A DNA stretch of 39,886 bases from Verrucomicrobiales bacterium. Its GTDB lineage: Bacteria > Verrucomicrobiota > Verrucomicrobiia > Limisphaerales > F1-12-MAGs170. Both the position numbers and the translations under genes were made by a program. This document shows, piece after piece, positions 1 through 39,886 of this stretch. Below the pieces are notes generated by a model. That model worked only from the letters and a program-made list of their open reading frames with translations. It searched no databases and was not told where the DNA came from. Numbering within the stretch: position 1 is the first letter of the stretch; each line of letters begins with the position of its first letter. The stretch lies in contig SXMN01000241.1 of NCBI GenBank assembly GCA_005777315.1, forward strand, positions 1 through 39,886, written 5' to 3'.

Positions 1-126
1 CTGCGCCAAGAGATCGCCGCCTGGACCCGGCGTCGCAATCAGCCCTCTTCCAAAATCAACTGGCGTTTCACCACCGACGATGCCCGCGTCAAACTCAAGA
101 AACTTTACCCCTCATTTGATGACTGA
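1..126 (+). CDS. IS630-family transposase, C-terminal end (partial at window edge)
   Basis: The reading frame is open from base 1 to a TGA at 124-126 and gives about 41 residues. It contains WTRRRNQ, INWRFTTDDAR and KLKKLYP, the usual tail of IS630/Tc1-type DDE transposases, where the W-RN-(x)-I-W-FT-AR-KL-LYP pattern closes the protein. The catalytic part lies before the window, so it cannot be judged whether the element is intact. Its stop codon overlaps the start of the following ADP-ribosylglycohydrolase frame by a few bases. That is unusual for unrelated genes and suggests the insertion sequence landed directly upstream of that gene. Family assignment is from motif recognition only. Confidence 0.7.
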   Translation: MRQEIAAWTRRRNQPSSKINWRFTTDDARVKLKKLYPSFDD

Positions 127-1042
127 CGGAGTACTAGGCTGCCTGATTGGTCTGGCCGTCGGCGATGCGCTGGGGACCACGCTTGAATTTCAAACGCCAG
201 GAAGCTTCGCCCCACTTGCAGAGATGGTTGGGGGAGGCCCGTTCGATTTGAAGCCCGGCCAGTGGACAGATGACACATCCATGGCTCTTTGCCTGGCTGC
301 AAGTCTCGTGGAGACTGGAACCTTTGATCTTGTTGATCAGTTGGAGCGTTACTCTCGCTGGCGTCGCGCCGGTTACATGAGCAGCAACGGGGTGTGTTTC
401 GATGTTGGGCTGACGGTCACAATTGCCCTGAACAGGTTTCGCGACACGGGCGACCCTTACTCCGGCCCCACAGATGCCGATCGAGCCGGCAATGGATCGA
501 TCATGCGGCTGGCACCCGTTCCAATGCGCTACTTCCGGCAACCGGCGGAAGCCGTCGAAAAATCCGCCGAAAGCTCACGCACAACACACGGAGCACAAAC
601 AGCCGTGGATGGCTGCCGTTACCTTGGAGCCTTGATCGTCGGCGCCCTGACGGGCGCAAGAAAGCAGGAGTTGCTCGCGGATCACTTTGCACCCTGCCCT
701 GACTTTTGGCGTTCCAACCCCCTGACACCGGAAATAGATGAAATCGCGAAGGGATCGTTCCGACGGCGACAACCTCCGGAGATTCGCGGCGGAGGTTACG
801 TGGTGGAGTCGTTGGAGGCGGCACTGTGGTCCTTCCATCGCTCGGAATCTTTTGAGCATGGTTGCCTTCTGGCGGTAAACCTCGGCGGCGATGCGGACAC
901 CACGGGTGCAGTGTACGGGCAGTTAGCCGGGGCGTTTTATGGTATCAACGGAATTCCCGCGAGGTGGATGGGAAAGCTGGCTCATCTGGACTTGATTTAT
1001 GATTTGGCCAGGAAGCTTCAACGGCAAGCCCTTGGTGCTTGA
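119..1042 (+). CDS. ADP-ribosylglycohydrolase family protein
   Basis: This is a 307-residue protein of the DraG/ARH family, which removes ADP-ribose from proteins or small molecules using a two-Mg2+ centre. Visible motifs are the N-terminal GCLIGLAVGDALG, the metal-binding TDDT at about residues 50-53, NGSIMRLAP in the middle and GGDADTTGA near residue 260, which supplies the second set of metal-binding Asp residues. The length fits the family. The upstream ATG at 80 would add 13 residues that overlap the transposase tail. ATG 119 is preferred because the family's first helix begins directly after it. The gene converges with the subtilase gene, with only 12 bp between their stop codons. The substrate cannot be told from sequence. 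Confidence 0.88.
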   Translation: MTDGVLGCLIGLAVGDALGTTLEFQTPGSFAPLAEMVGGGPFDLKPGQWTDDTSMALCLAASLVETGTFDLVDQLERYSRWRRAGYMSSNGVCFDVGLTVTIALNRFRDTGDPYSGPTDADRAGNGSIMRLAPVPMRYFRQPAEAVEKSAESSRTTHGAQTAVDGCRYLGALIVGALTGARKQELLADHFAPCPDFWRSNPLTPEIDEIAKGSFRRRQPPEIRGGGYVVESLEAALWSFHRSESFEHGCLLAVNLGGDADTTGAVYGQLAGAFYGINGIPARWMGKLAHLDLIYDLARKLQRQALGA

Positions 1043-1054
1043 TGCTGTCATACT

Positions 1055-4000
1055 CTACCGCTGAATCACCCGGTAGAAGCGTGAGCTAAATGCTGTGGCG
1101 TTTGGGTCGGTGAAACTGACTCGAACTTCTGGTGCCACAAGTGAAGAGACCGGCGCCCATTGGATAAGATCGCTCGAGACGAAGAGCTCGTACGTTCTGC
1201 CTGGCACACCGCGCATGAGCAGTCGAAGGGTTCCATCGGACTGAGTCGTCACTGACTCGATCTTCGGAGCTTCATCGGACAGTCCGCCCGTGACAGTGAT
1301 GGAGACTTTCGCCATCTGACTGTATGCATGTTGATCCCAAACCTTGTAGGTGAATTCGTCCTGCCCCACGAAATCCAGCGCCGGCATGTAGGTGAAGGTC
1401 GTGCCGCGTCCGAAAAGCCGGCCATGCTTGGGACCTTTCAGAATGGGTGACGCCAGTGGATCGGAATCTTCGTCGGTCACGCTGAGGAGAATGACGCTCG
1501 AAGTGTTTCGTTCGATGGTCACGGTTTGATTGGTGGTGACTGCGGGATGATTGAAGTAGTCCACGGCGATCAGCACGAAACCCGGGTCGCTTTCCAAAAG
1601 ACCGTCAGACGCCTTGAAGCTGAAACGATCCGGACCGACAAAGTCCGGTTCGGGTGTGTAGGTGAGATGCGGGGGCATTCCCGACAAGGTGCCATTCGCC
1701 GGCTGGGACAGGACGGCGAATGTGAGAGCATTTGCCTCCTTGTCCGTGGCACGAAGCTCGATGGGAGTGGAAGCGCCCACTCGCGCACGAATCGAAATGT
1801 CGTCGATCACCGGGGCAGAATTCTCGTTCGTGACCCGGATGCGAACTGTGGCGGGAGTCGCTCCACCAGCGCCGTCGGAAGCTTCGACGGAGAAGGAATC
1901 GTCGCCCAGAAACCCTGGTTTGGGCTGGTAAAGGTAGCTGCCTCCTTCACCGCCAATTGACCCGTGGCCCGGCGGCAAGATGATCTGAATCGTCACGGCA
2001 TCACCATCCAGATCGGACGCCTTCAAGACCACATTCAGGGCCTGATCAACGCTCGTTATCAACTGCTGATCCGGGATGGCCGGCGGATTGTTGACATCGA
2101 GCACGGTGATGTTGATGAAGATTTCGCGGCTGTCGGCGTTTCCGTCACTGGCGATGTAGGTGACGCGATCACTGCCAACAAAGTTCTTCCTCGGAGTGTA
2201 ACTGGCCACGGCTGGATAGGTGAAGAGTTCTCCATGCTCCGGTCCCGTCTTCACGCGATAGGTGATTGAGTCCTTCTCCACGTCCTCCGATGTGTAGGTG
2301 ATCTCCAGCGTGGCATTGCGGTTCACCGTGAAGTTTTGGTCCGGGTTATCCGGCGGGTCATTGACCGGTTTCACAAGGATGTTGCACGCCGCGACGGCCT
2401 TTTCTCCCGATGGGTCGGCAACCGTGTAGGAGAAGGTGACCGAGCCGGAGTAATTCGTGGGCGGCGAGTAAATGAACTTTCCTCCTCCCGCACGCTGAAG
2501 TTCTCCGGTTTCCGGCTGCCTGAACGAGATAATCGAAATCGCATCGCCATCCACGTCGATGTCATTCGCAAGGACGTCAATGGTCACGGGCGTGTCCTCG
2601 TCGGTGACGATGTAGTCCGTGGCGGGCGCCGGCGCGTCGTTCAGCGGGCTCACCAAAACTTTGACGACCCCGATGGCGATGCCTCCACTGCCGTTTCCAA
2701 TGGTGTAAGTGAACTCGTCCTCGCCGTTTGCGTCCGGATTGGGCGTGTAAACAATTTTATCCGCTGCCTCACGTTTCGCCTTGCCCAAGCGTGGATTGCT
2801 CACGTTCAGAACCGCCAGTTGCCGGCCTTCAGGATCGGTGTCGTTGCTCAGTGGCAGGATTTCAACAGAAGCATCCTCGATCGTCGCCGCGTGATCCTCG
2901 CTGGCTGTGGGCGGAACGTATCCATCCCGAATCGTATAAGTCACGGAAGCTTCGCTTCGAAGCCCACCGGGATCTGTAACGGCGACACGCAAGATTTCCG
3001 AACCTGTCCAAGTTGCGGAAACCCGCTCGACTTTGAGTATTCGCTCAGAGCTGATGCTCGCCGTGAGCTCTGAATTGCCTGCCACGGTCCAGTTGAGTTC
3101 GCGCGAACGGTTGTCGGGATCTTCGACAAAACCGTCGAGTGGAATAGTGACAAAATTTCCTCCCACCGAAATCGTCTGGTCGGGAATCAACGTAATGACT
3201 GGCGGCTGATTCGTGTGTTTCGGCTCGGAATAGCGGCCTGAATGCCGGGCATCGCCCTGGAGCATCGGCCAGGGAGTTTGACTGCTTTTGAACGAAGCAT
3301 CGAGTTCCCATACATAAATACTGCCGCGCGCTTTCCGGAAACCGGCGTCGCCAAGAAGCCCATAAGCGCGGTCATGAACCGAGGTGGCGACGAGATCCAG
3401 CCTGCCGTCTTGATCGATGTCCGCAAGCGTCACGGTGGCGGCCTTGTGCCATGCGCCACCAGAACCTTCCATTACGAGCGACGGGCGCTTTGGATTCAGC
3501 CGGATGGGATGTCCGGAGCCATTCCAGGCGCTGACGCCACCAATGTTCGACGTATCACCGACTGTGAAGGCCAGATAAAGATAACCCGGCGAAGCGATGG
3601 CGACATCCGGTTCGCCATCGTCATCCAAATCGCCGATCACAGGGCTGGTGCGGACTGAGGAACTGCTTATCGGCCCGACCGGCCATCCCTCCAGCTCAAA
3701 ACCCCAATGCTTCATCACGTGAAGCTTCTCGCTCGACCGGCCCAACACGCAGATCTCCAGCGATCCGTCGCCGTCCAGATCACCGAGCGCCGGCGGGCTG
3801 CTGAAGGATTCGCCCTGTAGCATAGGCCAGCCGGGAAACGCCTTGCCTGTCTGGTCGAAAACGTAGAGCGCGCTTGATGCGCCCTTGGTCCTGCCATCGT
3901 AAGTGCCGATGACAATCTCCGGAGTTCCATCCCTGTCGAGGTCGCCGATGACCGCTGATGAGACGATCTGGCCATCAACAGGCGCGACCCACAGCGGTCC

Positions 4001-6676
4001 AGACAGCATCGCAAGGCTGAACGCCGCGAGTGAACGGCAGCCTTGCGGCACCACAATTTCCACTCCGGGTTCTCCATCCAGGTTCTCCACGGCGGGAAAA
4101 ATTCGCCCGGCGTCCATCTCGACATCACACGATTCGATATCCCACTTCCCAATCAACCTCCCCTGCCCGTCCAGCACGATGAGTTGACGCATTTCATTGC
4201 CCGCCCGATCCACGGTTCCGTGTGAGTATCCGATCAAGTCGTTCAGGCCATCGCCGTTGACATCGGCGATGGTTTTGCCCAGCCCACCGGCCTCCAGCTT
4301 CACCGGCCATTGGCCGCCGAGCGGTGTTCCATCACTGCGAAAAGCGAAAAGTTGTTTTGCCTCTCCAACATCCACGAAGATTTCCATCTGCCCGTCTCCA
4401 TCGATGTCGCCGACCACAGGGACATCCCAGTAAGGCTCGCCCGATGCGAGATCACTCGTCCAACGCAATGAGCCGTCCGGGTTGTAGGCGAGCAGGCGGG
4501 CAATCTTTCCGTCGATGTTGCCGGGATCAACCAGCAGCAACGTCTGCCGACCATCGCCATCCAGATCGGCAACGGTGATTTGCTTCCAATCATTGGTCAC
4601 AAGACCGCCCGTGATCGGAAGGTATTGAGGCCAGCCGCGCTTCAAGCGCGAATCCAAATAGAGATTGCGGACAAAATGCTCCCCGGCTGGTTTGCCGTTC
4701 GCCGTGGCCGAAAGCCGCAACGTGTAGAACTGATCCGCATCCACCGCCGACGTGTCCCAAGTGGCGAGGAGCCCATCCAAAACATCCTGAGAACCATCCG
4801 CAGCGAGACGGATTCCAATGGCGGACCAACTCGTGGGCTCCGGACCTTTCCCGTATTCAACGCGGTAGCTACGATGATTGCCAAAGCATGAACCGCGGAT
4901 TTCGAGCGCGTCTCCCGCGCGAAATACATCGTTCGGCAGTGGGAAATCAACATGCACGTTGCTGACGCTGACGGCAGCCCGGTCGCTCGAAACCTGGCCC
5001 ATCGTATTGGTCGCGGTGATGCGGAACGTGTAAAGCCCCTCGTCAAGCTCGGCGGTGGCAAACCGGTCGAGCAACACGCCGCCGGTGGGTGGCGATGCCG
5101 CGGAGGTCAACTTTGTCCATTGGGAGGGAGCGGCCACGCTTGAGTATTCGAGTGTGTAGCCGGCCAGGTTCGTGCCCGAGGCCGAGCCTCGCAATGACGT
5201 GATGCCACGCAAGCTGGCTGGAAGGTCCAACTGAACAAATGGGAGCGGAGCATCGACCAGCAGAGCCTTGCGGGCATTGAGCCTTCCGGAGCCCATAGAC
5301 TTGTCCGTCTTGAGCGGATCGACGGCATTTCGAAGGATGTTGGCGACATCGCGATTCGAGAACTCTGGATGATTCGCAAGGACAAGCGCGGCGACGCCCG
5401 TCACATGCGGCGCTGCCATGGATGTTCCACTGAAGTACTCGTACCGGGAATCCGGCATCGTCGATAATATGAACTCCCCCGGCGCGGCCAGATCCACACG
5501 CGCTCCATAGTTGGAGAATCGCGGACGCTGGTCCTTGCGATCCGTCGCCGCAACGGAGACTACGTGATCGAACGCCGCCGGAAAAACCGTGGCATCCGTG
5601 TTCTCATTTCCAGCAGCCGCAATGAAGAGCGTACCAGCATTGATCGCGGCGGCCACGGCTTCCTCCAAGGCGTGGCTGGGATCATCCTGCCCCCAACTGG
5701 CATTGATGATTTGTGCGCCGTTCGCCACGGCGTAATGGATTGCCTCGATTGTGTCGCTGGTGGTTGCATTGCCGGTGTCATCGAACGCCTTGATCGCCAT
5801 CATTGTGACTTCCCAGCACACACCGGCGACTCCGACACGATTATTGCCCGTGGCGCCAATGATGCCAGCCACGTGGGTGCCGTGGCTGTGGTCGTCAAAC
5901 GGGTCCCCATCCCGCGAAACGAAATCGAAGCCGTGCACGTCATCGATGAAACTGTTGCCATCGTCATCGAAGCCGTTTCCTGGAATGTCATCATTCACCC
6001 AGAGGTTCGCGACCAGATCGGGATGAAAGTAGTCGATGCCCGTGTCAATCACAGCGACCTTCACCCTCCGACTGCCAATGCCACGTTTCCAAGCCTCGGT
6101 GGCACTGATGTCCGCTCCGGTCGTCCCCTCACTCTCCCCCGAATTGCGGAAGTTCCATAATTTATCAAACTCGAAGTCATTCGGAATCCGCCCCGAGTCC
6201 CTCGTCCCGAGGATATGAACCCGTGAATTGGGCTCGGCGTAGAGCACATCTGGGCGCCGGTTCATCCGGGCGATGGCCGTGTTCATCGCCACATCGTCCT
6301 TCAACGTCACCACGGCAAGGTGATCCAGATAGGACGCTTCTTTACCGTGGGCCTGCAGCGCAATGCGCTTGTTTCCATGCCCCAGCATCCGCACGTCAGA
6401 GGCGATTGTCTCCAAGCCCGCCGGACGTGAGTTCTGTGTCAGTGGAGAACGAAACCGAACGATGATCTGGCTTGGAGCATCCGGAGCCGCTTTTGCCTGC
6501 CAGATTCGCGGTGTCTTGGAGTTGGAGTGAGGATCGGGAGATAACACACCCAAGCGCGTCCCTACCGGTTCAGCGCCGAGGACTGACGAGCACGCCAACG
6601 CGCCGATCCCGAGGGATGCCACAAACAATTCGAAGCGTCTGCCGACCTCCTTGACAATTTCCGCAATGCTTAACAC
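1055..6676 (-). CDS. Large secreted subtilisin-like (S8) serine protease with VCBS and cadherin-like repeats
   Basis: The 1873-residue exoprotein starts at GTG 6676. The N-terminus has a signal-peptide-like stretch (FVASLGIGALACSSVLGA). A propeptide-like region follows (IIVRFR to LYAEPN, about 70-150), then the S8 catalytic domain at about 190-470. All three catalytic residues are visible: Asp in AVIDTGIDYFHPD (~212), His in DDHSHGTHVAG (~265) and Ser in FSGTSMAAPHVTG (~418). An Ig-like part follows, then seven FG-GAP/VCBS-type Asp-rich repeats of the DLDGDG type (about 690-1140), and six or seven cadherin-like repeats with ND.D.DGD calcium motifs (about 1150-1800). The last ~70 residues form a small module ending FYRVIQR. 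It is probably a calcium-dependent extracellular or cell-surface protease. No gene partner is evident. Confidence 0.9.
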   Translation of the reverse strand: MLSIAEIVKEVGRRFELFVASLGIGALACSSVLGAEPVGTRLGVLSPDPHSNSKTPRIWQAKAAPDAPSQIIVRFRSPLTQNSRPAGLETIASDVRMLGHGNKRIALQAHGKEASYLDHLAVVTLKDDVAMNTAIARMNRRPDVLYAEPNSRVHILGTRDSGRIPNDFEFDKLWNFRNSGESEGTTGADISATEAWKRGIGSRRVKVAVIDTGIDYFHPDLVANLWVNDDIPGNGFDDDGNSFIDDVHGFDFVSRDGDPFDDHSHGTHVAGIIGATGNNRVGVAGVCWEVTMMAIKAFDDTGNATTSDTIEAIHYAVANGAQIINASWGQDDPSHALEEAVAAAINAGTLFIAAAGNENTDATVFPAAFDHVVSVAATDRKDQRPRFSNYGARVDLAAPGEFILSTMPDSRYEYFSGTSMAAPHVTGVAALVLANHPEFSNRDVANILRNAVDPLKTDKSMGSGRLNARKALLVDAPLPFVQLDLPASLRGITSLRGSASGTNLAGYTLEYSSVAAPSQWTKLTSAASPPTGGVLLDRFATAELDEGLYTFRITATNTMGQVSSDRAAVSVSNVHVDFPLPNDVFRAGDALEIRGSCFGNHRSYRVEYGKGPEPTSWSAIGIRLAADGSQDVLDGLLATWDTSAVDADQFYTLRLSATANGKPAGEHFVRNLYLDSRLKRGWPQYLPITGGLVTNDWKQITVADLDGDGRQTLLLVDPGNIDGKIARLLAYNPDGSLRWTSDLASGEPYWDVPVVGDIDGDGQMEIFVDVGEAKQLFAFRSDGTPLGGQWPVKLEAGGLGKTIADVNGDGLNDLIGYSHGTVDRAGNEMRQLIVLDGQGRLIGKWDIESCDVEMDAGRIFPAVENLDGEPGVEIVVPQGCRSLAAFSLAMLSGPLWVAPVDGQIVSSAVIGDLDRDGTPEIVIGTYDGRTKGASSALYVFDQTGKAFPGWPMLQGESFSSPPALGDLDGDGSLEICVLGRSSEKLHVMKHWGFELEGWPVGPISSSSVRTSPVIGDLDDDGEPDVAIASPGYLYLAFTVGDTSNIGGVSAWNGSGHPIRLNPKRPSLVMEGSGGAWHKAATVTLADIDQDGRLDLVATSVHDRAYGLLGDAGFRKARGSIYVWELDASFKSSQTPWPMLQGDARHSGRYSEPKHTNQPPVITLIPDQTISVGGNFVTIPLDGFVEDPDNRSRELNWTVAGNSELTASISSERILKVERVSATWTGSEILRVAVTDPGGLRSEASVTYTIRDGYVPPTASEDHAATIEDASVEILPLSNDTDPEGRQLAVLNVSNPRLGKAKREAADKIVYTPNPDANGEDEFTYTIGNGSGGIAIGVVKVLVSPLNDAPAPATDYIVTDEDTPVTIDVLANDIDVDGDAISIISFRQPETGELQRAGGGKFIYSPPTNYSGSVTFSYTVADPSGEKAVAACNILVKPVNDPPDNPDQNFTVNRNATLEITYTSEDVEKDSITYRVKTGPEHGELFTYPAVASYTPRKNFVGSDRVTYIASDGNADSREIFINITVLDVNNPPAIPDQQLITSVDQALNVVLKASDLDGDAVTIQIILPPGHGSIGGEGGSYLYQPKPGFLGDDSFSVEASDGAGGATPATVRIRVTNENSAPVIDDISIRARVGASTPIELRATDKEANALTFAVLSQPANGTLSGMPPHLTYTPEPDFVGPDRFSFKASDGLLESDPGFVLIAVDYFNHPAVTTNQTVTIERNTSSVILLSVTDEDSDPLASPILKGPKHGRLFGRGTTFTYMPALDFVGQDEFTYKVWDQHAYSQMAKVSITVTGGLSDEAPKIESVTTQSDGTLRLLMRGVPGRTYELFVSSDLIQWAPVSSLVAPEVRVSFTDPNATAFSSRFYRVIQR

Positions 6677-7097
6677 GCGATAATGCTAAATCTGCTTCCA
6701 AACCAAGCAAACCTCGGGCCGCGCTCACTGGCTTGAACTCGCGGAAAGGTAACGTTGGTTGCGCTCTTTGCAATGGCTGGAGCTGGGTTGTGATGATGAT
6801 GGGCTGGGAGTCCGCCATGTCTTGGACTGCGCCAGTCCCCTGCCTGCGCCGCTGACGTCGCGGCAGGCAGGTCTGGCGCTTTGACTGTGGGGATGGAGGA
6901 ACCAGGCGCGAAGTTTCGTCTTCGGGTTGGTCACACTCGTGGCAAAAGCGGTAGCCGCCGTCGCGCCGAAGCGGCGTTATGGCGCGCCGCGGAGGCGGAA
7001 GGGCTACCGCAGTCCAAGACGCTTCGCGAGCTTCAGGGGTTGGTTGCACATGAAGCGTGGTCCCGCGAGCGAGCGCACCAGAGCGGCGGTTCCCGCC

Positions 7098-7163
7098 GCA
7101 GTCCCAGAGCCTTCGGCTTTCACTCGAGGCGTCCGGTGCTTCAAGCCGAAGGCTCTGGACTGC
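7098..7163. repeat. Palindromic intergenic repeat
   Basis: The left arm (7098-7119) and right arm (7143-7163) are reverse complements over about 21 bp with one extra C in the left arm. The core CCAGAGCCTTCGGCTT / AAGCCGAAGGCTCTGG (16 bp) is perfect. The loop is 23 bases. It resembles dispersed REP-like hairpins. Confidence 0.75.
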
Positions 7164-7185
7164 TGTGAGCATCACAGCTTTTTTT
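7162..7185 (+). terminator. Rho-independent terminator-like hairpin (+ strand)
   Basis: A perfect 7-bp stem GCTGTGA/TCACAGC with loop GCA is followed at once by seven T residues. It reads on the + strand, but both neighbouring genes are on the - strand. What it would terminate is therefore unclear. Confidence 0.6.
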
Positions 7186-7206
7186 CGGGATCACGCCTTC
7201 GTGCGC

Positions 7207-10050
7207 CTATCGCTCCACTCGCCCTTTGCCCTGCGCAGCTTGCTGCCGGATGAACTCGTCGAAGTGAACCTTGACCGTCACTTGCGTCGCGCCGCTAGGT
7301 TCAGGCTCGTCCTCGACGGATTTCAACATCAGCAACCGATCTCCCTCCGCGTCCGTGAACGCCTCGTAGTTGGGGCCAGGGTCGAGACCCGAAGATCTGA
7401 ATCGGCCCGTGGCAAATACAACGGGTGCGTCCAATTCCAGCGGCTCAAATGATTTGACCTCCCTCACCATGATTTCCTTGTTAGCGAGGTAGTACAGCTT
7501 GCTGCCATCGCGGGACCAGACGGGATGGGATCCGCCGTTCTTCGAAATCTGAATGGGCAGGCCGCCTTCGGAAATCCGGCGCACGTATGCTTCAAAGCGA
7601 TCGCCTATGTCGGCAGTATAGGCCAGCCAGCGACCATCCGGTGAGAACCGGGGTCCCGCCTCGTTGGCAGGCGTATTCGCAAACGGCCGCGCTTCGTCCG
7701 CCGATTTCAGGTCCTTGAGCAGGATGTCTCCCGGGTAGCCACGCACCAGGGCGAGGAATCGTCCATCGGGAGAAATGGCGTGTGCTCGGATGTTGTCTTC
7801 CTTCGCACGATAAATCTCTTCGGGCGTCGCTGTGGCATCGGCTCGCGCACGCAGGACCGTCAACTCACCACCGACTTCGCGGTTGAAGAATACATTTGTC
7901 CCATCGTAGGCAAACGCAGAGGTACGAGTCCCCGAATCGCCCGAGGCCAACTCAACGGCTTGTCCATCGGCAAGACCGACCCGCAGGCTCTTCCCCGCCG
8001 ATGACGAACCGCGAGTCAGAATAGCGGACTTTCCGTCCGGTGCCAGGCGGGGCGCGCGGTAATCTCCCGCCGCCAGTGGCACAACCTCCGGGTCGGCACG
8101 ATCTCGCACCCACACCAGTTGATAACGCGGGTCCAACTGGTGGCCCCGGCCGTAGATCAACGTCCCGTTGTCGGCGAGGGAGAACTGATGGCTCGCCACA
8201 GCCCAGTCGCGTCCCAAATCTTTGAGCAGCGAAACTTCAGGCCCGGTGAACTCCAGCTTCAGGGGATCGAACGCCCTGGCCCAGAGCACATCATCCCGGC
8301 CATACAACAGGTGGCCGGTGGCCGGGTAATAAAGAGGATTCAACGATCCCGTGAGGTCCAATTTCTTGCGCGCTTGCGTCGTCAAGTCCAGAGCTTCCAG
8401 CGAAACCACCTGATTCGTATGAGCCACCGTGAAGATCGCTCCCTTCGCTCCCGGCATGAAGCGCGGATGCCCCAAGAACCGCTCTCCCTTGTCTTTGTCC
8501 ACCTTGAGAATCATGACCGGCGTACTGCCCTCTTTCGCCTCGACCACATAAATTCCCTCCGTGGTTGCCAAGAGGATTCGATTGTCCGGATTCCACTGCG
8601 CGCCAATAATCGGCGTTCCCACCTGGCCAATCTTTCGCGGCTTCCCACCCTGAAAGGAGAACACGTAGAGGTCACCCAGTGCGTTAAAGAATGCCAGACG
8701 ATCGCTCTGTGGTGCGAACACTGGAGACCCCAGTGTTTTCACACTGTCCGGGATCAAAGTGAATTCGGGATCGTTGATTCGTTTCCAGTAGAGCCCAATG
8801 GCTCCATCCTTCCTCCCTAGGTAAACAACTTTGGAACAATCGGGTGAGATTACCACCGTGGAACCTAACCCACCCAACGTGGCCAGCGGCGCATCCGGAT
8901 GAAGATTCAGCGTGTAGGTCTGGAGCGTCGGTTTCGCGCTGCTGCCCGTGTTGCTCCGCGACGAGCGCAATGCAAGAAGCGCGAAGGCAACCGCCGCTGC
9001 CGTCAGCACCCACGGCAATGCGGTGAGCCAGCCGCGCGACCGCTCGCGTCGCCCCGCGCTCTCGACCGCGGCGCCAGCCATCACCAGCGTCGAGGAACCG
9101 GGCTCGCCGAGGGCTTGTTCGAGATCGACGCGCGCATCGGCGATATCGTGCAGGCGGCGCTTGCGATCCTTTGCCAGACATTTGCGCAGGAGCAACTGGA
9201 TGGTCGGCGGTAATTCTTTCGGCAGCGCGGTCCAGTCCGGCTCCTTGTGCAGCACCGCGCCGATCGAGTCGGTGGCCGTCTCGCCGCCGAACACCTTCTT
9301 GCCGGTCAGGCATTCGTAAAGCACGCAGCCGAAAGACCAGATGTCTGTGCGCTTATCGACGGGCTTGCCCTTGGCCTGCTCGGGGCTCATGTAGGCGGCG
9401 GTGCCGAGGATCGTGCCCGGCCTGGTGTTGTCGGCGAGCGCGGTCGGCGAATCTTCCAACGCCGAGGTCGGCGCGGCGGCAGGCTCGGTCTCCGCGAGTT
9501 TGGCCAGGCCGAAGTCGAGCACCTTGACCTTGCCCTCGGGCGTGAGCTTCACGTTGCCCGGCTTGAGATCGCGATGGATGATTCCCTTCTCATGCGCGGC
9601 TTCGAGCGCTTTGGCGATCTGTTCGCCCACTTCGAGCGCCTCCTCGACCGGCAAAGGACCGCGCCGGACGCGCTCGGCCAGCGTCTCGCCCTCGACGAGT
9701 TCGAGCACGAGCGCCTTGGCCTCGCCGGAATCTTCCAGTCCGTAGATGGCGGCGATGTTGGGATGATTGAGTGACGCGAGCACCTAGGCTTCGCGCGCAA
9801 ACCGCGCCAGTCGTTCCTTGTTTCCGGCGAACGCGTCGAGCAGCAGCTTGATCGCGACGTCGCGCCCGAGCTTGGTGTCCGTGGCGCGATAGACCTCGCC
9901 CATCCCACCCGCGCCCAGCTTCCCGGTGACCCGATAATGTCCGATGATCTGTGGAGGCACGGGCGGAGAGTGCCGGGTTTCGAGGTCAGGTTCAAGGGGA
10001 GGGTTTGGGTGTGTGGCGAGGCGGAGTGTGATTAACAGTGGGTGAGGCAA
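7207..10050 (-). CDS. Ser/Thr protein kinase with TM segment and PD40/TolB-like propeller, interrupted by an in-frame TAG
   Basis: Read through the stop, this is a 947-codon PknB-type receptor kinase. The glycine loop is [12 protein letters not shown] (residues 43-54) and the lysine is in VAIKLL (K68). The catalytic loop is HRDLKPGN (~160), DFGLA lies at ~179, and the activation segment ends YMSPEQ. One membrane helix follows at about residues 345-365 ([18 protein letters not shown]). The rest is a PD40/WD40-like propeller with SPDGRFLA and [10 protein letters not shown] blades. In bacteria with this layout the propeller is usually extracytoplasmic. A TAG at 9784-9786 splits the frame where relatives normally have Gln or Glu (FAREA[14 protein letters not shown]), between the conserved Lys and the HRD loop. 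As written it gives an 88-residue fragment, plus a fragment that could restart at GTG 9783 but would lack the ATP-binding loop. It is probably a recent pseudogene or a sequence error. Confidence 0.82.
9784..9786 (-). other. In-frame amber codon inside the kinase domain
   Basis: On the - strand the codons read GCC TAG GTG CTC. Both sides are conserved kinase sequence in the same frame, so a single C-to-T change (CAG to TAG) or G-to-T change (GAG to TAG) explains it. No indel is needed. Confidence 0.85.
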
Positions 10051-10079
10051 GTGAAAGGTTGCGGCAGCGCCCGTTGTTT

Positions 10080-10210
10080 CCCTCTCCCAGCGGGAGAGGG
10101 ATCAAGGGTGAGGGAGAATCCCCCAAGCGATGTAGCGTGTGGAATCGTTCCGGAGCACTTTGAAGTCGATGCATTCTCCCTCACCCCAGCCCTCTCCCGC
10201 TGGGAGAGGG
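10080..10210. repeat. Paired palindromic repeat (REP/MITE-like unit)
   Basis: Two hairpins with 9-bp stems CCCTCTCCC/GGGAGAGGG (10080-10100 and 10190-10210) face each other, each followed inward by GGGTGAGGGAGAAT or its complement. The whole 131 bp is thus a large inverted repeat built of two smaller ones. It lies just upstream of the kinase start and has no coding sense. Confidence 0.75.
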
Positions 10211-10364
10211 AGTTGCCTTCGCAGCACAGAAACCATTTCAAAGCGCCATTTTTCCGAGCAAATACTACCGAGATCAAATTTATCCTCACTCGCTTTTAAT
10301 CATACCCCAGCGAGCCGGACGCATCAGGCTTTTCCATTTCCATTCGCCTCGGTGGCCCGCTCCC

Positions 10365-10490
10365 GGAACAGCGCCGCCTGCTGACGGCGCACTCCATACG
10401 CTGGCGCGACCAACAATGCCCCATTCGAAGCCAACGCATGAAATCGCGCGAAGCGTATGGAGTGCGGCGCTCCCAAGCGCCGCTGTTTCC
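10365..10490. repeat. Imperfect inverted repeat, ~45-bp arms
   Basis: Arms 10365-10409 and 10444-10490 are imperfect reverse complements. Both contain GCACTCCATACGCT or its complement and a GGAA(A)CAGCG end. The spacer between arms is 34 bp. Together with the 10080-10210 unit it fills most of the gene-free stretch 10051-10602, in which I see no gene. Confidence 0.7.
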
Positions 10491-10602
10491 TCGCATCATC
10501 CGCCGAGGGGCTGATCACTCACAGGGAAAACGATCGTTTGCCGAGCCCCCCTCGGGGCTGTCGCTCACGGATTCGCCCTACCGCAGCACTCCCGAAAATG
10601 CG

Positions 10603-10637
10603 CACGCCGCGCGGCCTTGATCGGGCCGCGCGGCGTG
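10603..10637 (-). terminator. Probable Rho-independent terminator of the peroxiredoxin gene
   Basis: A perfect 14-bp GC-rich stem (10603-10616 with 10624-10637) has a 7-base loop. On the - strand it lies 22 bp after the peroxiredoxin stop and is followed by CGCATTTT. The T tract is short, so strength is uncertain. Confidence 0.6.
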
Positions 10638-10659
10638 GCTCTGAATCACGTTGGTTGGT

Positions 10660-11208
10660 TTACTTCTTCGCCGCGATGCCGAGTTCTTTTAGCTTCGCGA
10701 CCACATCCGCTCCGTGCGAACCGGCTTTCACCGCCTCATCGATGAACAGGATTTTCCCGTCCTTGCCGATGTAGAAGGTCCGGCGTGCCGCGAATCCCTT
10801 GTCGTCCTTGACCACGCCATAAGCCAGCGCGGCCTGGCGGGTCGGATCGCTCAGGATCGGGTAGTCCAACCCGAGTGACTCGGCGAAGGCTTTGTTGCCC
10901 TTCTCGCCCTCCATCGGGTCGCAACTCGCGGTGAAGTACGCCACGTCGAATTTCCGAATTTCAGTGCCGCTCTCACGGAGCGACTTGCATTCGGCCGTTC
11001 AGCCACCGGTGAAGGCTTTGGGGAACCAGGCCAGCACCACGGCCTGTTTGCCTTTGTAGCTGGAGAGCTTGTGAGTTTTGCCGTCGCTGCCTTGCAGCGA
11101 GAAATCCGGCGCGGGTTTTCCGACGGCGGGTGCTTCCGCCGCCGTCACGCCCGTCGCCATCACGGCGAGTAATGCGAGCACGATGCTCACGAGGGTGATT
11201 GTGTTCAT
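10660..11208 (-). CDS. Peroxiredoxin (AhpC/TSA family), probable selenoprotein with TGA-encoded Sec at the catalytic site
   Basis: Read through one TGA, this is a 182-residue thiol peroxidase of the AhpC/TSA thioredoxin fold. It starts at ATG 11208 with a signal peptide (MNTITLVSIVLALLAVMATG, cleavage near AEA), so it should be exported. Family sequence continues: VGKPAPDFSLQGSDG, then VVLAWFPKAFTGG, then TGA at 10999-11001, then TAECKSLRESG, DPMEGEKGNKAFAE and LDYPILSDPTRQAA. The TGA is codon 70 and falls exactly where the peroxidatic Cys stands in FTGGCTAEC-type relatives. A candidate resolving Cys is four residues later. Frame and conservation are intact on both sides, so this fits selenocysteine insertion far better than decay. 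Selenocysteine peroxiredoxins are known in bacteria. A hairpin matching the bacterial SECIS model lies directly downstream. Conventional annotation would split this into two broken frames (10660-10944 and 10999-11262). Confidence 0.8.
10966..11001 (-). promoter_or_regulatory. UGA (Sec) codon plus candidate bacterial SECIS hairpin
   Basis: TGA occupies 11001-10999. After 14 bases comes a 7-bp stem GUCGCUC/GAGCGGC (one U-G pair, 10984-10978 with 10972-10966) around the loop CGUGA. The loop has a G in its second position, followed by U, and begins about 21 bases after UGA. Bacterial SECIS elements lie inside the coding region just after UGA and carry a G near the start of a small apical loop, so spacing and form fit. 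The fold was drawn by hand, not computed. Confidence 0.6.
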
Positions 11209-11495
11209 AATGTGTTTATGGGAGAGGTGATTCAGCGCCTGAGCGCGAATCGACAACATCACAAGCTCCTCGAAGCTTCAAGCGTGAAAAGGGGCAAGTG
11301 ATCCAGGAAGAGCACCAGTCCTTCAAATTCCCGGCACCTCCAAAAATGGTTGAGACCTTCCGAACTGCAGTGGAGTTTTGCCACTGCGGGGCGGACAGAT
11401 TGAGCCCAGGATTACGACTGAGGATTGGCGGGAGTTTCAATTTCCTTCCCTTCACGCAGCAAGGTTGGCACGGTGCGGAGCCGCGAACCTTGGCG

Positions 11496-12833
11496 ATGCC
11501 CAGTCCAAAACGAATTCTGTACGTCCATAACAGCGCCGACATTTACGGCGCGAGCCGTTCGCTCTTGCGGCTGCTGCCGGAAGTGAAGCAACGCGGCTTC
11601 GATCCCGTCGTTGTGCTGCCCGAGGATGGACCGCTTCGGCTCCGGATCGAACAGTTGCAACTCGGAATCACGGTCCACATCGAACCTGGACTTTCCGTCA
11701 TTGATCGTGGTGCGTTTGGCTCTTTCAGCGGTGTCGCCCGATTTCTGTGTGGCTTCCCGTTCTCAGTGGTTCGGTTGTGGCGGCTGATCCGCCGCCATCA
11801 CATCAATTTGGTGCATACGAACACGGGAGTCATGCCCTCCACCGCCCTTGCAGCGTGCCTTGCGCGCGTTCCCCATGTGTGGCATGTGCGCGACAGCTTC
11901 CAGGAGTTCCGTTCCCTCTGGAGCGTTTACAGACGCTACATCACCGGGCTTTCGCGGCGCGTGATCTGTGTTTCACACCCGATCGCGAATCAGTTTCCTG
12001 GCGCTCGCAATGTGACGGTGATTCATAACGGTCTGCCGCTGGATGAATTTCCCGAAAATCCGGCTGAACTGCGGACCAAGTTCCGCGAAGAATATGCGCT
12101 CTCCAACGCGGTGGCTGTGGGTTGTGTCGGAAGAATCAAGTTTGTCCGCAAGGGACAGGAAGTGCTGGTGCAAGCCATCGCGAAGCTCAAGCAACGGGGC
12201 TTCAGCACAAAAGGGCTGATCGTCGGATCGACTTCAACTGGAAACGAGGAGCATTTGACCCGGCTACAGAAACTCATCACGGATCTGGGGTTGACGTTCA
12301 CTTCAACGGAATCAGCAATCGGTTCACAAGCGAACTGCTCAACTTCAACGAGACAATCTCAAACTTTCTCTCCGTCCGGAATGACGGGTCAAAAAGCACG
12401 GCAGAGTGAGGGCCTCCTTGCGCCGGCTGCTGCTGGTATGAACGCTTCGAAAGCGGATGTGATTTTCACCGGGGAACTCGCCGATCCGAAGCCTGCCTAT
12501 GCCGCAATGGACGTCTTCGTTCTGCCCTCGGCGCAGCCCGAGCCGTTCGGTGGCGTGGTTCTGGAGGCGATGGCAATGAGCCGTCCGGTGATCGCGACCG
12601 CCATCGGGGGATCCCTCGACCAGGTGGTGGATGGCAAAACAGGTTTCCTCGTGCCGCCGGGTGACGCCGATGCACTGGCTGCAAAGTTGGAAGTCCTCCT
12701 GCAAAACGGTTCATTGCGCGAGCAGATGGGATTGGATGCGAGACGCCGGCTGGAAGAATGCTTTTCAATCGACCAGATGGTGGAGAAACTCATGGCCGTC
12801 TATCGTGAAGCACTCAACCAGGAATCAAAGTGA
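11496..12833 (+). CDS. Glycosyltransferase family 4 (group 1) protein with an internal in-frame insertion
   Basis: This 445-residue GT-B enzyme probably transfers a sugar from an NDP-sugar to a surface glycan or lipid carrier. The N-terminal domain starts RILYVHNSADIYGASRSLL, typical of the acceptor domain. The C-terminal domain has VGRIKFVRKGQEVLV, VFVLPSAQPEPFGGVVLEAMA (the E-x7-E nucleotide-sugar site), VIATAIGG and TGFLVPPGD. ATG 11496 is chosen because the frame upstream of it (from 11298) lacks family similarity. Between LITDLGLT and DVIFTGELADPKPAY, where relatives join directly, about 54 residues rich in Ser, Thr, Gln and Ala are inserted (12293-12454). The frame is kept, so the protein may still fold. 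It is followed after 37 bp by the DUF362 gene, probably as an operon. Confidence 0.87.
   Translation: MPSPKRILYVHNSADIYGASRSLLRLLPEVKQRGFDPVVVLPEDGPLRLRIEQLQLGITVHIEPGLSVIDRGAFGSFSGVARFLCGFPFSVVRLWRLIRRHHINLVHTNTGVMPSTALAACLARVPHVWHVRDSFQEFRSLWSVYRRYITGLSRRVICVSHPIANQFPGARNVTVIHNGLPLDEFPENPAELRTKFREEYALSNAVAVGCVGRIKFVRKGQEVLVQAIAKLKQRGFSTKGLIVGSTSTGNEEHLTRLQKLITDLGLTFTSTESAIGSQANCSTSTRQSQTFSPSGMTGQKARQSEGLLAPAAAGMNASKADVIFTGELADPKPAYAAMDVFVLPSAQPEPFGGVVLEAMAMSRPVIATAIGGSLDQVVDGKTGFLVPPGDADALAAKLEVLLQNGSLREQMGLDARRRLEECFSIDQMVEKLMAVYREALNQESK
12293..12454 (+). other. In-frame low-complexity insertion in the glycosyltransferase gene
   Basis: About 162 bp encode a Ser/Thr/Gln/Ala-rich stretch (for example SQTFSPSGMTGQKARQ) with no similarity to the GT-B fold. 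It interrupts a loop of the C-terminal domain just before the beta strand VIFTGEL. It looks like an intragenic insertion of a short repeat element that left the frame open. Confidence 0.5.
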
Positions 12834-12870
12834 GCCAGCGGCGGACAGTTCAATTGAAAGCTCTCCTCCC

Positions 12871-13899
12871 ATGACCGCATCACCTCGAAACGCCACTCCG
12901 TGCGTTCATCTCGAACGCCTCGCCGGGAATTATCCAGAGGTTGTCCGGTCCGGACTCGAAGCCGTGGGGTTCTTTGATAATGTTCCACCCGGATCGAGAG
13001 TTTTCCTCAAACCCAATCTGACCTTCCCCACGTACCGACCTGGTGTGATGACGTCGTTCGAATGCCTCACGGCAGTGACCGAACTGCTGACGGGGCGAGG
13101 ATTCAACGTGATCATCGGTGAAGCGGACAGCGGCGGCTACAATCGCTTCTCGATCGATGAGGTTTTCAGGAAAATGGGGATCACCGAACTGGCCAGACGC
13201 ACTGGAGCGCGCTGTGTGAACATCAGCTTCACCGAGCCGGAGTGGCTGGAAGTGCGTGCTGGCTGGCGTAAATTGCGCGTTCCTCTGCCCAGGCTCCTGC
13301 TGCATGAGATCGATGCGTTCATCACCCTGCCGGTTCCAAAGATCCACATGAACACACTGGTCTCGATGTCGATCAAGAACCAATGGGGCTGCATTCAGGA
13401 ACCTGCGGAACGGCTCAAATTGCACCCTTTCTTCGCGGAAGTGATGTATGAGGTGAATCGCCGGCTGCCGAGGGCTTACTCCATCATCGATGGCCGCTTC
13501 GGCCTTACTGACAGTGGACCGATGCGCGGTAATCCGGTGGAACTCAACTGGCTTCTGACTTCCAATGACCTTGTCGCCGCCGACCGTGTTTGCTGCCGTC
13601 TTATGCAGATCGACGAGCGCCGCGTTCCCTACCTCCGCCATTTCGAGAGGAAAGGCTGGTGGACAGATTACAGGGCGATCCGATTGAACCAACCTCTGGA
13701 CGCCTTCCTCACGGAGAAGTTTTACCTCAAGCGAGCCTGGACTGATTATCCGGGGCTTTTTTGTTTCAGGAGTTCCTTCCTCGCCTGGCTGGGCTACAGG
13801 TCTCCACTCGCCGGATTCGCGCACTGGTTGCTCTACAAGTTCCGGAAGCCGTTTTACGACTACGACGGCGAGAAGGAAAAAGTCAGAGGCAACGAATAG
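12871..13899 (+). CDS. DUF362 domain-containing protein
   Basis: The 342-residue protein has the DUF362 pattern. RVFLKPNLTFPTYRPGVMTS lies near residues 45-65, FNVIIGEADSGGYNRFSID near 85-105, and the central FITLPVPKIHMNTLVSMSIKNQWG is a family hallmark. The segment IIDGRFGLTDSGPMRGNPVELN follows. DUF362 proteins are often fused to 4Fe-4S ferredoxin domains, but no CxxCxxC cluster motif is visible here. The biochemical role is not known to me. It is placed 37 bp after the glycosyltransferase and on the same strand, so it may act with it. ATG 12871 is chosen because upstream residues overlap the glycosyltransferase out of frame and look non-native. Confidence 0.8.
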   Translation: MTASPRNATPCVHLERLAGNYPEVVRSGLEAVGFFDNVPPGSRVFLKPNLTFPTYRPGVMTSFECLTAVTELLTGRGFNVIIGEADSGGYNRFSIDEVFRKMGITELARRTGARCVNISFTEPEWLEVRAGWRKLRVPLPRLLLHEIDAFITLPVPKIHMNTLVSMSIKNQWGCIQEPAERLKLHPFFAEVMYEVNRRLPRAYSIIDGRFGLTDSGPMRGNPVELNWLLTSNDLVAADRVCCRLMQIDERRVPYLRHFERKGWWTDYRAIRLNQPLDAFLTEKFYLKRAWTDYPGLFCFRSSFLAWLGYRSPLAGFAHWLLYKFRKPFYDYDGEKEKVRGNE

Positions 13900-13941
13900 C
13901 CCGCGCTCACTTGTTGCCAGGCGAAGTCATTTCCAAGTCGG

Positions 13942-14841
13942 CTATCGCTGATAAACCGGGCCGTTGAACAACTGGTTCGGATAGGGGATTTTGTTAATGA
14001 TTTCCCAGGAAAGCTTCCATTTGAGTTGTTGAGCACTCCCACCAAACATCCCGACGACCGCTCCACCCGGGAGGCTTGTGATCGTAGGCGTATTGGCGTT
14101 GGGGTTTGAGATGTTCCACCAACCTGCGAGCCCTGCGTGACGGATTGAGACGCCATTGCCGGCGTTGCCGGGTGGAGGGACGTTCGAGGCATCATTGAAA
14201 TTGAATGCATCCAGTTCGTTCTGCTCCCACATCTGCCAGTCAGTCGCAAGAAAGTCAGATGTCTTGTAGGTTTTTCCATCGGGACTCAGGGATGGCTTGC
14301 CGATATTATTGTAGCCTCCGATTGTCCCGTTCCAGCAATAAGATGTGAGTTTTACCGGGCGTCCCAACCATAGAGTCTTCAGCTTGCCCGTGCCGCGTGT
14401 CGCCACGTCCTTGGGGCACCAACAGACTTTGTAGTCGCTCAGGAACGGGCCAAGCTGGCTGATTTTGAAGAATGCCACTTGATTGCTGAACTGGACGGAA
14501 TTCACATCCTTCCCTGTGGCTGAAGTGACAGTGGCAGGACCACCGGGGATACGACCGTTGTTCTTCGTGGCGTAAACCCAGCCATCCGGACCGCTCAAAT
14601 CACCTCCCCATGTCGGATGCGCCAGACGATCGTCGTTGTCGGTCGCATACAACTGGCTGGCCAGCAGGATTTGTTTCACGTTGTTCAAGTCGAGCGTGAG
14701 TTGAGCGCGGTCCTTCGCCCGGCTTAACGCCGGCAATAACATCCCGGCGAGAATCGCGATGATGGCGATGACCACGAGCAGTTCGATCAAGGTGAATGCC
14801 GGTCGATTGGAATGAGAGTTCCGAAAAGATGCGTGTGACAT
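13942..14841 (-). CDS. Prepilin-type N-terminal cleavage/methylation domain protein (pseudopilin-like)
   Basis: This 299-residue exported protein has a class III (type IV prepilin) leader. After a short basic segment (SNRPA) come [16 protein letters not shown] and [11 protein letters not shown], where a prepilin peptidase would cut before F and methylate it. The rest is a soluble domain with [15 protein letters not shown] and a Trp/Gly-rich C-terminal part. The clear DGH-type motif of relatives is not evident here. Such orphan pseudopilin-like genes are very numerous in Verrucomicrobiota and Planctomycetota, and their individual role is unclear. It lies downstream of trpS on the same strand, but 114 bp apart. 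Confidence 0.83.
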
Positions 14842-14955
14842 AGTAGGTGCCTGAAGAGATACCGCAAATGCCCCGTGAGAAAAGACTTATTTCCTGCCAG
14901 GATCTCGAAGCAAAATCCGTTTCCTGCTCCTGTAGCCTGAATACGGCCTTCGCGT

Positions 14956-15921
14956 TCAGTCCAGACCCGCCGCGCGCTTTGCCCGAGTGAGCACCGGCCC
15001 GGCGACAGCTCCAGCACGTTCAGCGCCCTCACGGAGTACCTGCTGAACATAGTCAAGGTTCGATGCGAGCTCGGCACGACGGGCTCGCATTGGAGCGAAA
15101 TAATTCCAGTAATGTTCGAACAGACTCTTCTTCAGATCTCCATAGCCAAGCCCCCCGGCGCGAAGCCGGTCTTCAACGTCACGCGCCACCTCCGGCGGAG
15201 CGACAAACTTGAGCAATTGGACCACGATGTTTTTCTCGGCGTCAGGCTTCGGTTCCTGCGGAGTGCGACTGTCCATGACAATGCTCATGACTTTCTTCCG
15301 GGTGGCCTTCTCTTCGCCAAAGATCTCAATGGTATTGCCGTAACTCTTGCTCATTTTCTGAGCATCCAGGCCCGGCACGGCGGCCACTTCCTCGCGGATC
15401 TGAGGCTCGGGGATGACGAAGGTTTCGCCATACTGCTGGTTGAACTTGATCGCGATGTCGCGCGTGACTTCCACATGCTGCTTCTGGTCACGGCCCACGG
15501 GCACGATGTTGGAATCAAAGATCAGAATGTCCGCCGCCATCAAGACAGGGTACGCGAACAACCCGTGATTGGGCGATATGCCATGGGCAAGCTTGTCCTT
15601 GTAGCTGTGGCAGCGCTCCAACAAGCCCATTGGCGTGAGAGTCGTCAGCAGCCAGGCGAGTTCTGTCACCTCGGGTACGTCCGATTGTTTCCAGAAAATC
15701 GCCTTCTTTGGATCGAGGCCGCAGGCAAGAAAATCGAGAGCCACATCCAGGGAGTTCTTCCGGCGCTGCTCCGCGTCGAAGAGCGAAGTCATCGAATGGT
15801 AATTGGCGATGAAGTAAAGCGCCTCACCCTTTTCCTGAAGTTCGATGGCCGGGAGCATCATCCCGAAATAATTACCGAGATGCAGAGCGCCGGATGGTTG
15901 AATGCCTGACAAAATTCGCAT
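14956..15921 (-). CDS. trpS: Tryptophanyl-tRNA synthetase
   Basis: This 321-residue class I aminoacyl-tRNA synthetase charges tRNA-Trp with tryptophan in the cytoplasm. The HIGH-type signature appears as GALHLGNYFG at residues 11-20 and the KMSKS loop as AQKMSKSYGNTIEIFG near 190. Other family blocks are FIANYHSMTSLFD, GISPNHGLFAYPVLMAADIL and VPVGRDQKQHVEVTRDIA. The length is normal for bacterial TrpRS. The start at 15921 (MRILSGIQPSG) is the conserved N-terminus. This is the only housekeeping gene in the window. No T-box or trp leader is apparent upstream. Confidence 0.97.
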   Translation of the reverse strand: MRILSGIQPSGALHLGNYFGMMLPAIELQEKGEALYFIANYHSMTSLFDAEQRRKNSLDVALDFLACGLDPKKAIFWKQSDVPEVTELAWLLTTLTPMGLLERCHSYKDKLAHGISPNHGLFAYPVLMAADILIFDSNIVPVGRDQKQHVEVTRDIAIKFNQQYGETFVIPEPQIREEVAAVPGLDAQKMSKSYGNTIEIFGEEKATRKKVMSIVMDSRTPQEPKPDAEKNIVVQLLKFVAPPEVARDVEDRLRAGGLGYGDLKKSLFEHYWNYFAPMRARRAELASNLDYVQQVLREGAERAGAVAGPVLTRAKRAAGLD

Positions 15922-16038
15922 GGGCGCGAAGCTAGCAATGAACTGAAAACTCCGAAAAGGAGAAACCGATCAACTCGGAAAAAACTTTTGGAACAACAAA
16001 GAATTCGAAAAGCTCGAAAGGAGAGAAGAATGGAACCA

Positions 16039-16167
16039 TGCCTATCCGGTTAGTTGCCAAAGGAGCGCCGAGCATCGCTCGGCGTGGATTCAAACCGCTG
16101 GCCAGCAAGCCGAGCAATGCTCAGCGCTCCTGGCTCCAATCCGGTTTGGCAACCAAGCGGATAGGCA
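16039..16167. repeat. MITE-like inverted repeat between trpS and the VOC gene
   Basis: The ends TGCCTATCCG... (16039) and ...CGGATAGGCA (16167) are reverse complements over about 22 bp with two mismatches. An inner pair, AGGAGCGC(C/T)GAGCAT(C/T)GCTCGG and its complement, gives a second stem. The 129-bp unit has no coding frame. The rest of the 15922-16302 spacer shows nothing I can name. Confidence 0.7.
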
Positions 16168-16302
16168 CGAATGGAACTGGCGGATCATTCACCCAGCGGC
16201 GGGAAAAACGCACTTCGACCACGCCATACTGTTTTCGTGTATGTCGAGCATTTCGCGCTTTGAACTCCCGTCTCGAATCAAAGCAGCAACTCCTCACTGC
16301 TC

Positions 16303-16677
16303 TCAGATGATAGGAGGCGGGGTGAACAACTCGACGACGTGGCCATCCGGGTCGCGGACGAATATCTGCCATGCCCCATCAGGACGCCGCCTGGCTGGAA
16401 TGAAATCCGCCTGCACCGCGCGCAAATGGCTGTCCCACTCCTTCAAATCGTCCACACGGAGCGCGTAATGATTGCCACGGTTCTTGGAAAAGACCGGGTC
16501 TGTCCGCTCACCGATGATGTGCAGCTCCTGTTCGACGCCCAGCCGGAACCATGCTCCGGGGAATGTGAAGGCCGGCCGCGGGATTGGATCGAGGCGCAGC
16601 ACCGTCCGGTAAAATTCACAACTGCGCTCCACATCCTGGACGTGGATTGCCACATGATTGAGCTCAATGATTTTCAT
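16303..16677 (-). CDS. VOC family (glyoxalase/bleomycin-resistance-like) protein
   Basis: This 124-residue single VOC-domain protein has a beta-alpha-beta-beta-beta metal-binding fold. Family features are the opening [25 protein letters not shown] (His likely a metal ligand), [10 protein letters not shown] in the second half and the closing [18 protein letters not shown] with the Glu ligand. VOC proteins include lyases, dioxygenases and resistance proteins, so the substrate cannot be assigned. It is divergent from the prepilin-like gene at 16851, with a 173-bp gap. Confidence 0.85.
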
Positions 16678-16850
16678 GCTTCAAAAGTTCGCTGCCAGCA
16701 TGGATGGAAACCTCACTGACGACGAGCATCAAATCCAAGCCTTCCCATTCGCCACTCGTTTGGAATTACTTCTTGAGCACTGATGCCATTTCCGGAATAA
16801 AGCTGCCATTGAACCCCAGAGCGAAGTCATTCCGTGCAAAACCGGTGAAC

Positions 16851-17627
16851 ATGAAAACCTTTGAAAATTCTCGGCCAGCCAGGGCGGCTTTCACATTGAT
16901 CGAACTGCTCGTCGTCATCGCGATCATCGCCATCCTCGCGTCACTCCTGCTGCCGGCCCTCGCAAAGGCGAAGGAGAAGGGCCGTCAAGCGCGCTGTTTG
17001 AGCAATCAACGGCAGGTTGGCCTGGCGCTCACTTTGTACGAAGGCGATTTCCAGAAACTGCCGCCGAAAGCTTCCCAGGTTCTCGACTTCATGAATCCGA
17101 AAGCCGCCGGCTGGCGAAATAATTGTCTCTACGCCATCTCACCCTACCTCCAGGGCGAACAGAGGAAGAGTTCGCAAGTCTATGTCTGCCCGACTGCAAA
17201 AAAGGCGGACCTCCCCGAAATCCGCCCTACGGAAACCAGCGCCGCGAGCTACTTTCCGAACGCCGTCGTGATGGAGATGTCCCTTGGCCACATCCCCAAT
17301 CCGTCCGAGATCATCTTCCTGCAGGAATGTGTATGGCTCATCAGCTTCACTGCTTTGCGGCCCGCTGTGGGACCAGATTTCGGCCTCGGCACCGCCAATC
17401 AATACAGCTACTGGCACGACGGCGCGACCGCCAAACAGGAATTATACTCCAACGTTCATAACGCCGGGGGAAACCTGACTTTCATGGACGGCCATGCCGA
17501 ATACCGCAAAGCGGCCAAACTCCGCGCCAAACACTTCGGGTTGGCTGACGGCCCAAGCGGCAAGGCGGAAGACACTCAAAAAGCAGCGAGCACAGCCGTC
17601 TATCGCAGCGCCTTTTCCGCGCCGTGA
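16851..17627 (+). CDS. Prepilin-type N-terminal cleavage/methylation domain protein with DGH motif
   Basis: This 258-residue pseudopilin-like exported protein begins [13 protein letters not shown], followed by the leader-helix [19 protein letters not shown] 16851 puts the cleavage site at the usual distance. The start at 16704 would add 49 residues with no leader character. The helix continues [25 protein letters not shown]. The C-terminal [18 protein letters not shown] is the H-x9-DGH motif of this protein class. The role is unknown. It stands alone between the VOC and ThuA genes, with converging transcription to the latter. Confidence 0.85.
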
Positions 17628-17676
17628 TTTTTCAAGCGAAAGTGAGTTTCGCGGAATACGCCACCGCGCCCACTGC

Positions 17677-18873
17677 CTACTTCCCTCCCGGCCCGTAGCC
17701 TGCGGCAGGAGTTCCGTCTTCATTGAGATGCTTCGTGCTCCAGAGCAAACCTCGGGCAACGAGGTCCAGGTATCGGACGTCGCCGACAGTCTGTGTATTG
17801 TGTCCAAGAGTGGTTGAAAAAACTCGAGTCCTTTTGGCTCCGTACTCATTAACCCACACGACGACGGCGTCGGTCTGTCCAATACGACCACCGCCATCCT
17901 GTCTGCCCCGCGCCAGCGGCTGTGCGCCGCCCCAGATCATGATGTTGTTGTAAAGTTCTTCATTGATCGTGGTCCAGTTTTGCAGCCCTTTCGTAACCGG
18001 ATGATCGGACTGGAGAAATGTGATCTGAATTGGCTTTTGCGGGCCGTGGCCGCTCGATTGCAAGCCGAGATAATCAAACCAGAAGGCATGAGGCGTCCCC
18101 GGTTTTGCCGCTTCATTGGGCTTGCCGATGCGGTAAGAGTGCATCGCGCAATGAAGGTTCACTCCTGGGATTCCATCGCGATGCGGCTTGAGCACGGCTT
18201 CGACCACCGCCGGATCGTTGATGTCGGCCGAGCATTCGTCATGGATCACCACATCATAGCCCCGCGCATAGTCTGGATTGCCATAGGTGGACAGCGGCGG
18301 ATGCGTGCTCGTGTCCGGCGAGTAGATGATGTCCACCCGTGCGTTCACGCGAGCTTCGATGCCGGCTTTGAGAACGTCCTTCTGTTTCCCATACTCGTGA
18401 CAGCATCCACCGGCGAGCAGGAGCACTTTCAACGGACTGACGGATGGCTCGGTGCCTAGTTTGCGTTTGTAGCTGGCAAGGAAAAGGCCGCTGTCCGCGG
18501 TTGTCTTGAATGCCTTGGGCCGCTCCGCCCCGGCTTGCAGCGCGAAACACGTGCGCCAGCCACTCGCGGTCACTTCGGCGATTGCGCGGAGAGTGCGTCC
18601 GGCATTTGGACCTTCGACTTCGGTCAGGTCCATTGTCGCCGGAGATTGAGTTTGATCGACCTTGTACGTCCCCTTGGCAGTGATGTCGGTGCTTTGGAAA
18701 AGGTAGGTGCCGTCTTTGAGCGTGAGCACGATGCCGGAAACATCATCCGCCGCAATGGAGTTTCCATTCATCTCGGCGGAATCGACGATCCAGGCACCGT
18801 TGAATGAACTCAGGTCCGCTCCAAGCAATAAGGTGGTCACCGAAGCCAGCAGGATGACGAGAAATTGTTTCAT
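17677..18873 (-). CDS. Secreted ThuA-domain protein with N-terminal TIGR03067-like domain
   Basis: The 398-residue protein starts at ATG 18873 with a signal peptide (MKQFLVILLASVTTLLLGA). Residues ~25-140 (FNGAWIVDSAEMNG, GTYKVDQTQSPATMDLT, FLASYKRK) match the planctomycetal/verrucomicrobial TIGR03067 pattern. Residues ~150-390 form a ThuA (glutamine-amidotransferase-like) domain with VLLLAGGCCHEYGKQKDVLKAG, YDVVIHDECSADI, VNLHCAMHSYRI, DHPVTKGL, FSTTLGHNTQTV and the closing YLDLVARGLLWS. ThuA proteins are linked to trehalose/sugar metabolism and often sit with sugar epimerases and oxidoreductases. The next gene on this strand, a TIM-barrel epimerase-like protein, fits that. The frame extends upstream to 18954 but without signal-peptide logic. 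Confidence 0.85.
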   Translation of the reverse strand: MKQFLVILLASVTTLLLGADLSSFNGAWIVDSAEMNGNSIAADDVSGIVLTLKDGTYLFQSTDITAKGTYKVDQTQSPATMDLTEVEGPNAGRTLRAIAEVTASGWRTCFALQAGAERPKAFKTTADSGLFLASYKRKLGTEPSVSPLKVLLLAGGCCHEYGKQKDVLKAGIEARVNARVDIIYSPDTSTHPPLSTYGNPDYARGYDVVIHDECSADINDPAVVEAVLKPHRDGIPGVNLHCAMHSYRIGKPNEAAKPGTPHAFWFDYLGLQSSGHGPQKPIQITFLQSDHPVTKGLQNWTTINEELYNNIMIWGGAQPLARGRQDGGGRIGQTDAVVVWVNEYGAKRTRVFSTTLGHNTQTVGDVRYLDLVARGLLWSTKHLNEDGTPAAGYGPGGK

Positions 18874-18965
18874 GTGTGTGAACATGGTGCCGACGTTGCC
18901 AACGCTATGCACCAAATTTTTTGAGCGATTGTGCTCAAGCCAGCCCGGCGGCAAGCAGGCACCCG

Positions 18966-19085
18966 TGGTTCTTCGCTGTTTTCAGTGGAATAGCTGGTGG
19001 TCGTGGAACCGGTCTCTGCATCCTGAAGGGATGCCAGAAGGCAGCTTTCGCTGTCGGCGAACCCACCGAAAGCAGCGAAGAACCA
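18966..19085. repeat. Inverted repeat in the spacer between ThuA and epimerase genes
   Basis: Arms 18966-18988 and 19063-19085 (23 bp) are reverse complements with two mismatches (both contain GGTTCTTCGCTG or its complement). A further short pair, TCGACCAC/GTGGTCGA, lies at about 19089-19146. The spacer 18874-19171 has no supported gene. Confidence 0.65.
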
Positions 19086-19171
19086 TTTTCGACCACCGCG
19101 GAGCCTTGGCTTTGCCCTCAGCGTCGAATGCTGACGCAGTGGTCGAAGAAGTGGAGGCGAGTTCCAGAAAG

Positions 19172-20170
19172 CTACCGGAGCAAAGCGAAAGCCTTCCGCA
19201 TCGCCACAATTGTGGCGGTGCACGCTGCGTCGTTGTCGAGATCGTTCAACGGTTTGTTGAACGGTTCGGCGCGCACCGGACCGTCGTAGCCGATTTTCTG
19301 CAGCGCATTCAGGAAACCGGCCACCTCGATGATTCCTGTCGCCAGCGGAAGCTCGCGCTTGCCGTCGATCTGTTGGTCCTTCGGCACACCGGAGGGAGCG
19401 TCGTTCAAATCGACGGAGATCACGTCTTCATTCTTGAGCGTCAGCAGATCGTCCACCGTGTCACCCGCAGTCCACCAATGCCAGCTATCGGGCACGAACC
19501 CGACGTTTCCAGTTCCAATCTCCGCGATGAGTTCCTTCGTCTCCGCCATCGTGTGGATGAAGGAATGTTTGCGGTTGTTGCGGAGCGTTTGAGTTCCGAC
19601 GTACTCCAGGCCGAGCCTCTGCCCGTGATCAGCTAGCACTCGGGCGGCTTCCCGGAGGCGTTCAGCGTGTTGCTTGAAGTTGCGGAGATAAGTCAGCGAC
19701 GCATGGGCCGGCGGCAGCCACGTGCCTACACGCGTGACACCGGCAGTTCGCAATGCAGCCGCTATTTTCGGCAGCGTTTTCATTCCGTCGCGAAACTTCG
19801 TGTCGTCCTGTCGAAACTCCACTGGCAATCCCGCCGCACCCCAGACAAGCTTCTTCTGCTTCAAGTCATCAACCATCTCGGCGATCTGGCTCTCGCTGAA
19901 ATTCGCCAGTTGACCACCGAAAGGCTCCACCGCGTCGAATCCGTGCCGCGCCGCGAGATCGATGGCTTCGCGCTGATTGGCCGAGACTCCGATGCTCCCA
20001 GGTGTCAGGCAGATGCTCATCTTGATCCGGGAACCATTGGATGCTGCTTCCTGCGCCAACAGCGAAGGCGAGGCGGCGATTCCGAGAGCCACCTGAGAAC
20101 CGACGCGGCAAAAGCCCCTCCGGGACAGGTGATGAATGAAAGAGTTCGTGGCAGGCTGCTGGGTCTTCAT
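19172..20170 (-). CDS. Tat-exported sugar phosphate isomerase/epimerase-like TIM-barrel protein
   Basis: This 332-residue protein has a xylose-isomerase-like TIM barrel. The N-terminus carries a twin-arginine-type leader (SRRGFCRVGSQVALGIAASP, cleavage near AQEA), so the mature enzyme is probably periplasmic. Barrel segments include KMSICLTPGSIGV, AARHGFDAVEPFGG, LGLEYVGTQTLR, NVGFVPDSWHWW (a metal-ligand type His in DSWHW), DVISVDLNDAP and GYDGPVRAEPFN. This matches the AP_endonuc_2-type isomerase/epimerase family. With the ThuA protein downstream on the same strand, a role in sugar or polyol oxidation is a reasonable inference, but the substrate is unknown. Confidence 0.85.
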   Translation of the reverse strand: MKTQQPATNSFIHHLSRRGFCRVGSQVALGIAASPSLLAQEAASNGSRIKMSICLTPGSIGVSANQREAIDLAARHGFDAVEPFGGQLANFSESQIAEMVDDLKQKKLVWGAAGLPVEFRQDDTKFRDGMKTLPKIAAALRTAGVTRVGTWLPPAHASLTYLRNFKQHAERLREAARVLADHGQRLGLEYVGTQTLRNNRKHSFIHTMAETKELIAEIGTGNVGFVPDSWHWWTAGDTVDDLLTLKNEDVISVDLNDAPSGVPKDQQIDGKRELPLATGIIEVAGFLNALQKIGYDGPVRAEPFNKPLNDLDNDAACTATIVAMRKAFALLR

Positions 20171-20403
20171 GTGCCAATCCTGACGGACTGAAGCCTCAGT
20201 TCCAATAATGAAATCTCATCCGTTGGAACTTTCATGTGCAGGACGCTTCCTGCATCCCGTGATGCAGCGCCGCCGCTGATTGCCGCGAGGGTCAGGCTGG
20301 CCCGAACACCACAATTCACACGCTCCAGCACCCATGGCGTGCGTCTGCAACTTCCAGATTCAACGTCCTGTGAAACGGAATTGACCACGGAGGATTGAAG
20401 GTC

Positions 20404-21255
20404 TTGAGTTCACTCATGAACCCCACCTGCTGCCAACGCTTTCACTACTTCGTCCATCGCGTCCGCCTTTCGCGGAAGGACGGATTCACACTGATCGAAT
20501 TGCTGGTTGTGATCGCCATCATCGCCATTCTGGCGGGAATGCTATTGCCAGCGTTGTCCCGGGCCAAAGCGAAGGCCCATCAAACCGCGTGTGTGAACAA
20601 TCTCAAGCAACTGGGACTCGCCTTCGCCATGTACCTCGATGACAACAAGGATACTTTTCCGGGCGTAGCTTCGCGCGGCGCCTACAATCCCATGCAGGAG
20701 GATTGGATCTTCTGGAACATCAAGCGCACTGGCAGCGGTGCCTTCACGAGCGAATTGATCCAGGACACCCGTAACAGTGCCATCGGGCCGTACCTGGGCA
20801 GCTTCACCACCAATCTATTTCGTTGCCCATCGGACAAGGATTGGGATGCGCGGAGGAAGCTGGACCACAACCCATACATTTACAGTTATGCCATGGTCAG
20901 CTACGTCACGGACAAGAACTACGGACCAGGATCTGTCTTCCCCATCGTCGCGGGCTCTGCCCCGGCGCTGCCGTTCAAACAGACGGCGATCCGCCAGCCG
21001 TCTCAAAAAATGGTCCTCGTGGACGAGAACGGCGACCCGAAGAATGGCCAGCCAATCATCGACGACGGCCGGTTCGTTCCTCCAGGAAATGTGCTGGCAG
21101 CACGTCACAAGATCTTTCGCGGAGCAAAACCCACGACCGCGAATTATTTCAAACAGGGCCGCGGCTCCGTCCTGCTCGCGGACTGGCATGTGGAACCGTT
21201 CACTCCGGACCAGGCACAGCAGCCGAAGCACTATGACACCCAGTGGGACAAGTAG
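20404..21255 (+). CDS. Prepilin-type N-terminal cleavage/methylation domain protein
   Basis: The pseudopilin-like protein of about 283 residues has leader-helix [18 protein letters not shown] then [20 protein letters not shown]. The body has [21 protein letters not shown] and a C-terminal [12 protein letters not shown], a variant of the DGH motif with Trp in place of Gly. The start is ambiguous. TTG 20404 lies nine bases after a good GGAGGA, TTG 20395 touches it, and ATG 20416 is 21 bases away. The last would shorten the protein by four residues only. It is monocistronic as far as can be seen. The cobalamin riboswitch begins about 370 bp downstream. Confidence 0.82.
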
Positions 21256-21626
21256 CGCGGAGTGCGGGCTGGAGTGATCGACTGAATCAGTCTGGCATTC
21301 CTCATATTTGATTCACCGGCGACGATAACGCCGTGAGGCAGTTCGACTTTTCCAGTTTGCCAACAGCGCATCCACAAGTGGCGGTGAACCTGACTCTCGG
21401 CCAGGAGCGCGGTTGTGTGCGCAGCACCAGCCGCAGCTGGTTTGGCATGAGTGCGAGCTATCGATACCTGCTGCGACCGGCTTTCAGCACAATCGCGCTC
21501 CACCGACAACCTGCGGATACACCGGTTTGCCAACCACAAACGAGAATCTGCTTGGCAGTGGTCGCGCGACTCCGTAACAGAAGAGTGCTCTTTGAAACCG
21601 GCGGGCTCAGGCCCGCAAAAAATCAC
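21256..21626 (+). other. Intergenic region upstream of the riboswitch
   Basis: There is no convincing gene: open frames are short and cysteine/arginine-rich with no family resemblance. Near its end, at 21601-21616, is a perfect hairpin GCGGGC-TCAG-GCCCGC followed by six A, which is not a terminator on the + strand. The promoter for the riboswitch transcript should lie here, but I could not fix it. Confidence 0.5.
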
Positions 21627-21771
21627 GATCAGATGTCAGGGAACCCCGTGAAAATCGGGGACGGTTGCGCCACTGTGACGGGTTACAGACTCCCAGGGCC
21701 ACTGGCCCCGAGAGCGGCTGGGAAGGCGGGAGAATGGTTCGAGACCCGGAAGTCAGGATACCGATCTGGTT
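21627..21771 (+). promoter_or_regulatory. Cobalamin (adenosylcobalamin-type) riboswitch
   Basis: The conserved core is directly readable in order: GGGAA, GTGAAAATCGGGGACGG, GCGCCACTGTGA, GCCACTGGC, GGGAAGGCGGGAG, then the B12 box AGTCAGGATACCGA. A closing P1 stem of eight pairs (including G-U) forms between 21627-21634 (GATCAGAT) and 21764-21771 (ATCTGGTT). It sits on the + strand about 280 bp before the PEP-CTERM protein gene, which is the first gene it can control. It should lower expression when B12 is plentiful, as for other members of the class. Confidence 0.93.
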
Positions 21772-22054
21772 GTGCTCGTCGCGGCTGAGTTCATGTGGTG
21801 CCAACTGCATGAATCTCGCAGCCGACTTCTCCGACAAAGAGAAGGATGAGGCCAGTCCCAGGCGCCTGTCGCGCGTGGGAATCGTTGATGACCTTCATTC
21901 TCGTTTTGCAGGAGTTTGAAGGTTTTTCTTTTTCCACTGCCATTACTTCCGAGTGGCGCGTGAAAGGCAGAATCCCTTCCAACTCCGCACTGGTCTCTCA
22001 GTTCCGCAAACCACTCACGGCCTTGGTGCCGTGGAGTAAATTGAAAGATCAGAA
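21772..22054 (+). promoter_or_regulatory. Riboswitch leader / expression platform region
   Basis: A long imperfect hairpin can be drawn between GTCGCGGCTGAGTTCATG (21778) and its near-complement ending at 21826. A smaller one follows at 21858-21880. A T-rich stretch at about 21921-21933 is not directly attached to a stem. No clear GGAGG precedes ATG 22055. Whether control is by termination or by translation cannot be decided by eye. Confidence 0.45.
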
Positions 22055-22882
22055 ATGCAAAAAGTTCGCACTTCCATCATCACCGCTGCCGCCTTGATGT
22101 TGAGCGCAGCCTCGCTCGCGGCTGACTTCGCCACCAGCGTTGTCAGTTACAATCCAGGGATCGGCTTCGCCACGGACTTCAGCACCGGCGAGGGATACAC
22201 CAATGCGCTCGTCGCGCTTGGAGAACCTTCGCGTGTAACACCAGGGTTGTTTGGCGGGCCGGTGGATCCATTCAATCCGCCATACTTGAAGGAACAGGTC
22301 GTGTCGATCGGTGTCGGCGGTTCGCTGACACTCGGTTTCGGAACGCCCATTCGGAATCTTCCAGGCAATCCGTTTGGGATTGATTTCATCATCTTCGGCA
22401 ACGCGGGATTCGTGATCACGAATGGAGATTTCTCCGGAGGCGGGATCACGGATGGTTCGCTGTTTAGCGCCAACGAAGGCACAACGCGCGTCTCGGTCAG
22501 CGCGGACAATGTGAACTGGTTCACGCTTGATCCCGCGAAAGCTCCGGTCATGGACACGCTTTCCCCGACGGATGGATTGGGGGATTTCGGGAAGCCGGTG
22601 AATCCATCATTCAAAGGTTCCGATTTCGCGGGGCTTGACCTTGGAGGGATTCGCGGACGCTACGCAGGATCAGGCGGAGGCACAGGATATGACTTGAGCT
22701 GGAGCATCGATGACAGTGGGAATCCGGCTGATGCGTTGGCGGCGAATTTTGTCCGGATTGAAGTGCTTACAGGCCGCGCTGAGATCGACGGCGTGTCAAC
22801 CGTGCCTGAGCCGGGTGTCTGGACGCTGGCCTTGCTCGGTGTGGGAGCACTCGCCTTCTCAAAACGACGCAGCAGTTTATAG
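22055..22882 (+). CDS. PEP-CTERM sorting domain protein under a cobalamin riboswitch
   Basis: The 275-residue exported protein has a signal peptide (MQKVRTSIITAAALMLSAAS, cut near LAA). The body includes SIGVGGSLTLGFGTPI, GIDFIIFGNAGFVITNG, VSVSADNVNWFTL and SWSIDDSGNP. It ends with a PEP-CTERM sorting signal: VPEPGVWTLALLGVGALAF then KRRSSL, that is PEP, a hydrophobic helix and a basic tail. Such proteins are processed by an exosortase and anchored or released at the cell surface. It is the first gene after the cobalamin riboswitch and is followed after 17 bp by another secreted-protein gene. No B12 family is recognised. By its control, a role in corrinoid capture or in a B12-sparing surface function is inferred, analogous in position only to riboswitch-controlled surface proteins such as BtuG of Bacteroides. 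Confidence 0.87.
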   Translation: MQKVRTSIITAAALMLSAASLAADFATSVVSYNPGIGFATDFSTGEGYTNALVALGEPSRVTPGLFGGPVDPFNPPYLKEQVVSIGVGGSLTLGFGTPIRNLPGNPFGIDFIIFGNAGFVITNGDFSGGGITDGSLFSANEGTTRVSVSADNVNWFTLDPAKAPVMDTLSPTDGLGDFGKPVNPSFKGSDFAGLDLGGIRGRYAGSGGGTGYDLSWSIDDSGNPADALAANFVRIEVLTGRAEIDGVSTVPEPGVWTLALLGVGALAFSKRRSSL

Positions 22883-22899
22883 CTGGATGGGAAATCATC

Positions 22900-23880
22900 A
22901 TGCGCCTCTTCCCGGTTCTCTTCATCGTCGCCGTCTCTCTGGCTGAGGCGGCGGTACTGACGGAGGATTTTTCTTCGGACCCGTCGGCCCGCGGCTGGGA
23001 AAGGTTCGGCGAGGCGGGATTGTTCGAATGGAACACGGCGTCTCAAGATCTCCGTGTGACCTGGGATTCCACAAAACCAAACAGCTACTTCCGAGTGCCG
23101 CTCGCAACGATGTTGAACCGGAGGGACGATTTCTCGATCTCGTTTGATTTGTCGTTGGAGGATGTCGCTGCCGGAATTGCACCGGGCAAACCATCCACTT
23201 TTCCGCTGGCAATTGGCTTCCAGAACAACGCGCAGGCTTCCCAACCTGAATTCCGCCGGGGAACAGGGGCGCGTTCGCCGAACCTCGTCGAGTTCAATTT
23301 CTTTCCCGACACAGGTTTCGGTCCCACACTCTGGCCGGCGATCTGGTCCACAAACTCATCTCTGAGTTATCGGGGAGCCATCGATTATACAATTCTCGAT
23401 CTTCCACTGGGAGTCACGATGCGCGTGAGCATGTCTTACACCGCGAACGACTTCACCCTGACGACCACAATCACAACCAACGGCGTGCCCATCAAGACGG
23501 TGAACGCGGTGACACTCAGCACCGCGTTTACGGATTTCCGCGTCGATGCCTTCTCCGTGTCGAGCTATTCCGACAGCAGCCAGGACACACGTTTCGGCGG
23601 CTCGCTGCTTGCGCATGGATTTGTGGACAACATCACGCTGACGTTGCCGCCGCCTCCCGTTTCAAACTTGCGTGGGCGGTTCGCTGATCAGCAATGGGAA
23701 GTTGAGTTCAGCGCGCGCGATGGTTGGGTTTACGTGCTCGAAGCCACCGAGGATTTTCACGGTTGGAGAGAAGTTTCCATGAGCGTGAACGGCTCCAACG
23801 GGGAAATAGTCCTCCGAGAGACTGACGCCGCATCCGCACCTCTCCGCTATTATCGGGTCAAGGCCCGGCCTGTGCCATGA
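22900..23880 (+). CDS. Secreted protein of unknown function, second gene of the B12-riboswitch operon
   Basis: The 326-residue protein has signal peptide MRLFPVLFIVAVSLAEAA. Residues ~22-245 look like an all-beta, concanavalin/LamG-like domain (LTEDFSSDPSARGWERFG, FSISFDLSLEDV, PNLVEFNFFPDTG, RVSMSYTANDFTLT, LAHGFVDNITLTLP). The last ~70 residues (WVYVLEATEDFHGWREV ... LRYYRVKARPVP) form a small module that also closes the subtilase (1055-6676) and the giant CotH protein (25205-33667). It starts 17 bp after the PEP-CTERM gene, so it is almost certainly co-transcribed under the cobalamin riboswitch. I do not recognise a function. A carbohydrate- or ligand-binding role is only suggested by the fold type. 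Confidence 0.8.
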   Translation: MRLFPVLFIVAVSLAEAAVLTEDFSSDPSARGWERFGEAGLFEWNTASQDLRVTWDSTKPNSYFRVPLATMLNRRDDFSISFDLSLEDVAAGIAPGKPSTFPLAIGFQNNAQASQPEFRRGTGARSPNLVEFNFFPDTGFGPTLWPAIWSTNSSLSYRGAIDYTILDLPLGVTMRVSMSYTANDFTLTTTITTNGVPIKTVNAVTLSTAFTDFRVDAFSVSSYSDSSQDTRFGGSLLAHGFVDNITLTLPPPPVSNLRGRFADQQWEVEFSARDGWVYVLEATEDFHGWREVSMSVNGSNGEIVLRETDAASAPLRYYRVKARPVP

Positions 23881-23980
23881 ATCGAGACATCGAACAACGG
23901 CACCCTTGCCAGCAAGTCTTTGGATCATGATCTCAATGCGCATCCCACGGTGGGAATGTCGGCTCTCCGTGAACCGCCAG

Positions 23981-24056
23981 TTCAGCACAGAGTCTCGAAG
24001 GACACAGAGAGTTGGGTTTCGAGTCCTCTGCGTCCTCAAAAACTCAGTGCTCAATT
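23981..24056. repeat. Palindromic repeat between genes of the B12 unit
   Basis: An imperfect inverted repeat has ~27-bp arms (about 23982-24009 and 24026-24053). Both arms hold AGGACACAGAG or CTCTGCGTCCT and a CAGCACAGAGT/ACTCAGTGCT outer part. It lies in the 318-bp gap before the prepilin-like gene and could act as an attenuator or mRNA-stability hairpin, or be a mobile palindrome. Confidence 0.65.
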
Positions 24057-24198
24057 CTTACCATTTGATCAAGCAGCGGGTTCATGGCCTCAACTCACAT
24101 CCGATTCTTGGAGGTGTCCCCTATCCATGAACCTGTTTCCCCATGAATTCGGGGTTCAAGGTCTCTCTGCTCGATTTTTGAAATCGTGGAGGCTCTCC

Positions 24199-24987
24199 AT
24201 GAGCCGAAGCGCCTTCCAGAGAAGACGGCGAAATGAATTCCGCGCTCCGCCCACGTCACATTATGGATGCGCCGCATTCACCTTGATCGAACTGCTCATC
24301 GTGATCGCCATCGTCGCTTTGCTCGCGGCGTTGACGGTGCCCGCGTTGAGCCGCGCAAAATCTTCCGCCCATCGCGCTCGATGCGTCAATCACCTGCGCC
24401 AGCTTGGCCTCGCGGCTCAGATGTATTGGGACGACAACGAAGGCCGGGCCTTTCGCTGGCGCGGCGCGGTCGCCAATGGCGGGCGCATCTTTTGGTTTGG
24501 ATGGATGGAGGACGGCATCGAGGGAACGCGGCGATTCGACGCCACACAGGGCGCGCTGTTTCCCTACCTCAGCGGCCGTGGGGTCGATGTATGTCCCGCA
24601 TTCACCTACAACAGCTCGCGTGTGAAACTGAAGGCAACCGGTGCTTCCTACGGATACGGTTACAATCTGTCGCTTTCCGTTCCGCTCAACGATCCCGCCG
24701 TGAATATCAGCCACATCAGCCGGCTGTCTGAACTCGTGGTGATGGCCGACGCTGCTCAAGTGAACACCTTTCAAGCGCCTGCATCGCCAGAACGTCCGAT
24801 GCTCGAGGAGTTTTATTACCTCAGTACAAATGAACCGACCGTTCACTTCCGGCACCAGCAAAAGGCAAACGCCGTGTTTGCAGACGGGCATGTGAGTGGA
24901 GAGAAACCGGCACGCAGTTCCTTGGATGAAGCATTGCCCGGTGAAGTGATTGGAAGACTGGAGACCAGGCTTCTCATCCTCCAATAA
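24199..24987 (+). CDS. Prepilin-type N-terminal cleavage/methylation domain protein, possible third member of the B12 unit
   Basis: The 262-residue pseudopilin-like protein starts at ATG 24199, which has a good GGAGG six bases upstream. The frame is open from 23920, but the added residues run through the palindrome. After SHYGCAA comes the leader-helix FTLIELLIVIAIVALLAAL and TVPALSRAKSSAHRARC. The body has LRQLGLAAQMYWDDNEGR, FPYLSGRGVDVCPAF and a C-terminal HQQKANAVFADGHVSG, the H-x9-DGH motif. The helix sequence differs from the other three prepilin-like proteins here. It is on the same strand as the riboswitch operon, 318 bp after it. Co-regulation is possible but unproven. Confidence 0.83.
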   Translation: MSRSAFQRRRRNEFRAPPTSHYGCAAFTLIELLIVIAIVALLAALTVPALSRAKSSAHRARCVNHLRQLGLAAQMYWDDNEGRAFRWRGAVANGGRIFWFGWMEDGIEGTRRFDATQGALFPYLSGRGVDVCPAFTYNSSRVKLKATGASYGYGYNLSLSVPLNDPAVNISHISRLSELVVMADAAQVNTFQAPASPERPMLEEFYYLSTNEPTVHFRHQQKANAVFADGHVSGEKPARSSLDEALPGEVIGRLETRLLILQ

Positions 24988-25204
24988 ATGCGCCCCCCGA
25001 GAAGCACCGCCGTCCAATCGCGATGACCTCCCTGCCCCATCGCTTCGCATCAGGCCAGACAAGAGCCTGTTCCAGGGGCTTCTGCGCCGTACATCAGCCA
25101 GCAAGCGATGTCGTGTTCCACCAACATTGAGGGGATGGAACTGCCCACCTCCTACTCTCCCTTTGTCCCTCGATTGCTGGTAGAAAACCGGCAAATGCTA
25201 AGAG

Positions 25205-28200
25205 TTACTGGCCAAGTATTATTCGGTAGAATCTGAATTCGGTGGTCGGTGGAAGCAAATCCGTTTGAATTGAAACAGCGCTGGATGCGGTGATGGGAGT
25301 GCCGAGGTTGAGCCAGGACCCCAGATCGGTGGAATACTGAACGCGATACGACTGGCCGATTTGTGAAGTCCATTTGATTAAGATTGTCCCCGGCGTTGGA
25401 ACGCTGACGCCTACAATCTCAACGGAGGGCGCAGCACCGACTGAAACGTTGAATGTCTTGTCGTTGCTCAATGGGATTAGACTTTCGTCAGTCACACGAA
25501 CGGTGATGGTGAATGTTTGCGAGGCTTGAGCAACTGCGGGAGTCCATTGGAACTGGCCGCTGGACGGATCGATGGTCGCGCCACTCGGCACACCACCAAC
25601 GAGAGCGAAGGTCAGCTTTTGCGGTGGAAGATCGGCGTCGGTGGCTCGGGCGGTCAGTTTTAACAGACTCCCAACAGTGGCCGTCTGATTTGGGATCGGG
25701 TCCAGGCTCGGGGCGGTGTTGGCTTCTGTGACAGTGATGATGATGGTCTTCGCATCCGTCATGGGTGGAGCCCCGTCGTCGGTCACTCGAATGGTGATGG
25801 GATAGGTGCCTGGGCCATCCGCTTCGGTGGTTGTCCAGTTGAAGGTGAGTGTGGCGGGGTCCAGTTTGGCACCGGCGGGTGCTCCGGGATCAATGGTGTA
25901 AGTGAGATTTTGGGCTGGCACGTCTCGGTCTCCGGCGAGGACGAGGAAGCTCACTGTTTTCCCTTCAACCACGCGTTGATCCTTGAAACTTGCGAACACA
26001 GGCGGCGTGTTCAGCGCGCTGACAGTGACGAGAAAAGTCTCCGATGTGCTCAAGGGCGGATTGCCATTGTCGGTGACGCTGATGGTCACCGGAAAAACTC
26101 CAGGCCCTTGAGGCGAGGATGGCGTCCAAGAGAATGCCCCCGTTGATGGATTGATCTTGGTGCCTTCGGGTGAGCCAGCACCGAGGCTGAAAGTCAGCGT
26201 CTGAGTTGGAATGTCTGTGTCCTTGGCGACGGCGATGAACTCAAGAGTGCCCCCTTTGGCGACGGAGCGTGAGCCGATCGAAGTGAGCAAGGGAGGGGCA
26301 TTGCCCGCGACCACAGTGATACTGAAAGTGCGGGCGGCGTTTAGAGAAGGTGTTCCGTTGTCTGCTGCAACGACAGTAATGGAGTGCGCCTTTCCCGCTT
26401 GGGCGACAGTTGGGGTCCAGGAGAACACTCCCGTGCCAGGATTGATCGAGGCTCCAACCGGTGCCGCGTCGAGGCTGAAGGTGATGGCTTGAGCAGGAAC
26501 ATCCGTGTCTTTGGCCTCTGCAGTGAATGTCACGATGACGCCGGGAGCCACGGCACGATCACCAATGGCGGCGAGCGTCGGTGCCGCATTCACTTCGTTG
26601 ACTGTCACCGTGATCGTTTCGACATCCGACAAAGCAGGCGTGCCGTCATCCGTGACGCGAATGGTGATGTTGTAGGTTGCCGGGCCTTGCTGCTCCGTTG
26701 GAGTCCAGGTGAAGATCCCACTGCTGGCGTTGATAGTGGCTCCACCTGGTGCGCCTGCATCCAGAGTGAACTTCAAAACTTGCCCTGCGTCGGGCTCCTG
26801 TGCTGTCGCGGCGAACGTGAGGGGAGCGCCTTCGGCGATGGATTTGTTGCCAATGGCCGCGAGCACTGGTGGGTTGTTGTTGGCAACATTTCCAAAAATG
26901 TTTCGAGCGCGAGGCGTGGGACGAACCATCGACTGGAAAGGCGTGGTGTTTCCATCAGGCCAGCGTCCCTGGCTGACGTCATTGGATTGCGCCGCAAAAG
27001 CGACGGTGTCGACGAGAGTTCCTGCGGGATTGTAAAGCGCGATTCCTTCGCCAGTCTGGCTGAGTTTGAAGCTCGTGTGAAGATCAGCGGTTGCACCGTT
27101 CTGGCCCGGCTCACCATCTGCCCAAACGAGCAGATAGCCACCTGCGGGAATCGTGGTGCCATTGGGTATGATCCATTGCGCAGGATTGGACTGATCATCC
27201 GTCAAGGTGAACCCCGAGAGATCCACCGTGGCGTTGCCGCCATTGTAGAGCTCGAACCAGTCCTCGATGTCGTTGTCCGCCGGGTCAGTCAACGTGAGCG
27301 TGTTTGCCGCCATCCATTCATTGATGAAAACAACGACGGGTGGATAAGTGTTGTTGTTCGCCGCCCCAGGTGTGGCGGTGTAAAAGCGCTGGCGTTTGCC
27401 ACTGGTGCCGTCTGGAAACGCTCCGAGCGATCGATCCGCAGTCATCTGCTTGTAATTGAGATAGTCGATCACCTTGGTCTGCCCGTTGAACGGTCCCGCC
27501 AGAATGATTGAGCCATCCGCCGCTGCGATGCGGAAACTGGTGTGCAGTTCGGAGGCTGTGGATTCTGTCGGCTCGCCGTCGAGCCAGACAATGACTCGCT
27601 GTCCAGCGTTGATGGTGAAGCCGGCTGGAAAATTCCAACGCTGGAGATTTGCGTAATCGTCACTCAAGGAGTAACCCGACAGGCTGATGGGCGTTGTCCC
27701 GGAGTTGTAGAGTTCCACCCACGGATCGCGGTCTCCCATGCGGTCCACCGGCCCGGAGGCGTTGTTCGGCTGGACTTCATTGAGCCAGATTGTGGGGAAG
27801 GCAGGCAGGGAAGTTTTCACCGAGTTCGCCGCGCCCGGCGAGTAAGGTGCTCCGGTCGGAGCGCTGCCACCCGTGGTGGTGGTGGTATCGAGAGACAATC
27901 CGAAGACTACGTCACTGCTTCCGGCGTTGACTTGATGAACTTCGACCGCGATGACGTTGTCGCCTTGAAGGAGTGCGGAGCCATGCACTGTGAATGGACC
28001 TTCGTTTGCCGCGTCGCTGACGGTGCGCCCGGCGAACGTCGAATAAGTCACGTCACCGTCCGGCAATCCGATTCGATAGATTTCGGTGCCATTGAGGTAA
28101 ACGACCGCGCCGTCATCAAGGATCAGGTTAAGCGTGAGCGTGGTGCTGGCGGCATTGCCGGAGAAGTTGAAATGGTTTCGGAAATAATAAGTGGTCGGGC

Positions 28201-31200
28201 CAATCGTGAGTGCCGTGCTCTTCGTAGCCGGGAGGGCTGCCGATTCGACGTAAAGCAACGCCGGACCGGAACTCCAGCCGGCGTCATTGTAGGAGCGCTC
28301 TCGCCATGCGGTGCCGAGATCGTTGCCGGCCTGGTTGTATTTCCATGCGCTGGTCATGCCGATAGGGCTTTGAGTGACCACTGTTGGCGGGGTTCCGCCT
28401 CCAGCTCCTGACTGGGTGACGGCGCTCCAGTTGAGCACACGATTGTTGTCTTGCGCGGGGTCAATGAGCTGCAGCGAGGGGCCGAAGCCGTCGGCTGTGG
28501 CCGGCCAGGGTGCGGCGTTGTCATAAGTTACGGAGTCGATCAAGAGATCCAGTTCAGGTGTGGCTCCGGGTTTGACGAGCGTGAGAGTTTCTCCGCCGTT
28601 CTGAAGCTTGCCTTTGTAGATGCCGGCGATGGGAATCGAGGAGCCATACGTGGTCGCGAAAGTGGCGGTATCGTTGACAATGACGACAAATCCTCCGGGT
28701 TGAACGATGACGCCATCTGGGAACGTGAAATCCGCTCCATCCAGACGCCAGCCGGAGAGATCAAACGCCGTGGACAAGGATCGATTGTGGATCTCAACGA
28801 AGGATGCATCCGCCACCGTGGCGTTGTACATGATCTCGTTGATGACCAGGAAATCCTGCGGTTGCTCGGCCGCCCCGCTATAAGTGATCGAGACGGTTTT
28901 TGATGTGCCGGCAACGGGTCTTCCCTGGCTGTCGTAGCCTTGGATATTCAGCTTGTTCACGCCATTGCCAAGTGCGTAGGCCATCGACCAGGAAGTGGTC
29001 GTGGCCCAGGTGAGCGGGTAGCTGACGCCATTGATTTCGATGGTTTGAACGCCAACGGGCGCAGTGCCTGTGAGTGAGATGGAGTTCTTGTTGGTGGTGA
29101 AGTCTGCGCCGCCATTGATCGTGAGCGCGAAGTTCGCGGTGACTTTGGCGAGGTGGTTGGTGAGAATGTACTGACGGCGTGCTTCGATGTAGGATTTGAG
29201 TGCTGATGGACTCGCAACACTGATTCCGTTGGCCTGGAGAGCTGAATACTTAGCGTCCAGGATCGGGCCGATATTCGCGGCCAGCATGGGACCGTTTACA
29301 GCGTCATACATGGCGCGGAAATAGGCGCGCCGGAAAGGGGCGTGGTTCAGGAATCTCTGGATGGTGGGATCGTTGATCCCGCTGAACATGTCCGTCTGTG
29401 GACCATCGCTGCCGGAGCCGAGGACAAAATCGATGTCCCAGGCAAAAAGCTGCCAGCGACCGCCGTCGGGTTTGTAAGCGTACATGTTCTTGCCGCGACC
29501 GGTGCCGTAGGCGTCCCAGTTTCCTGCGATATGTTCGAGGCAAATGACACGCGCCCACTGTTCCACGTCCAATTGTGATTCGGTCTGCTGTGTGTAGGCG
29601 GTGGTGTTCTGAGTGTTGAGCGCATCCACCAGTTTGAAGAGATTTGTGTAGGCATTGGCGGAATCGGACACCGCGCGTTTGCGCCAGTTCCAGCGGTAAC
29701 GGGCGAGCTTCTTCACCCCTCCCGTCGTCGTGAAATTCTGGAGAGTGGCATCGACGTTGGATTGTTTGCTGTCGCCTGATGCGTCGAACTCAAACCAGTC
29801 TTCGATCTTGTGAAGGTCGCCGTTGTTGTTGTCGGGAAACCATTGATCGATGATGTCTGAGTTCGGCTGTTGAGAATCTTCGAAAATTCGAGCCCGCTGG
29901 CCGCCGTTTACATACATCCGGATGTGGCGGCGATAATTGTTCTGGGCCCCGAGTTGTCCGAGAATCCAGAAGGCCGCCTGTTCACGTTGGGCGGTGTCGT
30001 CGCTGTCCAGATTGCCCACGGTGGCAAGAACGAGATCATTTGCGCCGAGGAGCGGCTGGTCATCGGGGAACTGTGTGACGTAATCGCAATTGTTGCCGAT
30101 GGGGGAGTTGAAACCGGGCGTGTGCCAGGGACTGCCGCTGTAGAGGGTTCCGATGTTGTAAACGACGCGTTCGTTGTTGTAGATGAAGGTCGCATCAAGC
30201 GGCTTGTTGCTGTTCTTCTCACGCGTGGACCAGCGCGTCTGGGTGGCTTTGGTGAACCAGAGGTGATAGGTGCCGAAGGTGCCCGCGGGTTGGGGTTCGC
30301 CAACGCGGATCAGACATTCCCGAACCGGCGCATCGCTGGGGAAGAGAATCGTTGCGTTCGGGGAAGCGCCGTCTGTGGCTTTGATCGTGAAAGCCACCAT
30401 GCTTCCACTGCTTTGCCCTGGGATTGTTCCGCTGAAGAGTCCCGCGCCGTTATTTACCATGCCGACGGTCGTGATGTTGGTCGCGGGGTCGAGGCGATAG
30501 CTCAGAAGCAAGGTGGCGATGCCATCCGGATCATGGACGCGTGCCTTGACGGTGATCGATTGATTGGCGGATGGCAGCACGGGGCTGTGGGTGACATCAT
30601 AGATCGCAGGCCCGGCGTTTGAGGCATGGCGGCTGTTCCTTGCTCCGGGAGTTCCCAGGTTCGTTGCCGAAACAATGTTGCCGAAGGCTTCCAGCCAGTT
30701 TCCATGCAGACGAAGAAGGATCTCCGGATTTCCCTTCAGCCAGCGAACTCTCGCGCGCAACGTCGCGGTCTGACCCGAATTGAGTGAAGTGGTGAGCTGC
30801 GTGCGGACGCGATTGGCTCCGGTGTCGCCCCGGCCCGCCGCTCGAATGTGAAGTGATTTTCCGCTATTAAAGCCTTCAGTTGTTTCGAGCGACGAGGCGT
30901 CGTGTGTGCCTTGGAAAAACCAGCCGTCCGCGCCGGATTCGAGGGTCGAGTTTGCGATAAGGTTTTGTCCTCCGGCGGCAAACACTTCAATGTTATCCAC
31001 GAGGCATTCGCCTGGGCCTTGGAGGAATAGCTGGAGCGAATCGGCGGCGCCATTGCCGTTGTCCAGCACGCCGGTCCATTGCACTGTGGTCCAGGCGCTC
31101 TTTGACGATTCGTCGCTGTCCGCCCAGTTCGGAGCCAGGCGGTGGTTACTGTCAGGATCGATGAGTTCTAGGCTGCTGCCTCCTCCGTCCGACCAGTTGC

Positions 31201-33667
31201 CCCAGCGGCCGCCGGTTCCGTAGGTGACTTCATCGACGATAATATGAATCGTGTTTGTGACGAGAATTCCGTTGCTGTTGGTGCTGACCACCAGGTCCGG
31301 CATGTCCAGCCGGAGGCGTTCACCTTGACTGGACAGCCGGCCATCGAAGTCGCCGAGCGTGTTTGCACTGGTGAGGTTGGAATAGTTCGCGCGAAGGTGG
31401 AGCGCGTTTCGAGCAACGACGAGATGCCCGCCCGGCAACAGGACGGTGCTGGCGGGGAATTTGAAATCCACTCCATCCGTGAGACGCCAGCCGGACAGAT
31501 CGACCGCGCTCACGCTGCGGTTATGGAGTTCGACAAACTGGTCATCGTCATTTCCGGAAATCGGATTGTACATGACCTCGTTGATGACGATGGGGCGGAT
31601 CAGATGGGTGCCATTGGCAGCGCCGGGCGTTTTTGTTGAGAGCTCATGCAAATCCGGCGAGCCGTCTGGATAGCGTCCGGTGGAGACGCCGTTGTCCTGG
31701 CCTTTGAAGTGAATGGCATCGATGATTCGATCAAGGCCTGGACTCCGCAGATAAATCGTTTCCCCGGCGGCATTGAGGGAAAAGCCGAGTTGATTTTGGT
31801 TGAAGACAACAAAGCCCTTGGCGGGGATTGTTGTTCCAGAGGGTATCGTGAACTTGTTGACGCCAACATCGTCCGTCACGAAGCACCCGCCCAGAGTGAC
31901 AGGCTGTGCGCTGTAGTTGTAGAGTTCGATGTAATCGAGTTCGGGATCGTCCGTATGAGCGAGGAACTCATTGATGACCACCGTCCGGTATGGACTCGAC
32001 GAACTAGGTTCAGATGTGCCGGGAGATCCACCAATGAAGTTGCTGGCAGCCCATGCTCTTGGGTCTCTTTCACCATAAGAGGGGCGGACGAGGACCAGCG
32101 AATGCCCCGCTCCGTCAGCTGCCCTTGGAAAGGGCGGCTCGGTTTCGTATGTCGCCTCGATCAAAACGGCGCCGAGATGATTGCGAAGGCGGACGACGCC
32201 GGAGCTGTTCTTGAGACTCTTCTCGTAAGGTCCGAAGACGCCACCAATTCCATAAACGCTTTGGACATCAGCAGGAAGTTTGGCAACGACCAGGTAGCTT
32301 CGGGCTGAAATCTTCGTGCCTGGAGGGAACGTGAAATCGACTTCACCGGAGAGGCGAAAATTTGAGATGTCTTCGAAAAACGGCTGTGAATTGTAAATTT
32401 CGACGAACTCCACATCCTTGCCGTCGCTGCGTGCGGCGGGGTGGTACATGATTTCTGAAATGACGAGCCCGGTTCTTCGGCTGGAAGGACCGGGTGATTC
32501 CGGCCTGCCGTAGAGGTCGCCGACATCCAATGGTGTGAAGTCTATGGTGAAGCTGGCTTGGGAGTTCGGAGCGATGGTGTTGGGGATTGAGCCTCGATCC
32601 CGGACGCTGTTAATCGTGAGTGTGTAACTGACACCCACGGTCATGGGAGTTGTCGTCAGGACAACAGTGCGAGCATCGCTGTCCAGCACGGCGGAAAGCA
32701 CGCCTGCTCCATTGTTGAGTTGGAAATTTGACTTTTGTGTGGCGGTGCTGGCTTCGACCGCTTCGGAGAAGAGGATGCTGACGGTGCTGTTCCCGCCGAG
32801 ATTGGCCACGGAAACAATCGTTGGCGGCGACGTGTCACGGACGACGGCAAGGCTGGCGCTCGCACTGGTGACGCTTCCTTGCGGATTTGTGATGACGCAC
32901 AGGAAGCTGGCTCCGGTGTCCGCCAACGTCGCAACAGGCAGAATGTATGTGGACTGTGTGGCCCCGGGGATGGCAGCATTGTTTCTGCGCCATTGATAGG
33001 TGGCTCCAGTCGCGCGGCTCAATTGCACCGTGAATGCAGCCGGTGTTCCTTCGACAACGGTTAGATTCGAGGGTTGTTGGGTTATTTGCGGAGCCGACAG
33101 GCCATAGGCGGTAAGGCGGCTGCCGGGGATCGGTTCCTCCATGGTGCCGTTGGGGAGCTGCCAGCGCACCGCCAGGTTGTCACCACCGCCGCCCTCTTTC
33201 ATCAACGCTTCGATGTAATACTTGTGGCCTCCTGAAAGCGTGATGGCAGCGGATTTTTGCTCCGGATACTTTCCCCACTCCCGGGAGCTGGTCCATCCGG
33301 GAACAGTCGCTATCGAAATTTTGTTCTGCGGCTGATCGGTTGTGCTGAGAAACAACTGGCCTGCGTCATCGCTCGCGATCCAAAAAGTGTAATTGCCGGT
33401 CGTGGGTGCCTGGATCAAGGCGCGGAGGCGCTGGCCGTAATTCTCATCCACATCGGTTGGAGCTTCAAATGTCGAGAGGATGCTTTCCGCCGACGGGTTC
33501 GAGGGAAACGCGGCGCTGCCGGTCAGATCGCTGATGGCTACGCCGCCAATGCCGGTATAAACCTCTCTTAGAACTCCGGACGTTTGCGCTTGCGTCTGAC
33601 CAGCGAGGAAACCTGAAGCGACACAGATGGAAAGTAATGTACTCGGAAGCGAAAAGAGCTTACGCAT
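25205..33667 (-). CDS. Giant multidomain exoprotein: PA14, Ig, lamin-tail domains, CotH kinase-like domain, Ig repeats
   Basis: The 2820-residue secreted protein starts at ATG 33667 with signal peptide MRKLFSLPSTLLSICVASG. Domains in order are as follows. PA14-like, ~35-190 (YTFWIASDDAGQLFLS, KYYIEALMKEGGGGDNLAV). Ig-like, ~200-280 (ITQQPSNLTVVEGTPAAF). SbsA-type Ig, ~285-385. Lamin-tail domains at ~410, ~560 and ~690 (VISEIMYHP, VINEFLAH, VINEVMYNP). A CotH kinase-like domain, ~1150-1520, with HIAGNWDAYG, GKNMYAY and WQLFAWDIDF. Further lamin-tail domains at ~1610, ~1960 and ~2115. Five putative Ig repeats, ~2260-2740 (IG..S.AEG and FTWTP). A C-terminal module ends FRFYRIILG. CotH proteins can be protein kinases of spore coats; in Verrucomicrobiota such giants are probably surface or matrix proteins. 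It converges with the prepilin-like gene, with a 217-bp gap. Confidence 0.9.
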   Translation of the reverse strand: MRKLFSLPSTLLSICVASGFLAGQTQAQTSGVLREVYTGIGGVAISDLTGSAAFPSNPSAESILSTFEAPTDVDENYGQRLRALIQAPTTGNYTFWIASDDAGQLFLSTTDQPQNKISIATVPGWTSSREWGKYPEQKSAAITLSGGHKYYIEALMKEGGGGDNLAVRWQLPNGTMEEPIPGSRLTAYGLSAPQITQQPSNLTVVEGTPAAFTVQLSRATGATYQWRRNNAAIPGATQSTYILPVATLADTGASFLCVITNPQGSVTSASASLAVVRDTSPPTIVSVANLGGNSTVSILFSEAVEASTATQKSNFQLNNGAGVLSAVLDSDARTVVLTTTPMTVGVSYTLTINSVRDRGSIPNTIAPNSQASFTIDFTPLDVGDLYGRPESPGPSSRRTGLVISEIMYHPAARSDGKDVEFVEIYNSQPFFEDISNFRLSGEVDFTFPPGTKISARSYLVVAKLPADVQSVYGIGGVFGPYEKSLKNSSGVVRLRNHLGAVLIEATYETEPPFPRAADGAGHSLVLVRPSYGERDPRAWAASNFIGGSPGTSEPSSSSPYRTVVINEFLAHTDDPELDYIELYNYSAQPVTLGGCFVTDDVGVNKFTIPSGTTIPAKGFVVFNQNQLGFSLNAAGETIYLRSPGLDRIIDAIHFKGQDNGVSTGRYPDGSPDLHELSTKTPGAANGTHLIRPIVINEVMYNPISGNDDDQFVELHNRSVSAVDLSGWRLTDGVDFKFPASTVLLPGGHLVVARNALHLRANYSNLTSANTLGDFDGRLSSQGERLRLDMPDLVVSTNSNGILVTNTIHIIVDEVTYGTGGRWGNWSDGGGSSLELIDPDSNHRLAPNWADSDESSKSAWTTVQWTGVLDNGNGAADSLQLFLQGPGECLVDNIEVFAAGGQNLIANSTLESGADGWFFQGTHDASSLETTEGFNSGKSLHIRAAGRGDTGANRVRTQLTTSLNSGQTATLRARVRWLKGNPEILLRLHGNWLEAFGNIVSATNLGTPGARNSRHASNAGPAIYDVTHSPVLPSANQSITVKARVHDPDGIATLLLSYRLDPATNITTVGMVNNGAGLFSGTIPGQSSGSMVAFTIKATDGASPNATILFPSDAPVRECLIRVGEPQPAGTFGTYHLWFTKATQTRWSTREKNSNKPLDATFIYNNERVVYNIGTLYSGSPWHTPGFNSPIGNNCDYVTQFPDDQPLLGANDLVLATVGNLDSDDTAQREQAAFWILGQLGAQNNYRRHIRMYVNGGQRARIFEDSQQPNSDIIDQWFPDNNNGDLHKIEDWFEFDASGDSKQSNVDATLQNFTTTGGVKKLARYRWNWRKRAVSDSANAYTNLFKLVDALNTQNTTAYTQQTESQLDVEQWARVICLEHIAGNWDAYGTGRGKNMYAYKPDGGRWQLFAWDIDFVLGSGSDGPQTDMFSGINDPTIQRFLNHAPFRRAYFRAMYDAVNGPMLAANIGPILDAKYSALQANGISVASPSALKSYIEARRQYILTNHLAKVTANFALTINGGADFTTNKNSISLTGTAPVGVQTIEINGVSYPLTWATTTSWSMAYALGNGVNKLNIQGYDSQGRPVAGTSKTVSITYSGAAEQPQDFLVINEIMYNATVADASFVEIHNRSLSTAFDLSGWRLDGADFTFPDGVIVQPGGFVVIVNDTATFATTYGSSIPIAGIYKGKLQNGGETLTLVKPGATPELDLLIDSVTYDNAAPWPATADGFGPSLQLIDPAQDNNRVLNWSAVTQSGAGGGTPPTVVTQSPIGMTSAWKYNQAGNDLGTAWRERSYNDAGWSSGPALLYVESAALPATKSTALTIGPTTYYFRNHFNFSGNAASTTLTLNLILDDGAVVYLNGTEIYRIGLPDGDVTYSTFAGRTVSDAANEGPFTVHGSALLQGDNVIAVEVHQVNAGSSDVVFGLSLDTTTTTGGSAPTGAPYSPGAANSVKTSLPAFPTIWLNEVQPNNASGPVDRMGDRDPWVELYNSGTTPISLSGYSLSDDYANLQRWNFPAGFTINAGQRVIVWLDGEPTESTASELHTSFRIAAADGSIILAGPFNGQTKVIDYLNYKQMTADRSLGAFPDGTSGKRQRFYTATPGAANNNTYPPVVVFINEWMAANTLTLTDPADNDIEDWFELYNGGNATVDLSGFTLTDDQSNPAQWIIPNGTTIPAGGYLLVWADGEPGQNGATADLHTSFKLSQTGEGIALYNPAGTLVDTVAFAAQSNDVSQGRWPDGNTTPFQSMVRPTPRARNIFGNVANNNPPVLAAIGNKSIAEGAPLTFAATAQEPDAGQVLKFTLDAGAPGGATINASSGIFTWTPTEQQGPATYNITIRVTDDGTPALSDVETITVTVNEVNAAPTLAAIGDRAVAPGVIVTFTAEAKDTDVPAQAITFSLDAAPVGASINPGTGVFSWTPTVAQAGKAHSITVVAADNGTPSLNAARTFSITVVAGNAPPLLTSIGSRSVAKGGTLEFIAVAKDTDIPTQTLTFSLGAGSPEGTKINPSTGAFSWTPSSPQGPGVFPVTISVTDNGNPPLSTSETFLVTVSALNTPPVFASFKDQRVVEGKTVSFLVLAGDRDVPAQNLTYTIDPGAPAGAKLDPATLTFNWTTTEADGPGTYPITIRVTDDGAPPMTDAKTIIITVTEANTAPSLDPIPNQTATVGSLLKLTARATDADLPPQKLTFALVGGVPSGATIDPSSGQFQWTPAVAQASQTFTITVRVTDESLIPLSNDKTFNVSVGAAPSVEIVGVSVPTPGTILIKWTSQIGQSYRVQYSTDLGSWLNLGTPITASSAVSIQTDLLPPTTEFRFYRIILGQ

Positions 33668-33881
33668 GGCGTGAAGTTTAGCAGGTTCCAAGCCACGGAA
33701 CTGGAGGCGGTAACAACGCGATGACTTGCGCCGATGCTAGAGCAGGAAAGGACACGTGTGCAGTTCCGGGACACTTACGACTGAATTTGAGCCAGTCCTT
33801 GAGAAATTTCCGCGGCTTGGCAACCAGATTTCGGTGCCGTGAACACAGGCATGAAGAAGCTATCTTCGGTTTATGTGTGAG

Positions 33882-34892
33882 GGGTCAGTTCTTATGATTG
33901 ATTAGTCACGAGAGAGACCTACGCTATCCGTCGTGGCACGCAAACTGAGACTGGAATATCCCGGAGCGATTTATCACATCATCAATCGTGGAGATCGGCG
34001 AGAAGCGATCTTTCGGGATGACGGCGACCGGCAACGGTTTGTGGAGACGCTCGGGGAAACGTGCGTCCGGAGCGGATGGGATGTGCATGCATATTGTCTG
34101 ATGCCCAATCATTTTCATCTGGTGGTGGAGACGCCGCAACCGACGCTGGTGGTCGGGATGCAATGGTTTCTCGGAACCTACACCGGACGTTTCAACCAAC
34201 GGCACAAGCTCTTTGGGCACTTGTTCAGCGGCCGCTACAAGTCGCTGATCGTCGATGGTTCGGGCAAGGGGTACCTGCGAATCGTCTGCGATTACGTTCA
34301 TCTGAACCCGGCGCGAGCCAGGCTGCTCACGCCTGCGCAGGCGTTGCGGGAATACCAGTGGAGCAGTTGGCCGGATTACCTGCGGGCACCGGGCAAGAGA
34401 CCGGAATGGTTGCGCGTGGATCGGGTGTTGGGAGAGGCGGGGATTTCCAAAGACAGCGCGGCGAGGCGGCAGGAGCTGGAGAGGTGGATCGAAGCGCGGC
34501 GAGGGGCGGAGGAAGACGTGGATTACAAACCGATCCGGCGGGGCTGGTTTTTCGGGGAAAAGGTGTTGAAGCAGGAATTGCTGGGCCAGATGAGTGAGCG
34601 TATGGGGCCGGAGCATTACGGAGAGGAACGGCGGGAGAGCCAGGCGGAAAAGGCGGAAAGGATGGTGGGAGAGGAATTGCGGCAGCGGAATTGGGTGGAG
34701 GCGACACTTGGGGAACGCAAGAAAGGCGACCGCGAGAAGGTGAAGATCGCCTTACGATTGAGGAGCGAGACAATGGTGACCGTGGCATGGATTGCGCAAC
34801 GACTACAGATGGGTAGTGTGGCCAACGTGAATACGCTTCTGTACCACTGGCGGCGGAACAATAGGCAAATATCTGTTCATAAGAACTGACCC
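33882..34892 (+). mobile_element. RAYT-carrying mobile unit bounded by perfect 16-bp inverted repeats
   Basis: GGGTCAGTTCTTATGA at 33882-33897 has its exact reverse complement, TCATAAGAACTGACCC, at 34877-34892. They enclose one transposase gene, whose last codons and stop lie in the right repeat. The whole unit is 1011 bp. No target-site duplication is obvious. The ends are simple inverted repeats and not the subterminal hairpins of classical IS200. Confidence 0.75.
33933..34889 (+). CDS. REP-associated tyrosine transposase (RAYT, Y1_Tnp/IS200-like)
   Basis: The 318-residue single-strand DNA transposase is of the HUH superfamily. The N-terminal Y1 domain has RKLRLEYPGAIYHIINRGDRRE, the HUH motif PNHFHLVVET (H60, H62) and a candidate catalytic Tyr in GTYTGRFNQRHKLFGHLFSG (Y83), followed by GRYKSLIVD and CDYVHLNPARA, all typical of RAYTs. 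The C-terminal ~130 residues are basic and helical, ending in a helix-turn-helix-like TMVTVAWIAQRLQMGSVANVNTLLYHW. Such proteins mobilise palindromic REP elements. The start could be GTG 33933, which gives the conserved N-terminus. The gene fills the unit bounded by 16-bp inverted repeats. Confidence 0.9.
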   Translation: MARKLRLEYPGAIYHIINRGDRREAIFRDDGDRQRFVETLGETCVRSGWDVHAYCLMPNHFHLVVETPQPTLVVGMQWFLGTYTGRFNQRHKLFGHLFSGRYKSLIVDGSGKGYLRIVCDYVHLNPARARLLTPAQALREYQWSSWPDYLRAPGKRPEWLRVDRVLGEAGISKDSAARRQELERWIEARRGAEEDVDYKPIRRGWFFGEKVLKQELLGQMSERMGPEHYGEERRESQAEKAERMVGEELRQRNWVEATLGERKKGDREKVKIALRLRSETMVTVAWIAQRLQMGSVANVNTLLYHWRRNNRQISVHKN

Positions 34893-35070
34893 GTTTTCGA
34901 TCCCGTATTCCGCCGCCAATCGGCCAAGGAAGTTCTCGACAAACCACCTGCGGGAATCAAACGTCTTTCGAGCCGCAATAAGTCACGTCAGATGGGACGT
35001 GGAATAACTGTTTGGCGAACTTGCACACCTGCAGATCGATTGAGGAAACGATGAAAGGACTAGTGTTATC

Positions 35071-35619
35071 ATGAACTCACGCAGAAGATTTCTTCAACAC
35101 GGCGGCCTTGTGGCCGCATCCATTTTCACCCAGCCGTCCATCGGCTTCTCCCAGGGGAAGGAAGAATTTGGAGGTATTGTGTCCAACGACGAGGATGGAG
35201 AAGTCCTGAGGTTGCGCGATGGAACGGCTATTGTAAGAATCAAAATATCGAAGCTTAAAGGCTCGAACAGCATGTCGTTTCTTTCCGAGTCATTCAAGCC
35301 TGGGGACGCTTTGCCTGTGCATAAGCACCTCAATGAAGACGAGTTCATATTTATGCACAGAGGTTCTGGATTGTTGACCCTCGGTGACAAACAATACCCA
35401 GTCAAGGAGGGTGCCGTCACTCTGGTGCCAAAAGGCGTCTGGCATGGGCTGCAGAACACTGGAACTGAGAATATAGAAATGCGTTTTGGGTACACGCCCG
35501 CGGGCTTTGAGGGATTCTTTCGGGAAGTCGGCTTTCCGGTCGGAGAGCCTTTCGTCAGAAGGACCATGGAACAGAGGCGGGCGATAGCCAAGAAATGGGG
35601 AATGGTTTACCGTGATTGA
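35071..35619 (+). CDS. Tat-exported cupin domain protein
   Basis: The 182-residue protein has a twin-arginine leader (MNSRRRFLQHGGLVAASIF, cut near GFSQG). The cupin barrel follows: PGDALPVHKHLNEDEFIFMHRGSG supplies the His-x-His...Glu metal site, and KEGAVTLVPKGVWHGLQNTG supplies the second motif with its His. Cupins include isomerases, dioxygenases and binding proteins, so the reaction is unknown. The gene is more AT-rich than the exoprotein genes nearby. It is followed by the first attC-like palindrome (35633-35758), so it may itself be a captured cassette. No attC-like site is seen before it. Confidence 0.83.
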   Translation: MNSRRRFLQHGGLVAASIFTQPSIGFSQGKEEFGGIVSNDEDGEVLRLRDGTAIVRIKISKLKGSNSMSFLSESFKPGDALPVHKHLNEDEFIFMHRGSGLLTLGDKQYPVKEGAVTLVPKGVWHGLQNTGTENIEMRFGYTPAGFEGFFREVGFPVGEPFVRRTMEQRRAIAKKWGMVYRD

Positions 35620-35632
35620 CCACGGTGGAGTC

Positions 35633-35758
35633 GCCGAACCAGGGCGCAGCAGCGAATCGCCGCTCCGCTGGGCAGTTGGACGGTTCGGGTAATTTGGCAG
35701 CGCCTCTTGCAGCCGACCGGGCGTTTCCGGCGGCGGTCGCTGATCTTGGTCGTTCGTC
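35633..35758 (+). repeat. attC-like palindrome 1
   Basis: Outer boxes are GCCGAAC (35633-35639) and GTTCGTC (35752-35758). Inner boxes are CAGCGAA (35650-35656) and GTCGCTG (35736-35742), with CGCCGC/GGCGGCGG inside. The order R''-L''...L'-R' and the size (126 bp) fit integron attC sites. The R box has C where the consensus GTTRRRY wants a purine. Confidence 0.55.
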
Positions 35759-35773
35759 AACACCAAGGCCAAC

Positions 35774-36211
35774 GTGAACAATCGAGACAAACGTAGTATC
35801 TTGTTTTTCGCCTTAGGGCTGTCTGTTGCAGGTGTCGGTGTGGCCACGGATTCATACTTCTTGACCTCCGCCGGGCTGTTCGCAATCGCTGTGACCATTC
35901 GATACCGCAAAAGGCCTCCATTCTGGGATTATCTGGCCTTTCTTGTCCTTGCCCTTGTAATCGTAGCACTCGTTCCTCCGAGTTCGCCTCTGATAGGCGC
36001 CATTCCTCTGATGCTTTCCTACGTCCTCGACTACATCGATGAGCAGAGACAGAAGCGCGTGGCGCATCCCGCGGCAGCGTTGGTGGCAGGCGCCACACAT
36101 GCCGAGCCAGAATGGCGGCCCCGAGAAGCCATCTGGCAATTCGGAAGTCACAGAGGAGCCGCAATTGGTGAGCTGAATCGTTCGACGCGAGCAAACTATG
36201 AACATACGTGA
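35774..36211 (+). CDS. Hypothetical membrane protein in putative cassette
   Basis: The 145-residue protein is not recognised. Hydrophobic segments at about residues 9-28 (ILFFALGLSVAGVGVATDSY), 29-42 and 52-85 (YLAFLVLALVIVALVP; LIGAIPLMLSYVL) suggest three or four membrane helices. These are followed by a hydrophilic tail with DYIDEQRQKR. The gene begins 16 bp after attC-like palindrome 1 and overlaps the next gene by 14 bp. It may be an integron-type gene cassette. No family assignment can be made. Confidence 0.65.
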   Translation: MNNRDKRSILFFALGLSVAGVGVATDSYFLTSAGLFAIAVTIRYRKRPPFWDYLAFLVLALVIVALVPPSSPLIGAIPLMLSYVLDYIDEQRQKRVAHPAAALVAGATHAEPEWRPREAIWQFGSHRGAAIGELNRSTRANYEHT

Positions 36212-36797
36212 AGATCTTCGACGCTACTTGATTGAGACCGCCCAGGTCACGCAAACACGCCGTTACAAGTGGCTAACCGCGATTTATTTGATTTTGTTGC
36301 TTGCGAGCGTCTTGCATGTTTTTCAGCCCGAGTATTGGCAACTGCGCCGTCTGCGCGGACACATTGCGGATATCAGCCCGCAGTGGGATGCTTTCAAACG
36401 CGCGAATCCAGGTTTTGAAGCCGTTGAACTCTTCCCAGGGTATGACGAGGGACATGGTGTGAGGTTCGCAGCGAAAGGCAAGGTTCCCTGGGATGTAGAT
36501 TTGAAACAGCTTGCCGAATTCATGTGGAGCACCAAGCCGCCATTTGCGGTGGACATCTTCAAAGTGACTACCGACTACTCAAATGCACCTCGCGTCCGGA
36601 GCCCGCGCACAAAGAAAATGACGGCCATAACGCCAGATGGAAGGCGCATTGAAGTTGATGTGCCTGTGGAGCCATATCCCGGCACGGACTTGGATACCGC
36701 ACGATCCAAGGCCGAAACAGGGAACCCAGCGAACGGGAGCCAGCCGACTCGCTCAGAGACGAATTCAACGTCCCCGGCGGCTGGCTCCCGTCGCTGA
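36198..36797 (+). CDS. Hypothetical single-pass membrane protein in putative cassette
   Basis: The 199-residue protein has a short cytoplasmic N-terminus, one hydrophobic helix at about residues 27-43 (LTAIYLILLLASVLHVF) and a soluble domain (QWDAFKRANPGFEAVELFPGYD, VPWDVDLKQLAEFMWS). No family is recognised. The last ~28 residues, from about AETGNP on, are encoded by attC-like palindrome 2, and the TGA stop lies in its inner right box. The natural tail is therefore recombination-site sequence, as often seen for integron cassette genes. It overlaps the previous gene by 14 bp, so the two are probably translated together. Confidence 0.68.
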   Translation: MNIREDLRRYLIETAQVTQTRRYKWLTAIYLILLLASVLHVFQPEYWQLRRLRGHIADISPQWDAFKRANPGFEAVELFPGYDEGHGVRFAAKGKVPWDVDLKQLAEFMWSTKPPFAVDIFKVTTDYSNAPRVRSPRTKKMTAITPDGRRIEVDVPVEPYPGTDLDTARSKAETGNPANGSQPTRSETNSTSPAAGSRR

Positions 36798-36812
36798 CAT
36801 CAATCGTTCGGC
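36711..36812 (+). repeat. attC-like palindrome 2
   Basis: Outer boxes are GCCGAAAC (36711) and GTTCGGC (36806-36812). Inner arms are CAGCGAACGGGAGCCAGCCG against its complement CGGCTGGCTCCCGTCGCTG, perfect except for one extra A in the left arm. That single unpaired base is typical of attC L'' boxes. The 102-bp site is about 90% identical to palindrome 3 over a 74-bp core. Confidence 0.6.
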
Positions 36813-36827
36813 GCTATCGTAGGCAAT

Positions 36828-37076
36828 GTGATCACGCAATGCCCAAACTGTAAGTCTCAGGAGATCGTGGGAGGAGAACTTCGCACCGACCAACCCGGTC
36901 ACGATGTGGGGAGTCCTGCATTTTACGTAAAGACTACGAGAAGCAAGTTCTTCTGGTCGTCTGAGCCATGTGTATATCCAGACAAGTGCGCGACCATTTG
37001 CCTGAATTGTGGGTTGCTCTGGACCCATGTGGATTCCGAGAAAGCGAAAGAGCTGCACCAAAAACAGGGATCATAG
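36828..37076 (+). CDS. Small zinc-ribbon-like hypothetical protein in putative cassette
   Basis: The 82-residue protein starts at GTG 36828 (MITQCPNCKSQ). CPNC near the N-terminus and CLNCG near residue 58 form a likely four-Cys zinc ribbon, with further Cys residues in PCVYPDKCATI. The function is unknown; such proteins may bind nucleic acid or protein. The gene starts 15 bp after palindrome 2 and ends 11 bp before palindrome 3, exactly the compact gene-plus-site form of an integron cassette. Confidence 0.7.
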   Translation: MITQCPNCKSQEIVGGELRTDQPGHDVGSPAFYVKTTRSKFFWSSEPCVYPDKCATICLNCGLLWTHVDSEKAKELHQKQGS

Positions 37077-37087
37077 AACATGAGGAT

Positions 37088-37189
37088 GCCGAACCAGTGC
37101 GCTCCAGCGAACGGGAGCAAGCCGATTCGCTTGGAGACTAATTCAACGTCCTCGGCGGCTGGCTCCCGTCGCTGACCTTGGCGATTGAG
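37088..37189 (+). repeat. attC-like palindrome 3 (right end degenerate)
   Basis: The left boxes GCCGAAC (37088-37094) and CAGCGAA (37105-37111) and the inner right box GTCGCTG (37168-37174) are present, with the same extra A in the left arm. The outer right box is GATTGAG instead of GTTCGGC, so this site may be worn or mark the end of the array. Confidence 0.5.
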
Positions 37190-37205
37190 TTTGAAGGCCG
37201 ACATT

Positions 37206-37820
37206 GTGAGCACAGCAGACAGTAAACAGATCAGCGGCCCGCATCGATACTCCGGTCTGGTGGCGGCGAATGTAGTGCTCTTGCTTTGGGCGGTTGGGCT
37301 TTTCGTTTCCCTCCAGTTCCCTCGCAGCGCAAGTTATTTGGGATGCAGCCGGGACAATCTAATTAACCTGCGGGTCTACACACTTGTAACTTACGCACTC
37401 TACCCGTTCAGCCTCGATCACCTTGTTGGGTTGGCCGTTTCACTTCTTTTATCTGTGTATTTTATTGGTAACCTGCTTACCCCGCAAAGAATCTGGCTAC
37501 TCATTACTGGGTCAACGGTGCTTGGGGCAGTGTTGTTCTGTGGAATGGTCAAGCCGCCAGCGTTACTCGTCGGAGGCGGAATGGTGACATGGGGCCTGGT
37601 GGGTGCCGTGTTGGCATTGGGGCTCACAAATTGGCGACATCTAGGAATACTTCGGCGTGTTTATTTGGTTTTGGTCACTCTGTTTACCATAAGTCTAATT
37701 TTTTCTTTCAGCGCCTTAACTTACGCACAGTTGCTCGTGGCCACAGGAGCTTTCACCACGGTGCTCTTTTGGCATCGCAACGATAATTCAACCCGCAAAC
37801 ATCTCCCTCTGCTCTCGTGA
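37206..37820 (+). CDS. Rhomboid-like multi-pass membrane protein without catalytic Ser
   Basis: The protein has about 204 residues and six likely membrane helices. It starts at GTG 37206 (MSTADSKQ). A TTG at 37185 is in frame but lies in palindrome 3. The layout VTYALYPFSLDHLVGLAVSLL, then LLITGSTVLGAVLF, then LVGGGMVTWGLVGAVLALG follows the order of rhomboid proteases, where helix 4 normally carries GxSGA. Here that motif reads GGGMV, so the catalytic Ser is missing and no clear catalytic His is seen. It may be a pseudo-rhomboid, or the likeness may be accidental. The gene is AT-richer than its surroundings. Confidence 0.6.
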   Translation: MSTADSKQISGPHRYSGLVAANVVLLLWAVGLFVSLQFPRSASYLGCSRDNLINLRVYTLVTYALYPFSLDHLVGLAVSLLLSVYFIGNLLTPQRIWLLITGSTVLGAVLFCGMVKPPALLVGGGMVTWGLVGAVLALGLTNWRHLGILRRVYLVLVTLFTISLIFSFSALTYAQLLVATGAFTTVLFWHRNDNSTRKHLPLLS

Positions 37821-37945
37821 CGGGTGTGACCAGGCGCGCAGGGATCGGGGCGGCAATTGCGCGCGAACTGGGTCGCGCCGGGCCAGGCCCTTCGTCACGT
37901 TCTTCCGCCATTACGACGCGCAGCAGTCCTGGTGCGTCGAGCCGG
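37808..37945 (+). pseudogene. Remnant of a short-chain dehydrogenase/reductase gene
   Basis: In one frame 37808-37880 reads SALVTGVTRRAGIGAAIARE and on to LGRAG, the Rossmann start of SDR enzymes (TGxxxxxGIG). After a frameshift it continues FVTFFRHYDAQQSW, as expected downstream in the same family. The rest of the gene is gone. The remnant overlaps the end of the rhomboid-like gene and runs up to the antitoxin gene, so it marks a recombination scar. Confidence 0.6.
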
Positions 37946-37992
37946 ATGGAATGCTCCCTTGCCGAGGGCGGCAGCCCGGCTACAATTCATCC

Positions 37993-38208
37993 ATGAGCAT
38001 CGCCGAACTACGCAAATTGCCGCCCATTGAGAAGATGAAGATCATCGAGACTCTTTGGGGCGACCTGGCGGCCGATGAAGAATCGTTTGAAAGTCCGGCG
38101 TGGCATGGGACCGAGTTGAGGAAGACCGAGGCGGACTTTGCGGCAGGCCGAGTGGAAGTCATGGATTGGGAAGACGCGAAAAAGCAGTTGCGAAAGCAGA
38201 AGGAATGA
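37993..38208 (+). CDS. Addiction-module antitoxin (TIGR02574-like)
   Basis: The 71-residue acidic protein begins MSIAELRKLPPIEKMKIIETLW and continues LAADEESFESPAWHGTEL and GRVEVMDWEDAKKQLR, the pattern of the putative addiction module component family that neutralises ParE/RelE toxins. It overlaps the toxin gene by an ATGA junction, so the two are translationally coupled, antitoxin first. ATG 37993 is preferred over 37951, whose extra residues come from the SDR remnant. Confidence 0.85.
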   Translation: MSIAELRKLPPIEKMKIIETLWGDLAADEESFESPAWHGTELRKTEADFAAGRVEVMDWEDAKKQLRKQKE

Positions 38209-38504
38209 GAGTCCGGATACTGCGTTCGGCTTTTGACGACCTGGCTGCCGGTCGTCGTTTCTATGATCAACAGGAACCGGGTGTAGGCGATTACTTCCTC
38301 AACAGCCTGTTTTCTGAAATTGATTCCTTGACGCTTTATGGCGGAATCCACCGCATTCAGTTCGGACATCATCGGCTTCTTGCAAGGCGATTTCCCTATG
38401 CGGTTTATTATCGAATCATCGCAAAGGAAGCCGTCGTTTTTCGAGTGATCGATTGCCGCAGAGATCCAAGACGGATTCGAGCGGCTCTTGAAGAAAATGG
38501 CTGA
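38205..38504 (+). CDS. ParE/RelE-superfamily toxin
   Basis: The 99-residue basic protein starts at ATG 38205, four bases before the antitoxin stop ends. The sequence RILRSAFDDLAAGRRFYDQQ, GVGDYFLNSLFSEIDSL and the C-terminal RRFPYAVYYRIIAKEAVVFRVIDCRRDPRRI follow the ParE/RelE fold (helix hairpin followed by beta sheet with the final R-x-P). Whether it cuts mRNA or poisons gyrase cannot be told. The pair lies just downstream of the cassette-like genes. TA pairs are frequent stabilisers of such arrays. Confidence 0.87.
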   Translation: MRVRILRSAFDDLAAGRRFYDQQEPGVGDYFLNSLFSEIDSLTLYGGIHRIQFGHHRLLARRFPYAVYYRIIAKEAVVFRVIDCRRDPRRIRAALEENG

Positions 38505-38603
38505 CCAGAACTCCGTTGTCCCGCCCCGTTGCGCGCGGGCAAACCGGATTGTCTGGAACGCTCCCAGTTGCACAAGGGCATCAATTCCCTCAATACTCGA
38601 AGC

Positions 38604-39620
38604 ATGAACCCACGAGTGATGAGTCTCATTTTGTTGGCGGCATGTTCCGGCTTTCTCACGGCTAAATCCCAATCAGCGGACTTCAATGGCGGAGACTTTC
38701 GTTGGAAGCATGGGCCAGTCGTTCAAGCGCCGGCATCGAGGCCGGACGATCCTTGCGTTTCGGTCAAGGATCCGACGATTGTCCAGTTCAACGGCTCGTG
38801 GCATCTCTTCACGACGATCCGCAGCGAGAAGCGGTCGCACCAGATTGAATACTCGTCGTTCCGCGAATGGAAGGACGCCGATGTGGCTCCGAGGCATGTC
38901 CTGACTTTCAACCCAGGTTACTTCTGCGCTCCGCAGGTGTTCTATTTCACGCCGCAGAAGAAGTGGTATCTGATCCATCAGGCAAGCGACACCAACCGCC
39001 CCGTGAGCCTTCAACCGGCTTTCTCCACTTCCGAGCGGATTGACGATCCGAAATCGTGGTCCAAGCCACAGTTCCTCTACGACACGCATCCGGAGAATGT
39101 GAAGGGATGGATCGACTTTTGGATCGTATGTGACGAATCGACGGCGCATCTCTTCTTCACTTCCAACAACGGCCTGATGTGGCGGGCTGAAACTCCGCTC
39201 GCCGCATTTCCCAAAGGCTGGTCGAAACCCGAGGTCGTGCTGCGGGACGATGTGTTCGAGGCCAGCCATACTTATCGGGTCCGGGGTGAAAAAGGATTCC
39301 TCACGGTGATTGAGGCTCAGGATGGGGGCAGGAGGTATTACAAGGCTTACGTCGCGGACAAGCTCGCAGGTGAATGGAAGCCTCTCGCGGCGACGAAGGA
39401 GAAGTCGTTTGCAAGTTTGCGAAACGTCGTCACGTCAGGAGTGCCTTGGACGGAATCGATCAGTCACGGGGAGTTGATCCGCTCAGGGTTTGACGAACAT
39501 CTGGAAATCGACGGTTCGAATCTCCAATTCTTGTTCCAAGGCGTCAAGGACGTGGACGCCAAAGGTAAGCCTTACGGGCGGATACCCTGGAAGCTGGGAC
39601 TTCTGGAGTCGGTGAAGTGA
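38604..39620 (+). CDS. Secreted glycoside hydrolase family 62-like alpha-L-arabinofuranosidase
   Basis: The 338-residue protein starts at ATG 38604 with signal peptide MNPRVMSLILLAACSGFLTA. The mature part is a five-bladed propeller enzyme of GH62 type, which removes arabinose from arabinoxylan. Markers are SVKDPTIVQFNGSWHLFTT (D56 probable general base), APQVFYFTPQKKWYLIHQ, STSERIDDPKSWSKPQ, GWIDFWIVCDESTAHLFF and VFEASHTYRV with the likely acid Glu. Length and motif order fit the family. GH62 is better known from fungi and actinobacteria, so activity should be regarded as inferred. It stands alone, 99 bp after the toxin gene. Confidence 0.85.
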   Translation: MNPRVMSLILLAACSGFLTAKSQSADFNGGDFRWKHGPVVQAPASRPDDPCVSVKDPTIVQFNGSWHLFTTIRSEKRSHQIEYSSFREWKDADVAPRHVLTFNPGYFCAPQVFYFTPQKKWYLIHQASDTNRPVSLQPAFSTSERIDDPKSWSKPQFLYDTHPENVKGWIDFWIVCDESTAHLFFTSNNGLMWRAETPLAAFPKGWSKPEVVLRDDVFEASHTYRVRGEKGFLTVIEAQDGGRRYYKAYVADKLAGEWKPLAATKEKSFASLRNVVTSGVPWTESISHGELIRSGFDEHLEIDGSNLQFLFQGVKDVDAKGKPYGRIPWKLGLLESVK

Positions 39621-39654
39621 AATGTTGAATCGGGCTGACGCTCCATGAACTACA

Positions 39655-39750
39655 GGTAGGGCTGGCTGTCCTCAGCCCGCCGCGAACGGCGGAAGGATCA
39701 CCGCATCCCCTCCCAACGCCACGGCGCGGTGAGGACACCGCCGCCCTACC
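39655..39750. repeat. Palindromic intergenic repeat
   Basis: GGTAGGGC at 39655 and GCCCTACC ending at 39750 are complementary ends. TGTCCTCA and TGAGGACA inside, plus CCGCCGCG/ACGGCGG elements, give an imperfect ~96-bp hairpin. Confidence 0.7.
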
Positions 39751-39829
39751 AGGCGCACGGGTTGGTCGCATTGGTTCGCGTCCAGAATCCTGGGGTTTTC
39801 CCCTCTCCGTGAACCTGACCTGGGAGCGC

Positions 39830-39886
39830 TGGCGTCTCGCCGGCGTGTTCCCAATTTCGCCACAGCAACTCGCCGGCGAGACGCCA
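39830..39886. repeat. Inverted repeat at the window end
   Basis: TGGCGTCTCGCCGGCG (39830-39845) and its exact reverse complement CGCCGGCGAGACGCCA (39871-39886) form 16-bp arms around a 25-bp loop. It may extend past the window. Confidence 0.75.

Follow-up and report, generated by a model that had tools for sequence, protein, structure and literature searches.

The window, as the whole 39,886-nucleotide stretch of DNA analysed here is called, very probably carries a transposase gene that moves as one unit with the terminal inverted repeats enclosing it. This unit, which measures about 1.01 kb and runs from 33882 to about 34896, is likely to be a single-gene, IS-like element and a verrucomicrobial TIRtron. 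The TIRYT/TIRtron architecture has been known since 2013; the evidence of its moving in Verrucomicrobia is new support, and on this new evidence the element would be a working or recently working transposon of a known kind. Its features, and the repeat that adjoins it, are as follows:

33882..33897, + strand: left terminal inverted repeat GGGTCAGTTCTTATGA (exact match, computed).
33933..34889, + strand: Y1/HUH transposase gene of TIRYT type, GTG start, 318 aa (open reading frame, Pfam, NCBIfam, AlphaFold).
34107..34118, + strand: HUH motif NHFH, residues 59-62 (sequence; conserved in the alignment; type as in Table 1 of Quentin 2018).
34293..34310, + strand: catalytic-tyrosine motif YVHLNP, residues 121-126 (sequence; conserved in the alignment).
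34632..34886, + strand: C-terminal helical domain, residues 234-318, DnaA-domain-IV-like by model (structure comparison).
34877..34892, - strand: right terminal inverted repeat, exact reverse complement of GGGTCAGTTCTTATGA.
34893..34896, - strand: probable outermost right-end bases GTTT, or AAAC read outside-in (homology limits in other copies; AAA(G/C) is common).
34894..35012, + strand: 119-bp dispersed repeat, outside the element and adjoining its right end (copies in C310 and, partly, C280 of the same genome).

The preliminary description had placed the gene between perfect 16-bp inverted repeats with its stop inside the right one, and both points are confirmed. The arms at 33882-33897 and 34877-34892 are identical over 16 of 16 bp with 979 nt in between, and the TGA at 34887-34889 falls within the right repeat. 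GGGTCAGTTCTTATGA and its reverse complement are the sole matches in the window at up to three mismatches, against a chance mean of 0.17 for matches of this type (one of 100 shuffles had at least two). The idea that palindromic families nearby might serve as passive partners finds no support in this search, since nothing else in the window matches the repeat at three mismatches or fewer and those palindromes are without the element's ends. In a Markov control of the gene flanks, no inverted pair in 2000 trials was longer than 11 bp, and the same limit held when the same geometry was placed randomly in the window (3000 placements, of which 2986 count because they were clear of at least one of the repeats). 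Under the gapped scoring used across loci the margin is thin, at 32 for the window and 31 for the highest shuffle. The right end reaches a few bases past 34892, with homology to other copies running to 34895-34899, and the window's left end is without the outer AAA(G/C) that is frequent at other ends.

The encoded protein has a Pfam match to Y1_Tnp (1.8e-13) that clears the cut-off, and gave no family in a PHROGs search. The GTG start is supported by an N-terminal motif, M-x-R-x-x-R-x-x-x-x-G-A-x-Y-H, that is common to all 29 aligned sequences, the window's included, and the HUH and tyrosine motifs are conserved across the aligned relatives. This alignment left out L010, L027 (which has lost the HUH motif), L066 (divergent) and L057 (a duplicate of L017); L049 was added to its final version. 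A scan for sigma-70-like promoters that included the left end (TTGATT/TTGACA) found none.

In an AlphaFold model of the window protein (mean pLDDT 86.5), the closest fold is that of the E. coli RAYT with REP, 4er8 (Foldseek 1.1e-5; VIA Z 15.9, rmsd 2.5, 158 residues aligned). Residues 234-318, modelled separately at a pLDDT of 92.5, were compared with 74 chains and resembled residues 351-433 of 8btg_B with a Z of 8.8 (rmsd 3.1, 78 aligned), a value to be read with caution because for helical folds a Z under about 13 may reflect a common arrangement only; the runner-up, the DNA-binding domain of the Tc3 transposase, scored 4.6. The 8btg entry is titled as a bacterial replication origin opening basal unwinding system, and its chain B we take to be DnaA. 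Foldseek with this domain gave no row at E ≤ 0.001, Pfam DnaA-C matched none of the 29 members (one matched HTH_31 at 0.29), and for the window protein phmmer against solved structures returned 0 matches and a profile search three weak transposase rows (E 0.46-0.49). The DnaA-domain-IV-like assignment is made on the basis of the one fold comparison and of its consistency with what has been published on subclass 2.1 (discussed below); as modelled, the domain would be a plausible reader of the repeats.

Protein matches occur in 39 of the 58 genomes searched, including the window's own, and 45 distinct full-length loci (the window's among them) were gathered from these and from the genome collection, loci that share an identical gene body being counted once. 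The named records are mostly Verrucomicrobia, and Pedosphaera sp. G226 has an 84% relative (L049). Five loci had too little flank for the inverted-end test; at 28 of the other 40 the inverted ends scored above all 200 shuffles. The 12 at which they did not exceed the control include copy C136 (L003) of the window's genome, in which the repeat at the right end is partly lost, and L017; both still show a recognisable end. Plasmid relatives at 33-35% identity were examined on three plasmids. Inverted ends above the control are found around two P. aeruginosa genes and one Legionella gene; the pair is perfect over 32 bp at one of the P. aeruginosa genes and measures 21 bp at the Legionella gene. 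The Skermanella relative has ends that are not above the control. On P. aeruginosa NZ_CP116719.1 (L256), relatives with inverted ends lie among genes with annotations as interbacterial toxin-like or other small proteins, and one stretch matches at ten places; these repeats might help to shuffle toxin-like modules.

Read from the outside in, the common end is AAA(G/C)G(G/T)GTC(A/G)GT(C/T)C, followed by a weak AT-rich stretch. The consensus was counted over 126 ends in which the core GTC(A/G)GT(C/T)C was required, 27 of 153 having been set aside as nested (among them a few with a chance upstream core). Its A-run is partly selected for, because some loci were fetched with a pattern that required AAA(G/C), and it is also frequent in the gene-bearing loci, which were fetched without such a pattern. 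Outside the 126 ends no strongly conserved base follows past the A-run; the weak signal there is a G, present in 53%, at the sixth base outward. Trials of seven short motifs (TCA, CTCA, GTCA and others) at every offset outside 98 ends, partly chosen by pattern, showed no enrichment. With this result a hint of a 'CTCA' target, seen by eye at a few insertions, was dropped.

The preliminary description would have taken a single copy at a conserved locus as evidence against mobility. The window's genome instead contains three full-length copies at different places, 100, 83 and 67% identical to the window protein, in addition to one 28-residue fragment. When the window copy is compared with L049 (in G001), L039 and C136, similarity is confined to the element (33882-34896, 33882-34895 and 33884-34899). 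The DNA to its left is 84% identical over 1522 bp to C85 of G001, which is without the transposase gene; this homology ends some 88 bp short of the element's left end, and on the other side the two sequences differ. Similar one-sided flanks, ending some distance from the element, were found for C112 against C186 of G001 (about 220 bp), C196 of G001 against C49 of the window's genome (about 84 bp), and C235 of G052 against G058, G059, G060 and G062 (about 91-128 bp), and none of the seven orthologous stretches fetched contains a transposase match. The comparison with empty sites in relatives that had been proposed earlier was therefore borne out in part: orthologous flanks without the element exist, but no exact empty site was found for the window copy, C112, C136, G001 C196, G052 C235, or one miniature each in G005 and G055. 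Viral contigs searched for empty sites yielded one distant relative only and no empty site.

Near-identical copies at different places provide a second kind of case. The copies at C196 of G001 and C136 of the window's genome are 96% identical over 1008 bp and sited differently, whereas orthologous DNA of the two species in the window's genus is 84-88% identical. In G052, two copies within one contig are 99.9% identical over 1023 bp and have different left flanks, the comparison being of the left side since copy B reaches the contig end. Beside the element at G001 C196 lies a gene fragment, 91% identical over 380 bp to a paralogue in C90, which stops at the element where the paralogue continues. 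The far side does not resume the interrupted gene, and this joint is therefore not a clean insertion. Insertion without target duplication, which had been expected of an HUH enzyme, agrees with the absence of any duplication evident by eye at the two G005 copies, G052 copy A and G001 C196. The joined flanks of 10 elements were also tested for reading frames, and the longest, around a G055 miniature, was rejected as an insertion into an open reading frame because by eye it is unlike a protein. Most of the genomes compared appear to be metagenome assemblies and others are in many contigs, so that any single case could be an assembly fault; movement is argued from the agreement of several kinds of case.

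A further kind of case comes from gene-less miniatures, that is, facing end pairs too close together for a gene, found by an end-pattern search of 40 of the 58 genomes (hand-chosen, 28 with and 12 without protein matches). The pattern is present in 23 of the 40, with 123 matches against 47 for a reversed control; the matched places were fetched in part, favouring genomes with facing pairs or many matches. G005 has two 176-bp copies, 98.3% identical, with the exact ends AAAAGGGG and CCCCTTTT and with different flanks, as well as a third copy, damaged at its right end, and an incomplete fourth that is 91% identical; the protein search found only gene fragments in this genome, though the miniatures are present. 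In G055, copies of about 132 bp occur at six places, one of them partial, and the other five are 79-85% identical to the query copy. G010 carries a near-perfect hairpin of about 80 bp in two copies, identical over 82 bp, whose ends nearly match those of that genome's full gene. Near-identical end-bearing repeats are found in G002 too, a genome with no protein match. The gene-less repeats of G005 and G002 are those in L188, L189, L196 and L199. Together, the differing flanks, the similarity that stops at the repeats, the sister sites without the element and the gene-less copies that share its ends support the earlier suggestion that the gene could move as a unit.

These observations concern the family, and it is possible, if doubtful, that only the family moves and that the window copy, perhaps with its lineage here, is a former transposon now inactive and kept by chance or for another use. 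The window's own genome supplies what speaks for this. A search there for further ends, single or paired, as the preliminary description had advised, gave two matches (one being the window's right end) against one for the control and revealed no facing pair without a gene; furthermore, the left end of the window copy is without the outer AAAC, the right end of its sister copy C136 is damaged, and the other copies are merely 83% and 67% identical to the window's. Against it, the reading frame is intact with its catalytic residues, both 16-bp ends are still identical, and C136 has its 96% partner in G001.

Domestication of the gene itself is a very improbable reading, in which it stays put and the repeats are a regulatory or processing feature, such as an autoregulatory operator or a transcript hairpin. 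The general view of RAYT-type genes is that they are domesticated, and according to a 2021 paper, in the part of it drawn on here, there is no evidence of tnpAREP mobility; in the window, moreover, the right repeat overlaps the stop codon and could for that reason act on the transcript. However, each compared copy has different flanks, near-identical duplicates exist, some sites are without the element, and some copies share the ends but have no gene. The occurrence of copies at several sites has already largely refuted this explanation.

It is highly improbable that the unit is carried by another system, an IS or an integrase acting on the same ends, with the Y1 gene as cargo: perfect terminal inverted repeats, typical of DDE transposons and not of IS200/IS605, would fit such a carrier, but there is no room for another gene between the repeats, where the remaining frames overlap the transposase gene, the inverted ends accompany this gene family in many relatives including those on P. 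aeruginosa and Legionella plasmids, and no target duplication, which DDE elements normally leave, is seen by eye.

Among the closest precedents of the TIR-bounded unit is the TIRYT/TIRtron of Di Nocera et al. (2013, PMC3733652), in which, as described in the relevant part of that paper, terminal inverted repeats surround a gene for a Y1 HUH transposase. The window element likewise has a Y1 gene between terminal inverted repeats that are unrelated to GTAG REPs. The same source reports that some TIRs carry the motif GGGGWSAS, that some overlap the gene, and that related repeats are single, dimeric or grouped in some genomes. The window's left end, GGGGTCAG, which is also the commonest end form among the relatives, fits this motif, and the right end, CGGGTCAG, does not. 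Whereas that paper, as far as this part of it extends, deals with architecture and repeat families, the present comparison adds near-identical copies at new sites, sister sites without the element, exact miniature ends and ladders of truncated ends, all in Limisphaerales/Pedosphaera-type Verrucomicrobia.

The window element also corresponds roughly to subclass 2.1 of the TnpAY1 proteins of Quentin et al. (2018, PMC6006769), a subclass that, in the sections consulted, is said probably to correspond to TIRYTs. It is described there by the motifs NH[YF]H and Y[IV]HLNP, a long protein, a C-terminus likened to DnaA-C/HTH domains, and no REP hairpins found; NHFH and YVHLNP in the window protein agree with both motif definitions. 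According to the abstract, no association with typical IS features holds for the proteins of any subclass except the IS200-like one, and the text drawn on here characterises class 2 by low copy number and low identity between copies, unlike the 99.9% identical pair and the miniatures found here. The term TIRYT was met in the literature searched only in these two papers, and among publications on RAYT, TnpAREP, REPIN and MITE no title or beginning of an abstract reports movement of the TIRYT branch, which is not proof of absence.

With the IS200/IS605 family (IS608, ISDra2) the window protein shares the Y1 HUH core fold, the VIA Z being 8.2-10.5 for the transposases listed. It differs in having Y-x-x-x-N-P (YVHLNP) in place of Y-x-x-x-Q and in its extra C-terminal domain, and the element differs in its true terminal inverted repeats, where IS200/IS605 has subterminal hairpins, and in that no fixed short target motif, beside which IS200/IS605 inserts, was found. 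The likeness to the RAYT/REPtron/REPIN system lies in the fold shared with 4er8 and in the gene-less inverted pairs, which resemble REPINs. In contrast to RAYTs, however, the gene here lies between its ends and recurs with them, and the protein scores 43.9 bits against NCBIfam REP_Tyr_transpos, below the cut-off of 80 for RAYTs sensu stricto. Around the window gene, C136, C112 and G001 C196, no GT[AG]G-footed hairpins were found up to 1000 bp away (perfect stems of 6-12 pairs, loops of 3-10; shuffle means 0.20-0.32). The window element is not a REP-hairpin RAYT. The contrast drawn earlier, with RAYTs acting on REPs in trans, misses the separate, already described TIRYT branch.

At some ends, further copies of the end are stacked on the outside. 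Among 65 gene-bearing ends (the count takes in ends that offer 120 nt or more and a core that can be recognised), 12 have at least one further end core within 45 nt outside, compared with 2 for a reversed-core control. Such ladders are seen at the following places:

L055, 2840-2960.
L040, 2820-2960.
L016 and L120, right ends.
L219, 525-614.

The steps measure 10, 11, 12, 13, 16, 22, 23, 24, 27, 34 and 38 nt, and the outer copies start at the A-run and stop at varied points. The 11-nt step, with its break after GTCA, occurs at six ends of five loci (weakly by eye at L017), and the left end of L040 gives the best fit to tandem growth of fixed period. The two G010 miniatures, within which 82 bp are identical, differ by one extra partial end copy. 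The simplest guess as to the origin of the ladders is that strand transfer places an end within an existing end or next to it. That such repeats form dimers and clusters was already noted, in the part concerned, by Di Nocera et al. (2013, PMC3733652).

Several repeats of other kinds surround the copies. The C280 copy of the 119-bp repeat also adjoins a degenerate end-like sequence, AGTGACCCCTTT; save for this case, the three dispersed repeats beside the copies in the window's genome are by eye without element ends. Four copies compared in two genomes of the same genus each have a dispersed repeat, or a fragment of a paralogous gene, abutting them or close by, a comparison made without a control for repeat density, and nearby repeats are not claimed as a preferred landing place. 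C112 contains a 171-bp repeat (L156:2402-2572) with inverted ends that by eye are unrelated to the transposon, present at some 37 or more other places in the window's genome and at more in the sister species. C136 begins with a repeat of 135-140 bp (L155:1-139) that is 97-100% identical at 17 other places in the window's genome, several of which are contig starts. This repeat may be one end of a multi-copy insertion sequence at which the assembly broke. In the window, the region beside the element (25205-33691) encodes a 2828-aa protein with six lamin-tail stretches and CotH kinase, Ig-like and PA14 domains.

A scheme for transposition can be proposed in which the gene and its two inverted ends, recurring together at unrelated sites, would form an IS-like transposon. 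The C-terminal, DnaA-IV-like domain may bind the inverted ends in double-stranded form and so dock the protein there; alternatively, the two ends might pair with each other while single-stranded, forming one long hairpin foot. The HUH/tyrosine core (NHFH, Y121, N125) would then nick the end and join it to a new site, leaving the target unduplicated. As other Y1 enzymes do, it would most likely work on single-stranded DNA during replication, and the enzyme would also serve the miniatures in trans. The chances that docking, nicking and joining proceed by these biochemical steps are about even. Only tentatively can the whole be put together, such that a class-2 (RAYT-type) HUH enzyme drives an autonomous TIR transposon and its miniatures by DnaA-domain-IV-like recognition of double-stranded ends and HUH cutting and joining, with no target duplication and no fixed target, and that the same reaction, acting on the element's own ends, adds truncated end copies one outside another and could originate REP-like arrays and BIMEs.

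RAYT-type genes have been described as the first prokaryotic domesticated transposases. The TIRYT branch, in which gene, ends and miniatures are found together in recent copies, would be a natural counter-example to RAYT immobility. The link between IS, MITE and REP/REPIN becomes testable in one system, for which the protein and a synthetic miniature of 80-176 bp offer a simple two-part assay, and the ladders of ends may show how repeat clusters grow.

Follow-up and report, generated by a model that had tools for sequence, protein, structure and literature searches.

A probable integron cassette array without an adjoining integrase in a Limisphaerales-type genome

The window, which is the whole of contig C228 (39,886 bp) of a 5.66-Mb draft genome in 367 contigs that is 82% complete, very probably carries a CALIN: about five head-to-tail integron cassettes with no adjoining integrase, in a genome of Limisphaerales/Pedosphaera type. 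An earlier note on the same DNA had proposed such a cassette array, and its main points were all borne out, by a complete integrase with attC sites of the same family on another contig (C66), by same-strand clustering of such sites across the order, by a rule linking the boxes at the two ends of a cassette, and by flanks that part at GTT. The cassettes would have been inserted by an IntI tyrosine recombinase acting on folded bottom-strand attC hairpins and joining them to an attI-like site at G^TT; the breakpoint can be seen here, and the chemistry is carried over from IntI biology.

Integrons have already been reported in Verrucomicrobiota (PMC8618304), and CALIN is a standard category in IntegronFinder (PMC9024848). 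For this lineage the find appears ordinary, its only mildly new point being an attI-like flank without an integrase that is repeated in the genome. Eleven taxa have an attC model in PMC8352920, with Verrucomicrobia not among them. A single verrucomicrobial genome would here document a CALIN, a matching integrase and a paralogous boundary, and the repeated flank offers a testable case for the origin of CALINs.

Table 1. Features of the putative array, in window coordinates. E-values of attC sites are from the covariance model and are rough (short calibration), which leaves the score gap unaffected.
Feature	Positions	Strand	Details
Left module, attI-like platform	34894-35012 (119 bp)	+	Crossover G^TT at 35010-35012
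Cassette 0	35011-35639	+	Start TTTGGC, end box GCCGAAC; start/end match 6/7
Cupin gene in cassette 0	35071-35619	+	Cupin_2, E 1.1e-15
attC W0	35633-35758	+	45.5 bits, E 2.9e-10; R'' GCCGAAC, L'' CAGCGAA, L' GTCGCTG, R' GTTCGTC
Cassette 1 ORF (ORF1)	35774-36211	+	Small membrane-protein-like orphan; reads through W1
attC W1, decayed	36101-36186	+	11.5 bits, at the expected place; R'' GCCGAGC, R' GTTCGAC
Cassette 2 ORF (ORF2)	36198-36797	+	Orphan; C-terminus encoded by W2
attC W2	36711-36812	+	29.1 bits, E 9.2e-6; R'' GCCGAAAC, R' GTTCGGC
Cassette 3 ORF (ORF3)	36828-37076	+	82 aa; weak zinc-ribbon similarity
attC W3	37088-37190	+	33.0 bits, E 8.1e-7; right box decayed to GATTGAG
Cassette 4 ORF (ORF4)	37206-37820	+	Alternative start 37185; attC missing
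Short-chain dehydrogenase gene remnant, right flank	37809-37948	+	90% over 141 nt to C310; 85% to G001:C209

attC sites and cassettes in the window

Structure was judged by a covariance model, because single-strand folding alone discriminated weakly: against shuffles, W2 stood out (z -5.3), W0 was weak (z -1.85), and W1 and W3 were not separable by folding. The model was built solely from the six attC sites on C66, with none from the window, and the window was scanned with filters off. The three palindromes described in the earlier note (W0, W2 and W3) are present and score far above chance (Table 1), the best unrelated match in the window reaching 11.8 bits. By structure and sequence together all three are attC sites, where an array takes at least two, and they stand head to tail in one orientation with same-strand genes between them. 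A 14-mer pattern scan allowing two mismatches gave 70 matches versus 57 in the reversed control. The sole Rfam match in the window was a cobalamin riboswitch (21614-21783, 79 bits).

Alignment with other sites gives the layout R''-spacer-L''-loop-L'-spacer-R', and L'' contains an additional A. The inner box first described, CAGCGAA/GTCGCTG, is indeed common to all, but the extra A, credited to two of the sites, is present in three. The outer box GCCGAAC/GTTCG(G/T)C is likewise shared, though imperfectly: the left box of W2 holds an extra A, and the right box of W3 has lost its GTT (Table 1). The W2/W3 core, put at about 90% identity over 74 bp, measures 73 nt at 92%. What the list of three sites missed was a decayed fourth, W1, which we take to be a real attC because it is placed between ORF1 and ORF2 and matches attC sites in two other genomes: an attC of G013 shows 78% identity across 73 nt (E 5e-11), and in G114 a site ahead of an ORF2 homologue shows 80% across 60 nt. 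At the latter locus (L175, G114:C8) the W1-like attC is followed by a stop-broken ORF2 homologue (65% over 58 aa), the same attC-gene junction as W1/ORF2 in another genome. ORF2 homologues also adjoin attC in G067, G208 and G183.

The span first assigned to the array, 35633-37189, left out the cupin cassette, which runs from 35010, and the last cassette gene, which ends at 37820. The cassette genes had been described as short, AT-richer orphans starting 15-17 bp after a site, and ORF1 and ORF3 do begin 15-16 bp past the preceding site; GC content is 51-55% in the cassette genes versus 57.6% for the window. Family profile searches placed ORF1 in no family above cut-off, and the rhomboid-like similarity of ORF4 is weak (Rhomboid, E 3.4e-4, 21.3 bits, below the cut-off of 22.6). 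The points that count against reading the locus as a cassette array include the lack of a nearby intI, the draft state of the genome bin, the imperfect outer boxes of W2 and W3 and the start/end match of only 5/7 in each of cassettes 1 and 2, which are bounded by decayed sites; cassette 3 matches at 7/7 (start GTTCGGC, end GCCGAAC). Given the decay of W1, the missing GTT of W3 and the absence of an attC from the final cassette, the array is probably largely frozen today.

Box rule, site family and integrases

If these units are cassettes, each should begin with a box complementary to the one at which it ends. This was so at all seven positions in 75 of 102 neighbouring attC pairs from the genome itself and its relatives, with shuffled ends giving a mean of 17 and a maximum of 30 (10,000 shuffles), a comparison that ignores kinship among loci and serves as a guide, not as an exact probability. 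Across the same 102 pairs, a cassette's own end beat the partner box of the same site in 64 and lost to it in 14. Cassettes starting with GTTC also ended with GTTC in 29 of 36 cases.

The textbook R box, GTTRRRY, has a purine at position 4, where W0 (GTTCGTC) and W2 (GTTCGGC) have C. Among 106 GTT boxes the fourth base was A in 76, C in 22 and G in 8. A larger set of 173, in which the C-rich subtype of W2 and W3 is over-represented, had A in 97, C in 56 and G in 20; both samples were picked by similarity and are non-random. GTTCGGC was the second commonest box. Judged from these sequences, a C at this position is off the textbook consensus and ordinary in the clade. The idea of an unusual attC class is therefore only weakly right: the base does depart from GTTRRRY, but it is common in the clade and cassettes that have it follow the same start/end rule. 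A fourth-base C is normal in this group and inherited with the cassette, and searches insisting on GTTRRRY would miss at least a fifth of the boxes. A literature search on GTTCGGC core sites found no paper; judged by their titles, the records returned appear to be surveys of clinical resistance.

The attC family was detected in 46 of 58 sampled genomes, the window's own included; 19 of the 58 have a strong intI. Of 293 genomes of the order, 67 contain the W2/W3 subtype, with identities of up to 92% outside its own genome. Twenty-nine loci of relatives carrying it were inspected, of which 22 had more same-strand attC within about 1.5 kb, five had no further attC and two were missed by the model. 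The subtype (36711-37190 in the window; L187-L215) is strikingly conserved across families of the order, loop included, more than expected of attC loops, and this conservation may mark recent cassette exchange.

No integrase had been seen with the array, which is right for the window: there was no TIGR02249 match on C228, and neither the 34 kb left of the array nor the 2 kb right of it contained an intI, as befits a CALIN. The array is thus not a complete integron, but the genome does hold an intI, on contig C66. This integron integrase is complete (TIGR02249, 385.6 bits, cut-off 265; 411.5 bits for the whole protein, with TIGR02249 its best NCBIfam match), and the list of its relatives among named records is headed by Verrucomicrobia, including Limisphaerales and Pedosphaera, at up to 62% identity. 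Past the C66 attI, the rest of the contig carries six attC sites, whose inner box is that of the window sites. Genome-wide, the model matched six sites on C66, two each on C134, C72, C57, C154 and C228, and one on C235, the count for C228 being two since W2 surfaces only in the unfiltered scan; sites on any one contig were all on one strand. Besides the intact integrase there are at least two broken ones in this genome: decayed fragments lie beside attC on C134 (L064, 4277-4642) and C154 (L027, 227-376).

Flanks and origin of the array

The left module has a counterpart of 85% identity on contig C310 of the same genome (G000), and the alignment stops at GTT, with unrelated DNA beyond: identity per ten bases runs 8, 9, 10, 9 up to GTT and then 3, 5, 4, 3. 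Compared with this differently occupied paralogous locus, the array begins at G^TT, and because the alignment ends there the cupin gene is best read as the first cassette. A third copy, on G000:C280, is 80% identical and diverges at GT; the 207 bp that remain of its contig contain no attC. The end of the module (AATAACTG^TT) resembles the attI of C66 (CTTAACTG^TT) and of C134 (CTTAAATG^TT), and among 37 relatives five carry the motif TAA[CA]TGTT upstream of intI, with none on the other strand. A search of 320 genomes of the order returned only 19-34 bp matches to the module outside its own genome; in the congener (G001) it aligned at 73% over 70 nt only.

On the right, ORF4 runs into the dehydrogenase remnant. 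The dehydrogenase gene continues on C310, past a decayed attC, and on G001:C209 the remnant again lies downstream of an attC array. C228, C310 and G001:C209 have parts of both flanks in common and differ in the cassettes between them and in the upstream genes. The attC of cassette 4 and the first dehydrogenase codons would have been lost in one deletion. A stretch near 37829 with the look of half an attC proved to be coding sequence of the dehydrogenase remnant.

Other elements surround the locus. A RAYT/IS200-like (Y1) transposase gene (33933-34889) lies within an element (33882-34892) that is bounded by a perfect 16-bp inverted repeat (GGGTCAGTTCTTATGA), abuts the left module at 34892 and has similar copies on G000:C136 (85%), C112 (72%) and G001:C196 (86%). 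A minus-strand ORF of 2828 aa with repeated domains (25205-33691) adjoins the array region. Immediately to the right of the array is a probable toxin-antitoxin pair (37951-38504), in which the antitoxin matches Unstab_antitox (E 6e-14) and the toxin is weakly ParE-like. Two dispersed repeats follow, both with many copies in the genome and its congener: one of about 100 bp (39643-39754), and one with an internal inverted repeat (TGGCGTCTCGCCGGCGTGTT; 39803-39886) that is copied on both strands and inside which the contig terminates.

With a RAYT-type gene just upstream, the palindromic repeats might be taken for a REP/BIME or MITE-like family, spread by a transposase and with genes between them by chance, and the presence of the W2/W3 subtype in 67 of 293 genomes, at identities of up to 92%, could be read the same way. 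Such a family is hard to reconcile with sites that keep to one strand per contig and alternate with ORFs, with further same-strand attC at 22 of the 29 subtype loci, with the box rule, or with a family that adjoins intI. The earlier note had named scattered copies in both orientations as the sign of a REP/MITE family; we looked for copies so scattered, solitary or paired, and did not find them, and we rejected this explanation as extremely unlikely.

For the CALIN that we prefer, several mechanisms of origin have been proposed (PMC8618304). It seems reasonably likely that the locus was once a complete integron that was copied or rearranged and whose own intI was deleted, perhaps by rearrangement or RAYT-type insertion. 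The attI-like end of the module, the motif found upstream of intI in relatives and the RAYT-like element abutting the module all point this way, and since decayed intI fragments adjoin attC on C134 and C154, intI loss does happen in this genome. What speaks against it is that no convincing intI remnant lies beside C228, C310 or C280. The same absence would suit delivery in trans, a more tentative possibility in which the integrase encoded elsewhere in the genome inserted the cassettes at a left module that would be a spare attI-like, or a secondary (attG), site and never had a local intI. The origins already proposed for CALINs include off-target insertion by a distant IntI (PMC8618304), and the three module copies in one genome part at the same GT(T) with different genes upstream. 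However, the C280 copy has no attC beyond it up to the contig end, the shared dehydrogenase flank suggests duplication of the whole locus instead of independent insertions, and the decayed integrases count here too. That the 119-bp module is a dispersed attI-like landing platform which lacks its own integrase and depends on a single one acting in trans appears improbable; if true, a single enzyme would run several arrays per genome, at dedicated platforms and not at random secondary sites.

Comparison with known systems

Like a CALIN as defined in IntegronFinder (PMC9024848), the window array has two or more attC sites on one strand, with small genes in between and no intI nearby; it differs in beginning at an attI-like module of which the genome has further copies and in the frequent C at the fourth base. 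REP/BIME elements with a RAYT resemble it in that palindromic repeats lie close to a gene for a Y1-type transposase, whereas the window sites share one orientation, are clustered, alternate with genes and obey the start/end rule of cassettes. The attC sites of class 1 integrons (RYYYAAC...GTTRRRY; PMC3053210) have the same R''-L''-L'-R' order, the extra base in L'' and the GTT crossover, but in the window sites the fourth R' base is often C and the spacers, of 9-10 nt, fall toward the upper end of the length range. With the C66 integron the array shares the attC family, the start/end box rule and a similar attI end; the C66 integron has its intI and intact sites, whereas the window array is without an intI and includes decayed sites.
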